Below are positions 1 through 64,000 of a stretch of DNA of 64,000 nucleotides, in pieces. The stretch comes from Nakamurella aerolata (GTDB lineage Bacteria > Actinomycetota > Actinomycetes > Mycobacteriales > Nakamurellaceae). The stretch lies in contig NZ_JABEND010000002.1 in NCBI RefSeq assembly GCF_013002705.1, positions 434,001-498,000 on the forward strand. Reading direction: 5' to 3'. The position numbers and the translations under genes are program-made. The notes under the pieces are model-generated. The model searched no databases and was not told the DNA's origin. It was given only the letters and a program-made list of their open reading frames with translations. The number at the start of each line of letters is the position of its first letter. Position 1 is the first letter of the stretch.

Positions 1-65
1 CCGGCGATCCCAAGTACTACGGCGGCATCTACTACCTGGACAACGTCCAGGTCGACTCCAGGTGA
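1..65 (+). CDS. C-terminal end of a secreted-type protein (partial)
   Basis: An open frame enters from the left edge (first full codon at base 3) and stops with TGA at 63-65. The last 20 residues include the stretch GGIYYLDNVQVDSR. An aromatic-rich strand ending in LDNVQV is typical of the last beta-strand of jelly-roll carbohydrate-binding modules in secreted glycoside hydrolases. The family assignment is an inference from this short tail; only the open frame and the stop are seen directly. Confidence 0.4.
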   Translation, partial: GDPKYYGGIYYLDNVQVDSR

Positions 66-158
66 CTGCAGCGCCGGTGAGCTGACCTGCACCCGGCCCG
101 CCGAGCGGACCCGCCGCGACAGCGCCTGGTCCGATTGGGGCCGGGTGGCGGCCCGGCA

Positions 159-208
159 TCGGTTGCCCGGCGGCTGGACACCGGTTGCCCGGCGGTCGGA
201 CACCGGCC
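159..208 (+). repeat. two-copy 24-bp tandem repeat
   Basis: The unit CGGTTGCCCGGCGG(C/T)(T/C)GGACAC occurs twice in a row in the non-coding stretch between the partial gene and tRNA-Thr. Apart from this repeat and a possible promoter, I see nothing else in 66-306. Confidence 0.5.
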
Positions 209-244
209 TGGGCGGCGCCGTGCTGCCGGCTCCCAACAGGCGAT

Positions 245-273
245 TTAGCCGACGCTGACCGGTGCTGTATCGT
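245..273 (+). promoter_or_regulatory. possible promoter of the tRNA-Thr/tRNA-Met/rpmG unit
   Basis: TTAGCC (245-250) and TATCGT (268-273) are separated by 17 bp and lie about 34 bp before tRNA-Thr. The -10 is plausible and the -35 is weak. Confidence 0.35.
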
Positions 274-306
274 GGTCAACGCCCGTTGAGAGCGTCATCT
301 CAGCGC

Positions 307-379
307 GCCCCTTTAGCTCAGTCGGCAGAGCATCTCCATGGTAAGGAGAAGGTCTACGGTTCGATTCCGTAAAGGGGCT
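307..379 (+). tRNA. tRNA-Thr (anticodon GGT)
   Basis: A complete cloverleaf is visible. The acceptor stem GCCCCTT (307-313) pairs with AAGGGGC (372-378), with T379 as discriminator. The D-stem is GCTC/GAGC. The anticodon stem TCTCC/GGAGA encloses the loop ATGGTAA, giving anticodon GGT. The T-loop is TTCGATT. CCA is not encoded. The order tRNA-Thr, tRNA-Met, rpmG is conserved in many Actinomycetota. Confidence 0.95.
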
Positions 380-471
380 CGGGACAATCCGGCCGTGGCC
401 ATGCAGCATGGGCCGCGGCCATTGTTCTGAACTGGGCAGCAGCCACCGGCGGTGGCACCAGCCCAGCTCGT

Positions 472-547
472 GGCGGTGTAGCTCAGTCGGTAGAGCAAGC
501 GGCTCATAATCGCTGTGTCGCCGGTTCAAGTCCGGCCACCGCTACCA
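472..547 (+). tRNA. tRNA-Met (anticodon CAT), elongator type
   Basis: The acceptor GGCGGTG (472-478) pairs with CACCGCT (537-543), with a G-T closing pair. The D-stem is GCTC/GAGC, and anticodon stem AGCGG/TCGCT holds loop CTCATAA, so the anticodon is CAT. The discriminator is A544 and CCA (545-547) is encoded. The paired first position and the absence of the three G-C anticodon-stem pairs argue for the elongator rather than the initiator. Confidence 0.94.
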
Positions 548-634
548 CCACCGCCCGCCGGGCGGACTCTCCGCCCGCGGGTGGTGCCACCACTCGTAGT
601 AGCCCGACAGACCGCAAGAAAGAGGCACGCCACC

Positions 635-799
635 GTGGCCGCCACCGACGTTCGCCCGAAGATCACCCTCGCCTGCGAGGTGTGCAAGCACCGCAACTAC
701 ATCACCCGCAAGAACCGCCGCAACGACCCCGATCGTCTCGAGCTGAAGAAGTTCTGCCCGAACTGCGGCACCCACCGGGTGCACAAAGAAACCCGCTAG
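635..799 (+). CDS. rpmG: 50S ribosomal protein L33
   Basis: A 54-residue protein of usual L33 length. It has the zinc-ribbon pairs CEVC near residues 14-17 and CPNC near 41-44, so it is the zinc-binding (C+) form. The GTG at 635 is chosen because it follows an AGAGG-type ribosome-binding site and gives the family-standard N-terminus; earlier in-frame starts lie inside tRNA-Met. It acts in the large ribosomal subunit near the E site. It sits directly after two tRNAs and before the hadA-like gene, the usual actinobacterial arrangement. Confidence 0.95.
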
Positions 800-829
800 T
801 AGTTCCGCACCCGGCCCGCCGTCGTGCCC

Positions 830-1336
830 ATGGACGCGTCTTTCGTCGGACGCCGTTTTCCGCTGCCCGGAAGCTACGCCGTCGGCGTCGAGAAGATCCG
901 CGAGTTCGCGGATGCTGTCGGCGAGACCGCGCCGATCCACCACGACAGGGCAGCGGCGCGGGCCGCCGGCTTCGCCGATGTGGTCGCCCCGCCGACCTTC
1001 AGTTTTGCGGTGATCAACCGCACCCAAGAAGTGGTGCTGTTCGATCCCGAACTTGGCCTCGACTACTCAAGGGTGGTGCACGGCGACCAGAGCTTCAGCT
1101 ACCACCGCCCGATCGTCGCCGGCGACGAGTTGACCTGTGTGATGGAGATCGAGCAGATCCGCAACGTCGCCGGCAACGACATGATCACCCTGCGCGCCGA
1201 CATCACCGGTGCCGACGGCGAACCCGTCGTCACCGGCCGGGCGATGTTGGTGTCGCGAGCTGCCGAAACCTCAGAGCGCCCCGAAGACCACGGCAGCCGG
1301 GAGCCAGCCGGATCGACCACCGGATCGTCCGGATGA
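830..1336 (+). CDS. MaoC-like (hot-dog) dehydratase subunit, HadA-like
   Basis: A 168-residue single hot-dog protein with the N-terminal MaoC/FAS1-type dehydratase pattern. A conserved segment GETAPIHHD lies near residues 31-39 and RPIVAGDELTC near 90. ATG 830 is chosen over the in-frame GTG at 824 because it matches the usual HadA N-terminus. The stop overlaps the next start (ATGA at 1333-1336), so the two subunits are translationally coupled. In mycobacteria HadA pairs with HadB to dehydrate 3-hydroxyacyl chains in FAS-II. Whether this organism makes mycolates cannot be seen here, so the pair could instead be a general (R)-3-hydroxyacyl dehydratase. The C-terminal ~23 residues are hydrophilic and probably disordered. 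Confidence 0.82.
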   Translation: MDASFVGRRFPLPGSYAVGVEKIREFADAVGETAPIHHDRAAARAAGFADVVAPPTFSFAVINRTQEVVLFDPELGLDYSRVVHGDQSFSYHRPIVAGDELTCVMEIEQIRNVAGNDMITLRADITGADGEPVVTGRAMLVSRAAETSERPEDHGSREPAGSTTGSSG

Positions 1337-1770
1337 GCGCCGCCGCGGCCGAGGTGTCGGTCGGCACCGAACTTCCGCCGTTGACGGTGCACGTCGACCG
1401 CGAGACCCTGGTGCGCTACGCCGGCGCGTCCGGCGATTTCAACCCCATTCACTGGAACCCGGCCTTCGCGGCCTCCGTCGGGCTGCCCGGCGTGATCGCC
1501 CACGGCATGTTCACCATGGCCACCGCGATCCGCGTCGTCACCGACTGGCTGGGCGACCCGAGCCGATTGATCGACTACGGGGTGCGGTTCACCCGGCCCG
1601 TCGTCGTCACCGATGCGGCCGGCTCGCTCGATCACGACGGCGCCGACATCGAGATCACCGGCAAGGTCGGTGCCATCGACCCCGCCGCCGGCACCGCTCG
1701 GGTCGATCTCACCGCGACCTTCGACGGCCAGACGGTACTCGGCAAGGCTCGCGCCACCGTTCGCCTGTAG
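1333..1770 (+). CDS. MaoC-like (R)-hydratase/dehydratase subunit, HadB-like
   Basis: A 145-residue hot-dog protein carrying the full hydratase-2 motif YAGASGDFNPIH, with catalytic candidates D35 and H40, followed by PGVIAHGMF. The motif is weaker in the upstream partner, so this is probably the catalytic subunit of the heterodimer, as with HadB in mycobacterial FAS-II. Its ATG overlaps the hadA-like stop by 4 nt. It acts in the cytoplasm on 3-hydroxyacyl thioesters. The usual murB neighbour of the mycobacterial locus is not found downstream. Confidence 0.85.
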   Translation: MSAAAAEVSVGTELPPLTVHVDRETLVRYAGASGDFNPIHWNPAFAASVGLPGVIAHGMFTMATAIRVVTDWLGDPSRLIDYGVRFTRPVVVTDAAGSLDHDGADIEITGKVGAIDPAAGTARVDLTATFDGQTVLGKARATVRL

Positions 1771-1980
1771 CCCGCTGTCCGGTCGTCTGCCGCCGGGCTG
1801 GACCGCACGCTGGGGTGGCGCTCGGGGCGCCGACCCGGCCAGCTTCTGTGTACTGGGGCTCCCGATGCCGCTCGAACTCGCGCGGGTACCCCGCAGGTGA
1901 ATCAGGCGGTTGAACCCGGCTGGCTCGGCTCCGGTCGAGCCCGAACCAGCCAGGTCCGTGCGCCGCTGCCGATGGCCGGT

Positions 1981-2059
1981 CTGCTGACTCTGCTGACGGT
2001 GCTGACTCTGCTGACGGTGCTGACTCTGCTGACGGTGCTGACTCTGCTGACTCTGCTGC
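1981..2059 (+). repeat. 18-bp tandem repeat
   Basis: The unit CTGACTCTGCTGACGGTG is repeated about four times, ending in a shortened CTGACTCTGCTG copy. It lies in the non-coding region between the HadB-like gene and aspC. Reading through it gives only an LLTVLT pattern with no start or family signal, so I treat it as a simple repeat. Confidence 0.8.
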
Positions 2060-2214
2060 GATGGTGGCCTGCCCCGCGGCCCACCGCACCGACGTTCGGT
2101 CGGACGCGGCCGTCCAGCGATGGTGAGTCCTTATCGCTCATTCGGACTAACGGTAGAACAGATACTACTGAAAGTAACCAACCAGATGGATGTAATCCCC
2201 CGTTGGTGGTGAAA

Positions 2215-2313
2215 ATGTTCACCTCAAGGGGTTGGCAAAAGCGGGACGGGATGGCGCACTACGACGTCCGCGGCAAGGACGGCCAGCCGGCGCCCTACGT
2301 CGTGCGCAGATAG
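2215..2313 (+). CDS. candidate 32-residue small protein in an AT-rich patch
   Basis: From ATG 2215 a frame runs to TAG 2311-2313 and encodes a basic, aromatic peptide ending in KDGQPAPYVVRR. Bases 2125-2240 are far less GC-rich than the rest of the window. A second in-frame ATG at 2251 would leave 20 residues. The first ATG sits in the loop of a perfect hairpin (GGTGAA at 2208-2213, TTCACC at 2218-2223), which could hide it or act as a control element. I do not recognise the product. It may be a small gene or the tail of a decayed one. Confidence 0.25.
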   Translation: MFTSRGWQKRDGMAHYDVRGKDGQPAPYVVRR

Positions 2314-2340
2314 TCGCGCCTGGGTGAGATGGCCGGTTGG

Positions 2341-3627
2341 TCAGCGTGCCTTGCCGAGGAGGGCAGCCATGCGCTGAACACCGGCGCGCAGGTCATCGTC
2401 ACCCAGTGCGTAGGACAGTCGCAGGTAGCCAGCGGTCCCGAAGGCTTCACCGGGGACGACGGCCACCGCGGCACTGTCCAGGAGCAGCTCAGCGAGATCC
2501 GCGCTACTCGTCGGTGTCGCCCGCCCGCCATCGGTGGTCGGAAAGCTTTTGCCTAGCAAAGCTTTTATCGATGGATATACATAGAACGCACCCTGCGGCG
2601 TAGGGCAGGCGACACCGGGGATCTCGTTGAGCAGCTCGACCATGGTGCGGCGGCGCCGATCGAAAGCCAGCCGCATCCGCTCCGCCGCGTCCAGAGATCC
2701 GGCGACCGCGGCCAGCGCGGCGCGCTGGGACACATTGGCGACGTTGGACGACAGATGTGATTGCAGGTTGATGCCGGCCCGCGCGACGTCCGGTGGCGCG
2801 ATCAACCAGCCCACCCGCCAGCCCGTCATCGCGTACGTCTTGGCGACGCCGTTCACCACGACGCAGCTGTCCGCCAGCTCCGGCACCGCCACCGGCATCG
2901 ACACCGCGCTGACGCCGTCGTACACCAGGTGTTCGTAGATCTCGTCGGTGAGCACCCAAACCCCGTGCCGCACCGCCCAGCGGCCGATCGCCTCGACCTG
3001 CTCGGGCGGATAGACCGCGCCGGTTGGATTGGACGGAGAGCAGAAGATCAGCACCTTGGTGCGCTCGGTGCGGGCCGCCTCCAGCTGCTCGACCGTCACC
3101 TGATAGCCGGCTCGCTCGTCGGCGAGCACCGGCACCGCAACCCCGCCGGCGAGTGCTACCGCATCGGGGTAGGTGGTCCAGTACGGCGCCGGCAGCAGCG
3201 CTTCGTCACCGGGATTCAGCAGCGTCGCGAGCGCGCTGTACACCGCCTGCTTGCCCCCGTTGGTCACCATCACCTGGCTCGGGTCGACGGCAAAACCGCT
3301 GTCGCGCAACGTCTTGGCGGCGATCGCGGCGCGTAGCTCTGGCAGCCCGGCCGCGGGGGAGTAGCGGTGGTTGGCCGGGTCGCGCGCCGCCACGACGGCG
3401 GCCTCGACGATCTCGCCCGGGGTGGGGAAGTCGGGCTCGCCGGCGCCGAAGCTGATCACCGGCCGGCCGGCGGCCTTGAGCTGCTTGGCCATCGAGTCCA
3501 CCCGCATGGTCGCCGACGGGGCGATGCCGCCGACCCGGGCCGAGACCCGGCCGCCGGAGGCCGCAGCGGTGTCGGCTGCGGCGGATGCCGGGCTGGGTGC
3601 GGGCATCGGCTGCCCGGTTTCGGTCAT
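2341..3627 (-). CDS. aspC: PLP-dependent aspartate aminotransferase (class I/II)
   Basis: A 428-residue aminotransferase of fold type I. Visible motifs are [15 protein letters not shown], the PLP-contacting [27 protein letters not shown], the Schiff-base lysine in [15 protein letters not shown] (about residue 268) and the substrate-binding arginine in GYLRLSYA. It transfers the amino group between aspartate and 2-oxoglutarate in the cytoplasm. ATG 3627 is preceded by GGAGCA. Mycobacterial aspC lies in the same neighbourhood, near secE-nusG. The first ~30 residues are an Ala/Pro/Ser-rich extension. A short AT-rich patch with rare codons (2541-2590) lies in the C-terminal part but keeps the frame. 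Confidence 0.92.
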
Positions 3628-4194
3628 TGCTCCATCTTCCCAGCCGCTTCTCAGACGCGGGGGCGTTGACGATCTCTGAGCGTGCCGCCGCCGAACATTC
3701 AGCACCACCAGCAGCAGTGAGTGATTTCCGGCTCGATCCGGTCGGAAATGGCCCGGTTCTGTCGCTGATGCTGAATCTGGTCGGTGCGGGGTAAGGCGTC
3801 CCCCGGGATGCGGGGCCGCCCGGCCTGCGGACTGTTGGGTGCGGACTGCTGGGTGCGGAGCGGGACGGCGCCGGGCAGGACGCCGCGCACGGGCGGATCC
3901 GGTGACGGGATTCGTCAGGGCGTCGGGCGGTGGCCTACACTTGACCATCTGGGGTGTGCTGAAGCCTGCCCGCCAGCACCGCCGAGCGGTCTGATCAGGC
4001 GGCGAGCACATCCCGGACGCGTGTCGGGGCTCCGAAAGGGTGACCTGGCGGCCGTACCGCACACGCGACCTCAGGCCGGCGACTCAGGCCGCGGGCAACG
4101 CAGTGCAGCAAATGCAGTGCGGCCGAGTGGCAGGCGAGGTGCAGTACCAGCAGGTCAGCAGTACCAGTAGTGACAGCAGTACCAGTAGTAGCAG
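3628..4194. other. non-coding region between aspC and tRNA-Trp
   Basis: No convincing gene. It contains the 80-bp inverted-end element (3697-3776) and a possible -10 hexamer TACACT at 3936-3941. A run of CAGTACCAG(C/T)AG-type near-repeats at about 4142-4193 lies directly before tRNA-Trp. Confidence 0.6.
3697..3776. repeat. 80-bp REP/MITE-like element, copy 1
   Basis: It begins ATTCAGCACCACC and ends GTCGCTGATGCTGAAT, so the ends are inverted (ATTCAGCA / TGCTGAAT). A smaller inverted repeat, TTTCCG...CGGAAA, lies inside. A second element of exactly the same length and ends occurs at 11098-11177. It is non-coding and lies upstream of aspC. Confidence 0.6.
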
Positions 4195-4267
<73 letters not shown>

Positions 4268-4432
4268 CTCCGCACCCGGAGGTCAGCCTTCGCGGTAGCG
4301 GCGAACGTCGGTCGCCGAGCGGTGCAACGCCGACGGCCGGCCCCGTCCAGACCGCCGGACGGCCAACGGCAGTGACGGGTACCACGGGCGTCGGGCACAG
4401 CGGCACCGACGCAGGTGAGCAAAGGGAGACGT

Positions 4433-5212
4433 GTGAGCAACGAGCACGACGGCACCGACCGCGCCGACCAGCCGGACGGCTTCGGCGAGGCGGGCAACGC
4501 CGGCGCTGACGACACCGCCGACCGCGGCAGGCCTGGCTTCGGTGCCGAAGACCGGCCGGCAGATTCGGCCGCCGACGCCGCTGACCTGTCGATCTCCGAG
4601 CATTCGGACACCGAGCTGGTGACCAACCCCGACGGCTCGGTGACCGAGGTCAGCGCCGACGAGGTAACGGTGCAGGACCCTGAGCTGGCCGAGGACCCGT
4701 CCGACGACGCAACAGCAGCAGCGGGAGCCGGGCGCAAGCGCCGGGCCCGTCGTCGTGCCCGCGCCGAAGACGGTGCCGCCCGCCGCGCCGGCGACGACAC
4801 CGATGGTGCCGACACCGGTGACGACGCCGTCGGTGACGGCAGGGACAACGCCGACAACGCTGAGGGCACCGACAGTGACGATCCCGCGCTGGTCGGTGCC
4901 GGCGTCGGTGCCGCCGGATCGGCTCGAGCCGCCGCCCGCCGATCGCAGATCACCCGGACCGGCGTCACCGAGAAGAAGGGTCGCGCGACCGCGTCGCGGG
5001 ACTCGGACGACACCGATCATCTCGGCTGGTTCGCCCGGCTCCGGCTGTTCTTCCGCGAGGTCGTTGCCGAGCTCCGCAAGGTGCTCTGGCCGAACCAGAA
5101 ACAGATGTTGACGTACACCACGGTCGTCATCGTTTTCGTGGTGGTGATGGTCGCCTTGGTCTACGGGCTCGACGCACTGTTCGCGCAGGGCGTGCTGTGG
5201 ATCTTCGGTTGA
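4433..5212 (+). CDS. secE: preprotein translocase subunit SecE
   Basis: The last ~65 residues are a canonical single-span SecE: an amphipathic helix with [18 protein letters not shown], then a membrane segment of about 22 residues rich in V and F. With SecY and SecG it forms the plasma-membrane export channel. GTG 4433 is preceded by AAAGGGAGAC; an in-frame GTG at 4415 lacks a site. The protein is 259 residues, far longer than the ~70-150 usual for SecE. The extra N-terminal ~190 residues are acidic (D/E/A/G-rich) with one basic cluster [10 protein letters not shown], and look disordered. The gene precedes nusG by 127 bp, the standard pair. Confidence 0.93.
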
Positions 5213-5339
5213 TCCGGCTACGCCACGTCTGAACCGCCCCCGCGGCGACGGCAGCGCAGTGGGCCGATCCCACGCCGTCAGGGGAGCCTTTCGGCTCAGT
5301 GTTTTGCGCATGAGTGTCCACATGAGGAGTGAGAAGACA

Positions 5340-6389
5340 GTGTCCAGCCCCCAAGGCGAAGCCACCCCCGACGCCGCGGTGACCGCGCGCGACGCCGACG
5401 CCATCTCCGGCGACGGCTTCGATCCGGCCGCCGGCACCGAGTTCACCGGTGCGGTGCTGAGCGATGAGCAGGCCGCCGCGGCCGCCGAGGCGGCAGACCC
5501 GGCCGATGTCGTCGACGATCCGCAGGCCGAGACCGACACCGATGCCGTCGCGGGCACCGACACTGCCGACTCCGGAACCGCAGCCGAGTCCGGCACCGAA
5601 ACCGAATCCGGCACCGAAACCGAATCCGGCACCGAGACCGCGCCCGAGGGCACGTCGGACAGCGAGCCGGACAGCGCGTCCGCCCAGGCCAGCGAGACCG
5701 AAACCGAGACCGAGCAGGACGGGTCCGACGCGGCTGCTACCGAAGCTGACACCGAAGCTCCCGCCGACGACGAGCAGGGCGACCCGGCAGCGGAACTGCG
5801 CGAGAGCCTCAAGGCCGCCGACGGTCACTGGTACGTGGTGCACAGCTACGCCGGCTACGAGAACAAGGTGAAAGCCAACCTCGAGACCCGTATCCATTCG
5901 CTGGATATGGAGGACTTCATCTTCCAGATCGAGGTGCCGACCGAAGAGGTCACCGAGATCAAGAACGGCCAGCGCAAGCAGGTGCAGCGCAAGGTGTATC
6001 CGGGTTACATCCTGGTCAGGATGGAGCTCACCGACGCGTCCTGGAGCGCGGTGCGCAACACCCCTGGCGTCACCGGGTTTGTCGGCGCCACCGCGCAACG
6101 GCCGTCGCCGCTGAGCATCGACGAGGTCGTCAAGATCCTGGCGCCGGCGGCGCCCAAGGCGGCCGCGACGGCCGGTACCGCCGCTGCGACGTCCGAGGGC
6201 GAGCCGGTCCGCACCGAGGTGGACTTCTCGGTCGGCGAGTCGGTCACCGTGATGGACGGCCCGTTCGCCACCCTGCCCGCCACCATCAGCGAGGTCGACG
6301 CCCACGGGCAGAAGCTCAAGGTGCTGGTGTCGATCTTCGGCAGGGAGACGCCGGTGGAGCTGGGCTTCTCGCAGGTCTCCAAGCTCTAG
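5340..6389 (+). CDS. nusG: transcription termination/antitermination protein NusG
   Basis: The NGN domain starts at [16 protein letters not shown], after an acidic N-terminal region of about 155 residues. A KOW domain ends the protein ([15 protein letters not shown] to [10 protein letters not shown]), separated by an Ala/Thr-rich linker. NusG binds RNA polymerase and links it to Rho and the ribosome. GTG 5340 has AGGAG 10 nt upstream; ATG 5322 in the same frame is an alternative without a clear site. At 349 residues it is longer than the usual ~180-280. Three 18-bp repeats coding for TESGTE lie near 5586-5640 in the acidic part. Confidence 0.93.
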
Positions 6390-6681
6390 CGCCCGCGCCG
6401 GCGGCCGCCGCGGGCGGTGCACAGGCCTCGGCGCAGGCGGTACCATGCTTGGGGTCGATTGCGCGATCCGCCGCGCCGACGGCTGCGCCGAGCCGGACCG
6501 TGACGCGTCGCCCGGCACCGGCCGCAGGAATCGCCCGGCGCGGATCAGCGTTACCGATCTCGGTGCGCAAGCGCGCCGGATCCGACCCGCCCCAGCACCA
6601 CCGAAGGACGCAGTGCCGTGCCGCTCGCGGCGCCGCGCCCAGCACCAACCCAGCAGGTAAGCCCCAGAAGAAGAGAGTCAC

Positions 6682-7116
6682 ATGCCTCCCAAGAAGAAGA
6701 AGCTTGCAGCGATCATCAAGCTGCAGATCAAGGCCGGCCAGGCCAACCCGGCCCCGCCGGTGGGCCCGGCGCTCGGCCAGCACGGCGTCAACATCATGGA
6801 GTTCTGCAAGGCCTACAACGCAGCCACCGAGTCCCAGCGGGGCGACGTGGTGCCGGTCGAGATCTCCGTGTACGAAGACCGCTCGTTCGACTTCAAGCTC
6901 AAGACCCCGCCGGCCGCGAAGCTGCTGCTGAAGGCCGCCGGTGTCGAGAAGGGCTCCGGCACCCCACACACCACCAAGGTGGCCACCGTCACCATGGACC
7001 AGGTGCGCGAGATCGCCACCCAGAAGCAGGTCGACCTGAACGCCAACGACGTTGACGCCGCCGCGAAGATCATCGCCGGCACCGCCCGCAGCATGGGCAT
7101 CACGGTCAAGGAGTAA
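6682..7116 (+). CDS. rplK: 50S ribosomal protein L11
   Basis: A 144-residue protein with the L11 N-terminal signature [34 protein letters not shown] and the C-terminal rRNA-binding domain ending [12 protein letters not shown]. It binds 23S rRNA at the GTPase-associated centre, which is the thiostrepton site. The ATG follows a purine-rich AGAAGAAGAGAG site. It lies 292 bp after nusG and 125 bp before rplA in the conserved L11-L1 operon. Confidence 0.97.
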
Positions 7117-7241
7117 CACCGGGCGCCGGCTCTGGTCCGGCGCCACCAGTGGGAGGGCCCGCTTCGGTCCGCTACCACGACCTCCACCCGCGGCTCGGCA
7201 TGGCCACGGGATCCATCATCAAGCAGTACGAGGAGACAAAC

Positions 7242-7976
7242 ATGAAGCGCAGCAAGGCTTATCGCGCCGCGGCCGAACTGATCGACCGCGACAAGCTGTA
7301 CACCCCGTTGCAGGCGGCCGAGTTGGCCCGCAAGACCTCCGGCACCAAGATGGACGGCACCGTCGAGGTCGCCATGGTGCTCGGCGTCGACCCGCGCAAG
7401 GCCGACCAGATGGTCCGCGGCACCGTCAACCTGCCGCACGGCACCGGTAAGACGGCCCGCGTCGTCGTCTTCGCCGTCGGCGACAAGGCCGCCGAGGCCG
7501 AGGCCGCCGGCGCCGACGTGGTCGGCAGCGACGACCTGATCGAGCGGATTCAGGGTGGCTGGCTGGATTTCGACGCCGCCATCGCCACCCCGGACCAGAT
7601 GGCCAAGGTCGGCCGGATCGCCAGGGTGCTGGGCCCGCGCGGTCTGATGCCGAACCCGAAGACCGGCACCGTCACCGCCGACGTCACCAAGGCGGTGGCC
7701 GACATCAAGGGCGGCAAGATCAACTTCCGCGTCGACAAGGCCGCCAACCTGCACCTGGTGATCGGCAAGGCCTCGTTCTCCACCGAGCACCTGGTGGAGA
7801 ACTACGGCGCCGTGCTCGACGAGATCCTGCGGGCCAAGCCGGCCGCGGCGAAGGGCCGCTACATCAAGAAGATCGCGGTCTCCACCACCATGGGGCCGGG
7901 CATTCCGGTCGACCCGAGCGTCACCCGCAACCTGCTCACCGCCGGCGCCGACGGCGACACTAGCGATCAGCAGTAG
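7242..7976 (+). CDS. rplA: 50S ribosomal protein L1
   Basis: A 244-residue L1 with the expected [15 protein letters not shown] signature and the two-domain layout. It forms the L1 stalk at the E site and in many bacteria represses translation of its own operon. ATG 7242 follows GAGGAGACAAAC, a good ribosome-binding site; a GTG-type upstream extension in the same frame has none. It ends with a hydrophilic DGDTSDQQ tail and is followed by a hairpin terminator at 8029-8061. Confidence 0.97.
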
Positions 7977-8028
7977 CCCGTCGCGGCTCGTCCCGACGGC
8001 AGCCGACCGGACGACCACCTCGACTCAC

Positions 8029-8061
8029 CGAAAGCCCCTTGCACCCCGCCGGGGGCTTTCG
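8029..8061 (+). terminator. terminator after rplA
   Basis: A 10-bp stem, CGAAAGCCCC (8029-8038) with GGGGCTTTCG (8052-8061) and a 13-nt loop. The T-tract is weak. It separates the L11-L1 operon from the lipoprotein gene. Confidence 0.75.
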
Positions 8062-8122
8062 GCGTTCTCCGGCCCGCCGTACCGTCCGTGACGCAGCGGA
8101 CGCGGGCAGGGATGATGGAGGC

Positions 8123-9289
8123 ATGAGCCTCTCGCGTTCCGCCCGTGCGGCCAGCTGGATGATCGCGGCCGGGGTGTTGCTCGCCGGCTGCGCGCAAACC
8201 GTCAGTGGGACTGCCGAGGTGGGCTCGCCGCCGCCCGGCGCGACCAGCTCCAACGGCACCGGTTCCGACACCGGCTCTGGCAATATCGGCGGTGATGCCA
8301 CTGCACCACAGGGATCTGCCGGCACCGGGGCGGACGCCACCGACACCTCATCGGAGGGCACCGGCGCCGACGCCACCGACACCGCATCGGAGGGCACCGC
8401 CGTCACCGGTACGGCGACGCCGTCCACTGGCTCAACGAGAGCCGGCGCAACCGACCCGGGAACCACCAACGACCCGCCGAGCCCGACACCCGGCGTCACC
8501 ACGCCCAGCCCGACCAGCACCTCGCAGACCGCAACGGTGCAGCAACCGACCCCGGCGACCACCGCCGTCCCGACCAAGAGTGTCGAGCGCGGCACTCAGC
8601 TCAGCGCCGCTGAGATGAAGGAGTGGTCGCGGCAGGCCACCGCCGCCGAGCAGGCGCTGACGTCGCTCAGCGGCACCCTCGAGCAGAACAACGGGGCGCA
8701 GACCACCGGCGGCACCGTGCAGCGGAAGCTCGACAAGGGACGCATCGTCGCCTCCGACTACCGCTCGGAGATCGCCGGGGTCGGCGCCCGCACCGTGCAG
8801 GTGGACGGCAAGGTGTTCATGACCGGTGACGGCCCGCTGCTCGCGGAACTCAAGCTGCCCGCCGGCAAGACCTGGGCGCAGCTGCGCCGGGAGTCGAAGA
8901 ACAGCGTGGTCGCCCAGCTCGCCGAATCGGTGCTGCCGACCTTCGAGCTGAACGAGTCCGACACCTTCCTGCTCCCGCAGGAGGTGCCGGCCAAGGTGGA
9001 ACGTATTGGTACCGAAGAGATCTCGGGCCAGCAAACCACCCACTACCGGGAGACGGCGGACCTCAAGCTGATCGAGCAGGCGTCCGGGAGCTCGGGGTTG
9101 GAGCAGGTGAACGGGATCACGTCGCTGGTGATCGACTTCTGGATGCTGCCCGACCACCGCTGGCTGCGCACCACCCAGACCACAACGCTGACCGGTGGGC
9201 AGCAGTCGTCCTTCACGTTCACCGTTGACGCGTTCAACCCGCCGGTCTCCATCACGGCCCCGCCGGCCGCAGCGGTGTACAGCGACTGA
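8123..9289 (+). CDS. lipoprotein with LppX/LprG-like C-terminal domain
   Basis: A 388-residue protein. It has a signal peptide with lipobox LAGC (Cys23), then a Thr/Ser/Gly/Pro-rich stretch of about 135 residues that probably spans the cell wall. A folded domain of about 225 residues (from AAEMKEWSRQATAAEQALTSLSG) resembles the LppX/LprA/F/G or LolA-like lipid-binding fold of actinobacterial lipoproteins. In the linker the block ATDTxSEGTGAD is repeated. It would sit on the outer face of the plasma membrane and may carry lipids. The fold assignment comes from the strand pattern and is only moderate. Two ATG triplets and GGAGG lie close to the start. It sits alone between two ribosomal operons. 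Confidence 0.8.
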   Translation: MSLSRSARAASWMIAAGVLLAGCAQTVSGTAEVGSPPPGATSSNGTGSDTGSGNIGGDATAPQGSAGTGADATDTSSEGTGADATDTASEGTAVTGTATPSTGSTRAGATDPGTTNDPPSPTPGVTTPSPTSTSQTATVQQPTPATTAVPTKSVERGTQLSAAEMKEWSRQATAAEQALTSLSGTLEQNNGAQTTGGTVQRKLDKGRIVASDYRSEIAGVGARTVQVDGKVFMTGDGPLLAELKLPAGKTWAQLRRESKNSVVAQLAESVLPTFELNESDTFLLPQEVPAKVERIGTEEISGQQTTHYRETADLKLIEQASGSSGLEQVNGITSLVIDFWMLPDHRWLRTTQTTTLTGGQQSSFTFTVDAFNPPVSITAPPAAAVYSD

Positions 9290-9361
9290 CGCGCGGTCCG
9301 GCGCGGGCAGTGCTCGCGTCGGGCCCGGCGTGCGTCGGGTTCCGGTGCGCCGGGCTCTGGC

Positions 9362-9430
9362 GCGGTGAGTCCCTGGGGCGGTGAGTCCGGTGCGGTGAGT
9401 CCGGTGCGGTGAGTCCGGAGCGGTGAGCGG
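9362..9430 (+). repeat. short tandem repeat upstream of rplJ promoter
   Basis: The unit GCGGTGAGTCCGGT and its variants occur about four to five times in direct orientation, immediately before the rplJ promoter. It is non-coding. It could be a spacer or a series of protein-binding sites. Confidence 0.6.
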
Positions 9431-9432
9431 AT

Positions 9433-9462
9433 TTGGTGAGCGCGACCGCGGTCGCGTACGCT
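9433..9462 (+). promoter_or_regulatory. putative rplJL promoter with internal palindrome
   Basis: TTGGTG (9433-9438) and TACGCT (9457-9462) have an 18-bp spacer. The spacer contains the perfect 14-bp palindrome GCGACCGCGGTCGC (9442-9455), which could bind a regulator between the promoter hexamers. Confidence 0.5.
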
Positions 9463-9627
9463 GAACTGCGAATCCACCGAAGACCGTCGGTTTTCTGCTG
9501 CGCCCGGATCCCGGACGCGGTCAGAACGAAGGTCCGGGACCGTCAGGTTCCGGCGACCAACGCAGGAGGACGAGGTAGCTCACGCACCACCGCCCGGCTC
9601 GATGCCGGCCGCGGATGGTGCGTTGTC

Positions 9628-9659
9628 AAGCCCCGTGCGCCTGCGCTCGGGGCTTTTTT
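9628..9659 (+). promoter_or_regulatory. attenuator hairpin in the rplJ (L10) leader
   Basis: AAGCCCC (9628-9634) pairs with GGGGCTT (9649-9655) and is followed by a T-run (9654-9659), giving a true intrinsic terminator shape. It lies 90 bp before rplJ and well downstream of its promoter. In many bacteria the L10 leader binds L10-L12 and controls rplJL, so this is likely the transcription-attenuation part of such a leader. Confidence 0.65.
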
Positions 9660-9748
9660 GTGCCCGGCGCAACTCGGTGAACTCCATCCGGTGCTCCGGA
9701 TGCACAGATTTCCGAAGAGTCTCACGAGTTTCGAGGAAGGAGGCGCAG

Positions 9749-10393
9749 ATGGTCACTCCCGCAAAGGAATCCGCGGTCAAGGAGATCACCGAGCGGTTCC
9801 GCAATGCCACCGCCACCGTCGTCACCGAGTACCGCGGGCTGAGCACGTCCGAGCTCACCCAGCTCCGGCGGTCGCTGGGCAACGACGTCAGCTACACGGT
9901 CGCCAAGAACACCTTGGTCCGCCGGGCTGCCGCCGAGGCCGGTGTCGACGGGTTGCTGGAACTGTTCAACGGCCCCACCGCGCTCGCGTTCGTCAACGGT
10001 GAACCGGTCGACGCCGCCAAGGCGTTGCGCGACTTCGCCAAGACCAACGCGCTGCTGGTGATCAAGGGCGGGGTGATGGACGGCAAGGTCCTGAACCCCA
10101 CCGAGGTGAACAAGCTCGCCGACCTGGAGTCGCGCGATGTGCTGCTGGCCAAGCTGGCCGGCGCCATGAAGGCCAGCCTGAGCCAGGCCGCCGTCATGTT
10201 CAACCAGCTTCCCTCGCAGGTGGCGCGCCTCGCCGCGGCCCTGCAGGAGAAGAAGGCAGAGGCCGGCGAGAGCGCCGAGCCGGCTGCCGACGCCGCGGCC
10301 GCGGAGGCGACCGAGGCTCCGGCTGCCGAGGCCGACGCCGATGGTGCCGCCGAGGCGGCGCCGGAAGCCGCCTCCGAAGACAAGCAGGACTGA
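9749..10393 (+). CDS. rplJ: 50S ribosomal protein L10
   Basis: A 214-residue L10 with the rRNA-binding domain ([32 protein letters not shown]) in the first ~130 residues and the helix that carries L12 dimers after it. ATG 9749 has a perfect AGGAGG 7 nt upstream. The last ~45 residues are Ala/Glu-rich and acidic, making it longer than the common 165-180 residues. It anchors the L12 stalk that recruits elongation factors, and usually regulates its own operon through the leader. Confidence 0.96.
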
Positions 10394-10492
10394 ACCACCG
10401 CGGCCGGCTACCGATGGCCGGCGCGAACACCACCACAAACCACCTGTCCCGCAAAGAATCTGGGGCGGGACACAGCAGGAAGGAATGCCATC

Positions 10493-10891
10493 ATGGCGAA
10501 GCTGTCTAGCGAAGAGCTGCTCGACGCGTTCAAGGAGCTCACCCTCATCGAGCTGAGCGAGTTCGTGAAGCAGTTCGAGGAGACCTTCGGCGTCACCGCC
10601 GCCGCTCCGGTCGCGGTTGCCGCCGCCCCGGGTGCCGCTGGTGCCGCCGGTGGCGGCGAGGCCGCTGCCGAGGAGCAGGACGAGTTCGACGTCATCCTCG
10701 AGGCTGCCGGCGACAAGAAGGTCCAGGTCATCAAGGCGGTCCGCGAGATCGTCTCCGGCCTCGGCCTGAAGGAAGCCAAGGACCTGGTCGACTCCGCCCC
10801 GAAGCCGGTGCTGGAGAAGGCCGACAAGGCTGCCGCTGACGCCGCCAAGGCCAAGCTGGAAGAGGCCGGCGCCACCGCGACCGTCAAGTAA
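10493..10891 (+). CDS. rplL: 50S ribosomal protein L7/L12
   Basis: A 132-residue L12. It has the N-terminal dimerisation helix ([30 protein letters not shown]), an Ala/Gly hinge near residues 35-58 and the C-terminal factor-binding domain with [16 protein letters not shown]. It follows rplJ by about 100 bp and has AGGAAGG before the ATG. The multicopy stalk protein stimulates EF-G and EF-Tu. A strong terminator follows. Confidence 0.97.
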
Positions 10892-10960
10892 GCACCCGCT
10901 GCGGGCGGCTCGGCCGCCCCGCAACGGTGCACCAGCAGGTCAACTGCAGTAGCAACGCCC

Positions 10961-10990
10961 AGGGCGGACTCCCACACGGGAGTCCGCCCT
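10961..10990 (+). terminator. terminator after rplL
   Basis: A perfect 13-bp stem AGGGCGGACTCCC / GGGAGTCCGCCCT with a 4-nt loop (ACAC), followed by a modest T-rich stretch. It ends the rplJL operon. Confidence 0.88.
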
Positions 10991-11039
10991 CGGCGTTTGT
11001 CGTTTCAGGCCTTGCGATGGGCTGCTGGCCGGCCGTGAG

Positions 11040-11177
11040 TGTGTCGACGGTGAGTTTGTCGACGGTGAATGTGCTGATCGTGAAGTGCTGATCGTGAATT
11101 CAGCACCACCGACAGAAGCGGGCCGAATCCGGCCGTCACGACCGTAGATCGGGCCACGTTTGTCACTGGTGCTGAAT
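11040..11177. repeat. direct repeats plus 80-bp REP/MITE-like element, copy 2
   Basis: Bases 11040-11097 hold paired direct repeats (TGTCGACGGTGA twice, GTGCTGATCGTGAA twice). They run into an element at 11098-11177 that starts ATTCAGCACCACC and ends GTCACTGGTGCTGAAT. Its length (80 bp) and ends match the copy at 3697-3776. The region between the rplL terminator and the MOSC gene contains no other feature. Confidence 0.6.
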
Positions 11178-11246
11178 CCGGCGCGGGTGCCTGGTGGCGC
11201 CGGTGACGAGTTCGGTTCGGCCCGGGAGTCGGTTACGGTGGCCGCG

Positions 11247-12137
11247 ATGTCTTCCCAACCGTCGTCCCCGGTGTCACTGCCCCCGGCGTTCCCGTCACCG
11301 TCACCGTTGCCGCCGGCGGCAGCGCCGCACCGATCCGCGGCGCCGCACCTGCCGTCGGGCACGGTTCGGCGGCTCGGGCTGGCCGCGGTCAAGGGGACAC
11401 GGCACACCGAGTTGGCCGAGCTGGCGATCACCGGCAGTGGGCCGGACGGCGACCGGCGGTTCGCCTTCTGTGCCGCCGACCGTTCCAGGGTGTTGCACAC
11501 CATCGCCAATCCGGCACTGGTGGCGGTGCGGGCCCAGTGGCGAGAACCGTTGCTGACCTTGAGGTTCCCCGACGGCAGCGTCGTTTCCGATCAGCTGACC
11601 CCCGGCGCGGAGTTTGCCGCGGACTACTGGGGACGCGTTGCCAAGCTCCGGCTGCTGCGGTCGCGGCATGCCGCCGCGATGTCCGACTATCTCGGCACCG
11701 ACGTGGTGCTCGCGGCCGCCCCGGCCGGCGACGTGGTGTATGGCGGCGCCGTCACCGTCGTCACCACCTCCGACCTGGTCGAGCTGGCGGAACGGGTGGG
11801 CGATCCCGCTGTGGCGCAAGAGGATTGGCGTTTCCGGGCGACCATCACCGTCGACGACGGGGTTACGGCAGGGGAGTCGCCCCGGCTGGGCAACGCGGTT
11901 CCCGGCGCCTTGGTGCAGCTGGGCGAGGCGGTGCTGCGGGTGCGCGGCCGAATCCCGCGTTGCGCGGTCATTGACATCGGCGCCGGCGGCCGCAGCGACC
12001 GGCGGCTGATGGCGGCGCTGGCCACCTACCGCCGCCGGGCGGGCGAGGTGTACTTCGGGTTGGATTGCGCGGTGCAGCGGCCCGGACGAGTGCGCAACGG
12101 CGACCCGGCGCTGTGGGCCGGCCAGGCCCTTCGCTGA
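11247..12137 (+). CDS. MOSC-domain protein
   Basis: A 296-residue protein. After a Pro/Ser/Ala-rich lead of about 40 residues comes an MOSC N-terminal beta-barrel-like part (RRLGLAAVKGT) and an MOSC core with GERGNAV-like PRLGNAVPGALVQLGEAVLRV. The expected cysteine lies in RIPRCAVIDIG. MOSC domains bind a molybdenum cofactor or carry sulfur (as in YiiM, YcbX and mARC); the substrate is unknown here. TACGGT (11234-11239) lies 7 nt before the ATG with no ribosome-binding site, suggesting a leaderless message. It stands alone after the second 80-bp element. Confidence 0.75.
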   Translation: MSSQPSSPVSLPPAFPSPSPLPPAAAPHRSAAPHLPSGTVRRLGLAAVKGTRHTELAELAITGSGPDGDRRFAFCAADRSRVLHTIANPALVAVRAQWREPLLTLRFPDGSVVSDQLTPGAEFAADYWGRVAKLRLLRSRHAAAMSDYLGTDVVLAAAPAGDVVYGGAVTVVTTSDLVELAERVGDPAVAQEDWRFRATITVDDGVTAGESPRLGNAVPGALVQLGEAVLRVRGRIPRCAVIDIGAGGRSDRRLMAALATYRRRAGEVYFGLDCAVQRPGRVRNGDPALWAGQALR

Positions 12138-12273
12138 TCGCAGCGCCGGCCGATGTGCCGGTGCCGTAACGGGTTTCGCTGACGGACCGCACACCCGGCA
12201 CCCGGCACCCGGCACCGGACCGGCACCTGGCACCGGGGGCGGCATCCGGCTCCGGCTCCGGTATCGGTATCGG

Positions 12274-12588
12274 TTGGGGCCGCGCCGCGTTCACGTCATC
12301 GACGGTGATGGTGACCAGCTGGCCGCCCGGCGGTCGGCGGCCGCCTCAGTGGTGATGGGCGCGACGACACTGATTCCGCTGGGCGACGCCATCAACGTGC
12401 TCGTGCACGACGGCAGCGTGGTCATCGCGTTGGCCGTGCATGCCCTGACCGCTGTGCTGATGCTGGTGTCGGTGCCGCTGCTGACGTTGGGGCGATCGGT
12501 GGGCCCGGCTCGGTCGGCGGGCACAACTCCGACATCGACACCAACGCAGGGTGTTTCGGGCACCGAGGCGGTAAGCCCCGGTCGGTAG
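12274..12588 (+). pseudogene. possible remnant of a small DUF4267-like membrane protein
   Basis: The frame encodes up to 104 residues. The middle (about 26-75) has two hydrophobic helices with the pattern LIPLGDAINVL and ALAVHALTAVLMLVSVPLLTL. This resembles the last two helices of DUF4267-type four-helix membrane proteins, where a GDA motif is usual. The N-terminal half of that family is missing and the upstream DNA is short CACCCGG-type repeats. I therefore read it as a truncated copy, although a short real gene cannot be excluded. Confidence 0.35.
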
Positions 12589-12680
12589 CGGCGGTCGGGC
12601 TGCGCGCGACGGCGCCGGTTAGGCTGGAAACGATCTTCAGCGCGAGGACGCGCTGATCGGCCGAAAGGGAGCACAGCGCC

Positions 12681-13093
12681 ATGGAAGTTAAGGTCACGAC
12701 CCCCTCGATCGTGCGGGGAGCCGGCGTCACCGCCGCAATGTTGGTGCCAGGTCACAACCGGTTCAGCCGGCTGGTCCGGACCGGCGCCGTTGCCGCGGGT
12801 TACCTTGGCAGCTTTGCCGTCGAGCCGGACAAGAAGCCGAGCCACTACACGCTGATGACGTTCAAGGATCCCAAGGCGGCGGAGCCGGACGCGCCCACCG
12901 ACGAGATCACCAAGTACGGCAACCTGGCGGTTGGCACCGCGAGCTGGATCGGCATCGGCGCCGTGCTCGGACACCTGGCCCAGCTCATCCCGCTGCCGAA
13001 GGTGCTGAAGGCGACGGCGCTGGGCGGCGCCGTGGCGGTGGGCGACTCCTACCTCGGCGACAAGGTGCGCGCCGGCAAGGCCGCGGCGAACCA

Positions 13094-13097
<4 letters not shown>
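12681..13097 (+). CDS. conserved hypothetical protein
   Basis: A 138-residue protein that I do not recognise. ATG 12681 is preceded by GAAAGGGAGC. It begins MEVKVTTPSIVRGAGVTAAM, has a moderately hydrophobic segment near residues 75-100 (GTASWIGIGAVLGHLAQLIP) and ends in a basic Ala/Lys tail. Its stop overlaps the GTG of the mycoredoxin-like gene (GTGA), so the two are translationally coupled and probably function together. It might associate with the membrane. Confidence 0.7.
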
Positions 13098-13426
<329 letters not shown>

Positions 13427-13447
13427 CGTCCAGACAGCACACACACA

Positions 13448-13480
13448 CGAGCGGGCCCGATCATCGATCGGGCCCGCTCG
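13448..13480. terminator. bidirectional terminator between convergent genes
   Basis: A perfect 15-bp stem, CGAGCGGGCCCGATC / GATCGGGCCCGCTCG, with a 3-nt loop. It lies between the mycoredoxin gene (+) and the peptidoglycan-binding gene (-), so it can serve both strands. Confidence 0.85.
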
Positions 13481-13498
13481 CTGCTGGTCGGAGCACAC

Positions 13499-14230
13499 TC
13501 AGCCGCAGCGGCAGTTCGAGGAGTACAGCACGCTCGCGACGTGGATGGCGTTGGTGGTGCGCTCGCCGACGATCCCGGACGGGTTGATGCCGGCCCGCGA
13601 CTGGATGGCCTTGACCGCCGTCACCTCGGCGCCGCGGTAGGGCGCGCGCGACCATTCGTCCAGGCACGACTGCACGTTGAGGCCGGCCGACGTCCCGAAA
13701 AGCTCGCCCAGCTCGGCGATGCCGCTGCGGAGGTCGCAGGAGGCGTACGTCCAGGTGCCACCGGGAGACAGCTGGGGGTTGCCGGGCTTCGCTGAGACCG
13801 GCGAGCCGACCAGGCTGTTCCAGGTCTGCACGCCCACCAGACCGGAGGCGGTGATGCCGTGCTTGCGCTGCCAGTCGCTGACCGCGGCCTTGGTGGCCGG
13901 CCCGAAATACCCCGTCCCGTCGAGCCCGTAGCCGCGCAACTTCAGCCCCACCTGCAGCGCCAGCACGTACTCGTTGCGCTGCCCTTCGCGCACTGCCGGT
14001 AGCGAACGGACGAACGCGCTGCGGTCGGTATCGGCGGACGCGGCTGCGGTGAACTGTTGTACCTGTGCGGCCGGCGCCACCGCTGCGGAGACGACGCGCT
14101 CGGACTTCGGCGCCGCCGGCGCGGCCGCCGCTGTCGATCCGGAAGCGGCGGCGACGGTGGCAAGACCGATGGTGGCGGCGACACCGAAACCTGTTGCGGC
14201 GGTGGCGATTCGGCGAGTCAAGCTGTTCAT
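13499..14230 (-). CDS. secreted peptidoglycan-binding-like protein (paralogue 1)
   Basis: A 243-residue protein. It has a signal peptide (MNSLTRRIATAATGFGVAATIG... to about residue 38), a linker, then a PG_binding_1-like repeat (REGQRNEYVLALQVGLKLRGYGLDGTGYFGPATKAAVSDWQ) and a second conserved region. The second region has single cysteines in SCDLRSG and QSCLDEW and ends in SNCRCG. ATG 14230 follows AGGGATC. It is probably exported and cell-wall bound. Cysteines in an exported protein suggest two disulfides. The next gene encodes a close paralogue with the same layout. The function of the C-terminal region is unknown to me. Confidence 0.82.
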   Translation of the reverse strand: MNSLTRRIATAATGFGVAATIGLATVAAASGSTAAAAPAAPKSERVVSAAVAPAAQVQQFTAAASADTDRSAFVRSLPAVREGQRNEYVLALQVGLKLRGYGLDGTGYFGPATKAAVSDWQRKHGITASGLVGVQTWNSLVGSPVSAKPGNPQLSPGGTWTYASCDLRSGIAELGELFGTSAGLNVQSCLDEWSRAPYRGAEVTAVKAIQSRAGINPSGIVGERTTNAIHVASVLYSSNCRCG

Positions 14231-14427
14231 GATGATGATCCCTATGCTGAGTGGGTGACCCCGACGACCACCCTCTGCGGACATGACGCCGGGGCCGCCC
14301 GCAGGTTGCGTCGGATCCCGGATTCGCTCGGATCGGCTCCACAACAGACTCGACACCAGCCTTGCGAACTGCCCTGAGTACAGCCCCAAGAACAGCCTGC
14401 AAGCCGGCACCCGTCCGCGGACAGCAG

Positions 14428-14461
14428 TCAGGCCCGGCCGGATGAAACCGGCCGGGCCTGA
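14428..14461 (-). terminator. terminator after paralogue 2
   Basis: A perfect 14-bp stem, TCAGGCCCGGCCGG / CCGGCCGGGCCTGA, with a 6-nt loop. It lies downstream of the 14552-15304 gene on the minus strand and upstream of the next one, so each paralogue is probably transcribed separately. Confidence 0.82.
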
Positions 14462-14551
14462 ACGACTTTGCTGCGCTTGCGACTACCGGGGCTGGGTCGG
14501 TGCGGCTCGCTACCGAGCCGCTGCCGAACCCGCTGCCGAACCGCGAAAAGC

Positions 14552-15304
14552 TTAGCCGCAGTTGCAGTTTGACGAGTAGAGCACGCTCGCGACGTAGATC
14601 GCGTTGGTGGTGCGCTCGCCGATGATGCCCGAAGGGTTGATGCCGGAACGCTTCTGCAGGTTCTTCACCACCTGCAGTTCGGAGTTCTCGTAGACATCGG
14701 TGGAACCCTCGTCGAGGCAGGACTGCTCGTTCAGGTTCGTCACCCCGTCCAGCAGCTCACCGAGCTGGGCGATCTGACCGCGCAGCTCACAGCTGCTGTC
14801 GCTCCAGGCCTGGCCCGGCGACAGCTGCGGGTTGGCCGGCTTGGTGGTGATGTCACCGTTGACCAGGGTCTCCCAGGTCGGGGTGTCGACGACGCCGGTC
14901 GGCTGCAGGCCGTTCTTGCTCTGCCAGTCGCTGACCGACTCCTGGGTGACGATGCCGAAGTATCCGGTGCCGTCGAGCTCGTAACCCTGCAGTTTCAGCC
15001 CCACCTGCAGTGCCATCACGTACTCACCGTTGTGCCCGAGCTTCAGCGTCGGCAGCGAGCCGACGAAGTCACCGTTCATGCGGACCCCCGCCTTGTCAGG
15101 GTCCGGCGCCACCGGCGCCATGGTGACCTCGGGAGAGACGGAGATGCCGGCGAACTTCTGCGGCTGGACGGCCGCTGCCGCGGTGCTCGTCGGAGCCGAA
15201 GCCGTTCCGGTTGAGCCGGCGGTGGCGATGGCGACGCCCCCGATGGCAGCGGCTGCTGCCACGCCGGTGGCGGCGGTGACGATGCGGCGAGCCAAGCGGT
15301 TCAT
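14552..15304 (-). CDS. secreted peptidoglycan-binding-like protein (paralogue 2)
   Basis: A 250-residue paralogue of the 13499-14230 product. It has a signal peptide (MNRLARRIVTAATGVAAAAAIG...), a variable linker, a PG_binding_1-like region (GHNGEYVMALQVGLKLQGYELDGTGYFG) and a shared C-terminal region with cysteines in SCELRGQ, QSCLDEG and the tail SNCNCG. The segment SGINPSGI(I/V)GERTTNAI(Y/H)VASVLYSSNC is almost identical in both proteins. ATG 15304 has GAGGGGAAACC upstream. A recent tandem duplication is likely, with divergence in the linkers. Likely site of action: outside the membrane, in the cell wall. Confidence 0.83.
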   Translation of the reverse strand: MNRLARRIVTAATGVAAAAAIGGVAIATAGSTGTASAPTSTAAAAVQPQKFAGISVSPEVTMAPVAPDPDKAGVRMNGDFVGSLPTLKLGHNGEYVMALQVGLKLQGYELDGTGYFGIVTQESVSDWQSKNGLQPTGVVDTPTWETLVNGDITTKPANPQLSPGQAWSDSSCELRGQIAQLGELLDGVTNLNEQSCLDEGSTDVYENSELQVVKNLQKRSGINPSGIIGERTTNAIYVASVLYSSNCNCG

Positions 15305-15878
15305 GATGGTTTCCCCTCGTTTGCTATTCGGTTTCCCGCGTATGTGCCCCTTGTGGCGGGAGGCGGTCGCTGACCACCTCGCTGCAGATACGACGCGGCC
15401 CCCGTCGAACCGTTCCGCCCGATCTCCCGGCACCGACGGTGAGTTCTCCCCATCTGCGCCGGCGTCCGTCATCGGCGGGTGCGTCCCGAGCGCGACAACC
15501 GACGGGGGACCGGGCGGGGAACAACACGCGGAACAACCCGGCGGCGCGCAATCGGCGGCGCAATCGGGCGGCGCAACTGGGCCGTGCAACGGACAGGGCA
15601 ACGGTCGGGTGGAACGACCGAGTGGAAGAACCGGGTGGAATAACGGAGCGAACCGGCGAGGTTGTACACATCGGCGGCGTCGGTGCTTGACGATTCGGCG
15701 CCGGCGTACCAGCATTGAGCCCAGCGACGTCGGTCATATGGAGGGCCGCGTCCTTCGCGAGTGAGCAGGCCCGGCCCGGGCAGACTCCCGCCGCGCTGCA
15801 AGGCCCGCAAGTCGGGCCTGACCAGTGGCGTTACGGCGGTGTGAGCAACGTCACGGGCGGAAATGTTGCTCCTCGGAA
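15305..15878. other. non-coding region between divergent paralogue 2 and rpoB
   Basis: No gene is supported. Bases 15520-15660 are a degenerate string of GGCGGCGCAA-, GGAACAAC- and GGTGGAA-like units. The minus-strand part should hold the promoter of paralogue 2, but I cannot place it with confidence. Confidence 0.5.
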
Positions 15879-15916
15879 GGCACGTCTTGCTAGGCGTGCC
15901 CAAATGCTGGTAGTCT
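15879..15916 (+). promoter_or_regulatory. putative rpoBC promoter with overlapping inverted repeat
   Basis: TTGCTA (15887-15892) and TAGTCT (15911-15916) have an 18-bp spacer, 240 bp before rpoB. The -35 lies inside the inverted repeat GGCACG (15879-15884) / CGTGCC (15895-15900), a possible operator. The 5' leader would be long, as in other actinobacterial rpoB genes. Confidence 0.5.
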
Positions 15917-16155
15917 CTTAGGTTGCGCTGTCCTCCGCCGACCCTCCTTCCGTCCAGCGCTCACAGACCGTCCGGAACGCCACCAGCAGCCCGCAGATCG
16001 ATGCCGATCCGTGCGCGGCGCCAGGCTCCCCAGCCTGATCGCCGTCAACTGCGCCGAGGTGGTGTCTGCCAGTGCTGCGAGCGGCTACGGAAGAGCTGAC
16101 GCGGGATACAGAGCACAACTACATCCGGCAGCCCCGGTCCTTGGAAGGACGCACC

Positions 16156-19100
16156 TTGGCAGTCAGCACCCCAGTCAAGAAGACCACCCAGTCCACCGAT
16201 CCGGCCCCCAACACTAAGCGGGTGTCGTTCGCCAAACTTCGTGAGCCCCTTGAGGTTCCGAACCTGTTGGACCTGCAGACCGATTCGTTCCAGTGGCTGA
16301 TCGGCCACCCGGACTGGCGGGCCAAGCAGGACGGCGAGGTGGCCTCCGGCCTGGACGAGATCCTGGCCGAGATTTCCCCCATCGAAGATTTCTCCGGCAA
16401 CCTCTCGCTGAGCTTCTCCGACCCGTGGTTCGACGAGGTCAAGGCCACCGAGGCGGACTGCCGCGAGAAAGACATGACCTACTCGGCTCCGCTGTTCGTC
16501 ACCGCCGAGTTCATGAACGCCGAAACCGGCGAGATCAAGTCGCAGACCGTGTTCATGGGCGACTTCCCGATGATGACGTCCAAGGGCACCTTCATCATCA
16601 ACGGCACCGACCGTGTCGTGGTGTCCCAGCTGGTGCGCTCGCCAGGTGTCTACTTCGAGCGCAACCTCGACAAGACCGCGGGCAAAGAGGTCTTCGCCGT
16701 CAAGGTGATCCCGTCCCGCGGTGCCTGGCTCGAGCTGGACATCGACAAGCGCGACACCATCGGCGTCCGGATCGACCGCAAGCGTCGGCAGCCGGTCACC
16801 GTGCTGCTGAAGGCGCTGGGCTGGGACGAGGCTCGGATCCGCGAGAAGTTCGGCTGGTCCGAGGTGCTGTTGTCCACCCTGGAGAAGGATCACATCGCCG
16901 GGCAGGACGAAGCCCTGCTCGACATCTACCGCAAGCTGCGTCCCGGCGAGCCGCCGACCCGCGAGTCCGCCGAGAACCTGCTGCAGAACCTGTTCTTCCG
17001 CGACAAGCGCTACGACCTGGCCAAGGTCGGCCGGTACAAGCTGAACAAGAAGCTCGGCCTGAACGAGCCGACCACCGTCGGCACCCTCACCGAGGACGAC
17101 CTGGTGGCCGTCATCGAGTACCTGCTGCGGCTGCACGACGGCCAGGAGACCTGGACCGTCCGCGGCCAGGAGCTGCCGGTCGAGGTGGACGACATCGACC
17201 ACTTCGGCAACCGCCGGCTGCGCACCGTGGGTGAGCTGATCCAGAACCAGGTCAGGGTCGGTCTTTCCCGCATGGAGCGGGTGGTCCGCGAACGGATGAC
17301 GACCCAGGACGTCGAGGCGATCACGCCGCAGACCCTGATCAACATCCGTCCGGTGGTCGCCAGCATCCGCGAGTTCTTCGGCACCAGCCAGCTCTCGCAG
17401 TTCATGCAGCAGACCAACCCGCTGGACGGGCTCACCCACAAGCGGCGACTCTCGGCGCTCGGCCCCGGCGGTCTGTCCCGCGACCGGGCCAGCCTCGAGG
17501 TGCGCGACGTGCACTCCAGCCACTACGGCCGGATGTGCCCGATCGAGACCCCTGAGGGCCCGAACATCGGCCTGATCGGCTCGCTCGCCACCTTCGCGCG
17601 GGTCAACCCGTTCGGCTTCATCGAGACGCCGTACCGCAAGGTCGAGGACGGCAAGGTCACCGACCAGATCGACTACCTGACCGCCGACGAGGAAGACCGC
17701 CACGTCATCGCCCAGGCCAACGCCAAGCTGGGTGCCGACGGTGCGTTCTCCGAGGGCGTTGTGCTGGCCCGCCGCAAGGGCGGCGAGGTCGACCAGGTCA
17801 CCCCGGCCGACGTCGACTACATGGACGTCAGCCCGCGGCAGACCGTCTCGGTGGCCACCGCGATGATCCCGTTCCTCGAGCACGACGAGGCCAACCGGGC
17901 GCTGATGGGCGCCAACATGCAGCGGCAGAGCGTTCCGCTGGTGCGCAGCGAATCCCCGCTGGTCGGCACCGGCATGGAGCTGCGGGCCGCGGTGGACGCC
18001 GGTGACGTGGTGCTCGCCGACGTCGACGGCGTCGTCGAGGAGGTCACCGCCGACTTCGTCTCGGTGATGAGCGACGAGGGCAGCCACAAGACCTACCGGC
18101 TGCAGAAGTTCGTCAGGTCCAACCAGGGCACCTCGATCAACCAGCGGCCGATCGTGGCCGAGGGTGACCGGGTGCACTCCGGCCAGGTCATCGCCGACGG
18201 TCCCTGCACCGAGGGCGGCGAGATGGCGCTCGGCCGCAACCTGCTGGTCGCCTTCATGCCGTGGGAGGGCCACAACTTCGAGGACGCCATCATCCTGTCC
18301 CAGCGCGTGGTGCAGGACGACGTGATGACCTCGATCCACATCGAAGAGCACGAGATCGACGCCCGCGACACCAAGCTGGGCTCCGAGGAGATCACCAGGG
18401 ACATCCCGAACGTCTCCGAAGAGGTCCTCGCCGATCTCGACGAGCGTGGCATCGTCCGGATCGGTGCCGAGGTGCAGGACGGCGACATCCTGGTCGGCAA
18501 GGTCACCCCGAAGGGCGAGACCGAGCTGACCCCTGAGGAGCGGCTGCTGCGCGCGATCTTCGGTGAGAAGGCCCGCGAGGTCCGCGACACCTCCCTGAAG
18601 GTGCCGCACGGCGAGACCGGCAAGGTGATCGGCGTCCGGGTGTTCACCCGCGACGAGGACGATGCCGAGCTGCCCGCCGGCGTCAACGAGCTGGTCAGGG
18701 TGTACGTGGCCCAGAAGCGCAAGATCCAGGACGGCGACAAACTCGCCGGCCGGCACGGCAACAAGGGCGTCATCGGCAAGATCCTGCCGGTGGAGGACAT
18801 GCCGTTCCTGCCGGACGGCACCCCGGTCGACATCGTGCTGAACCCGCACGGTGTGCCGCGCCGGATGAACATCGGCCAGATCCTGGAGACCCACCTCGGG
18901 TGGGTCGCCGCGCAGGGCTGGGAGATCGTCGGCGAGCCGGAGTGGGCCGAGAACATCTCGGCGCGCGAGGCCGAGCCGTTCACCCGCACCGCGAGCCCGG
19001 TGTTCGACGGCGCCACCGAGTCCGAGATCGCCGGCCTGCTGGAATCGGCGCGGCCCAACCGCGACGGTGACCGGATGGTCGACGTCGAGGGCAAGGCGCA

Positions 19101-19614
19101 GCTGTTCGACGGGCGCTCCGGCGAGCCCTTCCCGTACCCGGTCGCGGTTGGCTACATGTACATGCTGAAGCTGAACCACCTGGTCGACGACAAGATCCAC
19201 GCCAGGTCCACCGGCCCGTACTCGATGATCACCCAGCAGCCGCTGGGCGGTAAGGCGCAGTTCGGTGGCCAGCGGTTCGGCGAGATGGAGTGCTGGGCCA
19301 TGCAGGCCTACGGCGCGGCCTACACGCTGCAGGAGCTCTTGACCATCAAGAGCGACGACATCGTCGGCCGGGTCAAGGTCTACGAGGCCGTCGTCAAGGG
19401 CGAGAACATCCCAGAGCCCGGCATCCCCGAGTCGTTCAAGGTGCTGCTCAAGGAGCTGCAGGCGCTGTGCCTGAACGTCGAGGTGCTCTCCAGCGACGGC
19501 GTCGCCATCGAGATGCGTGACAGCGACGACGACGACCTGGAGCGGGCCGCCGCGAACCTCGGCATCAACCTGTCCCGCAACGAGTCGGCCAGCGTCGACG
19601 ACCTCGTCAACTGA
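16156..19614 (+). CDS. rpoB: DNA-directed RNA polymerase subunit beta
   Basis: A 1152-residue beta subunit with all the usual blocks: [24 protein letters not shown], the rifampicin region [10 protein letters not shown]...[41 protein letters not shown], and the C-terminal [22 protein letters not shown] 16156 is chosen because GGAAGGA precedes it and it gives the actinobacterial N-terminus; an upstream ATG (16072) gives a non-homologous extension without a site. The rifampicin-binding cluster differs from the usual sequence: residues 418, 420 and 424 are Q, T and D where D, N and S are typical (E. coli 516, 518 and 522). rpoC follows after 131 bp. Confidence 0.97.
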
Positions 19615-19745
19615 GCGGCTGCGGAGCCGAACAACTAGACAACGGTGGTGCCGCGCTTCGCGGCGCGGCACCACCCGACTCCTCCGTCCGGACATTGCGG
19701 ATGCGTGACCGGACACCATTTCTCATAGCAAGGGACGTAACACAC

Positions 19746-23681
<3,936 letters not shown>

Positions 23682-23719
23682 CCATGAGCTCGTAGTGGCC
23701 CTGATGCCGCACTGACGTG

Positions 23720-23759
23720 AAAGGCCGGTTCCCCGACATTCGTTGGGGGACCGGCCTTT
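23720..23759 (+). terminator. terminator after rpoC
   Basis: AAAGGCCGGTTCCCC (23720-23734) pairs, with one G-T wobble, with GGGGGACCGGCCTTT (23745-23759), and TTTT follows. It is a classical intrinsic terminator. The rest of the gap to 24069 holds only a GCCCGGC-type inverted repeat near 23825-23855. Confidence 0.9.
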
Positions 23760-24069
23760 TGCTATCCGCTGTGCTCGTCGGCGCCGCCTGCGGGTGGCGG
23801 GCGCCGCTTGGCTTCGCCGCGCCTGCCCGGCTGCGCAGGCTTGCCGGGCAGCAGCGGCTGCAGAGACGCGGCCACCCGTCACCCTGCGGCAGCGCCGCCG
23901 TTGAGCCGGTCGCAGTTTCGACCTGAGCTGCCTCCAGTGCGCCAGATTCCTGGCTACGGGCCGGATTCGCGTCACTGTGGGCAGCTCGGGTACACACTTC
24001 GGGCGGTGCAGCTACGGCACCGCAGATATTCGGTAGTACCGCGCAACCGGTCTCGTTAGCCTCGGCCGC

Positions 24070-24837
24070 GTGACGGAGAGCGGATACGAGAACCCGGTGG
24101 CGGCGCGCACGTACGACCTGGAGAACAGCGGGCGCAGCGATTTCGAGTTCTACCTCGACCTCGCCGGCGAACTCAGCCAGGACAGCGCGGGCGACTTCGC
24201 CGTCCTTGACATCGGATGCGGCACCGGGGCGCTCGGCGTCGACCTCGCCGAGGCCGGCTATCGCGTCACCGGGGTCGACCCTGCGCAGGCGATGCTCGAC
24301 GTTGCCCGGAACCGGCCGGGCGGCGACCGGGTCACCTGGATCCACGGGTATGCCGGCGATGTGGGGGAGGGCATCGCCGATCTGGCGATCATGACAGGCC
24401 ACGTCGCGCAGTACTTCATCACCGACCAGGCGTGGGCCGAGGTGCTCCGCAACGCCTACCACGCCTTGCGCCCCGGTGGCAGGCTGGCCTTCGAGAGCCG
24501 CAATGTCGGCGCTCGGGCCTGGGAGCGCTGGGTTCCTGAGCACTCGCTGCGCACCGTCCCACACCCCGACGGCGGTGACTTCACCACCTGGCACGAGCTT
24601 GTCGACGTTGACGAGGACGCCACCGGCGCGGTCATCGAGACGCACCGCTCCGTCACGGAGTACGCCGGCTCCAGCCGAACCAGCCCGGACGAGACGTTGA
24701 TCTTCCGCCCGCTGGCCCGTCTCAAGAGCACTGTGGAAGCGGCCGGTTTCAGCATCGAGCGCAGCTACGGAGACTGGACGCGTGGACCGATCACCGCCGG
24801 CAGCGTCGAGAACATCCTGATTTCCCAGCGTTCCTGA
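24070..24837 (+). CDS. SAM-dependent class I methyltransferase
   Basis: A 255-residue methyltransferase. Motif I is VLDIGCGTGALGVDLAEAGY (about residues 45-64), an acidic residue follows in VTGVDPAQAMLDVA, and a post-motif region HALRPGGRLAFESRN is present. The substrate is unknown. TTAGCC ends 8 nt before the GTG, and no ribosome-binding site is seen, so the message may be leaderless. It is a single gene after the rpoC terminator. Confidence 0.85.
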   Translation: MTESGYENPVAARTYDLENSGRSDFEFYLDLAGELSQDSAGDFAVLDIGCGTGALGVDLAEAGYRVTGVDPAQAMLDVARNRPGGDRVTWIHGYAGDVGEGIADLAIMTGHVAQYFITDQAWAEVLRNAYHALRPGGRLAFESRNVGARAWERWVPEHSLRTVPHPDGGDFTTWHELVDVDEDATGAVIETHRSVTEYAGSSRTSPDETLIFRPLARLKSTVEAAGFSIERSYGDWTRGPITAGSVENILISQRS

Positions 24838-24899
24838 ACTCGGCAACGGCCCTTCCCGCGCAGTGGCCGGCGGCCCCGGAGCGTGGCAAACCCCTGGCA

Positions 24900-25493
24900 A
24901 TGCCACGGAAATGGGCGCACACTCATCCGATGCAGTGGGTGATGCTGTGCCTGCTGGTGGCCATGGTTATCGCCGTCGCGGCGACAGCGGCGCACGCGGT
25001 GCGGCTGCTTCACGACCGGCGTCCGCCGGCAGCGCCGAAGAAGACTCGGGCGTCGGCGACGGTTGTGCGTCCCGCGCGGTCAACGCACCCCGCCCGTCCA
25101 GCACCGGCCGGCGACGCCCCTGCCCAGTGGGATCCGGCCGACATCGCTGAGCTTGCCGAACGTTTCGCCGCCGTTGCGGCCGAGCAGGCCAGGGCACACA
25201 GCTTCGCCATCGGCATGCGGCTGCGGGTGCTCGCCCACCGCCGGGTGCCGCTGCGCGCGGTGCAGCCCGCCCCAGCGCACGGGACCGCCCGGATCTGCTT
25301 CGCCGACGGCACCGTCGTCATCGCCAGGGCCGCCCGCCCCGGCGAACTGCTGACCCTGGTGTGCGGTGTGCACCGCGCCGCCACCTGCCTCGCGGCCTGG
25401 GACACCGGCCCGCACGTCACCACCATGCGCTTTGCCTGGAACCACGGCCACACCGCCGATCTCATCGCCATCGGGCTCGACAACTCCGACTGA
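24900..25493 (+). CDS. hypothetical single-span membrane protein
   Basis: A 197-residue protein I do not recognise. It has a short basic N-terminus, one membrane segment (QWVMLCLLVAMVIAVAATAA, about residues 12-31), a basic Pro-rich linker and a folded domain of about 120 residues. That domain starts at DPADIAELAERFAAVAAEQARAHS and contains two cysteines (LVCGVHRAATCLAAW). The order suggests a cytoplasmic N-terminus and an exported domain, or the reverse. ATG 24930 is an alternative start that still keeps the helix. Confidence 0.6.
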   Translation: MPRKWAHTHPMQWVMLCLLVAMVIAVAATAAHAVRLLHDRRPPAAPKKTRASATVVRPARSTHPARPAPAGDAPAQWDPADIAELAERFAAVAAEQARAHSFAIGMRLRVLAHRRVPLRAVQPAPAHGTARICFADGTVVIARAARPGELLTLVCGVHRAATCLAAWDTGPHVTTMRFAWNHGHTADLIAIGLDNSD

Positions 25494-25553
25494 TCGGCCG
25501 CGCAGCCCGGCTCGCCCCGATCCGTGGGTGCCGAGCTCAGTAGGGTGCTGATC

Positions 25554-26087
25554 GTGGCCGACACCAAAGACTGGACCTGGACCATCGAGCGCAGCTGCCC
25601 GGAGTGCGGTTTCGACGCCGGCGCTGTGCCGGCCGGCGACATCGGCGATGCGGTGCTGCGGCTGACCGAGCCATGGCAGCAGGTGCTGCGGCGCCGGGAC
25701 GTCGCGGACCGGCCGGACCCACAGGTGTGGTCTCCGCTGGAGTACGGCGCGCACATCCGCGACGTTTGCCAGATTTTCGCGGTGCGGTTGCGGCAGCTGC
25801 TCACCGAGGACGACGCCCGGTTCACCAACTGGGACCAGGACGCCACCGCGGAGCAGTCCCGTTACGCCGAGCAGGATCCGCTGGTGGTGGCCGGCGACAT
25901 TCGCTCGGCAGCCGAATCCCTCGCGGTCGCGTACCGGGGCGTGCCGGACCGAGCCTGGGGGCGAAAAGGTCTGCGCAGCAACGGATCAGAGTTCACCGTG
26001 CTCACCCTCGGACAGTATCTGCTGCACGACCTGGCCCATCATCTGGTGGACGTGCGAGCGGTGCCGGGCACCGCCGCAGCGCACTGA
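25554..26087 (+). CDS. DinB-superfamily protein (mycothiol-dependent enzyme type)
   Basis: A 177-residue four-helix DinB/MDMPI-type protein beginning DTKDWTWTIERSCPECGFD. Metal-binding candidates are the histidine in SPLEYGAHIRDV and the pair in LLHDLAHHLVDV, the usual three-His set. Relatives transfer or use mycothiol or bacillithiol on small electrophiles; the exact reaction is unknown. GTG 25554 is chosen because TAGGGT (25541-25546) lies 7 nt before it, a leaderless layout; GTG 25524 and 25545 are in frame. It converges on the lipoprotein gene with only 15 bp between the ends. Confidence 0.78.
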   Translation: MADTKDWTWTIERSCPECGFDAGAVPAGDIGDAVLRLTEPWQQVLRRRDVADRPDPQVWSPLEYGAHIRDVCQIFAVRLRQLLTEDDARFTNWDQDATAEQSRYAEQDPLVVAGDIRSAAESLAVAYRGVPDRAWGRKGLRSNGSEFTVLTLGQYLLHDLAHHLVDVRAVPGTAAAH

Positions 26088-26102
26088 ACCGGCCGGGGAG
26101 TC

Positions 26103-27623
26103 TCAGCCGAGCTTGGCCAGCAGCTCGGCCTGCTTGCGCACCGGCCCGATCACCATCTTGTTGACGTCCGGTTTCGGTGCCACCAGTGCTCTCGCGGTGA
26201 ACAGGAAGGCGTAGCGGCCCACGTTGCCGGCACAGACGTAGGTGGTGGCCGGCACATCGGTCGGATCGACCGAGCTGCTGGTGGCCGCGAAGCACACGGT
26301 GTCCTTGGTCGGTGCCTTCACCGCGATGCGTTGGCCGGCAATGGTTTTCTGCTCGTAGGCGAGCCGGTAGAGGCCTTCGCGCAGCGAGACGGCGGCCGCC
26401 GGGTGCACGGTGCGGTACACCCGGGCGCCGCCGAGCGCAATGGTGTCCACCTCTGCCTTGTGGATCAGTTTCTGCTCCTCAGGGCTGGTCGCGTCGTCGA
26501 TGGTGAGCGCCGGTGCGGCGGCGGCCGGGAAGGCGCCGAGCTTGCCGCCGGGGTAGCGGGCGCCGCCGGGCCCGGCCGCAATGGTGTGGGCGGCCAGCTT
26601 GGTGGGATCTGGGTTGAGCGTCGCCAGGCTTCCCGGCGGGGTCGGGCGGAAACCGGTCAGTGCGCGGCTCACCCGCTGCTGCAGTCCGGCGAGCACCCGC
26701 ACGGTGGGTGGGCCGGCCCCGCCGTCGGGGGAGTCCACGATCGACGTGGAGTGGTCCAGCACCAGCACCAGCCGGTCCTGCCGCCTGATCGTTGACAGGT
26801 AAAAGCGCGGATCAACCTCGAAAGCCCGTGCGGCGCCACCGAAACTGCGGCTGGCGCCGATGGCGAACGATCGGACGTCGGTCAGTTTCTGGCGCCGCTT
26901 GGCGTCGAGGGCCGACACCGCGGTGCTGGCCGATGCGACGTCCTGGTACTCGAGCACCGAAAGGGTCAGCACGGCAGCGTTCTGCGGGTTCTCGAAGTAA
27001 TAGCAGTCGCGGTAGCCGGCGACCAGCCCGCGCTGGGTGGCGCCACCCTTGGGGTCGCGGACGATGAGCTCGGCGCCGGAACGGTACGGCGCATCGTGGC
27101 CGCCGCACGGAATCCAGCCGGTTCCGGCCAGCCCGGGGGCGGCGGCGGTCAGCAGCCGGGCGGCCTCGGCGCCGGCGCCGCGGGCTTGCTCCTTGCTGAG
27201 TGCCGGGACGGGCTTGGGCGGCTGAGTGCCGTCGACGCGCGATGTTCGCGCTGACGTTGCAGCGGTGGGTGGCCCGGATGCCGGGGCCAAGGTGGCCGCG
27301 CCGGCCGACCTGGCAGCGGAAGCGGTCCGGCCGGCGTCGCCGGTTGCCTTTCCCGACGGGGTGGACGCGGCCGCGGCTGTCGCCGGGGCAGCAGGGTCGG
27401 CCCCGGTAGCCGCTGTCGCCGGGGCAGCGGGGTCGGCCCCGGTAGTCGCCGCGGCGGCACGGTCGGCCCCGGTAACCGCTTGGCCGGCACCGCCGGCCGC
27501 TGCGGGCGCGGGCGCTGCGCTGTCCGGCACCGCGCTGTCCGGCACCGCGCACCCGCCGGCCCCGATCACGGCGGCCGCGAGGGCCGCGAGTACGGCTCGG
27601 CGGGGCGACTCGAAGGTTTTCAT
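26103..27623 (-). CDS. lipoprotein, DUF7373-like
   Basis: A 506-residue exported lipoprotein with lipobox IGAGGC (Cys about 25). An Ala/Pro/Thr/Gly-rich region follows to about residue 130, then a folded domain from SKEQARGAGAEAARLLTAAAPGL to the end. Cysteines occur at IPCGGHD, YRDCYYF, TVCFAA and TYVCAGN. The domain pattern recalls the two-part DUF7373 lipoproteins common in mycobacteria, whose function is unknown. The low-complexity part has a 36-bp tandem repeat (27376-27447). ATG 27623 is chosen over an adjacent TTG. It is divergent from the glycosyltransferase operon and separated by 235 bp, so it might share its control. Confidence 0.7.
   Translation of the reverse strand: MKTFESPRRAVLAALAAAVIGAGGCAVPDSAVPDSAAPAPAAAGGAGQAVTGADRAAAATTGADPAAPATAATGADPAAPATAAAASTPSGKATGDAGRTASAARSAGAATLAPASGPPTAATSARTSRVDGTQPPKPVPALSKEQARGAGAEAARLLTAAAPGLAGTGWIPCGGHDAPYRSGAELIVRDPKGGATQRGLVAGYRDCYYFENPQNAAVLTLSVLEYQDVASASTAVSALDAKRRQKLTDVRSFAIGASRSFGGAARAFEVDPRFYLSTIRRQDRLVLVLDHSTSIVDSPDGGAGPPTVRVLAGLQQRVSRALTGFRPTPPGSLATLNPDPTKLAAHTIAAGPGGARYPGGKLGAFPAAAAPALTIDDATSPEEQKLIHKAEVDTIALGGARVYRTVHPAAAVSLREGLYRLAYEQKTIAGQRIAVKAPTKDTVCFAATSSSVDPTDVPATTYVCAGNVGRYAFLFTARALVAPKPDVNKMVIGPVRKQAELLAKLG
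27376..27480. repeat. 36-bp in-frame tandem repeat within the lipoprotein gene
   Basis: Two near-identical 36-bp copies (27376-27411 and 27412-27447), followed by a partial third, encode a 12-residue AATTGADPAAPA-type unit on the minus strand. The repeat lengthens the presumed cell-wall linker. Confidence 0.75.
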
Positions 27624-27858
27624 CAATCACACCGACGTGGCCGTCTCGCGATCCGTTCCGTGCCGGAACGAGCTGGAGCGGAAATATCGGAACCGGATCC
27701 AGTGACGCTGCGTCAGTGGCAGTACCACCAACGGTGCATGCCCGGGGAGAACCGGGCTGCGCGGGGGACACCATCCGTGATCACCGTCGGTGCCGGCGCC
27801 CGGGCGGTTCAGCTTCGGCCGTCGCCGACTCTGACACCGAAAGGACGGTTCGGCAGCG

Positions 27859-29751
27859 ATGGACACCCCGAACGCGATGCCGGCGTTGATGGAGCATTCG
27901 TTCCGCAGCGGCATCGGCGAAGCCATCTCGAACTTCAGCTTCAGCGACATCGACTGGCACTCCGTGTGGCGGTGGTTCCCGATCGCGGTGGCCGGCATTG
28001 TGGTGTGGGCACTCTGGCTCTACCGGTTCATCCTGTCGAGGCGGGCCAAGCCGATCGTCACCAGCTTCCGGACCAGCACGTCTGTTGTGGTGCCCTCGTT
28101 CCATGAAGACGTGCCGATCCTGATGCGTTGCCTCGGTACCTGGCTGGCGCAGAACCCCTCTGAGGTCATCATCGTTCTCGACGTCGCCGATACCGAGGCA
28201 CTGCAGGCCATTCAGCAGCTCAACGATCCACGGGTCCGCCCGATCATGTTCCGGCACGCGGGCAAACGCTCGGCGCTCGGCGTCGGCATCAGAGCCGCGC
28301 GCGGAGAACTGTTGGTGCTGACCGACTCCGACACCCAGTGGGAGCCGGAGCTGTTGCAGAACGTACAGATGCCGTTCGCCGATCCGCAGGTCGGTGCCTG
28401 CTCGACGCAGCAGAACGTCTACGAGCGCAACACCAGCATCTGGCGGCGGATCGCCGACTGGCTGGTCAACCTGCGTTACTACGACTACGTCCCCGCGATG
28501 GGCAGAGCCGGTGCGGTGGCTTGTGTCTCCGGCCGTACCGGCGTCTACCGCCGCAGCGTGGTGCTGCCGGTGCTCGACAATCTGGAGAACGAGTTCTTCC
28601 TCGGCAGGCGGTGCGTCTCCGGGGACGACGGGCGGCTCACCTGGCTGGTGATCGCCTCCGGCTACAAGACGGTGCACCAGTCTTCGGCCAAAGCATTGTC
28701 GATGTTCCCGGCCAGCTTCCGGGCGTTCGTCAAGCAACGGGTGCGCTGGTCGCGCAACAGTTATCGGTGCTATCTGACCGCCGTCTACAAGGGCTGGCTG
28801 TGGCGGGTTCCGTTCGTCACCAAGGTGACCGTGCTGCAGATCTTGTTGACGCCGGTCACCATGGCAATCACCTTGGGATACATCGCTTTCAGCCGCATCG
28901 ACGGCACCATGCTCAGCATCGGCATGACGGTCGGCTGGGTGCTGCTGGGCCGGGGTATCCGCGGGGCGTCGCATCTGCGCCGGCATCCGCTGGAGATCTT
29001 CCTGCTGCCGGTGACGGCGCTGGTGGTCATCATGGTCGCCCTGCCGATCAAGCTGTACGCGTTCGTCACCATGAACAAGCAGGGCTGGCTGACCCGGCAC
29101 GCCGACCGGGTCGGTGGCGACGGCCAGAACGCCGCATCGTTGAACCGGTCGGCCGGTGCCGCGCCGCAGCGCGTGAAACAGGTTCTTCCGCAGCCTGTTT
29201 CACCGGTGCCGGTCGGTCCGGTCGAGCATGCTGTCCCGCCGCACGCCACCGGGCAACGAGCTGTTCCGCAGCGACCCGTCCCGCAGCGACCGGCTGCGCA
29301 GCGGCCCGTCCCGCAACGGCCGCTGCCGGTGCGCCCGGTCCAGCCCCGCCTTGCGGGGCACGGGCCGACGCCGCACCGACCGGCACCGGCGACAGTCGCC
29401 GGCCAGTCACAGCACGGGGCGCAGCCGAGGTTGCCGCACCAGCGCGACCGGGCGCAGCACCGCGCCGCTGAGCGTCCCGGGCGTCCGGTTGCCGACGCAA
29501 ACTCCGGCGCCGGCGACCAGACCATGCGGATCGCGGCGAACCGGATTCCGGTGCTGGCGACGGCCGAATCCGCTTCGCATGCCGGGCCCGCCGCCATCGC
29601 AGGACCGGCGAGCTCAGCGCGCAACCACCCGGTCCAGGCCGCTCGGGCGCCCCAGGCCGCTGCACCCAAGAGGATCGAATCCGGCCCGCAGGCCGACGAT
29701 CCCGACATCACCCGACGTGTTCCGATCCGACTCAGGGGGACCTCCAGATGA
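27859..29751 (+). CDS. processive family-2 glycosyltransferase (polysaccharide synthase)
   Basis: A 630-residue membrane protein. One membrane segment lies at residues ~41-59, then a cytosolic GT2 domain with VVVPSFHED, the DxD-type TDSD (D156, D158), SGDD (D256, D257) and the processivity motif QRVRW (293-297). Three more hydrophobic segments follow at ~325-345, 355-372 and 388-410, ending MNKQGWLTR. This order matches hyaluronan/chitin/alginate-type synthases (HasA, NodC, Alg8) that polymerise and export a sugar chain. Residues after ~420 are a long Pro/Gln/Arg/Ala-rich tail with QRPVPQRP repeats. The stop overlaps the next ATG by 4 nt. It is the first gene of a four-gene operon. The sugar substrate is not predictable from motifs alone. 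Confidence 0.86.
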   Translation: MDTPNAMPALMEHSFRSGIGEAISNFSFSDIDWHSVWRWFPIAVAGIVVWALWLYRFILSRRAKPIVTSFRTSTSVVVPSFHEDVPILMRCLGTWLAQNPSEVIIVLDVADTEALQAIQQLNDPRVRPIMFRHAGKRSALGVGIRAARGELLVLTDSDTQWEPELLQNVQMPFADPQVGACSTQQNVYERNTSIWRRIADWLVNLRYYDYVPAMGRAGAVACVSGRTGVYRRSVVLPVLDNLENEFFLGRRCVSGDDGRLTWLVIASGYKTVHQSSAKALSMFPASFRAFVKQRVRWSRNSYRCYLTAVYKGWLWRVPFVTKVTVLQILLTPVTMAITLGYIAFSRIDGTMLSIGMTVGWVLLGRGIRGASHLRRHPLEIFLLPVTALVVIMVALPIKLYAFVTMNKQGWLTRHADRVGGDGQNAASLNRSAGAAPQRVKQVLPQPVSPVPVGPVEHAVPPHATGQRAVPQRPVPQRPAAQRPVPQRPLPVRPVQPRLAGHGPTPHRPAPATVAGQSQHGAQPRLPHQRDRAQHRAAERPGRPVADANSGAGDQTMRIAANRIPVLATAESASHAGPAAIAGPASSARNHPVQAARAPQAAAPKRIESGPQADDPDITRRVPIRLRGTSR

Positions 29752-32243
29752 CAACGCCAGCACCGCGCCGGATCGGCCGTGGCCGGGATGGTCTCGGCGT
29801 CAACGGCCGGCGACGACCCGCGCGACGGCTCGCCCTGGCTGCTGCGCTCACCGGGCTGACGGTGGCGGCGGTCATCGCAACCGCCCCGGCAGCATCGGCG
29901 CATGCCAATGGCGACAACGGTTCTGCCGCCGCCGGTCACGCTCGCCGGACCGCCCCGGCGCCGGCGGTGGTCGCGCCGCCGACCGGTACCGCCCCACGCA
30001 CACCAGCACAGCCCGCCGAGGGAACCACGGCGAAGCGCCCGCAAGCTTCCGGCAGTCAAACGTCCGCCAGTAGGCCGACCGGCAGCCAAGCAACCGGCAG
30101 CCAGGCAACCGGCGGCCAAGCAACCGGGAGCCAAGCAAGCGGCACCAAAGCTCCGGGCAACGGCACGGGAGAGACCGGCACGGCCGAGACCGGCACGGCC
30201 GAGACCGGCACGGGGGAGACCGGCACGGGGGAGACCGGCACCGGTGAGACGACCGGTGCCGTCCCGGCATCGACCGCACCGGTCCCCAGCAACGGCGTCG
30301 GAGTACCACCGGTTCCGGCCGGCGGGAGCGGCCCCGGCGACGGCGCCGACGGGACCGCGCAGGGAGTCGATCAAGAGGTCACCGGCGAACGCCGCCCGTA
30401 CCAGGGCGATCCCGAGGCCGAGTCGGCCCTGGTGGAGCGCGAGGACGACCGGCTGGCCGAAGCCCGCACCGTCGCGTCGCTCTCGCGCTGGTCAAAGGTT
30501 CAGCTCATCAGCCCGTATCGGATCGCCGGCAACGGCTCGTACACCCTGGTCCTCACCACCAGGGAAACCCCTTACACCATCGAGGATCTGCTCAAGCTTG
30601 CGCCGCAGACATTCGTGCGGCAGACCGACGGCGCCTACCTGCTCAGCGAGAACATCGTGATCGAGGCCGGCGCCGTGCTCAAGCTGCAGGCGCCGACCCG
30701 GCTGGTCATCAAGCTGGCCAGCGACGCCAAGGGATTCGTGTCGATCGTCAACTACGGAGGTCGCCTGGAGATCGCCGGCACCGACGCCACGCCGGTGCAG
30801 ATCACCTCGTGGGACCGCGCCAACGCAAAGCCGGACAGTACCACCACCGACGGACGCGGCTACCTGCGGTCGTTGGGTGGCCAGGTGGACTTCCAGCACG
30901 TGACGTTCGAGCAGCTCGGCTTCTGGAGCGGGCGTACCGGTGGCGTATCGCTGACCGGTACCGACCGGCCGACACCGGGAGCGCTCGACCGCACCGGCAA
31001 GGACATCGGCGAGCAGCAGCGCAAGGAGCGCGGCGCCGCCACCGCGCCGGGCACCGGCACCCCCGGACAGCCGGGAACCGATCAAACCGGTTCCACCGCA
31101 GCAGGTTCCAAGGACAAAGTCGCACCGGCCGGAAAGATCGAGATTCCCGAGGTGACCGGCGACCAGCCCGAGTACTCGTACGTCTCGGCCGCGATCTCCG
31201 ACGCCACCTTCTCGGACAATGTGTTCGGACTGTTCCTGTCCGGAGCCAACGGTGTCGACATCCGCAACAGCACCGTGCAGCGCAGCCAGGTCGACGGCAT
31301 CGTCATGCACCGCTACGTCACCAACATGGTGCTGCAGAGCTCGGTGACCCAGGACAACGCCGGCGACGGAGTGATTCTGTCAAGGGCCACCACCGGAGTC
31401 GTGCTCAGCGAGGTGACCGCGCAACGCAACTCGCGCAACGGTTTGAGCATGATCGGGCTGCCGCTCGCCACCGGGCCCAGCGCCACCGGAACCGCCACCG
31501 GCGACTACGGCAACAACTCCGTTGTCAGCGGGCGGTTCACCAGCAACGGCCGTTACGGCATCGAGGTGATCGGCGGCCGGACCATCGGTGTGCAGGCAAA
31601 TGTGGTGTCCGGCAACGCGATGGGCGTGGTGGTGCGGACCGGTGCCAACGGCGTCAGGGTGGTCGGCAACCAGGTGACCGGCAGCGCCAAGCAAGGCATC
31701 GTGGTGCGCGACCAGGTCAGCGGCGCCGTCGTCACCGGGAACTCGGTGGACGGCGGGCGAACCAGCGTCTACGTCCGCGACGGCAGCGCCGCGGTGGAAC
31801 GCAACACCCTGACCAACGCCGAACTGCATGCGGTCTCACTGATCGGTTCGGTGCGCGGCAGCACCGTCATGAACAACACCATCGCCGGCAAGGGGCCCAG
31901 CGCGGTGGATGCCGCCCGCAGCACCGGAGCCGACACTCGCAGCTTCGTCAACAACACCGACGGCTGGTCCGACACCACGCCGTGGTGGGTGACGCTGAAG
32001 AAGTACCTGCAGCCGATGACGATGATCTGGCTGGCGCTGCTCAGCCTGCTGTTGATCACCGCCTTGCGCGGGCTGCGTGCCCGCCGGCAGCAGCGGCACC
32101 CCTACGCGGACAAGCGTGCGGTGACCACCGACGACGACGTGGTGCTCCCGGCGCCGCCGGGCGCCCCCATGCCGCTCCACCCGCCGCGTCCGGCGCAGAG
32201 CCTGCGCCCGGCCGGTGCCGGCATTGCCGGCCGGGTCCGGTGA
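29748..32243 (+). CDS. membrane-anchored right-handed beta-helix protein (AlgG/CASH-like)
   Basis: An 831-residue exported protein with a signal peptide (ALAAALTGLTVAAVIATAPAASA). A disordered region with two repeat types follows (TGSQA units near 30078-30145; ETGTG units near 30171-30255). Residues ~255-700 are a right-handed parallel beta-helix with turns such as DGIVMHRYVTNMVLQSSVTQDNAGDGVILSR and several GNxVxG turns. A membrane segment (TMIWLALLSLLLITALRG, about 755-775) and a basic tail end the protein. The D/HGI(V/I)xxR turns recall the CASH-type helix of AlgG-like C5-epimerases; this link is inferred. It overlaps the glycosyltransferase stop and the next GTG (GTGA), so it probably tailors the polymer made upstream. 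Confidence 0.8.
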   Translation: MTTPAPRRIGRGRDGLGVNGRRRPARRLALAAALTGLTVAAVIATAPAASAHANGDNGSAAAGHARRTAPAPAVVAPPTGTAPRTPAQPAEGTTAKRPQASGSQTSASRPTGSQATGSQATGGQATGSQASGTKAPGNGTGETGTAETGTAETGTGETGTGETGTGETTGAVPASTAPVPSNGVGVPPVPAGGSGPGDGADGTAQGVDQEVTGERRPYQGDPEAESALVEREDDRLAEARTVASLSRWSKVQLISPYRIAGNGSYTLVLTTRETPYTIEDLLKLAPQTFVRQTDGAYLLSENIVIEAGAVLKLQAPTRLVIKLASDAKGFVSIVNYGGRLEIAGTDATPVQITSWDRANAKPDSTTTDGRGYLRSLGGQVDFQHVTFEQLGFWSGRTGGVSLTGTDRPTPGALDRTGKDIGEQQRKERGAATAPGTGTPGQPGTDQTGSTAAGSKDKVAPAGKIEIPEVTGDQPEYSYVSAAISDATFSDNVFGLFLSGANGVDIRNSTVQRSQVDGIVMHRYVTNMVLQSSVTQDNAGDGVILSRATTGVVLSEVTAQRNSRNGLSMIGLPLATGPSATGTATGDYGNNSVVSGRFTSNGRYGIEVIGGRTIGVQANVVSGNAMGVVVRTGANGVRVVGNQVTGSAKQGIVVRDQVSGAVVTGNSVDGGRTSVYVRDGSAAVERNTLTNAELHAVSLIGSVRGSTVMNNTIAGKGPSAVDAARSTGADTRSFVNNTDGWSDTTPWWVTLKKYLQPMTMIWLALLSLLLITALRGLRARRQQRHPYADKRAVTTDDDVVLPAPPGAPMPLHPPRPAQSLRPAGAGIAGRVR

Positions 32244-33616
32244 GCAGCGTGCGCCGGCCGCGGCTGGCAGCCGTGCTCGGGCTGGCCGCCAGCGTGGCGC
32301 TGGCGGCGGGGGCGGTAGTGCTGGTGCAAGCCAACCCTGGGGTGCTGGCAGCGCCGACCGAGCGTGGAGTAGCTGTCACCGCATGGCAACCATCGCCGCC
32401 GCCCAGCCTGGCCAGCCGGGTGTCGCCGAGCGCGGCGCCGTCCGGCTTGCCAGCCGTACCACCGGACTCCGGCCGGGTGCCGCGCCCCGTCGAACCGCTG
32501 CCCAGTGGTCCCACCGGCGCTCCGGCGTCGTCTCCCGGTGCCGGGCAGGGCACGCCGGCGCCCGACGCGCCGAAGACCGGGGCAGGCAACCCGTGGGAGC
32601 GACAGACCGAGGCCGCCAAGGACGCCGTCAACCAGCCTGGAATCGAGCGAACCGCACGACCGGGCGCCGTTGCCACCCCCGTCGTGCAACAGATCCGTTG
32701 CCCCGCAGGAGGTACCGGCGTCGGCAGTGCGGAAGAGCTGCAGGCCGCGTTGGCCGGGGCACTGCCCGGATCGGTGATCAAACTCCGCAAGGGTGTCTAC
32801 CCGGGGACCTTCACCACCAGCGTGTCGGGGACGCCGGAGCGGCCGATCTGGTTGTGCGGCAACGCCGACAGCATCCTGGACGCCGGCGGCGCCGATGGCT
32901 ACGGCCTGCATCTGGACGGTGCCAAGTACTGGCGCCTGAGCGGATTCGCGATGCGGAACGCACAGAAGGGCGTTGTCACCGACCAGACTACCGGGACCGT
33001 GATCAGCGGGCTACGGATCACCAACACCGGCGACGAGGCCATCCATCTGCGCAAGAACTCCACCAAGAACCTGGTGACGGGAAACGTTGTCGACGGCACC
33101 GGATTCCGGCGTGCCACCTTCGGCGAGGGCATCTACATCGGCACCGCGGAGAGCAACTGGTGCACGATCACCCAGTGCCGCCCGGACCGCAGTGACTACA
33201 ACACCATTGCCGGTAACACCGTCAGCCGGACCGCGGCCGAGGCGGTCGACATCAAAGAAGGAACCGTCGGCGGACTGCTGATCGGCAACAGCTTCGACGG
33301 CAAGGGCACGACCGCTGCCGACTCGCTGGTCGACGTCAAGGGGACGGCGTGGACCATCAAGAACAACACCGGCCGACATGCCCCGCTCGACGGCATGCAG
33401 ACCCACCAGATCCTCGATCGGTGGGGCGAGCGAAACCTGTTCACCGGCAACACGATCGCCATGCCGGCCAAGCCCGCGGCTGCGGTGGTGCAGGCCGCCG
33501 GTACCGCGGATCGTTACGGTATCGCCGTCCGGCCGGCCGCCGGCAACGTGATTGCCTGCGACAACAGCGTGAGCGGCGCCGATGTCCCGCTCAGCAACAT
33601 CGGCTGCCGGCGATGA
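32240..33616 (+). CDS. anchored right-handed beta-helix protein, lyase/epimerase type (paralogue A)
   Basis: A 458-residue protein with an N-terminal membrane anchor or signal (LAAVLGLAASVALAAGAVVLV), a Pro/Ala/Ser-rich spacer and, from about residue 150, a beta-helix. The helix opens with CPAGGTGVGSAEELQAALAGALPGSVIKLRKGVYPGTF, the typical first coil of PL6/pectate-lyase-like helices. Notable conserved parts are NTGDEAIHLR, FGEGIYIG, a CxxxxC pair in NWCTITQC and AVDIKEGTVGG. GTG 32240 overlaps the preceding stop by 4 nt. The next gene is a close paralogue. It likely acts on a polysaccharide outside the membrane; whether as lyase, epimerase or binding protein is open. Confidence 0.78.
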   Translation: MSSVRRPRLAAVLGLAASVALAAGAVVLVQANPGVLAAPTERGVAVTAWQPSPPPSLASRVSPSAAPSGLPAVPPDSGRVPRPVEPLPSGPTGAPASSPGAGQGTPAPDAPKTGAGNPWERQTEAAKDAVNQPGIERTARPGAVATPVVQQIRCPAGGTGVGSAEELQAALAGALPGSVIKLRKGVYPGTFTTSVSGTPERPIWLCGNADSILDAGGADGYGLHLDGAKYWRLSGFAMRNAQKGVVTDQTTGTVISGLRITNTGDEAIHLRKNSTKNLVTGNVVDGTGFRRATFGEGIYIGTAESNWCTITQCRPDRSDYNTIAGNTVSRTAAEAVDIKEGTVGGLLIGNSFDGKGTTAADSLVDVKGTAWTIKNNTGRHAPLDGMQTHQILDRWGERNLFTGNTIAMPAKPAAAVVQAAGTADRYGIAVRPAAGNVIACDNSVSGADVPLSNIGCRR

Positions 33617-33737
33617 ATCGCGGGCAAAGCCGTCAACGGTTCGGCGTTGTCGGCCACACTGTTCACACCCGAGTGCAGCTTCCCGCTGACCGCCGAACCA
33701 CGCCTGTACTCCACCGACCCAGCAGAGGATCTGGCAC

Positions 33738-35189
33738 ATGACGAGCAACTACCCGCAGCCCGGACCGCCACCGCGCCGGCGGGTTCCCGGTGCGGTGATC
33801 GGTTTCGGTGTCGGCGTTGTGGTGACGGCGCTCGCCGCCGGTGGCATTGCCATGGCGGTCAACGGATCCGACGACGGACCCAACCCGGCTGCCGCCACCA
33901 CCACGCCCGTCGGGTCCATCCCGTTGACCCCCCGAACCCAGGGCAGTTTCCCGATGACGCAGGGCGGCGCCGACCCGACGCCGCAGACCGGCGCGCTCGG
34001 CGGGGGCGCCCAGCCCGGCAGTGTCGGCAGCGGCAACAGCAACGGCAACGGCAACGGCACGGAAGACCCCACCGGAACGGCCGGCAGCGAGACGAGCAAG
34101 AACGGCACCGAGAGCACCGACGGCAGTACCGCAGGCGGCACCGGTAACGACCAGAAGGATCAGGAGGATCAGGAGGAGCAGCGGGACGGAAAGCCGCAGA
34201 ACACACCGGGTATCGAGGCCACCGCGAAACCGAGCACCGACGGTCTGCCGGCTGTGCAGATGGTGGAGTGTCCCGCCGGTGGCACCGCGGTGAGCAACGC
34301 CGACACCCTGAAGGCGGCGCTCGGCGCGGCCAGACCAGGGGCGGTGATCCGGCTGCAGGACGGGGTATACGAAGGCACCTTCACCCTCACCGCCTCCGGT
34401 ACCAGCGAGCAACCCATCTGGGTGTGCGGCGGACGCGGAGCCGTGATCGACGCCGGCGGAGTGAAGTCCGGTTACGGGTTCCATCTCGACAAGGCGAGCA
34501 ATGTCCGGCTGGTCGGGTTCGCCGTGCAGAACGCGCAGAAGGGCGTGATCGGCGACGGCACGTCGGGCAGCATCATCCAGCAGCTCAAGGTCTCGCAGAC
34601 CGGGGACGAAGCCATCCACCTGCGGGCCGCCTCGCAGCGCAACCTGGTGATCGGCAACGAGGTGTCCGACACCGGCAACCGCCGGGACAAGTTCGGCGAG
34701 GGCATCTACATCGGTTCCGCGGTCAGCAACTGGTGCAGGTACGGCGGCTGCCAACCGGACCGCAGCGACTTCAATGTGGTTGCCGGCAATCAGATCTCGG
34801 ACACCACCTCGGAAGCCGTCGACATCAAAGAGGGCACCGTCGGCGGCCTGTTGATCGGGAACAGCTTTGACGGTTCGGGCACCACCGCGGCGGACTCCTG
34901 GGTCGACGTCAAGGGCACGGCCTGGACCATCAAGGACAACACCGGGCGGGTGGCACCCCTTGACGGCTTCCAGACCCACCAGATCGAGGAGCGGTGGGGC
35001 GAGCGAAACCTGTTCACCGGCAACAAGATCGACGCGACCAACCCACCGGCGCCGGAGCAGGCGGACGAGAACGACGGTGAGCGTTTCGGGATCGCCCTGC
35101 GCCCGGACGGCGGCAACACCGTGCTGTGCAACAACACCGTGACCGGCCCAGGGGTGCCGCTGAGCAATGTCGAGTGCCGGCGCGGTTGA
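33738..35189 (+). CDS. anchored right-handed beta-helix protein, lyase/epimerase type (paralogue B)
   Basis: A 483-residue protein with one N-terminal membrane segment (VIGFGVGVVVTALAAGGIAMAV) after a short cytosolic Pro-rich start. A Gly/Asn/Thr/Asp/Glu-rich spacer follows, then a beta-helix nearly matching paralogue A. Shared parts include CPAGGTAV, QTGDEAIHLR, KFGEGIYIG, the CxxxxC pair NWCRYGGC, AVDIKEGTVGGLLIGNSFDG and RWGERNLFTGN. It follows paralogue A by 121 bp and closes the operon. The strongly conserved D/E-rich turns in both copies mark a common active or binding groove. The enzymatic role is inferred from fold and context only. Confidence 0.78.
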   Translation: MTSNYPQPGPPPRRRVPGAVIGFGVGVVVTALAAGGIAMAVNGSDDGPNPAAATTTPVGSIPLTPRTQGSFPMTQGGADPTPQTGALGGGAQPGSVGSGNSNGNGNGTEDPTGTAGSETSKNGTESTDGSTAGGTGNDQKDQEDQEEQRDGKPQNTPGIEATAKPSTDGLPAVQMVECPAGGTAVSNADTLKAALGAARPGAVIRLQDGVYEGTFTLTASGTSEQPIWVCGGRGAVIDAGGVKSGYGFHLDKASNVRLVGFAVQNAQKGVIGDGTSGSIIQQLKVSQTGDEAIHLRAASQRNLVIGNEVSDTGNRRDKFGEGIYIGSAVSNWCRYGGCQPDRSDFNVVAGNQISDTTSEAVDIKEGTVGGLLIGNSFDGSGTTAADSWVDVKGTAWTIKDNTGRVAPLDGFQTHQIEERWGERNLFTGNKIDATNPPAPEQADENDGERFGIALRPDGGNTVLCNNTVTGPGVPLSNVECRRG

Positions 35190-35492
35190 TCAGTCGCCGG
35201 CCGCGGCTGTGCCGCGGCTGTGCCGGTGGCCCGCCGCCACGTGTACCGAGCCGCGCCGTCCACCACACCTCAAACCTTGCCGGCACTGTCGGCACTGTCC
35301 GCACTGTGGGCACATTCACTGCGATTCCGGACGGATCGGGCGTGGCGGCCACTGTCGCATCGGCGGGCGATACACCGGCCCGAGGTTCGCGAGTAGCGTA
35401 GATCGCGCCGGCTCACCGGCAGCGGACTGCGGTTCTGCCCGGTGGCCCGCACCTGTGTGCAGTCAGCAGCACGAGCACGAGCGAGGAGAACA
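35190..35492. other. non-coding gap between polysaccharide operon and aldo/keto reductase
   Basis: It contains short CGGCACTGTC-type direct repeats (about 35280-35315). I see no clear terminator or gene. Confidence 0.5.
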
Positions 35493-36314
35493 ATGAGCCA
35501 GGTTCCGTCCATCACCCTCAACGACGGCAACACCATTCCGCAGCTGGGTATCGGCGTGTGGCAGGTGTCCGAGAGTGACATCGTCCCATCGCTGACCAAA
35601 GCGTTCGAGGTCGGCTACCGCCATGTGGACACCGCAGCGGCGTACGGCAATGAGGAAGGCGTCGGGCAGGCGATCAGGCAGTCCGGCCTGCCGCGGGAAG
35701 AGCTGTTCATCACCACCAAGCTGTGGAACGACAGGCACACCGACGCCAGAAAGGCCGTCGAGGAAAGCCTTTCCAAGTTGGGACTCGACTACTTGGATCT
35801 GTATCTGATCCATTGGCCGGTCCCGGCCAAGGACGAGTACCTCACCGCCTGGCGGGCGCTGGAGCAGATCAAGGCCGACGGACTGGCGAAGTCCATCGGT
35901 GTCTGCAACTTCAACCCCGGCCACCTTGCGAAGATCATCGACGGGTCGGACACCGTTCCGGCGGTCAACCAGATCGAGATCCACCCGACCCTCACCCAGA
36001 CCGCGGTGGTCGAGGACGACAAGCGCCTCGGTATCGCGACCGAGTCGTGGACGCCGTTGGGCGGCAAGGAAGATCTGGAGAATCCGACGATTGTCGCCAT
36101 TGCCGACAGGCTCGGCAAGACAGCGGCCCAGGTGATCATCCGCTGGCATCTGCAGCACGGCTTCATCGTCTTCCCCAAGTCGGTGACGCCGGAGCGGATC
36201 GAGCAGAACTTCGACGTGTTCAACTTCGAGCTCACCGATGAGGACATGGCCGCCATCGACGGGCTCAACGCCGACCGCCGTACCGGCCCCGACCCTGAGA
36301 CCTTCGGGGCCTGA
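35493..36314 (+). CDS. aldo/keto reductase (2,5-diketo-D-gluconate reductase type)
   Basis: A 273-residue TIM-barrel AKR with the full catalytic tetrad D46, Y51, K76 and H107 (GYRHVDTAAAYGNE, TTKLWND, LYLIHWP), the SIGVCNF motif and the NADPH-binding FPKSVTPERIEQN. It reduces carbonyls of sugars or small aldehydes with NADPH in the cytoplasm; the exact substrate is unknown. ATG 35493 has GAGGAGAAC upstream. It is followed by a strong terminator. It is a single gene just after the polysaccharide operon. Confidence 0.93.
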   Translation: MSQVPSITLNDGNTIPQLGIGVWQVSESDIVPSLTKAFEVGYRHVDTAAAYGNEEGVGQAIRQSGLPREELFITTKLWNDRHTDARKAVEESLSKLGLDYLDLYLIHWPVPAKDEYLTAWRALEQIKADGLAKSIGVCNFNPGHLAKIIDGSDTVPAVNQIEIHPTLTQTAVVEDDKRLGIATESWTPLGGKEDLENPTIVAIADRLGKTAAQVIIRWHLQHGFIVFPKSVTPERIEQNFDVFNFELTDEDMAAIDGLNADRRTGPDPETFGA

Positions 36315-36339
36315 CCGCCGGCGGTAACGCCAACCCGCC

Positions 36340-36372
36340 CGAACGCCCGGCAGCCTTGCTGCCGGGCGTTCG
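36340..36372 (+). terminator. terminator after aldo/keto reductase
   Basis: A perfect 15-bp stem, CGAACGCCCGGCAGC / GCTGCCGGGCGTTCG, with loop CTT. Confidence 0.85.
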
Positions 36373-36452
36373 TGCCGCTCCGCGCCCGGCACAACGGCAT
36401 CGAGGCCGGTGGCCGCACCGGTCGCCGGGGCGAGCGTGATTAGCTGAGTCGC

Positions 36453-37508
36453 ATGCGACTGGGATATCCGCTGGACTACGCCGGCGACCCGCGGGCGGCC
36501 GCCGACGGGGTGGCAGCGCTGGAGCGGGCCGGACTGGACGTGGTGTGGGTGGCCGAGGCCTATGGCTTCGACGCTCCCACCCTGATGGGCTACCTCGCGG
36601 CGCGCACCGATCGGGTGCAGATCGCCGCCGGCATCCTGAACGTGTACTCGCGCACCCCTGCGGCGATCCTGCAGACGGCCGCCGGGTTGGACAACGTCAG
36701 CCAGGGCCGGGCCATTCTCGGGCTCGGCGCGTCCGGGCCGCAGGTGATCGAGGGCTTTCACGGGGTGCCCTATACCCAGCCGCTGCGCCGGATCCGGGAA
36801 ACCATCGACGTGGTGCGGGCCGGACTGCGCCGGGAACGACTCAGCTACACCGGCCGCACGGTGACACTGCCGCTGCCGCCGGGTACCGGCACCGGCCTCG
36901 GCAAACCGCTCAAGCTGCTGACTCGGCCGGTGCGCGACCGGGTGCCGATCTACGTAGCAGCACTCGGCGAGAAGAGTGTGCAGACCACCGCGGAGATTGC
37001 CGACGGCTGGCTGCCGTTCCTGTTCGCGCCGGAACGGGCGAACGCCGTGTGGGGCAACGCTTTACGCGCCGGTGCGGCGCTGCGCGACCCAAGCTTGGGT
37101 GCCCTGGACATTGCGGCAGGCGGGCTGCTGTACCTCGGTGACGATCCGGTGGCGCAGCAGCGGGCACTGGATGCCGCCCGACCCAACGCCGCGTTGTACG
37201 TCGGCGGCATGGGTGCCAAGAACGCCAACTTCTACCACGAGCTGGTGTCCCGCTACGGGTTCGCCGAGCAGGCCGACCATATTCAGCAGCTATATCTCGG
37301 CGGCCGGCACCGCGACGCGGCCGCCGCGGTGCCGGAAGAGCTGCTGCGGATGACGAACCTGGTGGGGGACCGGGCCCAGCTGGCCGAGCGGGTCGCGGCC
37401 TACCGGAACGCGGGGGTGACGATTCTGAACGTGGCTCCTGCACCTGGCACCGATCCGGTGGATCAGCTGCGGCAGATGCGCGAGTTGGTGGACGGTTCAC
37501 CCGGCTGA
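36453..37508 (+). CDS. LLM-class F420-dependent oxidoreductase
   Basis: A 351-residue luciferase-like TIM-barrel protein starting MRLGYPLDYAGDP, with VWVAEAYGFDAPTLMGYLAARTDRVQIAAGI and RAILGLGASGPQVIEGFHG. Members of this actinobacterial group use coenzyme F420 to oxidise or reduce small molecules; the substrate is unknown. TTAGCT (36440-36445) ends 7 nt before the ATG and there is no ribosome-binding site, a leaderless layout. The next gene encodes an acetyltransferase 69 bp away on the same strand. Confidence 0.88.
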   Translation: MRLGYPLDYAGDPRAAADGVAALERAGLDVVWVAEAYGFDAPTLMGYLAARTDRVQIAAGILNVYSRTPAAILQTAAGLDNVSQGRAILGLGASGPQVIEGFHGVPYTQPLRRIRETIDVVRAGLRRERLSYTGRTVTLPLPPGTGTGLGKPLKLLTRPVRDRVPIYVAALGEKSVQTTAEIADGWLPFLFAPERANAVWGNALRAGAALRDPSLGALDIAAGGLLYLGDDPVAQQRALDAARPNAALYVGGMGAKNANFYHELVSRYGFAEQADHIQQLYLGGRHRDAAAAVPEELLRMTNLVGDRAQLAERVAAYRNAGVTILNVAPAPGTDPVDQLRQMRELVDGSPG

Positions 37509-37577
37509 GCCGCCTCGCCGCGGCACCGGGGGGATATCCACTGGCGCGCAGCGGTTGCCGGCGCGCAGGATGACGCG

Positions 37578-38198
37578 ATGACGACCAGCGAAACCGCGCC
37601 GCGGAACCTGCAGATCCGTCCGGAACGACCGGCCGACGCCGAAGCGGTGGCGACGGTGATCCGCGCCGCCTTCGGTGCCGAGGGCGACGAGGTTGCTGCC
37701 ATCTGGGCGGAGATCACCGCGGGGGAGTTGCCCCACCAGGGCCTGGTGGCGGTGACCGCGGACCCCGGCGACGGCGAACGGCTGGTCGGGCACGTCGGGA
37801 TCAGCCACGCCTGGCTCGACGCGCGGAAAGAACTGGTGGACATCACCGTGCTCAGCCCGTTGGCGGTGCTGCCGGAGCTGCAGAACAACGGCATCGGCAC
37901 CGCGTTGATCGCTGCCGCTACCGAAGCCGCGATCGCCGACACCCCGATGCTGGTGCTGGAAGGGTCGCCGAAGTACTACGGCGCCAGGGGTTTTGCGCCC
38001 GCCAGGGTGCACGGCATCCTTCCCGCCTCCGATCGCACCCCGGGACCGGCGTTCCAGGTGGTCTTCGGGCCGGGACATCGCGACTGGATGACGGGCCGGG
38101 TGATCTACCCGGACGTGTGGTGGCGGCACAATAGCGCCGGCCTGCGCGACCCGCTGCTGGCCGAACTGGAACAAGCCTTCGCCCAGCTGCCGGGCTGA
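37578..38198 (+). CDS. GNAT-family N-acetyltransferase
   Basis: A 206-residue GNAT protein. The acetyl-CoA-binding segment is LAVLPELQNNGIGTALI (Q/RxxGxG/A type), followed by LVLEGSPKYYGARGFAPA. This pattern is close to the YhbS-type subgroup. It transfers an acetyl group from acetyl-CoA to an unknown amine. It may be co-transcribed with the F420 oxidoreductase gene. The start ATG 37578 lacks a strong ribosome-binding site. Confidence 0.88.
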   Translation: MTTSETAPRNLQIRPERPADAEAVATVIRAAFGAEGDEVAAIWAEITAGELPHQGLVAVTADPGDGERLVGHVGISHAWLDARKELVDITVLSPLAVLPELQNNGIGTALIAAATEAAIADTPMLVLEGSPKYYGARGFAPARVHGILPASDRTPGPAFQVVFGPGHRDWMTGRVIYPDVWWRHNSAGLRDPLLAELEQAFAQLPG

Positions 38199-38292
38199 CC
38201 GACCGCCCGCTCCGGGCAGACCCCGGCGCGCGGCAGCGCGCCACGGCCCCGCAGTTGCGGCGCCACAGCGACAGCCTCAGGTACAGGCACTA

Positions 38293-39990
38293 CTACAGCT
38301 GCGGCGCGGCGCACCGGTGCGCATAGTGCCGTGCCAACGCCGCATAGGTGGCCTTGGAACCGTTGCGGTGCAGCGACTCCAGCGCCGCAAGGTACGGCTC
38401 GGTGAACTCGGGTTGGTCGGCGAGGTCGCCGAAGAAGTCGCGGTTGCGGACGAACGCCAACGGGTCGGCGACGGTACCGTCCTGGCGGCGTAGCTGACCC
38501 GCTGCCGCGGCCCTGCGCTCGTCGGCATACCGGTCGACGACATCGATGGGCTTGCCCTGCTCGTCCACCCCCTCCGCGTAGCGGGCCCACGAGGCGCAGA
38601 TCGCGGCGGACAGCGTGACATCGCGGCCGGCGGCGATGTTCTCGGAGATCACCGGCACCAGCCACTTGGGGATACGGTCGGACGATTCGGCGGCCAGCCG
38701 GGCAACGGTGTCGCGAACGCCGGGGTTGCCGAACCGTTCGATCAGCTCCTTGCGGTAGGCATCGAGGTCGACGCCGGGCACCGGCGCCAACGTCGGGCTG
38801 GCCTCATTCACCATGTACGACAACAGGAATGCCGCGAGATCCGGATCGGTCGCGGCCTCGTGCACCAGCCGGTACCCGGCGAGGTGGCCGAAGTAGGCGA
38901 TGCCCTGGTGCGAGGCGTTGAGCAGCCGCAGTTTCATCAGCTCGTAGGGTTCGACGTCGTCGACGATCTGCGCCCCGGTCAGCTCCCACTGCGGCCTGCT
39001 GGGTGCGTCCGGTTCGGCCACGGCGAAGTCGTCCTGCAGCACCCATTGGGTGAACGGCTCGCACACCACCGGCCAACCGTCGTCGATGCCGAACCGCTCG
39101 GCCACCAACTGCCGGTCGGCGTCGGTGGTGGCAGGGGTGATCCGGTCCACCATGCAGTTCGGGAAGTGCACCTGCTGCCGCATCCACTGCCCCAGCTCAG
39201 GGTCGAGCAGGGTGGCGAAGCTGGTGAACGCCTTGCGGGCCAGGTCGCCGTTGCCCTGCAAGTTGTCGCAGGACAGCACCGTGAAGGGTGGGACTCCGCG
39301 CTCGCGCCGCAATCGCAGGCCCGCGGTGATCAGCCCAAAGGTGGTGCGCGGCAGCGCATCAGCATTCAGGTCGGCCTGGATGTCCGCCGGTGACGGGTCG
39401 AACTCCCCGGTGAGCTGATTGAGCGAGTAGCCGCCCTCGGTGACGGTCAGGCTGACGATCCGTACCGCCGGATCGGCGAGCTTGGCGATCACCGCCTGCG
39501 GATCGTCCGGAGCGTAGCGATAGTCGACGATGGAGCCGATCACCCTGGCGTGCAGCGCACCGTCGGGCGCTTTGGTGACCAAGGTGTACAGCCCGTCCTG
39601 GGCGCGCATCACGTCCCGCATGGCCGCGTCGGACGGCATCACCCCGACCCCGCAGATGCCCCAGCCGGCGGCCGCACCGGCCACCTGCGCATCGTCGCTG
39701 GCGAGCAGCACGTCGGTGTACATGGCCTGGTGGGCCCGGTGGAATCCGCCGACGCCGAAGTGCACAATCCCCGCGGTGACGGCGGCCCTGTCGTACTCCG
39801 GCCGGTCGACGCCGGGCGGCAAGTCGGCCAGCCGATCGCCCCGCAGCGGTACGGGGGCGGAAGGACGTGGCTCGGTCGGGTGCTCGCTCACGGATGTCGG
39901 GTCGCTCTCGGGTGTCTGTTCGCTCTGGGAAGTATGGGAAGTCTGTTCGCTCTGGAAGGTCAGTTTGTTCTGGGAAGTGCTGTCCGTCAT
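38293..39990 (-). CDS. mannitol 2-dehydrogenase / polyol dehydrogenase (long-chain)
   Basis: A 565-residue NAD(P)-dependent polyol dehydrogenase. It has the Rossmann loop FGVGGFHRAHQA (about residues 77-88), TVTEGGYSLN, and the catalytic motif K353-x4-N358-x2-H361 (KLRLLNASH). It oxidises mannitol, arabitol or sorbitol to the ketose. ATG 39990 overlaps the upstream permease stop by 4 nt (ATGA). The first ~45 residues are an unusual Ser/Glu/Gln/Thr-rich extension with imperfect SEQT repeats. It is the last gene of the polyol operon, so the imported polyol is probably its substrate. Confidence 0.9.
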   Translation of the reverse strand: MTDSTSQNKLTFQSEQTSHTSQSEQTPESDPTSVSEHPTEPRPSAPVPLRGDRLADLPPGVDRPEYDRAAVTAGIVHFGVGGFHRAHQAMYTDVLLASDDAQVAGAAAGWGICGVGVMPSDAAMRDVMRAQDGLYTLVTKAPDGALHARVIGSIVDYRYAPDDPQAVIAKLADPAVRIVSLTVTEGGYSLNQLTGEFDPSPADIQADLNADALPRTTFGLITAGLRLRRERGVPPFTVLSCDNLQGNGDLARKAFTSFATLLDPELGQWMRQQVHFPNCMVDRITPATTDADRQLVAERFGIDDGWPVVCEPFTQWVLQDDFAVAEPDAPSRPQWELTGAQIVDDVEPYELMKLRLLNASHQGIAYFGHLAGYRLVHEAATDPDLAAFLLSYMVNEASPTLAPVPGVDLDAYRKELIERFGNPGVRDTVARLAAESSDRIPKWLVPVISENIAAGRDVTLSAAICASWARYAEGVDEQGKPIDVVDRYADERRAAAAGQLRRQDGTVADPLAFVRNRDFFGDLADQPEFTEPYLAALESLHRNGSKATYAALARHYAHRCAAPQL

Positions 39991-40877
39991 TTGACAGCAC
40001 CCAGCGACAGGCCCTGCACCAACTTGTCCTGCGCCGCGAAGCCCGCGATCAGCACCGGCAGCGAGATCACGGTTGCGGCGGCGCAGACCTGGGCGAGGAA
40101 CTGGCCCTGCGAGGTGACGAAGCTGGTCAGGAACACCGGAGAGGTCTCGGCGACCACGCCGGTCAGCACCCTGGCGAACAGCATCTCGTTCCAGGCGAAG
40201 ATGAAGCAGATCAACGCCGTCGACGCGATGCCGGGCGAGACGATGGGCGCGATCACCTTGCGCAGCGTCTGCAGCAGGCCGGCGCCGTCCAGCGAGGCCG
40301 CCTCGAACAGGTCCCTCGGTATGTCGGCGAGGAACGAGCGCATCATCCAGATGGCGATCGGCAGGTTCATCGCCGTGTAGATGATGATCATGAACCAGAT
40401 GTTGTCCAGCATGTGAATCCTGGTGGCGATCAGGTAAATCGGCATCAACCCGGCCACCGCCGGCAGCATCTTGGTGGACAGGAAGAAGAACATCACGTCG
40501 GACCATTTGCGCACCGGCCGGACCGACAGCGCATAGGCCGCCGGGATCGCCAGCGCGATCACCACAAGGGTGGAAACGATGGCGGCCCATGCCGAGTTGA
40601 TCAGCGCCGGCCACGGGCTGGCACCGCCGTCAGCACCAAAGAAGTTGCGGTAGCCCTCGACGGTGAGCGGCGCGAACAGCTGCGGGGTGCGCTGGGTGGC
40701 GTCGTTCTCGGAGTGGAAGCTGGTCAGCACCATCCACAGGATCGGCGCGGCGAAGATGAACGCGATGATCCAGGTGGCGGTGGTGGCCAGCCAACCGAGG
40801 TTCGACTTCTTGCCGCCGGGCGGCGTCGCGGTCGCGGTCGTCGGTGCGGCGGCAGCGGTCTGGACGGCGGTGGTCAT
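39987..40877 (-). CDS. sugar/polyol ABC transporter permease (MalG type)
   Basis: A 296-residue inner-membrane protein with about six membrane segments (TATWIIAFIFAAPILWMVLTSF first). The ABC-ATPase docking motif EAASLDGAGLLQTLRKVIAPIVSPG is present. It pairs with the upstream MalF-type permease; its start overlaps that gene's stop by 4 nt. With the binding protein it imports a polyol. No ATPase gene is in the operon. Confidence 0.9.
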   Translation of the reverse strand: MTTAVQTAAAAPTTATATPPGGKKSNLGWLATTATWIIAFIFAAPILWMVLTSFHSENDATQRTPQLFAPLTVEGYRNFFGADGGASPWPALINSAWAAIVSTLVVIALAIPAAYALSVRPVRKWSDVMFFFLSTKMLPAVAGLMPIYLIATRIHMLDNIWFMIIIYTAMNLPIAIWMMRSFLADIPRDLFEAASLDGAGLLQTLRKVIAPIVSPGIASTALICFIFAWNEMLFARVLTGVVAETSPVFLTSFVTSQGQFLAQVCAAATVISLPVLIAGFAAQDKLVQGLSLGAVK

Positions 40878-41848
40878 TTCGCTCCCTCGTCTTTCAGCAG
40901 GCCGGACACGGTGCGCAGCGCGAAGGTGGCGATGATCAGGGAGGCGATCACCACGACAACACCCTGGGCGGACGCCAGGCCGTAGTTCTGCGCCGTGAAC
41001 AGGGTTTGATAGATCGTGTACGGGAGGTTGGCGGTGCCGAGCCCACCCGAGGTGATGGTGAATACGGCGTCGAAGTTCTGCACGATGTAGATGGCGCCGA
41101 GCAGCGCGGCCAGCTCCAGGTACCTGCGCATGTGCGGCAGCGTCAGGTTGGTGAACGTCTGCCAGCCGGTGGCGCCGTCGACCGAGGCCGCCTCAAGAAT
41201 GTCGGTGGGCCGGGACTGCAGGCCGGCCAACAGGATCAGCGTCATGAACGGGGTCCACTGCCAGATCAGCTGTACTTCGATCACGGTGAGCGGGAACTGC
41301 GATATCCAGTCGGGACCTTCGATGCCGAACCACCGCAGCACCCCGTTCAGCAGACCGAAGGTGGAGTTGTAGATGGCGTGTTTGAACAGCAGCGCTGCCG
41401 CCACCGGCACGATCAGGAACGGCGCGATGATCATGGTGCGGGCCAGTCCGCGGCCGAAGAAGGTGCGGTTCAACAGCAATGCGATGCCCAGCCCGAGCAC
41501 CAGCGACACCAGCACAACCACGACGGTGAGGATCACCGTGGTGAACACCGACTTGCGCAGGTCGGCGTCGGTGAACACGTTGACGTAGTTGTCGAACCAG
41601 ACGAACCTGCGGTCGTCCGGCCGGAAGGCGTTCCAGTTGAAGAACGAGATCGCCAGCGTCGCAACGAAAGGCAGCTGGGTGACGATGATGGTGAACACCA
41701 GCGCCGGCAGCAGCGGTGCCCGCCGGATCCAGCGTTCCTTGGCGGTCTGCGGGTAACCCTCAGGGTCGGTCGCGGTCGGCGCTGCCTGCGGCGGAGGCTG
41801 CGCCTGGTCGGGCCCGGGAGCGTTGTCCGATTGCACGGCGGTTGTCAT
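40874..41848 (-). CDS. sugar/polyol ABC transporter permease (MalF type)
   Basis: A 324-residue membrane protein with a cytosolic N-terminus (residues 1-40), about six membrane spans and the docking motif EAASVDGATGWQTFTNLTLPHM. ATG 41848 starts one base past the upstream stop, with GGGAGG inside the end of the preceding gene. It forms the channel with the MalG-type partner. Confidence 0.9.
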   Translation of the reverse strand: MTTAVQSDNAPGPDQAQPPPQAAPTATDPEGYPQTAKERWIRRAPLLPALVFTIIVTQLPFVATLAISFFNWNAFRPDDRRFVWFDNYVNVFTDADLRKSVFTTVILTVVVVLVSLVLGLGIALLLNRTFFGRGLARTMIIAPFLIVPVAAALLFKHAIYNSTFGLLNGVLRWFGIEGPDWISQFPLTVIEVQLIWQWTPFMTLILLAGLQSRPTDILEAASVDGATGWQTFTNLTLPHMRRYLELAALLGAIYIVQNFDAVFTITSGGLGTANLPYTIYQTLFTAQNYGLASAQGVVVVIASLIIATFALRTVSGLLKDEGAK

Positions 41849-41849
41849 C

Positions 41850-43286
41850 TCATGCCTCCCGGTAGGTCTTGGCGACCTTCTCGGCCAGCGCCTGTCCCTG
41901 GTTCAGCACGTCGGTGACGCTGGTCTGGCCGGCAATGGCACTGGAAACGTATTGCGACACTTTGGTTCCCAGATCGGTAAACTCGGGTATGTCGACGAAC
42001 TGGATGCCGACGGTGGGCCGCGGCTGCACCCCTGGATTGGTCGGGTCCGCCTCCAGAATCGCCGTTCTGGTGGCGTCGGCGAACGCGCCGGCAGCCTTCA
42101 GGTATTCCGGATTATCGTAGGTGGACTGGCGTTTGCCGGCCGGGGTGCGCGCCCAGCCGTACTCCTTGCCGACGATGGCTTCGTACTCCTTGGACGATGC
42201 CCACGACACGAATTTCCAGGTGTCGTCGGCCTTCTTGGTGCTGGCTTCGATGGCCCACGACCAGGCGTACAGCCAGCCGGACGATTTGGTTTCCTTCACC
42301 GGGGCCTGGACGTAGCCCATCTTTCCCTTCACCGGCGACCCGTCCGCCTCGAGCGACCCGGCGGCCGAGGTGGCGTCGTACCACATCGACACTGCCGAGC
42401 CCATGGTGGCGTTCAGGCACTCGGTGAAACCGGCGGACGGCGCGCCGACCTCTCCGTGCCTGCGCACCAGGTCGACGTAGAACTGGGTGGCGGCGGTGAA
42501 GCCGGGGCCGTTGACCTGCGGGGTCCAGTCGGCGTCGAACCAGGTGCCACCGAAGGTGTTCACCACGGTGGTGAGCGGAGCGAACACCTGACCCCAGCCG
42601 GGCTGCCCGCGCAGACAGATGCCGCGCATGTTTGGATCGAACGTGCGGTCGGCCTTGGCGGCCAGGTCGGCCACCTGATCCCAGGTGGGTTTCTCCGGCA
42701 TGGTGAGCCCCAGCGAGGCGAAAACGTCCTTGCGGTACATCAGAAATGAGGACTCACCGTAGAACGGCTCGCCGTACACCGAGCTTTCCGCGCCGTTCAC
42801 CCCTGGCCCCGACAGTGAGGTGGCCAGCGACGGGAAGATGTCTTTCTGATCGAACTCCGGGTCGCCGGCGATGTGCGAGTCGAGCGGGAGCAGCCAGCCG
42901 TTCTTCGAATAGATCGGGACCTCGAAGTTCGACAGGGTGGCGGCGTCGTACTGCCCGGCCTGGCTGGTGAACTCGGAGGCGACCTTGTCGCGCAGGTCGT
43001 TCTCGGGCAACACGGTGAAGTTGACGTCGATGCCGGTCTCGGCGGTGAAGTACTTGGCCGTCAACGATTGCAGGTCGATCATCTGCGGGTTGTTGACCAT
43101 CAGAATGTTGATGCTGCGGCCGCTGGAGGAGTGTCCGCCGGCGCCGGCGCAACCGCTGAGCACCAGACTCAGCGCACCGACCCCGGCGATCAGCTTGGCG
43201 GGCAAGCACATTCCGACCTGTCGACGGCGGGGCCGCGCACGGCGGCCGGGCGAGCTAGGGCGCGGTGGCATCGGGCGTGATGGCAT
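41850..43286 (-). CDS. ABC transporter substrate-binding lipoprotein (polyol type)
   Basis: A 478-residue extracellular binding protein. It has an unusually Arg/Pro-rich first 25 residues, a hydrophobic segment and lipobox LSGC (Cys about 46), then a family-1 sugar-binding fold (INILMVNNPQMIDLQSL...). ATG 43286 follows AAGGACC. It would be anchored to the outer face of the membrane and deliver a polyol to the two permeases. It lies 36 bp after the DeoR-type regulator gene on the same strand. Confidence 0.88.
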   Translation of the reverse strand: MPSRPMPPRPSSPGRRARPRRRQVGMCLPAKLIAGVGALSLVLSGCAGAGGHSSSGRSINILMVNNPQMIDLQSLTAKYFTAETGIDVNFTVLPENDLRDKVASEFTSQAGQYDAATLSNFEVPIYSKNGWLLPLDSHIAGDPEFDQKDIFPSLATSLSGPGVNGAESSVYGEPFYGESSFLMYRKDVFASLGLTMPEKPTWDQVADLAAKADRTFDPNMRGICLRGQPGWGQVFAPLTTVVNTFGGTWFDADWTPQVNGPGFTAATQFYVDLVRRHGEVGAPSAGFTECLNATMGSAVSMWYDATSAAGSLEADGSPVKGKMGYVQAPVKETKSSGWLYAWSWAIEASTKKADDTWKFVSWASSKEYEAIVGKEYGWARTPAGKRQSTYDNPEYLKAAGAFADATRTAILEADPTNPGVQPRPTVGIQFVDIPEFTDLGTKVSQYVSSAIAGQTSVTDVLNQGQALAEKVAKTYREA

Positions 43287-43322
43287 CGGCGGTGGTCCTT
43301 CCGATCGGTGAAGCGGTGCTGG

Positions 43323-44102
43323 TCAGACTCGGATGACCTGCGGTCCGAGGGCCGTGTAGCGCTGAGCTTCATGGGTGGACAGGGCAGTGTCGGTGATCAA
43401 CGCTTCGAAGTCGCCGATGGCGGCGAATCGACAAAAGCTGGCAATGCCGAACTTGGTGTGGACGCCGACGAACAGCCGGCGCCGGGAGTTCTCGACGACG
43501 GTCCGTTTGACGGCGGCGACGGCGGGGTCAGGGGTGGTGAGCCCGTGGTCGCGTGAGATGCCGTTGGCGCCAAGCACAGCCAGGTCGATGACGAGCTCGC
43601 CGAGCATGTCGGTGGCCCAGTGGTCGACCGTTCCCATGGTCCGGCCCCTGACCCGGCCGCCGAGAATGATGGTGGTGTGGGTGCCGAGTGCGGCCAGTTG
43701 TGCCGCCGCGGTCAGCGACGAGGTCACCACCGTCAACGGGCGGGTGATCAGTGCCAACTGCTCGGCGACCAGCTGCGGGGTGAAACCCTCGTCGACATAA
43801 ACGGTTTCGGCGTCGCCGAGTTGCTCGACGGCGGCGGTGGCGATGCGGCGTTTCTCCGGCACCCGGTTACCGGCCCTGGCGTCAAGCCCGGATTCGAAGG
43901 CGGCGCTCTCCACCGGGTAGGCGCCACCGTGGGTCCGCCGCACCAGCCCGTGATCTTCCAGCAGCTTCAGGTCGCGACGCACGGTCTCGGCGGCCACCTG
44001 CAGTTCGTCGGCGATCTGCACCACCTGGACGTGCCCGTTGGAGCGGGCGGTATCGAGGATGCTGCGCCGCCGCTCGGCGCCCGGCTTGGTCGAGATCGCC
44101 AC
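43323..44102 (-). CDS. DeoR-family transcriptional regulator
   Basis: A 259-residue regulator. The N-terminal winged HTH is RRSILDTARSNGHVQVVQIADELQVAAETVRRDLKLLEDHGLVRRTHGGA. A DeoR-type sugar-phosphate sensor domain follows, with YVDEGFT and LGANGIS(R)DHGLTTPDP. GTG 44102 has GGAGGTGCTGGC upstream. It is the first gene of the polyol operon and very likely controls it by sensing a phosphorylated sugar. Confidence 0.9.
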   Translation of the reverse strand: MAISTKPGAERRRSILDTARSNGHVQVVQIADELQVAAETVRRDLKLLEDHGLVRRTHGGAYPVESAAFESGLDARAGNRVPEKRRIATAAVEQLGDAETVYVDEGFTPQLVAEQLALITRPLTVVTSSLTAAAQLAALGTHTTIILGGRVRGRTMGTVDHWATDMLGELVIDLAVLGANGISRDHGLTTPDPAVAAVKRTVVENSRRRLFVGVHTKFGIASFCRFAAIGDFEALITDTALSTHEAQRYTALGPQVIRV

Positions 44103-44170
44103 GCCAGCACCTCCGCTCGTCGTTGAACCGCCACCGCACCGCGTGGAGCCACAGTGAGCCGCAGTGGGCT

Positions 44171-44196
44171 GGATCACAGATAAACAAGATTCGCAC
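44171..44196 (-). promoter_or_regulatory. likely promoter/operator region of the polyol operon
   Basis: The most AT-rich segment before the DeoR-type gene. On the minus strand it reads GAATCTTGTTTATCTGTGAT, with TTATCT or TATCTG as a possible -10. The exact hexamers and operator are uncertain. Confidence 0.35.
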
Positions 44197-44659
44197 GGCA
44201 GGGCGCATCCGTCGAGTGGAAAACGGGCGAGAGTGATGACCGAATGCGGACCGATTTGCCAAGCGTGCGGTCGATCCGGGCGTGCGGAATCGGGCCTTGG
44301 CGTGCTCAGATGCTCGCTACAGCGTTTCGATCCGGTCCGTTGAATGCCCGTTTCCGGACTGCGGGCGTTCGCTTCGGCCCGAAATCGGGCAACTGGTGCG
44401 GTCCGTGTTGGTGTGTGTTGGTCCGTGTTGATCCGTGCGGTGCGCGAGGGTCAGTCCGGTGTGCTGGCGAGCCGGCGGGACACCGCGCGGCCGGCGCGGA
44501 CGATCTCGCCGATCAACGCGCCGGGGAGAGTGTCGGCTGCCGGGTCGGGACCGGCGATGCTGCCAACACCGCCGACACTGGAGGCACCGCCAACACCACC
44601 AACACTGTCGGTGCCGCCGGCCGCAATCGCGGGTAGCCGGAGCTAGTCGGCGCCGAGGG
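44197..44659. other. non-coding region upstream of the DeoR gene
   Basis: It contains near-repeats of GTCCGTGTTG (44400-44445) and ACACC(G/A)CC-type units (44570-44610). A short minus-strand frame ending near 44455 lacks a good start and was not accepted. No terminator is clear. Confidence 0.45.
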
Positions 44660-46378
44660 TCACCGCTTCGGCTGCACCCGGTAGGCGGTGGTGGAACCGG
44701 AGATCTCGTTGGCGACGATCACCAGCGGGGTGCCGTCGGGGGAGGCGTCGGCCGGGACGAACTCGATGCCCTCGGGCCCGAGATCACCGGCACCGTCCTG
44801 CTCGAGTGCGGTGTTGTCGGCCGAGAAGTCTCGGTTGCTCGCGTAGTCGACGAAGCGCACCGCCCGCGGGTCGGTGATGTCGAAGGTGATCACCCCGCTG
44901 ATGCGTTCCAGCCCGACGAAGGCGTAGGTGCGCCCGGAAACCTTGCCGATGGCAAGCCCTTCCGGCTCCGGGCCCTTGTCGTCGCTGCGGCCGTCGAACG
45001 AGTCGTTGTCGGTGTTGTTGGCGTTCCAGGCCTGGCGAGGCAGGGCGCCGTCGGCGATCAGATTTGCGATGGTGCGCTCGATCAGGTCACCTGACTCGAA
45101 GACCGGCGTGCCGTCGGTGCCGAGAATCGAGAACGACCGGCCGCCGAAAACGTCGATCCGGCGGTAACAGTCACCGGTCATCGGGCTGGTGCTGGTCATG
45201 TTCAACCGGCCGAGGTTGGCATCGGACTGCAACTGGGCGGCATTCGGGAAGTCGGCGGCGCACAGCTTCGCCTTCTTGACGCGGATCGGCTCGGCGTAGT
45301 CGCCCCACTCGCGGGCGTCGCCCTCGTTCGCCGTCACCAGCAGGTCGGTGCCACGGTAGCGGTAGCTGGCGATGCTGTCCGGCATCATCAACATGTGGGT
45401 CGGCCAGGTCTTCACGTTGACCGCGCCGTCTTTGTCGCTGGCGTCAAAAGCGTTCCGCGGCAAGGAGTTGTCCTTGCCCGGCATCGCCCACAGGTCGGAC
45501 ACCGTGGCGGACCGCAGGTCCACCGTCGCGACCGCGTTGGCCTCCTGCAGGGTGACGTACGCCTTGGACGAGCCCTTCGGCACGGTGATGTACTCCGGCT
45601 CGAGATTGCGCGCCACCCGGCCGACCGGCTGCTGACCGGCCGGCACCGGAACGTCCGGCCCGAAGACCCGGACTCCGGCGGGCACGGGCCGGGCGGCGTC
45701 GTAGCCGGTGAACCGGGCGGTACGGACCTGACGCTGGTCGATGCCGGCCACCCCCTTGCTCAGGTCGATGATCGACACGCTGCCCTCGGGGTCGGCGGAA
45801 AAGTCGTCAGCCGGCTCACCCTCGTTGGCGGTCAACGCATATCGGCCGTCGCCGGTGACGGTCACCATGTCCGGCAGTGAACCCACCCGCACGCCGCCCA
45901 GATACCCGCCGCCGGTCGAGAAGAACAAGGCCCAGCCCGGCGAGACCTTGTCGGCGGCCTGGACGGCGACCGCGACGAACGATCCGTGCACCTTGACGGA
46001 GTTCACCGAGGCGCCTTCGTCGACGACGCTGCCGTCGACCGCTCGCTGCCCGGCCACCTCGATCACCGAACTCCGCTGCAGCACAACGGGATCGCTGGCA
46101 TCGAGCACATCGATGGCGCCCGACTGCGCGTTCACCACGAACAGCTGCTTGGTCGCCGGGTCGAACGACGAGATCTCCGCGGCGCCCTGATCGAACTGGC
46201 CGGTACGGAAGGTGCCAAGTGCCTGCAGCTGCACATCTTTGGCTCTGCCCTGCGGACCGGCGCCCGCTGGCCCGTTGTTGCCGTTCTTGCCGGGCGCGGC
46301 CGCGACGGTCAGTGGGAGGCTGATGGTCACCGCGGCGGCGGCCACCAGGGAAAGACAGCGTCGGGACGTGCGGTGCAT
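44660..46378 (-). CDS. secreted choice-of-anchor-I-type beta-propeller protein
   Basis: A 572-residue exported protein. It has a signal peptide (MHRTSRRCLSLVAAAAVTISLPLTVAAA) and then a repeated WD-like/beta-propeller domain with NEGEPADD, NLEPEYITVP, VTANEGDAREWGDY and GPEGIEFVPA. These phrases are typical of choice-of-anchor-I proteins, often annotated as alkaline-phosphatase- or esterase-like extracellular proteins. ATG 46378 follows AGGAGACC. The enzymatic role is not certain. It stands alone, divergent from the peptidase gene. Confidence 0.82.
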   Translation of the reverse strand: MHRTSRRCLSLVAAAAVTISLPLTVAAAPGKNGNNGPAGAGPQGRAKDVQLQALGTFRTGQFDQGAAEISSFDPATKQLFVVNAQSGAIDVLDASDPVVLQRSSVIEVAGQRAVDGSVVDEGASVNSVKVHGSFVAVAVQAADKVSPGWALFFSTGGGYLGGVRVGSLPDMVTVTGDGRYALTANEGEPADDFSADPEGSVSIIDLSKGVAGIDQRQVRTARFTGYDAARPVPAGVRVFGPDVPVPAGQQPVGRVARNLEPEYITVPKGSSKAYVTLQEANAVATVDLRSATVSDLWAMPGKDNSLPRNAFDASDKDGAVNVKTWPTHMLMMPDSIASYRYRGTDLLVTANEGDAREWGDYAEPIRVKKAKLCAADFPNAAQLQSDANLGRLNMTSTSPMTGDCYRRIDVFGGRSFSILGTDGTPVFESGDLIERTIANLIADGALPRQAWNANNTDNDSFDGRSDDKGPEPEGLAIGKVSGRTYAFVGLERISGVITFDITDPRAVRFVDYASNRDFSADNTALEQDGAGDLGPEGIEFVPADASPDGTPLVIVANEISGSTTAYRVQPKR

Positions 46379-46564
46379 GGAGGTCTCCTGGTGGTGTGGT
46401 CGAACGGGTGTCGGCAGCGCCCCGATCGCGCCGGAACCGGCCGGGCCGCAGCCCGGTCGTCCGGCCATCACAGCGACCTCGGGTGAACGGCCGGTGGCGC
46501 GCAGATGACGGCTCGGAGTGCCGAACCGGCTGACCGATACCCGGCCGGCCCGTACGCTGCGGTG

Positions 46565-48676
46565 ATGGTGCGGGTGCGGAGCAGCAGTCGCCGACGGGGG
46601 CCGTGGGCGGCCCGGAAACCACCATCGGCGGTGGTGGCCGCCGCACTCGCCGGAGTTGTCGTGGCCGGCTGCACGGTGGCGGGTGAACCGTCGAGCGGAG
46701 TCGGCACCGACCGGTCACCAGCCGTCGCCCCGGCGTCGCCGGGGCCGGCGAGCAGCAGCCCCACCCCATCCGCTGCGACGCCCGGCGCGGGCCCGTCCGG
46801 CGGGCAGCCGTCCGGTGCGGCGCCGTCGACTGCCGTGCCGTCGACTGCCGTGGCCTCGGCTGCCGGGACTTCGGCCGCACGGCTGCCGGGGCCATCGCGG
46901 CCCCAGTACTCCTACGACAGCGCGATCCGCGAACATCTGATGATCCCGACGACGCTGGACAGCGACCGCGATGGCAAACCCGACCGGATGAGCGTCGACC
47001 TGATCCGGCCGAAAGTGCCTGCCGGAACCAAGGTCCCGGTGATCCTCGACGTGTCGCCGTACTACTTCACCCAGGGCAGGGGCGCCGAATCCCAGCTGAA
47101 GAAGCCGGACGCCAAGGGCATTGTGCGGAATCTGCCGCTGTTCTACGACGAGCACTTCGTGCCCCGCGGTTACGCGGTGGTCGCGATGGACAACCCAGGT
47201 ACCGGGCGCAGCGGCGGCTGCACGGATGTGCTCGGACCGACCGACATCGGCGCAGCGACCCAGGTGGTGCGTGCCCTCGCCCGGGCCGACTGGTCGAACG
47301 GCAAGGTAGCCCTCGTCGGCAAATCGTACGACGGCAGCGTCGCGAATTATGTTGCCGCGCAAGGCATCCCAGAGGTCGCCACGGTGGTGCCGATCTCGGC
47401 GATCAGCTCGGCGTTCGACTATGCCCACCCGGGTGGCGCCGTCTACACCGCCGACTGGGTCCGCGGCTACACCGAGCTGGAGGAGAACCCGGCGGCCAAG
47501 CGCGCCTGCGCCGACGTCAACCGCAGCTTCGGCACCGACGAGCTGGCCAGCCTGCAGGTGCCGCCGGGTGCGGCGTCGGCGCCCGGTGCCGGGAGCGAGT
47601 TCTGGCGGCAGCGGGACATCCGTCGGCTGGCCGGGCAGAAGTGGCGGGCGCCGGTGCTGTTCGCCCACGGCCTGCACGACAGGAACGTCTGGCCCAGCCA
47701 GACCACCGAGCTGTACCGGGTGCTGACGGCGCGCGGCGTACCCGCCCAGCTGTGGCTGACCCAGGCCGCCCACGTCGACCCGTTCGACGTCGACCGGACG
47801 GCTTGGGTGCAGACCCTGACCGCCTGGCTCGACCACTATCTCTTGGGCCGCGGCCCGACGCCGCCGGCGACCGTGCGGGTGCAGGGCGCCGACTTCGGCA
47901 CCTGGCGCACCGAGGCGCGGTGGCCGGCCGGCTCGCAGCCGCAGCGACAGCAGCTGACCGCTGAGCGGGACGGCGCGGCGTCGTCGAAGGGGCTGCGCTT
48001 CACCGACGCCGACGCCGGCTACTGGGACACCGATGCCTGGCTGCCGTCGTTCGCCGCGAACCCGGAGTCCGCCGCCGGGTCCGGCTCGGGCTCGGCCTCA
48101 GCAACCGCGGATCGCGCGGTGCTGTGGACGCCCGAATTGCGCGCACCGCTGCGGTTGTCGGGTGCCGGGTCCGCCGTGCTGTCGCTGCGCCTCGGCGGCG
48201 TCGACCGGGCCGCGGTGGCGGTGACGCTGGTTGACGTCGGGCCCGGCCGGCGGCCCGTCCTCTCGCCGCAGTTCCCGACCAACGACGGCTACCGGCTCGG
48301 TGCCGAGCGCGACTGCTACGGCGCCGCGAGCGGTGCGGCAGGCAAGGACGGCGGCCCGTCCGACCCGGCGAGCTGCTTCAAGCAGGCGGCGCCCAACCTG
48401 CAGAACACAGGGGCCGGGGTGCTCACCCAGGGCTGGATCGACACCGCCGTCGCCCCGTCCGCCCAGGCCCGGCCGCCGCGGCCCGGCGAGCTCAGCACGA
48501 TGACGGTGCGGTTCAGCCCCGTCGACCAGACCATCCCGGCCGGCCACCGGCTGGCGGTGGTGGTGACGGTGAGCAGTGAGGCGCTGCGTCCCACCGGCCC
48601 CGACCAGCGCGTCGCCCCCGGGGACTACACGCTCGATCCGACCGGCAGCTCCGTCACGCTGCCGGTGGTGGGGTAG
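46565..48676 (+). CDS. Xaa-Pro dipeptidyl-peptidase family (S15) lipoprotein
   Basis: A 703-residue exported protein. It has a basic start, a hydrophobic segment and lipobox VAGC (Cys36), a Pro/Ala/Ser-rich linker, then an S15 alpha/beta hydrolase with the nucleophile S254 in GKSYDGSV, D372 in GLHDRNVW and H403 in QAAHVDPF. A C-terminal jelly-roll domain (X-Pro C-terminal type) follows. It likely cleaves dipeptides or esters outside the membrane. TACGCT ends 6 nt before ATG 46565 (GTG 46562 is also possible), a leaderless layout. Confidence 0.88.
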   Translation: MVRVRSSSRRRGPWAARKPPSAVVAAALAGVVVAGCTVAGEPSSGVGTDRSPAVAPASPGPASSSPTPSAATPGAGPSGGQPSGAAPSTAVPSTAVASAAGTSAARLPGPSRPQYSYDSAIREHLMIPTTLDSDRDGKPDRMSVDLIRPKVPAGTKVPVILDVSPYYFTQGRGAESQLKKPDAKGIVRNLPLFYDEHFVPRGYAVVAMDNPGTGRSGGCTDVLGPTDIGAATQVVRALARADWSNGKVALVGKSYDGSVANYVAAQGIPEVATVVPISAISSAFDYAHPGGAVYTADWVRGYTELEENPAAKRACADVNRSFGTDELASLQVPPGAASAPGAGSEFWRQRDIRRLAGQKWRAPVLFAHGLHDRNVWPSQTTELYRVLTARGVPAQLWLTQAAHVDPFDVDRTAWVQTLTAWLDHYLLGRGPTPPATVRVQGADFGTWRTEARWPAGSQPQRQQLTAERDGAASSKGLRFTDADAGYWDTDAWLPSFAANPESAAGSGSGSASATADRAVLWTPELRAPLRLSGAGSAVLSLRLGGVDRAAVAVTLVDVGPGRRPVLSPQFPTNDGYRLGAERDCYGAASGAAGKDGGPSDPASCFKQAAPNLQNTGAGVLTQGWIDTAVAPSAQARPPRPGELSTMTVRFSPVDQTIPAGHRLAVVVTVSSEALRPTGPDQRVAPGDYTLDPTGSSVTLPVVG

Positions 48677-48923
48677 CCGCCCCCAGTTGGAGCCCGACGG
48701 ACCCAGCCGCCGGCCAAAAGCGGCCGAGAACAACCCGAGAACAAGTGAACGGGGAATGAACTTACTGTTCGGCCGGTTGATACCAGCAGCGAAACCAGCT
48801 CGCCGGAAGCGATGGGCGCCGAACGCGGTCGAATCCCCTCGTCGGAGCCGGTAGAATCGACGGTGAGCACCCAGCGCTGTGACCCGGCTTGCCCCCGGAT
48901 CGCTGCCCTCAACAGACATCGCA

Positions 48924-48943
48924 GACCTGTCGATCGACAGGTC
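48924..48943. promoter_or_regulatory. perfect 20-bp palindrome upstream of the str operon
   Basis: GACCTGTCGATCGACAGGTC reads the same on both strands. It is typical in size for a dimeric regulator's operator. It lies about 400 bp before rpsL and after a TAGAAT hexamer. Confidence 0.5.
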
Positions 48944-49059
48944 GAGCGAAAATGATGAAGGTCGGCGAGCGGACCAGGAGGCCGGGTCGACGGGTGGCCG
49001 CCCCGGGTAACCGTGTCGGCCCGCGCGTCCGGCACCGGTCGCTCGTGGACCTCTCCGGA

Positions 49060-49090
49060 TTGGCCCTCACCGGCCGTGGTGGAGTAATGT
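49060..49090 (+). promoter_or_regulatory. putative str-operon promoter
   Basis: TTGGCC (49060-49065) with AGTAAT or TAATGT (49083-49090) at 17-19 bp spacing, 250 bp before rpsL. Confidence 0.4.
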
Positions 49091-49339
49091 CCGCGATCGG
49101 CCCAGACAAGCTGGGTCCTTGTCGCATGCTCGTGACCAGGTCACCCGCGTCGAAAGCGATTCCGGCGAGGTGACCAGCAGGTGACGCAGTCGCGACCAGC
49201 GGCCGTCATCGGCGCCCAGAGCCCGCAAGGGCGAGCGGACGCTGCCGAACGGCCACTCGACCTGCGTCACCCGAGCGTCACACCCTGAAAGATCCGCCAG
49301 CGCGGATCGGCTACAGATGAGGAAAGAAGCAGCCAGCAC

Positions 49340-49714
49340 ATGCCCACCATCCAGCAGTTGGTCCGCAAGGGCCGCAAGGACAAGGTCACCAAGACCAAGA
49401 CCCCCGCGCTGAAGGGTTCCCCCCAGCGCCGTGGGGTGTGCACCCGCGTGTACACCACCACCCCCAAGAAGCCGAACTCCGCGCTGCGCAAGGTCGCCCG
49501 CGTGAAGCTGACCAGCAACATCGAGGTCACGGCCTACATCCCGGGTGAGGGACACAACCTGCAGGAGCACTCCATCGTGCTGGTCCGTGGCGGTCGTGTG
49601 AAAGACCTGCCCGGCGTTCGTTACAAGATCATCCGCGGCTCGCTCGACACCCAGGGCGTGAAGAACCGCAAGCAGGCTCGCAGCCGCTACGGCGCGAAGA
49701 AGGAGAAGAGCTGA
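49340..49714 (+). CDS. rpsL: 30S ribosomal protein S12
   Basis: A 124-residue S12 of usual length with [11 protein letters not shown] at the start and [13 protein letters not shown] and [10 protein letters not shown] motifs. K43 and K88, the positions changed in streptomycin-resistant mutants, are both wild type. It sits in the decoding centre. The ATG follows GAGGAAAGAAG. rpsG starts one base after the stop codon. Confidence 0.98.
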
Positions 49715-49715
49715 C

Positions 49716-50186
49716 ATGCCCCGCAAGGGACCCGCTCCGCGTCGGCCGCTGGTTGCCGATCCGGTCTACAACTCGCCGCTGGTCACCCAGCTGGTCAACA
49801 AGATCCTGCTGGACGGCAAGCGTTCGATCGCGCAGTCCATCGTCTACGGCGCCCTGGAAGGCTGCCGGGAGAAGACCGGCACCGATCCGGTCGTCACCCT
49901 CAAGCGCGCGCTGGACAACGTGAAGCCGGCACTCGAGGTGCGCAGCCGCCGCGTCGGTGGCGCCACCTACCAGGTGCCCGTCGAGGTGCGTGGCACCCGG
50001 CAGACCACCCTCGCGCTGCGCTGGCTGGTCGGCTACTCGCGCGCCCGTCGTGAGAAGACCATGACCGAGCGGCTGATGAACGAGCTGCTGGACGCCAGCA
50101 ACGGCCTCGGCGCCTCCGTCAAGCGGCGCGAGGACACCCACAAGATGGCCGACTCGAACAAGGCTTTCGCGCACTACCGCTGGTAA
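49716..50186 (+). CDS. rpsG: 30S ribosomal protein S7
   Basis: A 156-residue S7, the family-standard length, starting [30 protein letters not shown] and ending NKAFAHYRW. It is a primary 16S rRNA binder in the head of the small subunit. The gap from rpsL is a single base and GGAG near the end of rpsL serves as its site. Confidence 0.98.
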
Positions 50187-50267
50187 TCCGCTGCGGCGCA
50201 GCGGATTTGGCCCGCTGCCCGCTCGTGCGGTCAGCGCACACCCTCTCTTTATCCGGAAGGAAGCACC

Positions 50268-52418
50268 GTGGCACAAGACGTGCTCACCGACCTGAGCAAG
50301 GTCCGCAACATCGGCATCATGGCGCACATCGATGCCGGCAAGACCACCACCACCGAGCGCATCCTGTTCTACACCGGTGTGAACCACAAGATCGGCGAGA
50401 CCCACGACGGGGCGTCGACCACCGACTGGATGGAGCAGGAGAAAGAGCGCGGCATCACCATCACCTCCGCCGCGGTCACCAGCTTCTGGGCGCCCACCTA
50501 CGCGCCGAACACCGACGCGAACCGCTACCAGATCAACATCATCGACACCCCAGGCCACGTCGACTTCACCGTCGAGGTGGAGCGTTCGCTGCGGGTGCTC
50601 GACGGCGCGGTCGCGGTGTTCGACGGCAAAGAAGGCGTTGAGCCGCAGTCGGAAACGGTGTGGCGGCAGGCCGACAAGTACGACGTCCCGCGCATCTGCT
50701 TCGTCAACAAGATGGACAAGCTCGGCGCCGACTTCTACTTCACCGTCGACACCATCATCAATCGCTTGGGTGCCAAGCCGCTGGTGATGCAGCTGCCGAT
50801 CGGCTCCGAGAACGACTTCGTCGGCGTGGTCGACCTGGTCACCATGAAGGCCCTGGTGTGGCCGGGTGACGCCAAGGGCGACGTGACCATGGGCGCCAAG
50901 TACGAGGTGCAGGAAATCCCGGCCGACCTCAAGGAGAAGGCCGAGGAGTACCGCAACACCCTGCTGGAGACCGTGGCCGAGTCCGACGAGGCGCTGCTGG
51001 AGAAGTACTTCGGCGGCGAGGAGCTCTCGGTCGACGAGATCAAGGGCGCCATCCGCAAGCTCACCATCGCCGGCGAGCTGTACCCGGTGCTGTGCGGTTC
51101 CGCGTTCAAGAACCGCGGTGTGCAGCCGATGCTGGACGCGGTGATCGACTATCTGCCGTCCCCGCTGGACGTCCCGGCCATCCAGGGCCACGATGTCCGC
51201 GATCTGGAGAAGGTCGTCGAGCGGCAGGCGGACGCCACCGAGCCGTTCGCGGCCCTGGCGTTCAAGGTGGTGGCCCACCCGTTCTTCGGTCGCCTCACCT
51301 ACATCCGGGTGTACTCCGGCAAGCTCGAGTCCGGTGCCCAGGTCGTCAACGCCACCAAAGACCGCAAGGAGCGCATCGGGAAGATCTTCCAGATGCACGC
51401 CAATAAGGAGAACCCGGTCGACTCGGTGACCGCCGGCAACATCTACGCGGTGATCGGCCTGAAGGACACCACCACCGGTGACACCCTGGCCGATCCGGCG
51501 CAGCCGGTGGTGCTGGAGTCGATGACGTTCCCGGAGCCGGTGATCGAGGTCGCCATCGAGCCCAAGACCAAGGCCGACCAGGAGAAGCTGGGCACCGCGA
51601 TCCAGCGCCTGGCCGAAGAGGATCCGACCTTCCGCGTCAAGCGGGACGAGGAGACCGGGCAGACCGTGATCGCCGGTATGGGCGAGCTGCACCTTGACAT
51701 CCTGGTGGACCGCATGCGCCGGGAGTTCAAGGTCGAGGCGAACATCGGTAAGCCGCAGGTGGCCTACCGCGAGACCATCCGCGGCACCGTCGACAAGCTG
51801 GAGTACACCCACAAGAAGCAGACCGGTGGGTCCGGCCAGTTCGCCAAGGTCATCATCAAGCTCGAGCCGCTGGACATGGCCGAGTCGGACGGCGCCACCT
51901 ACGAGTTCGTCAACGAGGTCACCGGTGGCCGGGTGCCGAAGGAGTACATCCCCTCGGTCGACCGCGGTGCCCAGGACGCGCTGAGCTACGGCATCCTCGC
52001 CGGGTTCCCGATGGTCGGGGTCAAGTTGACCCTGCTCGACGGTGCCTACCACGAGGTGGACTCCTCCGAAATGGCGTTCACCACCGCCGGTTCGATGGCC
52101 ATGAAGGAAGCCCTGCGCAAGGCTAAGCCGGTGCTGCTTGAACCGGTGATGATGGTCGAGGTGCGTACCCCCGAGGAGTACATGGGCGACGTGATCGGCG
52201 ACCTGAACAGCCGCCGTGGGCAGATCCAGTCGATGGAGGAGGCCCAGGGTGTGCGCGTGGTCAAGGCGCAGGTGCCGCTGAGCGAGATGTTCGGCTACAT
52301 CGGCGATCTGCGCTCGCGCACCTCCGGTCGCGCGGTGTACTCGATGGAGTTCAGCAACTACGCCGAGGTGCCGGCCAACGTGGCGAAGGAAATCATCGCC
52401 GTCACCACCGGCGAGTAA
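50268..52418 (+). CDS. fusA: elongation factor G
   Basis: A 716-residue translation GTPase with G1 [15 protein letters not shown]3 [16 protein letters not shown]4 NKMDK and the EF-G-specific domains IV and V ([30 protein letters not shown]). It drives ribosomal translocation and, with RRF, recycling. GTG 50268 has GGAAGGAAGC upstream. It lies 81 bp after rpsG. Confidence 0.98.
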
Positions 52419-52577
52419 CACCCACCCGTAGCGTCACCCCAACAGCGTGGCGGTCGGAGGCGAAAAGCCTCCGGCCGCAACGGGTCCGGGCCAGCAGGCC
52501 CGGTCCAGATCCACCCAAGCCGTGACCGCGACAACCAAGAGCGCGGAACGGGTTAGACGTCCTATAGGAGGACAGCA

Positions 52578-53768
52578 GTGGCGAAGGCCAAGTTCGACCG
52601 CAGCAAGCCGCACGTCAACATCGGGACCATCGGTCACGTTGACCACGGCAAGACCACCCTGACCGCAGCCATCTCGAAGGTGCTGGCGGAGAAGTACCCG
52701 GATGTGAACACCGCTGCGGCGTTCGACGAGATCGACAAGGCGCCGGAAGAGCGCCAGCGCGGTATCACCATCAACATCTCGCACCAGGAGTACACCACCG
52801 CGAAGCGTCACTACGCGCACGTGGACGCCCCTGGCCACGCGGACTACATCAAGAACATGATCACCGGTGCGGCGCAGATGGACGGCGCCATCCTGGTGGT
52901 GGCCGCCACTGACGGCCCGATGCCGCAGACCAAGGAGCACGTGCTGCTGGCCCGCCAGGTCGGCGTGCCCTACATCCTGGTCGCCCTGAACAAGGCCGAC
53001 ATGGTCGACGACGAGGAAATCCTCGAGCTCGTCGAGATGGAGGTCCGCGAGCTGCTGGGCAGCCAGGAGTTCGACGAGGACGCCCCGGTCATCCGCACCT
53101 CCGGCCTGAAGGCTCTCGAGGGCGACCCGGAGTGGGTCAAGACCGTCGAAGATCTGATGGACGCCGTTGACGAGTCGATCCCGGACCCGCAGCGCGACAC
53201 CGACAAGCCGTTCCTGATGCCGATCGAGGACGTTTTCACGATCACCGGTCGTGGCACCGTCGTCACCGGCAAGGTCGAGCGCGGCACCATCAATGTCAAC
53301 GAAGAAGTCGAGATCGTCGGCATCAAACCGAAGTCGTTCAAGACCACCGTCACCGGCATCGAGATGTTCCGCAAGCTGCTCGACTCCGCTCAGGCCGGCG
53401 ACAACGCCGGGCTGCTGCTCCGCGGCACCAAGCGCGAAGAGGTTGAGCGCGGTCAGGTTGTTGTGAAGCCGGGTTCGATCACCCCGCACACCGAGTTCGA
53501 GGCTCAGGTCTACATCCTGGGCAAGGACGAGGGCGGCCGTCACACCCCGTTCTTCAACAACTACCGTCCGCAGTTCTTCTTCCGCACCACCGACGTGACC
53601 GGTGTGGTGACCCTCCCCGAGGGCACCGAGATGGTCATGCCCGGCGACACCACCGAGATGAAGGTCGAGCTGATCCAGCCGATCGCCATCGAGGAGGGGC
53701 TGCGGTTCGCCATCCGCGAGGGTGGCCGCACCGTCGGTGCCGGTTCCGTCACCAAGATCATCAAGTGA
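52578..53768 (+). CDS. tuf: elongation factor Tu
   Basis: A 396-residue EF-Tu with G1 [12 protein letters not shown]3 [13 protein letters not shown]4 NKADM and the domain-3 end [15 protein letters not shown]. It delivers aminoacyl-tRNA to the ribosome. GTG 52578 has AGGAGGACAGC upstream, a near-perfect site. The 159-bp gap from fusA holds a small GAGGC/GCCTC hairpin. A very strong terminator follows. Confidence 0.98.
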
Positions 53769-53843
53769 TCTGACGCCGCTCTGGTGAGCGGCACCCGGTC
53801 GTGAACCGCCGAGCGTTGGCGGTTCGCGATCGATAGTTTGTAA

Positions 53844-53882
53844 GACGAAGTCCCCCACCGGGTTCCGGTGGGGGACTTCGTC
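53844..53882 (+). terminator. terminator after tuf
   Basis: A perfect 18-bp stem (GACGAAGTCCCCCACCGG with its complement at 53865-53882) and a 3-nt loop, GTT. It is the strongest hairpin in the window and ends the str operon. Confidence 0.92.
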
Positions 53883-53963
53883 ATTTGCCGTGCCCTTCGC
53901 CTGCCCTGTTGGCGCGCTGATGTGGCGCGCTGGGCAACTGGCGGGCACGCGGGTTCGCGCAAG

Positions 53964-54011
53964 TTTCAGCACGTCGCACACGTGGAGAACGTCCGGGGGT
54001 GTGCGACGTGC
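53964..54011. repeat. palindrome left of the DUF559-type gene
   Basis: TTTCAGCACGTCGCACACG leads into a 13-bp perfect stem: GCACGTCGCACAC (53969-53981) and its complement (53999-54011), with a 17-nt loop. The start (TTxCAGCACGTCGCACACxTGG) is shared with the palindrome at 55191-55243, on the other side of the gene. Confidence 0.65.
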
Positions 54012-54057
54012 CGCACGGCGCGCGATGGAGTGGCTTGGTGCACCTGGTCGGGCAGCG

Positions 54058-55044
54058 TCAGGTGAGAATCCTGTTCCAGGGCAGCGGGCGGGCGAAGCCC
54101 CGTGGCCTGGGCAGCCCCACTCGCGATGAAACGAGCCGGCGTGCGCGTTGTACCAGTTGGGCGGGGGCTGCCTGGTCGCGCTTGTCGATTCGCATCACAA
54201 GCCACCCGAGCTCCGTCATTTGATCTTGTCGATTCTTCTCGTCCAAGACCGCCCGAGTCACATCCTCTCCGGGTCGCAGCAGTTCCCGGTACTTCCCTCC
54301 GCCGTCGTACTCCCAGATCAACCCAGCGTCCGTGATGGCTCCATCTGCTCGACCGACGAAGCGACCAGCCTCATCAAACACTTCCACCTGCGATTGACTG
54401 GGCGGCAATCCGGCTTCGGTGAAAAGAACTCGCACCCAGGTCTCGCCGGGGCTCTCTGCCCGTCCGTCCAACAACGCCAGCGCCCGACGCGCCGCCGGTA
54501 TACCGGCTTGGCGAGACTGCCGACGTAGCTGTTCAGCCACCTCGTCGGGGCTGCAGAGCCGAGCATGAAGAGCGGCGTCGCCGATGGTGACTGCTGTCAG
54601 CTTCGACTCGGTACGCCCGACGTCGAGAATCGTGCGCTCAGGCGAAGTGATAGCGACCGTGCCGACGGCGGTGTCGAGAATGGTCACCTCGTCGTATAAC
54701 AGGTTGGCGCAATGGATAAGCCTGCCCGATTGCCGCCGCCTGCCGCTACTTCCGATCCGGGTGAGATGCACGCGTGAGATGTTGGCGTCTCGCGCCATCG
54801 GCAGTCCCCACACCGCAGCGGCCGACAGGTGACTGAGGATCAGCTTGGGGGCAGCATGGGCCGCCGCTAGTGAACGGTCGATGAACTGTTGAACCGGCCA
54901 GGGTGCGCCGGAGTTCACTGTGCGGTACGTACCCCGGCTCACCAGCTCCAGCGTGCCCTTGCGAAGGTGCACCTTGATCTCTGCGTCGGTGACTCCCTGG
55001 GCTAGTAATGCGGTTCGAGTATGAAGGCCGTTCGCAGTGGTCAT
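54058..55044 (-). CDS. AbiEi-type HTH / DUF559 domain protein
   Basis: A 328-residue protein. Residues ~1-60 form an AbiEi-like N-terminal HTH (TANGLHTRTALLAQGVTDAEIKVHLRKG...VSRGTYRT), followed by a middle domain. The C-terminal ~110 residues form a DUF559-type, Vsr-related endonuclease-like domain with GLIWEYDGGGKYRE, EKNRQDQMTELGWLVMRID. Such proteins are common and mobile in Actinomycetota, and are linked to toxin-antitoxin or DNA-cleavage roles that are not proven. ATG 55044 is chosen at the start of the HTH; ATG 55071 is an alternative. No partner gene is adjacent. The gene lies between two related palindromes, suggesting it moved in as a unit. Confidence 0.75.
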   Translation of the reverse strand: MTTANGLHTRTALLAQGVTDAEIKVHLRKGTLELVSRGTYRTVNSGAPWPVQQFIDRSLAAAHAAPKLILSHLSAAAVWGLPMARDANISRVHLTRIGSSGRRRQSGRLIHCANLLYDEVTILDTAVGTVAITSPERTILDVGRTESKLTAVTIGDAALHARLCSPDEVAEQLRRQSRQAGIPAARRALALLDGRAESPGETWVRVLFTEAGLPPSQSQVEVFDEAGRFVGRADGAITDAGLIWEYDGGGKYRELLRPGEDVTRAVLDEKNRQDQMTELGWLVMRIDKRDQAAPAQLVQRARRLVSSRVGLPRPRGFARPLPWNRILT

Positions 55045-55190
55045 GAGCTGAGAATGGCTGCGCCGAAGCATGTTTCGAAAGCGTCGACGGAAAAATGTGG
55101 ATCGTTCACCGGTGACCGTGCTCGATTGTGGACAGCTCGGCCGATCATGCCGCGACCCCTTAGTCTGTCCCGTGCCAGGGATCGCGCACC

Positions 55191-55243
55191 TTCCAGCACG
55201 TCGCACACCTGGTGCCGTCCACCAGGTGCGCGATGTGCTGAAA
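55191..55243. repeat. palindrome right of the DUF559-type gene
   Basis: A near-perfect 20-bp stem (55194-55213 with 55221-55240, two mismatches or wobbles) and a 7-nt loop. Its left arm starts CAGCACGTCGCACAC, identical to the arm of the copy at 53964-54011. Confidence 0.65.
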
Positions 55244-55275
55244 CATGTGCGAACGGGCAGGGCTGGTGCGGCGGG

Positions 55276-55848
55276 TCAGTCGGGCGGGTCGAGCGTGTAG
55301 GCCAGCAGCAGGTGGTGGGTGCCGTCGGGATCGATGACGATGCGACCGGAGCCCGAGATTCCTTGCAGGGCATCGGTTCCGCTGCCGGGGACGATGAGCA
55401 GGAACTCGTCGGTGCGGTCCGTTCCCTTGGTGGTGGCCGAATGGGCGATGTTGCAGGTGCCGGCGTGGCCGCCGATGCCGCCGGTGAACGACTCGATGGC
55501 GACGTAGGTGCCGCCGCGCTGCTCGTCGAAGGAGTAGCAGAACATGGTCTGTGCCCAGCCGTCGATGTCGCCGGTGAAGTCCTTGCGCATCAACACGGTG
55601 CCGGTGGGCAGCCCGGTCTGCACCTCGGATTTCCACTCGGTTGGGGTGAATTCGCTGACGACGAAGGTGCTTTCGGCGCGACCGCCCGCGGTCTGCGCAT
55701 CTGCCGCCGGCGCCCCCGAAGTCTGCACGCCGGAAGCGCCGGGAGCCGGTGCGCCGGAAGACTGCGCGCCCGCGGTCTGAGCGCCCGGAGACGGAGCGCC
55801 GGAAGTCTGCGCGCCCGCGGCTTGCGCGCCCGGAGTCGGTGCGCTCAT
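55276..55848 (-). CDS. DUF3224 domain protein
   Basis: A 190-residue protein. The first ~60 residues are AGAQTSGAPxPGAQ-type repeats. The domain after TFVVSEFTPTEWKSE matches DUF3224, with TVLMRKDFTGDIDG, FCYSFDEQRGGTYVAIESFTG and GTCNIAHSATT. These proteins form a small beta-barrel of unknown function, sometimes linked to allene-oxide-cyclase-like folds. ATG 55848 overlaps the stop of the next gene by one base (TGATG), so the two are co-translated. Confidence 0.82.
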   Translation of the reverse strand: MSAPTPGAQAAGAQTSGAPSPGAQTAGAQSSGAPAPGASGVQTSGAPAADAQTAGGRAESTFVVSEFTPTEWKSEVQTGLPTGTVLMRKDFTGDIDGWAQTMFCYSFDEQRGGTYVAIESFTGGIGGHAGTCNIAHSATTKGTDRTDEFLLIVPGSGTDALQGISGSGRIVIDPDGTHHLLLAYTLDPPD

Positions 55849-56441
55849 CACGGCCGCCACTGCGGGTCCCGGCCGGAAAGGCCGACGAGGTGGTCGATCG
55901 CCGCCGCGTCGGCCGGCACCGCGACGCGAGGCCCGAACGACTTGCCCTCGCCCTGAAAGTCAGGCGTCAACATGCCGGGCGCAAAGGCCAGGCTGGCCCG
56001 CACGCCGGCTTCGTCGGGCGACCACGGCTGGCCGGTGGCGACGGCCAGGTCCCAGCCGTGCACCTGGTACTCCCACAGGATCATCGCCAGCGACATGTCG
56101 CCAGGCAGCGATTCGTCACCGATGAACAACGGCCGGTCGGCGGCGCCGTCGTCGACCGCGTCGGAGATCTTGTCGGCATTGCTCCTGAGCTGATCGGCGC
56201 CGTCGCCGGCGACGGCGATCGAGTCCGCGTCGGGAGTGCGCCCGTCCGGGTCGGCCAGGCCTCCGGCGAAGGCGCTGCTCCACTGCACGACGTGGTCGCG
56301 CAACTGTGCGACGGTGAAATCGCTGCACGGCGTCGGTGCGTTCCATTGCTCTTCGGAGACGTTGTCCAGTAGCGCGGCCAGGTCTTCCAGCACGGGGTGC
56401 AGCTGCGCGGCGGTGGGCGGTGGTGTGCTCGTTGCGGTCAT
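55848..56441 (-). CDS. TIGR03086/MDMPI-N-type metal-binding protein
   Basis: A 197-residue four-helix protein of the mycothiol maleylpyruvate isomerase N-terminal type (TIGR03086 group). It begins LHPVLEDLAALLDNVSEEQWNAPTPCSDFTVAQLRDHVVQW and has a metal-site histidine in DHVVQW plus EYQVHGWDLAVATGQPW. ATG 56441 is preceded at 7 nt by TAACGT, a leaderless layout; a TTG-type upstream start is possible. It is the first gene of a two-gene unit with the DUF3224 protein and divergent from the AraC-type regulator. Confidence 0.85.
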   Translation of the reverse strand: MTATSTPPPTAAQLHPVLEDLAALLDNVSEEQWNAPTPCSDFTVAQLRDHVVQWSSAFAGGLADPDGRTPDADSIAVAGDGADQLRSNADKISDAVDDGAADRPLFIGDESLPGDMSLAMILWEYQVHGWDLAVATGQPWSPDEAGVRASLAFAPGMLTPDFQGEGKSFGPRVAVPADAAAIDHLVGLSGRDPQWRP

Positions 56442-56559
56442 GGTGCTGACGTTATCCAACGCGGTGTGGGCAGGGTTTGAACATTCGCGACAGGTTCGGT
56501 GGCGATGCCGCCGGGGTCGGCGACTCCGCTCTGTCGTGGCGGCGGATTACGGTTGCCGG

Positions 56560-57873
56560 GTGCGGGAACGCAACACCGCGGCCGGCGGCGACGACCGGCC
56601 GGACGGCCACCGTCACGGAGATCCGAGTTCGGATACCCGCGGCATTCTCGACCCGCTGGAGCTGCAGCAATACGTTGAGCTGCAACGGTTTCCGGCAGGT
56701 GAGGCGCTCGCCGGCATCGTCGACTGGTTCTGGAGTGTGCGGTGGGACCTGCCGCCGGGCCGCAGCTACCGCTCCCGGGTGTTGTCGCACCCGTCGGTGA
56801 ACATCAGCGTGGGTGACGGACCGCCGGAGGGCGAGCGGCCGCCGCGCGGGCCCTTCCCGGTGGCGGCGCGGGTGGTCGGGGTGACGACGCGCGTCCAGAT
56901 CAGGCTGCTCACCGGCGCGGGTTGGAACGTTGCCGCCAAGACCACCACCGGCGGCTTCGGCGGTCTGCTCGCCGGACGCGGCAGCGCGGCGCCAACGGCA
57001 CCGGTGGCAGCTCAGGCCGTTCCGTCCGCTGCGGAACCGGTGCCGGTCTCGGCTCACGGCGCCCCGCCCGATGCCGGACGGACGACGGTGGCAGCTCAGG
57101 TCGTTCTGCCCGCTGCGGAACCGGTGCCGGTCTCGGCTCACGGCGCCCCGCCCGATGCCGGACGGACGACGATGGCAGCCCAAGCTGCTCCGCCCGGTGC
57201 CGGACGGGCGCCGCGGGCAGCTGACGCTGCTCAACGCCATGCCGCACCGACGACAGCGGCGGGTGCGGCAACGGGCGGTGCGCAGGTTGCGCCATTTGCC
57301 GGGGCCGCGGAAGCGGCGGTCGCGGCGCCACCGGGAACGCCCGCCGCCTCAACCACCGGTTCACCGCCAACCTCGACGGCAGAACTCACCGACCGTGACG
57401 TGCCGATAAGCCGGGTACTGCCGGTGGACGCGGCAGCGCTGGCCGCAGCAATGGCGGCCGCCACCACCGCGGCGCAGCGGGCCGCGACCCTGGCCGCAAC
57501 GCTCGCCGAGCTGGTCGCGGCCGCCGACCCGCGGCGGCTGGCGACGGCGCGTGAGGTTGCCGGCATCGCCAGGGCGGCCGAGGTCGATCGGTCCATCCGC
57601 TCGGCGGTCGAACTGGCGCGCCCGGCCGGCCTCAGCGTCCGCACGTTGCAGCGCCTGTTCGCCGAGTACGCGGGCGCCTCGCCCACCTGGGTGATCCGGC
57701 GGTACCGGCTGATCGATGCCGCCGAACGGGTGCGCGCCGGGGAGAGCGTGGTGTGGGCCGACGTTGCCGCCGAGCTCGGCTACGCCGATCAGGCGCATCT
57801 GACGCGGGATTTCAGCAGGGCACTCGGCAGCCCGCCGTCGGCGTATCAGCAGGCGCAGCGCCGTCCCCGATGA
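56560..57873 (+). CDS. AraC-family regulator with expanded linker
   Basis: A 437-residue protein. Residues ~25-140 form a DUF6597-like sensor domain (VELQRFPAGEALAGIVDWFWSVRWDLP...HPSVNISVGDG). The C-terminal ~130 residues have the AraC HTH pair (LSVRTLQRLFAEYAGASPTWVIRRYRLIDAAERV and WADVAAELGYADQAHLTRDFSRALGSPPSAY). Between them lies an Ala/Pro-rich insert of about 130 residues made largely from an 84-bp tandem repeat. TACGGT ends 6 nt before GTG 56560, suggesting a leaderless message. It is divergent from the TIGR03086/DUF3224 pair, a likely target. Confidence 0.82.
   Translation: MRERNTAAGGDDRPDGHRHGDPSSDTRGILDPLELQQYVELQRFPAGEALAGIVDWFWSVRWDLPPGRSYRSRVLSHPSVNISVGDGPPEGERPPRGPFPVAARVVGVTTRVQIRLLTGAGWNVAAKTTTGGFGGLLAGRGSAAPTAPVAAQAVPSAAEPVPVSAHGAPPDAGRTTVAAQVVLPAAEPVPVSAHGAPPDAGRTTMAAQAAPPGAGRAPRAADAAQRHAAPTTAAGAATGGAQVAPFAGAAEAAVAAPPGTPAASTTGSPPTSTAELTDRDVPISRVLPVDAAALAAAMAAATTAAQRAATLAATLAELVAAADPRRLATAREVAGIARAAEVDRSIRSAVELARPAGLSVRTLQRLFAEYAGASPTWVIRRYRLIDAAERVRAGESVVWADVAAELGYADQAHLTRDFSRALGSPPSAYQQAQRRPR
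57008..57198 (+). repeat. 84-bp tandem repeat inside the AraC-type gene
   Basis: Two almost identical 84-bp copies (period fixed by GCGGAA at 57031 and 57115) and a partial third code for a 28-residue unit including AAEPVPVSAHGAPPDAGRTT. The period is a multiple of three, so the frame is kept. Confidence 0.88.
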
Positions 57874-57947
57874 CGGACCCGCTATGGCGCGCCCGGCTCG
57901 GTGCCGTCCCCGATGACGACCCGCCCTGGCGCACCAGGCGCGGCGCC

Positions 57948-58013
57948 GGGACTCGCCAGGGCACACCAGGCTCGGTGCCTGGGACTCGCCAGGGCACACC
58001 AGGCTCGGTGCCG
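57948..58013 (+). repeat. 33-bp tandem repeat
   Basis: Two adjacent copies of a 33-bp unit beginning GGGACTCGCCAGGGCACACC lie in the non-coding gap between the AraC-type gene and the sugar operon. The gap (57874-58272) holds no gene. Confidence 0.8.
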
Positions 58014-58202
58014 GGCCGACTCGCGGAAAAGAAATCTGGCCGCTCCCAACCCCTGCGGCCAGCGGGGTTGCCGAAAGCCTGCCGCAGAAGCACTTTTCCG
58101 CGCTCTGACCGGCGACGATGCGGACCCAACAGCAGTCTCGACAGCGGGCGGCGGCCGGTCGCCGGCAGCCGTCCGTGCGGTGCGGGTGACGCAGTGCCGT
58201 CC

Positions 58203-58231
58203 TTGACCCTGGCCGGAACTCTCCATACCAT
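58203..58231 (+). promoter_or_regulatory. promoter of the second sugar-import operon
   Basis: TTGACC (58203-58208) and TACCAT (58226-58231) are separated by exactly 17 bp, a clear housekeeping-type promoter. Just downstream, AATCGATTGCTCGAT contains an inverted ATCGAT, a possible operator. Confidence 0.65.
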
Positions 58232-58272
58232 CGGCCGAGAAATCGATTGCTCGATGAGGAGTATGAAGCGGA

Positions 58273-59652
58273 GTGCCTGAGACACCCCAGCATGTGAACC
58301 CGAGCACCGATCTCTCGGGCGGGTTGAATCGTCGCCGGCTGTTCAAGATGGGCGGAGCGATCGCGGCCGGCAGTATCGCCACCCCGTTGATCTCGTCGTG
58401 CAGCTCGGCGTCGGCGTCCGAACCGTTGCGGTTCTGGAACTTCTACTCGCCGGTCACCCAGGAGAAGGAAGACCTGCAGCGGCAGAGCGACTGGTTCGCC
58501 AAGCTGGTGAGCGACTGGAACAGCAGCCACGAACGCCAGGTGGTGCTGGAATACATTCCAGGACAAGCATATTCGGGCAGCAAGTTGCCGACCGCCTTCG
58601 CCGCCGGCAACGGTCCTGACATCTTCCTGATCAGTCCTGGCGACTTCTTGCGGTACCAGACCGGGGGCGTGCTCGCCGATCTGACGCCCTACATGACCCA
58701 GGAAGCGATCGACGATTTCTTCCCCGACGCGTTGGCCACCCGCACCGTCGACGGCAAGGTCTATGCATTGCCGATGGAAATTGAGCCGCTGACCATCTTC
58801 TACAGTCGGCCGGCATGGGAGCGGGCCGGGTTGTCCGAGGGCGACATCCCCACCAGCTGGGACCAGCTGCTCAACGTGGCCGACAAGCTGACCAGTGCCA
58901 GCAGCTCAGGCTTGGTGCTGGAAACCGTCCCCGGCTACTACCAGAACTTCACCTACTACCCGTGGTTCTGGGCGGCCAACGGCAAGATGTTCAACGAAGA
59001 CCAGACCGCAGCCACCTTTGCCGGTGCCGCCGGCGAGCAGTCGCTGCGATTCTGGGCCGACACCGTGCGTACCGGGGTGGCGCCACGGACGCTGCCGGCA
59101 GCGGGCGATCTGGTCGGTGCGCTGTCCGGCGGCCAGGCGGCCATGTGGCACTCCGGCATCTGGAACGTGGTGGCATTTCAGCTGAATGCTCCCGACTTCG
59201 ACTACGGCGTGTTCAAGACGCCGTGGCCATCCGGCGGCGAGTACACCACGGCGCTCGGCGGCTGGGCCTTTGTCGCCAACGCCAAGAGCCGGGATGCGCA
59301 GGCAGCCGCCGAGTTCTGTGTGTACGCGCTCGGCTCCATGGAGGACCACAGCATCAACCGGATGGTCGACTGGTGCACCTATGCCAAGAGCGACATCGCG
59401 CCACGTAAGTCCGCGCTGCAGCGAGGGACGGCCAAGGGCGGTTACGACACCCCGGTGATGAAGACGTTCAAGGACGACATCTTTCCCGGCGGCCGCGGTG
59501 AGCCCCGCTACCCACCGGTGGTGTACAAGGCGATCTCCGATGCCGTGCAGGCCTGCCAGCTGGCCGGCGCCGATCCGGCGCAGGCCGCCGAGACCGCGAA
59601 CAAGGCCATCGACGCCTACCTGAAGACCTACGACGGACCGAGGATGGAATGA
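58273..59652 (+). CDS. sugar ABC transporter substrate-binding lipoprotein (Tat type)
   Basis: A 459-residue extracellular binding protein. The N-terminus has a twin-arginine motif (NRRRLFKMGG) and a lipobox-like LISSC, so it is probably a Tat-exported lipoprotein. The sugar-binding fold follows (PLRFWNFYSPVTQEKEDLQRQSDW). GTG 58273 has GAGGAG about 12 nt upstream. Its stop overlaps the next ATG by 4 nt. With the two following permeases it imports a sugar of unknown identity. Confidence 0.88.
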   Translation: MPETPQHVNPSTDLSGGLNRRRLFKMGGAIAAGSIATPLISSCSSASASEPLRFWNFYSPVTQEKEDLQRQSDWFAKLVSDWNSSHERQVVLEYIPGQAYSGSKLPTAFAAGNGPDIFLISPGDFLRYQTGGVLADLTPYMTQEAIDDFFPDALATRTVDGKVYALPMEIEPLTIFYSRPAWERAGLSEGDIPTSWDQLLNVADKLTSASSSGLVLETVPGYYQNFTYYPWFWAANGKMFNEDQTAATFAGAAGEQSLRFWADTVRTGVAPRTLPAAGDLVGALSGGQAAMWHSGIWNVVAFQLNAPDFDYGVFKTPWPSGGEYTTALGGWAFVANAKSRDAQAAAEFCVYALGSMEDHSINRMVDWCTYAKSDIAPRKSALQRGTAKGGYDTPVMKTFKDDIFPGGRGEPRYPPVVYKAISDAVQACQLAGADPAQAAETANKAIDAYLKTYDGPRME

Positions 59653-60614
59653 CCACCGCGACCTCGCCCACCGACGCCGCCGATCGGTCGAGCCCGACGG
59701 CCGGCCCGCCAGCCGGGACGGCCGGTGGCACCACCAGCGAACGGCGCCGCCGGGAACGCCGCGCCGGCTGGCTTTTCGTGTTGCCGGACGCGATCGGCCT
59801 GCTGATCTTTCTCGGCATCCCGATGGTGCTCACCTTTGTGCTGTCGTTCTTCCGGGTCAACGGGTTCGGCGCCTACGACTTCGTCGGCTTCGCCAACTTC
59901 CAGCGCATGTTCTCCGATCCGCAGTTCACCTCGAGCCTGCTGCGCAGCTTGGTGTACATCGTGATCCTGGTGCCGCTGCTGTTCGTGGTGTCGCTGGCGC
60001 TGGCCATTCTGGTCACCAAGAAGATCCCGATGATCGGCGTCTTCCGCAGCGCGTTCTTCGTGCCGTACGTGGTCAGCCTTGTGGTGGTCGGCCTGGTCTG
60101 GCAGTTCATGCTGACCGACAAGGTCGGTGTGGTGAGCCGGTTGTTCTCCGGTATCGGCGTCGAAGCCTCATGGCTGGGCGACCCGAAGTACGCGCTGGCC
60201 AGCGTCATCGTGGTGACCGTCTGGTACCAGATGGGCTACTACATGATCATCTTCATGGCCGGCATCCAGGACATCCCGAAGGAGTACTACGAGGCCGCCA
60301 CCATCGACGGTGCCGGTGGCTGGGCCTCGTTCAAGTCGATCACCTGGCCGCTGCTGCGGCCCACCAGCTTCTTCGTCCTGCTGACCACGACGATCGCCGC
60401 GCTCACCGGCGGGCTCGACCTGATCTACGTGCTGACCAAGGGCGGCCCGGCCAACTCCACAACCCTGGTGATCTTCTACATCTTCCAGCAGGCGTTCCAG
60501 TACGGCGAATTCGGCTACGCCGCGGCGATGAGCACCTTCCTGGTTCTCGTCATGCTGGCCATCTCAATGGTGATCTTCGCCGTGACCAGGGGAGGCCGCT
60601 TTGACAACGACTGA
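59649..60614 (+). CDS. sugar ABC transporter permease (MalF type)
   Basis: A 321-residue membrane protein with a basic N-terminal stretch (ERRRRERRAGWLFVLPD), about six spans and the docking motif EAATIDGAGGWASFKSITWPLL. It overlaps the binding-protein stop by 4 nt and the next permease by 14 nt. Confidence 0.92.
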   Translation: MTTATSPTDAADRSSPTAGPPAGTAGGTTSERRRRERRAGWLFVLPDAIGLLIFLGIPMVLTFVLSFFRVNGFGAYDFVGFANFQRMFSDPQFTSSLLRSLVYIVILVPLLFVVSLALAILVTKKIPMIGVFRSAFFVPYVVSLVVVGLVWQFMLTDKVGVVSRLFSGIGVEASWLGDPKYALASVIVVTVWYQMGYYMIIFMAGIQDIPKEYYEAATIDGAGGWASFKSITWPLLRPTSFFVLLTTTIAALTGGLDLIYVLTKGGPANSTTLVIFYIFQQAFQYGEFGYAAAMSTFLVLVMLAISMVIFAVTRGGRFDND

Positions 60615-61545
60615 TGCCGCCGGCCGCGCACCCCGGGGTTCCCGGGGTGACAAGACTGCCGCGCTCGCCGGTTTGTCCGACGACGAGATCGCGCGCCGCA
60701 CAGCACCTTCCGGCAAGGCCACCGACGCCGGTCGCGGGAACGGAGCCAGGCGCTGGGCCTGGTTCCTGCTGGCGCTGATCCTCGCGCTGTTCACCATCTT
60801 CCCGCTGTTCTGGATGCTGACCAGCGCGTTCAAACCGGCCGACGAGGTGACCAACGGCTCGCTGATCCCGGCCAAGCCGACCTTCGACAACTTCGTCTAC
60901 GTGTTCACCCAGGTGCCGTTCCTGCGGTACCTGTTCAACAGCTTCTTCGTCTCGGCGATCGTCACCATCGTCTCGCTGTGGCTGCACTCGATGGCTGCGT
61001 ACTCGTTGGCCCGCTTGAAGTTCCGCGGCCGCGACACCATCTTCGTGCTGATGTTCTCGACCATGTTGATCACGCTGCCGGCGATCATCGTCCCGCTGTT
61101 CCTGGTGGTGCGTCAGCTCGGCATGCTCGACTCCTACCTCGGCCTGATCGTGCCCGCGTTGTTCAACGCCTTCGGCATCTTCATGCTGCGGCAGTTCTAC
61201 CTGTCGATCCCGAACGAGCTGGAGGAAGCCGCCCACGTCGACGGCGCCAGCTACTGGAAGATCTACTGGCGCATCATCCTTCCCCTCAGCCGGCCGGTGC
61301 TGGCGGCGCTCGCGGTGTTCTTCTTCCTCGCCAACTGGAATGCCTTCATCTGGCCGTTGACGATCATCGCCGACCAGAACCTCACCGTCGTGCAGGTGGG
61401 TATCTCCAGCTTCCAGCAGCAGTACGCCTCGAACTTCAACTACGTGCTGGCAGCCGCGACCGTCGCAGCGGTCCCGACGCTGGTGATCTTCTTCATCTTC
61501 CAACGGCAGATCGTCGAATCCATCAAGACATCAGGGCTCAAGTAG
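60601..61545 (+). CDS. sugar ABC transporter permease (MalG type)
   Basis: A 314-residue membrane protein with about six spans and the docking motif EEAAHVDGASYWKIYWRIILPL. TTG 60601 has GGGGAGG upstream within the end of the preceding gene. It is the last gene of the operon; no ATPase or hydrolase gene follows. Confidence 0.9.
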   Translation: MTTTDAAGRAPRGSRGDKTAALAGLSDDEIARRTAPSGKATDAGRGNGARRWAWFLLALILALFTIFPLFWMLTSAFKPADEVTNGSLIPAKPTFDNFVYVFTQVPFLRYLFNSFFVSAIVTIVSLWLHSMAAYSLARLKFRGRDTIFVLMFSTMLITLPAIIVPLFLVVRQLGMLDSYLGLIVPALFNAFGIFMLRQFYLSIPNELEEAAHVDGASYWKIYWRIILPLSRPVLAALAVFFFLANWNAFIWPLTIIADQNLTVVQVGISSFQQQYASNFNYVLAAATVAAVPTLVIFFIFQRQIVESIKTSGLK

Positions 61546-61548
61546 CGC

Positions 61549-62415
61549 TCAGGGCCGATACCTGACCCGGAGCCGGCGCAGGCCCGGTTCGACCAGCAGC
61601 GCGTAACCCGACAGCGGATTGGCGGCAGCGCCGATCACCCCTGAGGTGCACATGACACTGACCAGCAGTGCCACGGTGCCGATCTGTTTGACGTAGCTGA
61701 AGGCGCTCAGACCGTCCCCGATCAGCAGCTGCGCCGAAAAGTCGACGGTGGCGCTCGGGTCCGAGGCCAGTGCGAACCCCCGCGGCGGCAGCGCGCGGAT
61801 CTCAGACAAACGAGCCAGCCGCAGGTCGGCGTCCATGAGCGCCCCGGCGGCGCGTCGCAACAGGTCGCGATCGGTGCTCTCGCTGGGCTGGGGTGTGTCA
61901 TCTCGTTCGACGACGACGGCGCACGGGAGTGCGTCCAGCTGGTAGAGCGTGAGGTCCCCCTGGTAGTCCGACCGCTTCCAGCCGGGGATGTCCGGCGGCA
62001 TCTCCCAGGCGACCTCGTTGGGGCGACCCCCGGCGTCGGGCCGCTCGGCCGGGCTCGTGCCGCGGTGACCGGCGGTGCCCTGCAGACTGCTGTGTTGGCT
62101 GTTGCCCGGTACGGCACCGACCTGGCCGGAAACCGTTGCCGTGCAGGCGCTCAGCGCTACCGCGGCAGACACCGTGAGGACGGCGGTCCGGGTGAGAACG
62201 GCGGACCGCGGACGACCATCAGGCAGTGCGAGAGCAGCGGGCAGCGCGAGAGCAGCGGGCGGCGCGGGAGCAGCGGGCGGCGCGAGGGCGGCGGGCCGAC
62301 TTCGAACAACAGGCGACGGCGCTGTTGCCCGGCGCCGGCAGAGCGCCGCGAGCAGCGTGGCCGACCCACGCAGCCTGCCCCATCGGTCCCGCCTGAGATT
62401 CGGTGCTCTGCGCAT
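61549..62415 (-). CDS. putative lipoprotein of unknown function
   Basis: A frame of 288 residues that I do not recognise. A signal segment with lipobox ALSAC (LTVSAAVALSACTATVSG) lies unusually deep, about residue 89, after a repeated ALALPAA/RPAAL stretch, so the true start may be a downstream non-ATG codon or the first part may be repeat expansion. The mature part has EMPPDIPGWKRSDYQGDLTLYQ, a cysteine pair (PCAVV and MCTSG) and a hydrophobic C-terminus. It converges on the sugar operon with a 3-bp gap. Confidence 0.55.
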   Translation of the reverse strand: MRRAPNLRRDRWGRLRGSATLLAALCRRRATAPSPVVRSRPAALAPPAAPAPPAALALPAALALPDGRPRSAVLTRTAVLTVSAAVALSACTATVSGQVGAVPGNSQHSSLQGTAGHRGTSPAERPDAGGRPNEVAWEMPPDIPGWKRSDYQGDLTLYQLDALPCAVVVERDDTPQPSESTDRDLLRRAAGALMDADLRLARLSEIRALPPRGFALASDPSATVDFSAQLLIGDGLSAFSYVKQIGTVALLVSVMCTSGVIGAAANPLSGYALLVEPGLRRLRVRYRP

Positions 62416-62530
62416 GTGCTGATGACATCCCGTTCACCTCGGCCGCGGCCACCACGGCCGGCGGCGCCTTCCACCCCGCGACGCTAGGCCGGCTCCGGCT
62501 GCTGTCGGTGGGGTTGTCCACAATGGACTG

Positions 62531-63784
62531 ATGGCAGATCCATGGGCCGAGATCCGGCGGCGCACCCTGGCCCGGCAGTTCCCCGCGGTGCGGAAACCGG
62601 CAAGCGTTGCGGCGGTTGCCGAGTTGCTCGACCGCATCGGGCCCATCCAGTCGCAAACCGCGCGATCCACGTTTCTCGGGCTGGCGGCGCGGGCTCCCGG
62701 CGTCAGCAACCGCGTGATCAGCGACGCCTTCCGGCAGGCACAGCTGTTGCGCGGCAGCGTGATTCGCGGAACGGTGCACACCGGCACGCCGGCCCAACTC
62801 GCGGTGCTCGACCGGATCACCAGAATCGGCCAACGCCGGGAATGGGAGCGCAGGTTGACGCTGCAGAGCGACGAGGTGCACCAGCTGTGGGCCAGCCTTG
62901 AGACCTTCGCCGAAAACTGGCGCAGCGTCGACGAACTCACCGGCCACCTCCACGGCTGGCTGCGCCGGCACCGCTCAACCGGTGCGGTGCCGGGGCCGAC
63001 GACGGAGCCGAGGCCGGAGCCGTCACCGGGCATGAGCCGGTATCTCGCCTTCGGGCACGGCGGGCTGATCCGCCGCCCCAGCAACGACGACTGGGCCGGA
63101 CAGACGGCCGCCGAGTACCGCCACCGGGCAGCGGTGCTGGCCGACCACGCCGTCACCGGTGCCGATGCTGCCGCCTCCGTCACCGATGACGCTGCCGCCG
63201 AATCGACTGTGCCGCAGCCGGATCCGCACGGCGGCGACACCGACCCGGTGCGGGTCGCGATACTTCTGCACCTGCGGGCGCACGGACCGGCGAGCCGGCG
63301 CGACCTGGCGTGGTGGTCCGGCCTCGGTCTGACCGTGGTGGACGCGGCGATCGCCGCGCTGCTGGCCGACGGCCGGATCGAGCGGGTCGATGGCCCTGGT
63401 TCGGAGCAGCTGTTCGACGCTCCCGGCGCGCCGATTTCCGGCGGCAGCCGGCGGCGGGTCCGGTTGCTGCCCGAGTTCGACGCGCTGCTGTGCGGCTACC
63501 ACCCGGCGGGACGCGGCCGGTTCGTCGGCGACGACGAGCATCGGCGGTTGTGGAACCAGAACAACGGGCTGGTGCTGCCGCCGGTGTTGATCGACGGACG
63601 CATCGGCGGCTACTGGCGAGCCGGCGGGTCGGCGAAAGTCCGTCCGCTGCAGGTGGTGTTGTTCGACTCGGCACCCGACATCGATGCGGCCGAACTGGCA
63701 TCGGCAGTCGGCGGAATCGAGGCGGCGCTCGGCATCACCGTCGACGACGTGACCGTCGTCCGCGATCGCGACCAGCCGGGCTGA
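62531..63784 (+). CDS. winged-helix protein of the AlkZ/YcaQ type
   Basis: A 417-residue protein of the HTH_42 (DUF1006) superfamily with tandem winged-helix domains. It carries QSQ at residues 40-42 (GPIQSQTARSTFLGL), corresponding to the catalytic QxQ of AlkZ-type DNA glycosylases. It also has RRVRLLPEFDALLCGY and PPVLIDGRIGGYW, the C-terminal signature. A Pro/Ala/Thr-rich insert lies near residues 145-240. It may repair DNA cross-links or alkylated bases; this is inferred from motif and family. CACAAT ends 6 nt before the ATG, a leaderless layout. Confidence 0.8.
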   Translation: MADPWAEIRRRTLARQFPAVRKPASVAAVAELLDRIGPIQSQTARSTFLGLAARAPGVSNRVISDAFRQAQLLRGSVIRGTVHTGTPAQLAVLDRITRIGQRREWERRLTLQSDEVHQLWASLETFAENWRSVDELTGHLHGWLRRHRSTGAVPGPTTEPRPEPSPGMSRYLAFGHGGLIRRPSNDDWAGQTAAEYRHRAAVLADHAVTGADAAASVTDDAAAESTVPQPDPHGGDTDPVRVAILLHLRAHGPASRRDLAWWSGLGLTVVDAAIAALLADGRIERVDGPGSEQLFDAPGAPISGGSRRRVRLLPEFDALLCGYHPAGRGRFVGDDEHRRLWNQNNGLVLPPVLIDGRIGGYWRAGGSAKVRPLQVVLFDSAPDIDAAELASAVGGIEAALGITVDDVTVVRDRDQPG

Positions 63785-63841
63785 TACCGGCCGAGACCGG
63801 CTGTGGATTGGCGGAGGAGGCTGCGGATCGGCCGAGACCGG

Positions 63842-64000
63842 TTACCGACCGGCGCCGCTGGCCGAGTCTCGTTCTGCCGCCAGGGTTTTCGCGGCCCGCG
63901 CCGCGGCCGACTCGACGCGTTCGTGCAGGTCTGCGAAGTGTTCGGTCATGGCGGTGGCCGCCGCATCGGCGCCGCCGGACTCCAGGGCGTCGACGATGCG
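63842..64000 (-). CDS. C-terminal end of a GntR-type (FCD) regulator (partial)
   Basis: The minus-strand frame enters from the right edge and stops with TAA at 63842-63844. The 52 residues begin RIVDALESGGADAAATAMTEH, the usual last helices of the FCD effector domain of GntR regulators (pattern IvdALesgDadaAaaAMreH). The rest of the gene lies outside the window. Confidence 0.7.
   Translation of the reverse strand, partial: RIVDALESGGADAAATAMTEHFADLHERVESAAARAAKTLAAERDSASGAGR

Follow-up and report, generated by a model that had tools for sequence, protein, structure and literature searches.

A recurrent actinobacterial operon with a predicted role in the synthesis and tailoring of a polyuronate

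What kind of polymer would be made by a locus in which a polysaccharide synthase gene is followed by three genes for right-handed beta-helix proteins? Four such genes lie on the forward strand of a 64,000 nt stretch of the Nakamurella aerolata genome (GCF_013002705.1, contig NZ_JABEND010000002.1, positions 434,001-498,000), here called the window, to which all coordinates refer. The first, g1 (27859..29751, 630 aa, start ATG), encodes a processive GT2 polysaccharide synthase. It shares the overlap ATGA with g2 (29748..32243, 831 aa, start ATG), which in turn shares GTGA with g3 (32240..33616, 458 aa, start GTG); g4 (33738..35189, 483 aa, start ATG) follows after 121 bp, the two 4-nt overlaps and the gap being as described in the initial annotation. 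In the reading favoured here, with moderate confidence, the operon is a synthase-dependent exopolysaccharide system, making and tailoring a polyuronate from UDP-glucuronic acid. The product is most likely glucuronan-like, possibly C5-epimerised, and would afterwards be trimmed. A surface polymer, made and then modified or trimmed at the membrane, had already been suggested for this locus: the recurrent gene order and the enzyme families of the helix proteins, reported below, support that suggestion.

Recurrence was evaluated in 80 collected GT loci: the helix gene was counted in the 78 having at least 1 kb downstream (L028 and L076, with less than 1 kb of room, are excluded), the other genes in the 67 having at least 4.5 kb. 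A helix gene directly follows the GT in all 78, the g2 match overlapping the GT match at L012, L021, L036 and L037. A PL31-like lyase is present in 67 out of 67, downstream in 66 and upstream in one (L077). A UDP-glucose dehydrogenase (UGD) is found downstream in 55 and inside the locus in 58 of the 67, while nine loci contain no dehydrogenase. The commonest order elsewhere is GT - helix - lyase - UGD; in the host of the window the UGD gene is on another contig. This position outside the window operon, as well as the absence from nine relatives' loci, counts against the proposal. The initial annotation expected the four-gene order in other genomes: this holds for helix and lyase, while the exact form with two lyase genes is a minority, the usual one featuring a single lyase and the dehydrogenase. 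The GT-helix-lyase block is no chance neighbourhood, and occurs in genomes named Streptomyces, Cellulomonas, Actinoplanes, Actinomadura, Microbacterium, Curtobacterium and others; with so many carrier genera, several culturable hosts should be available.

These neighbourhoods also bear on the idea of a catabolic locus for plant or algal polyuronates, in which the GT would be unrelated. PL31 enzymes are described elsewhere in polysaccharide degradation, and the rarer neighbour clusters mostly lack annotation, one of them, in 6 of the 80 loci, resembling an ABC-transporter ATPase. Yet the neighbours common to most loci are the synthase and the precursor-forming dehydrogenase, and a catabolic role is regarded as highly improbable. 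If the polyuronate system is correctly predicted, actinobacterial PL31 enzymes, one of which has been taken as a sign of cellouronate degradation (PMC8371330), would have a role in making and trimming.

The DSD, GDD and QRVRW motifs on which g1 had been called a GT2 synthase are all found, and the seven key GT residues examined are unchanged in 32 out of 32 aligned rows, the window row included, in full agreement with that call. Three hydropathy segments exceed the threshold used; from about residue 430 onward, g1 consists of a low-complexity, proline-rich tail. In a comparison set without Alg8, g1 is nearest to hyaluronan synthase and to NodC, a chitooligosaccharide synthase; the nearest solved structures, compared by VIA-align on the ranking of Foldseek, are hyaluronan synthases, with about 22% identity to the Chlorella virus enzyme in the structural alignment. 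The fold, the DSD, GDD and Q(R/Q)xRW motifs and the partnership with UGD are shared with NodC and with the class I hyaluronan synthases of Chlorella virus and Xenopus; the pairing with AlgG-like and PL31-type proteins sets g1 apart from them. Of the features of a class I hyaluronan synthase, g1 has the fold and the GT2 motifs, but not the SGP(L)/GGP(L) motif: the SGPL/GGPL of two aligned hyaluronan synthases is replaced in the g1 family by SGRT, found in 100 of 102 relatives with at least 54% identity (SGRS in one, pattern unmatched in one). The top NCBIfam model of g1 is NodC TIGR04242 (141 bits, below the cut-off of 550), an observation which counts against the proposal.

A GlcA/GlcNAc heteropolymer fits as well, because hyaluronan synthase draws on two sugars: a single bifunctional synthase would make a hyaluronan-like chain, and the helix proteins would be a modifier and lyases. 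The nearest solved structures and the NodC model point this way, and the UGD of the operon would be equally useful for hyaluronan. SGRT, the meaning of which is not established, argues in the other direction, as does the PL31 lyase family, reported on beta-1,4-linked homouronans. A hyaluronan-like product is considered unlikely, and the polyuronate remains the preferred reading.

Three membrane-anchored beta-helix proteins had been described downstream of the synthase. Pfam beta-helix matches above cut-off in g2, g3 and g4 bear this out, along with hydropathy: g2 has a signal-like N-terminal segment (27-52) and a C-terminal one (753-778), while g3 and g4 each show a single N-terminal membrane segment. 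The three do not, however, form one family, g2 being AlgG-like and g3 and g4 PL31-like; both are families of enzymes, and their grooves are conserved. Unrelated families lacking a conserved active groove would, by the initial annotation, have refuted its suggestion.

g3 and g4 are paralogues, 56% identical. g3 matches the alginate lyase PsAly (PDB 6kfn) with E 1.4e-41; g4, aligned to the same structure residue by residue, with E 8.8e-33. Ten PsAly positions (catalytic Tyr184/Lys221, Lys128, His154, Arg156, Asp250, Lys252; cation site Glu181, Glu216, Asp219) are complete in 41 of the 45 aligned rows, g3 and g4 among them; all the g4 counterparts (K268, H294, R296, E321, Y324, E359, D362, K364, D390, K392) are present. 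Similarity to PsAly and these residues place both proteins, on sequence grounds, in PL31, as predicted beta-helix lyases. The helix, with the catalytic and first cation-site set of PsAly, is a feature shared with PsAly and the Streptomyces PL31 glucuronan lyase. PsAly differs in that g3 and g4 have an N-terminal membrane segment followed by a long linker, and share an operon with a synthase, while the PsAly gene adjoins chitinase genes. As to substrates, a lyase acting on beta-1,4-glucuronan is reported among the members of PL31 (PMC8371330, on a Streptomyces PL31), and both alginate and glucuronan lyase activity are cited in PMC13235733 for a relative of a GH5+PL31 enzyme. PsAly itself reportedly favours polymannuronate, which counts against the proposal.

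g2, an AlgG-fold protein predicted to be secreted and C-terminally anchored, is probably a polyuronate C5-epimerase. Its best structural match is AlgG, whose fold it shares over the helix, and the first seven Z ranks are held by AlgG and AlgE epimerases. In HMM alignment to 4nk8/4ozz, His521 (codon 31308..31310, + strand) falls on the His of the AlgG DPH motif and is kept in 48 of 51 homologues; Arg546 (codon 31383..31385, + strand) falls on the AlgG Arg in 'GIIISREV' and is kept in 46. In AlgG this His and this Arg are catalytic residues. Five further residues, D154, D159, R161, R165 and W184, are found without variation in 51 out of 51. Some observations on g2 count against the proposal: His is missing in three and Arg in five of the 51 homologues, the AlgG DPH(D) motif is absent, the 'DP' ahead of His being replaced (GIVMHRYV in the window), and the score against the NCBIfam AlgG model NF038177 (19.4 bits) is far below the cut-off of 700.

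The same losses speak for a reading in which g2 is a non-catalytic guide for chain binding or export, or itself a lyase, the rest of the system being as proposed. Right behind the epimerases, the next fold neighbour of g2 is NosD, a non-enzymatic helix, and some carriers hold two g2 copies. Against this stand the retention of His and Arg in most homologues, the five invariant residues and the Z ranks of the epimerases; a g2 other than an epimerase is given a considerable chance, though short of an even one. A clean division of operon classes into DPH and HR types was considered and dropped, since the motif scan revealed mixed states: of the four flagged loci inspected, L132, L135 and L141 lack DPH at the site, while L136 retains it (YGFDPHD). 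L136 is of the window type: the stretch fetched for it contains a lyase gene but no dehydrogenase.

The precursor is indicated by the type of dehydrogenase. In a set of 102 loci, not all from independent genomes as two pairs have identical GTs (L053/L129 and L042/L131), 73 contain a dehydrogenase, and the best-matching query is of the UGD type in all 73. The N-x-FLA motif is found in 72; L139, a weak match (151 bits) lacking the motif, is counted among the 73. The enzyme of the L014 operon scores 346 bits to UDP-glucose dehydrogenase vs 189 to GDP-mannose dehydrogenase. For the sister operons L096, L102, L103 and L126-L128 a mannuronate product was considered and is not established, their 'GMD' label deriving from the matching query and a presumed active-site motif; for the L103 enzyme the scores are nearly equal, 145 bits to a UDP-glucose dehydrogenase of archaeal origin and 139 bits to GDP-mannose dehydrogenase. 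The host genome is about 95% complete, so that gene absence is not absolute: within it, the single PF00984 dehydrogenase is of the UGD type (controls positive in 13 of 14), no second, AlgD-type (GDP-mannose) enzyme is found, and PilZ (PF07238, Alg44 copolymerase) has no match (controls positive in 5 of 14). PF16822 (AlgX-type acetylation protein) is unmatched in the host and in every control.

These data weaken the Alg8/alginate analogy of the initial annotation, of which the layout and the g2 fold stand, while the likely monomer changes. The alginate operon of Pseudomonas and Azotobacter (alg8-algG-algL and partners) likewise combines a processive GT2, an AlgG-fold helix, a lyase and a nucleotide-sugar dehydrogenase, with tailoring outside the cytoplasm, as predicted here. 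It differs in having AlgD in place of UGD, and AlgL, which belongs to another PL family, in place of the PL31-type lyase; in addition, PilZ is not found in this host genome, and here helix and lyases bear membrane segments, in a single-membrane host. An alginate operon in a Gram-positive cell, with GDP-mannuronate as the precursor of polymannuronate/guluronate, would suit the AlgG-like g2 and the PsAly-like g3 and g4, given the substrate preference of PsAly; the uniform UGD type, the sole host dehydrogenase, the unmatched PilZ and the likeness of g1 to hyaluronan synthase all disagree, and it is judged quite improbable. Because the precursor gene is UGD and the host has no AlgD-type dehydrogenase, the polyuronate system may be described as alginate-like in its working, and probably not alginate.

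The steps of this system would be the following. UDP-GlcA would be produced from UDP-glucose by UGD, encoded in the operon in most relatives and elsewhere in the genome of this host. The membrane synthase g1 would polymerise GlcA, probably into a beta-1,4 homopolymer (glucuronan-like), and, like hyaluronan synthase, itself form the membrane channel by which the chain leaves. Outside the membrane, the anchored g2 would bind the emerging chain and probably invert C5 of some residues, from GlcA to L-iduronate; the tethered g3 and g4 would then cleave by beta-elimination, setting chain length, releasing the polymer or clearing misplaced chains. The specific combination of a dedicated glucuronan synthase with a beta-helix epimerase, converting part of the chain to L-iduronate, is tentative and on the doubtful side. 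If true, bacteria would have a GlcA/IdoA polymer whose backbone chemistry is reminiscent of dermatan and heparin, made in Gram-positive cells by an alginate-style machine, and an AlgG-fold enzyme would be working on a polymer other than alginate; an epimerising version, if real, would also provide enzymes for GlcA/IdoA polymers.

Glucuronan, the proposed kind of product, is made by Sinorhizobium meliloti M5N1CS and by Peteryoungia rosettiformans; these producers are, in contrast, Gram-negative, and their polymer is O-acetylated. A 2023 paper (PMC10180729) reports a glucuronan lyase made by S. meliloti in fermentation and calls the glucuronan biosynthesis genes unknown: the operon, if correctly interpreted, would supply candidates. 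The word epimerase is absent from the main text of that paper. No polymer from any carrier was found in the literature searched, and no description of the operon among the matches listed in openly licensed PMC text (titles and abstract starts).

The flanks were searched for an empty site, as a test of horizontal transfer, and no such site was located. At E 1e-10 nothing in 16 genus-mates matches the protein of the left flank, while relatives of the aldo-keto reductase on the right flank occur in 16 of the 17 genomes of the genus.

All four open reading frames proposed in the initial annotation are present, exactly where it placed them on the + strand: a GT2 synthase (g1, 27859-29751, 630 aa), an AlgG-like beta-helix protein and putative C5-epimerase (g2, 29748-32243, 831 aa), and two paralogous PL31-type beta-helix lyases (g3, 32240-33616, 458 aa; g4, 33738-35189, 483 aa). 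The reported two 4-nt overlaps (ATGA, GTGA) and 121-bp gap were also seen. The host genome assembly (4.35 Mb, 22 contigs), of which the window covers positions 434001-498000 of contig C12, is 95% complete. The C-terminal tail of g1 (29146-29751) is rich in Pro/Arg/Ala: it extends for 220 residues from the conserved NKQGW, the maximum being 128 among the 95 relatives measured (7 were not measurable). Directly upstream of the block, on the - strand, lies a lipoprotein-like ORF of 507 aa (26103-27626). At E 0.1 it matches neither Pfam nor NCBIfam, and a search of 16 genus-mates at E 1e-10 gave no relative.

The search for proteins related to g1 yielded 95; 80 loci were retained, with best-segment identities to g1 of 57-77%. 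All but one are actinobacterial by name, spread over many families; the exception (JACEFY010000030.1), labelled Stenotrophomonas maltophilia, has almost the same GT as Microbacterium saccharophilum, and is probably a contamination. Since loci were picked by g1 only, the genes adjoining it provide an unbiased test. In all 78 loci that leave 1 kb or more beyond the GT, an AlgG-like gene directly adjoins it. Where 4.5 kb or more is available, a PL31-like lyase lies downstream of the GT in 66 out of 67 loci, and upstream in the remaining one (L077); a UDP-glucose dehydrogenase (UGD) gene is downstream in 55, and anywhere in the locus in 58 of the 67. The median distance from lyase-match end to UGD-match start is 110 bp (n=50). 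Of the 80 loci, 14 carry g2 in duplicate and 13 carry at least two lyases on the same strand, both counts being possibly too low because of the overlap rule used. Two Cryobacterium loci (L029, L032) share the arrangement of the window, GT-helix-lyase-lyase without UGD.

Two tandem GT-helix-lyase blocks occur in Herbiconiux (L003:1104-13372); the first block is followed by a UGD, and the second is preceded by a further one. The nearest GT to g1 on the GT tree is that of Pseudonocardia CNS-139 (L006), where helix and lyase genes are both split between reading frames (10854-13792), as by sequencing error or decay.

The operon dehydrogenase of locus L014 scores 346 bits against UDP-glucose dehydrogenase 4a7p and 189 bits against GDP-mannose dehydrogenase 1mfz; its best specific NCBIfam model is TuaD, with a score below cut-off. 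In a set of 102 loci (GT identity at least 54%, from the 80 loci plus 34 further ones), 73 have a dehydrogenase: UGD queries match best in all 73, and the N-x-FLA motif is present in 72. The host genome has only one PF00984 dehydrogenase, on contig 22, of UGD type and 40% identical to the operon-type UGD; availability of GDP-mannuronate, as judged from this 95%-complete assembly, is therefore unlikely.

The sole solved chain matched by g3 and g4 at E 0.1 is 6kfn, the alginate lyase PsAly (E values 1.4e-41 and 8.8e-33, respectively). The PsAly report (PMC6796002) describes an endolytic enzyme, preferring polymannuronate, with seven fully conserved active-site residues, plus cation ligands. Alginate and glucuronan lyase activity are both cited in PMC13235733 for an enzyme from Cellulophaga that shares 61% identity with a GH5+PL31 enzyme. 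PsAly residues were transferred onto the alignment with an offset of 34 between the 6kfn chain and the published numbering. Ten catalytic or cation positions were scored over 45 aligned lyase rows: 41 have the complete set, while L016, L022, L029 and L055 each show one or two changes. Tyr244, at the second cation site, is not kept in g4.

In the proposed mechanism, UGD would supply UDP-GlcA, which g1 would polymerise, threading the chain out; the emerging chain would first meet membrane-anchored g2, where C5 epimerisation may follow, and would then be cut by g3 and g4, held on long linkers. The epimerase activity of g2, the polymer linkage and its homopolymer status are putative. Glucuronate and mannuronate differ at C2, and abstraction of the C5 proton is common to C5 inversion and beta-elimination: alginate-type helices could therefore be re-used, and the proposed chemistry is coherent.

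The layout is alginate-style, but synthase type, lyase and inferred monomer differ from those of the alginate system. No description of this operon was found among the titles and abstract starts listed from openly licensed literature, and glucuronan biosynthesis genes and loci are called still unknown in PMC10180729. A survey of synthase-dependent operons in 1758 genomes (PMC7112194) places most alginate operons in Pseudomonas, and reports pel-like and PNAG operons for Gram-positives.

Within the lineage, g1 is absent from 16 of 16 genus-mates at E 1e-40. At the same threshold, 11 of the 200 genomes searched from the order have a match (5 of the 11, including the host, at 55% identity or above); at E 1e-60, so do 5 of 396 phylum genomes, host included, with at most four candidates scored per genome. 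A sister GT, used as query at E 1e-60, matches in 34 of 394 genomes of a class sample; of 20 regions from this sample, 16 carry a GT of the window type and 3 of the sister type, and one has neither partner gene. Flank searches found no insertion site of the block. The patchy distribution is consistent with gain and loss.

Twelve more distant GT loci (28-45% identity to g1, or nearer to the L096 GT) were also considered: a nucleotide-sugar dehydrogenase is present in the examined stretch in 8, and absent from it in 4. Dehydrogenase labels change twice on a tree of 115 GTs, against 5.9 times in shuffles, the tree being a quick one with several long branches, and near-copies favouring such clustering. 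In L096 (7193-13454), from a genome of the same taxonomic order as the host, an operon features a nucleotide-sugar dehydrogenase, a GT2 (36% identical to g1), an AlgG-like helix that has the canonical DPH motif and scores 103 bits with the NCBIfam AlgG model (cut-off 700), and an acyltransferase-3/SGNH protein; it resembles an alginate-type cluster, here in an actinobacterium. L102, L103 and L126-L128 have GTs related to that of L096, and a similar dehydrogenase; in all six loci, this enzyme may be of either the UDP-glucose or the GDP-mannose type. In L102 (8320-10764), a single 814-aa protein fuses AlgG-like helix and GT2 synthase, adjoined by the nucleotide-sugar dehydrogenase gene. A third variant (L098:5176-11882; L105:6292-12969) is composed of an acyltransferase, a GT2 30% identical to g1, a linker-bearing GH26-like protein and, beside it, a UGD that shares 64-66% identity with the operon type.
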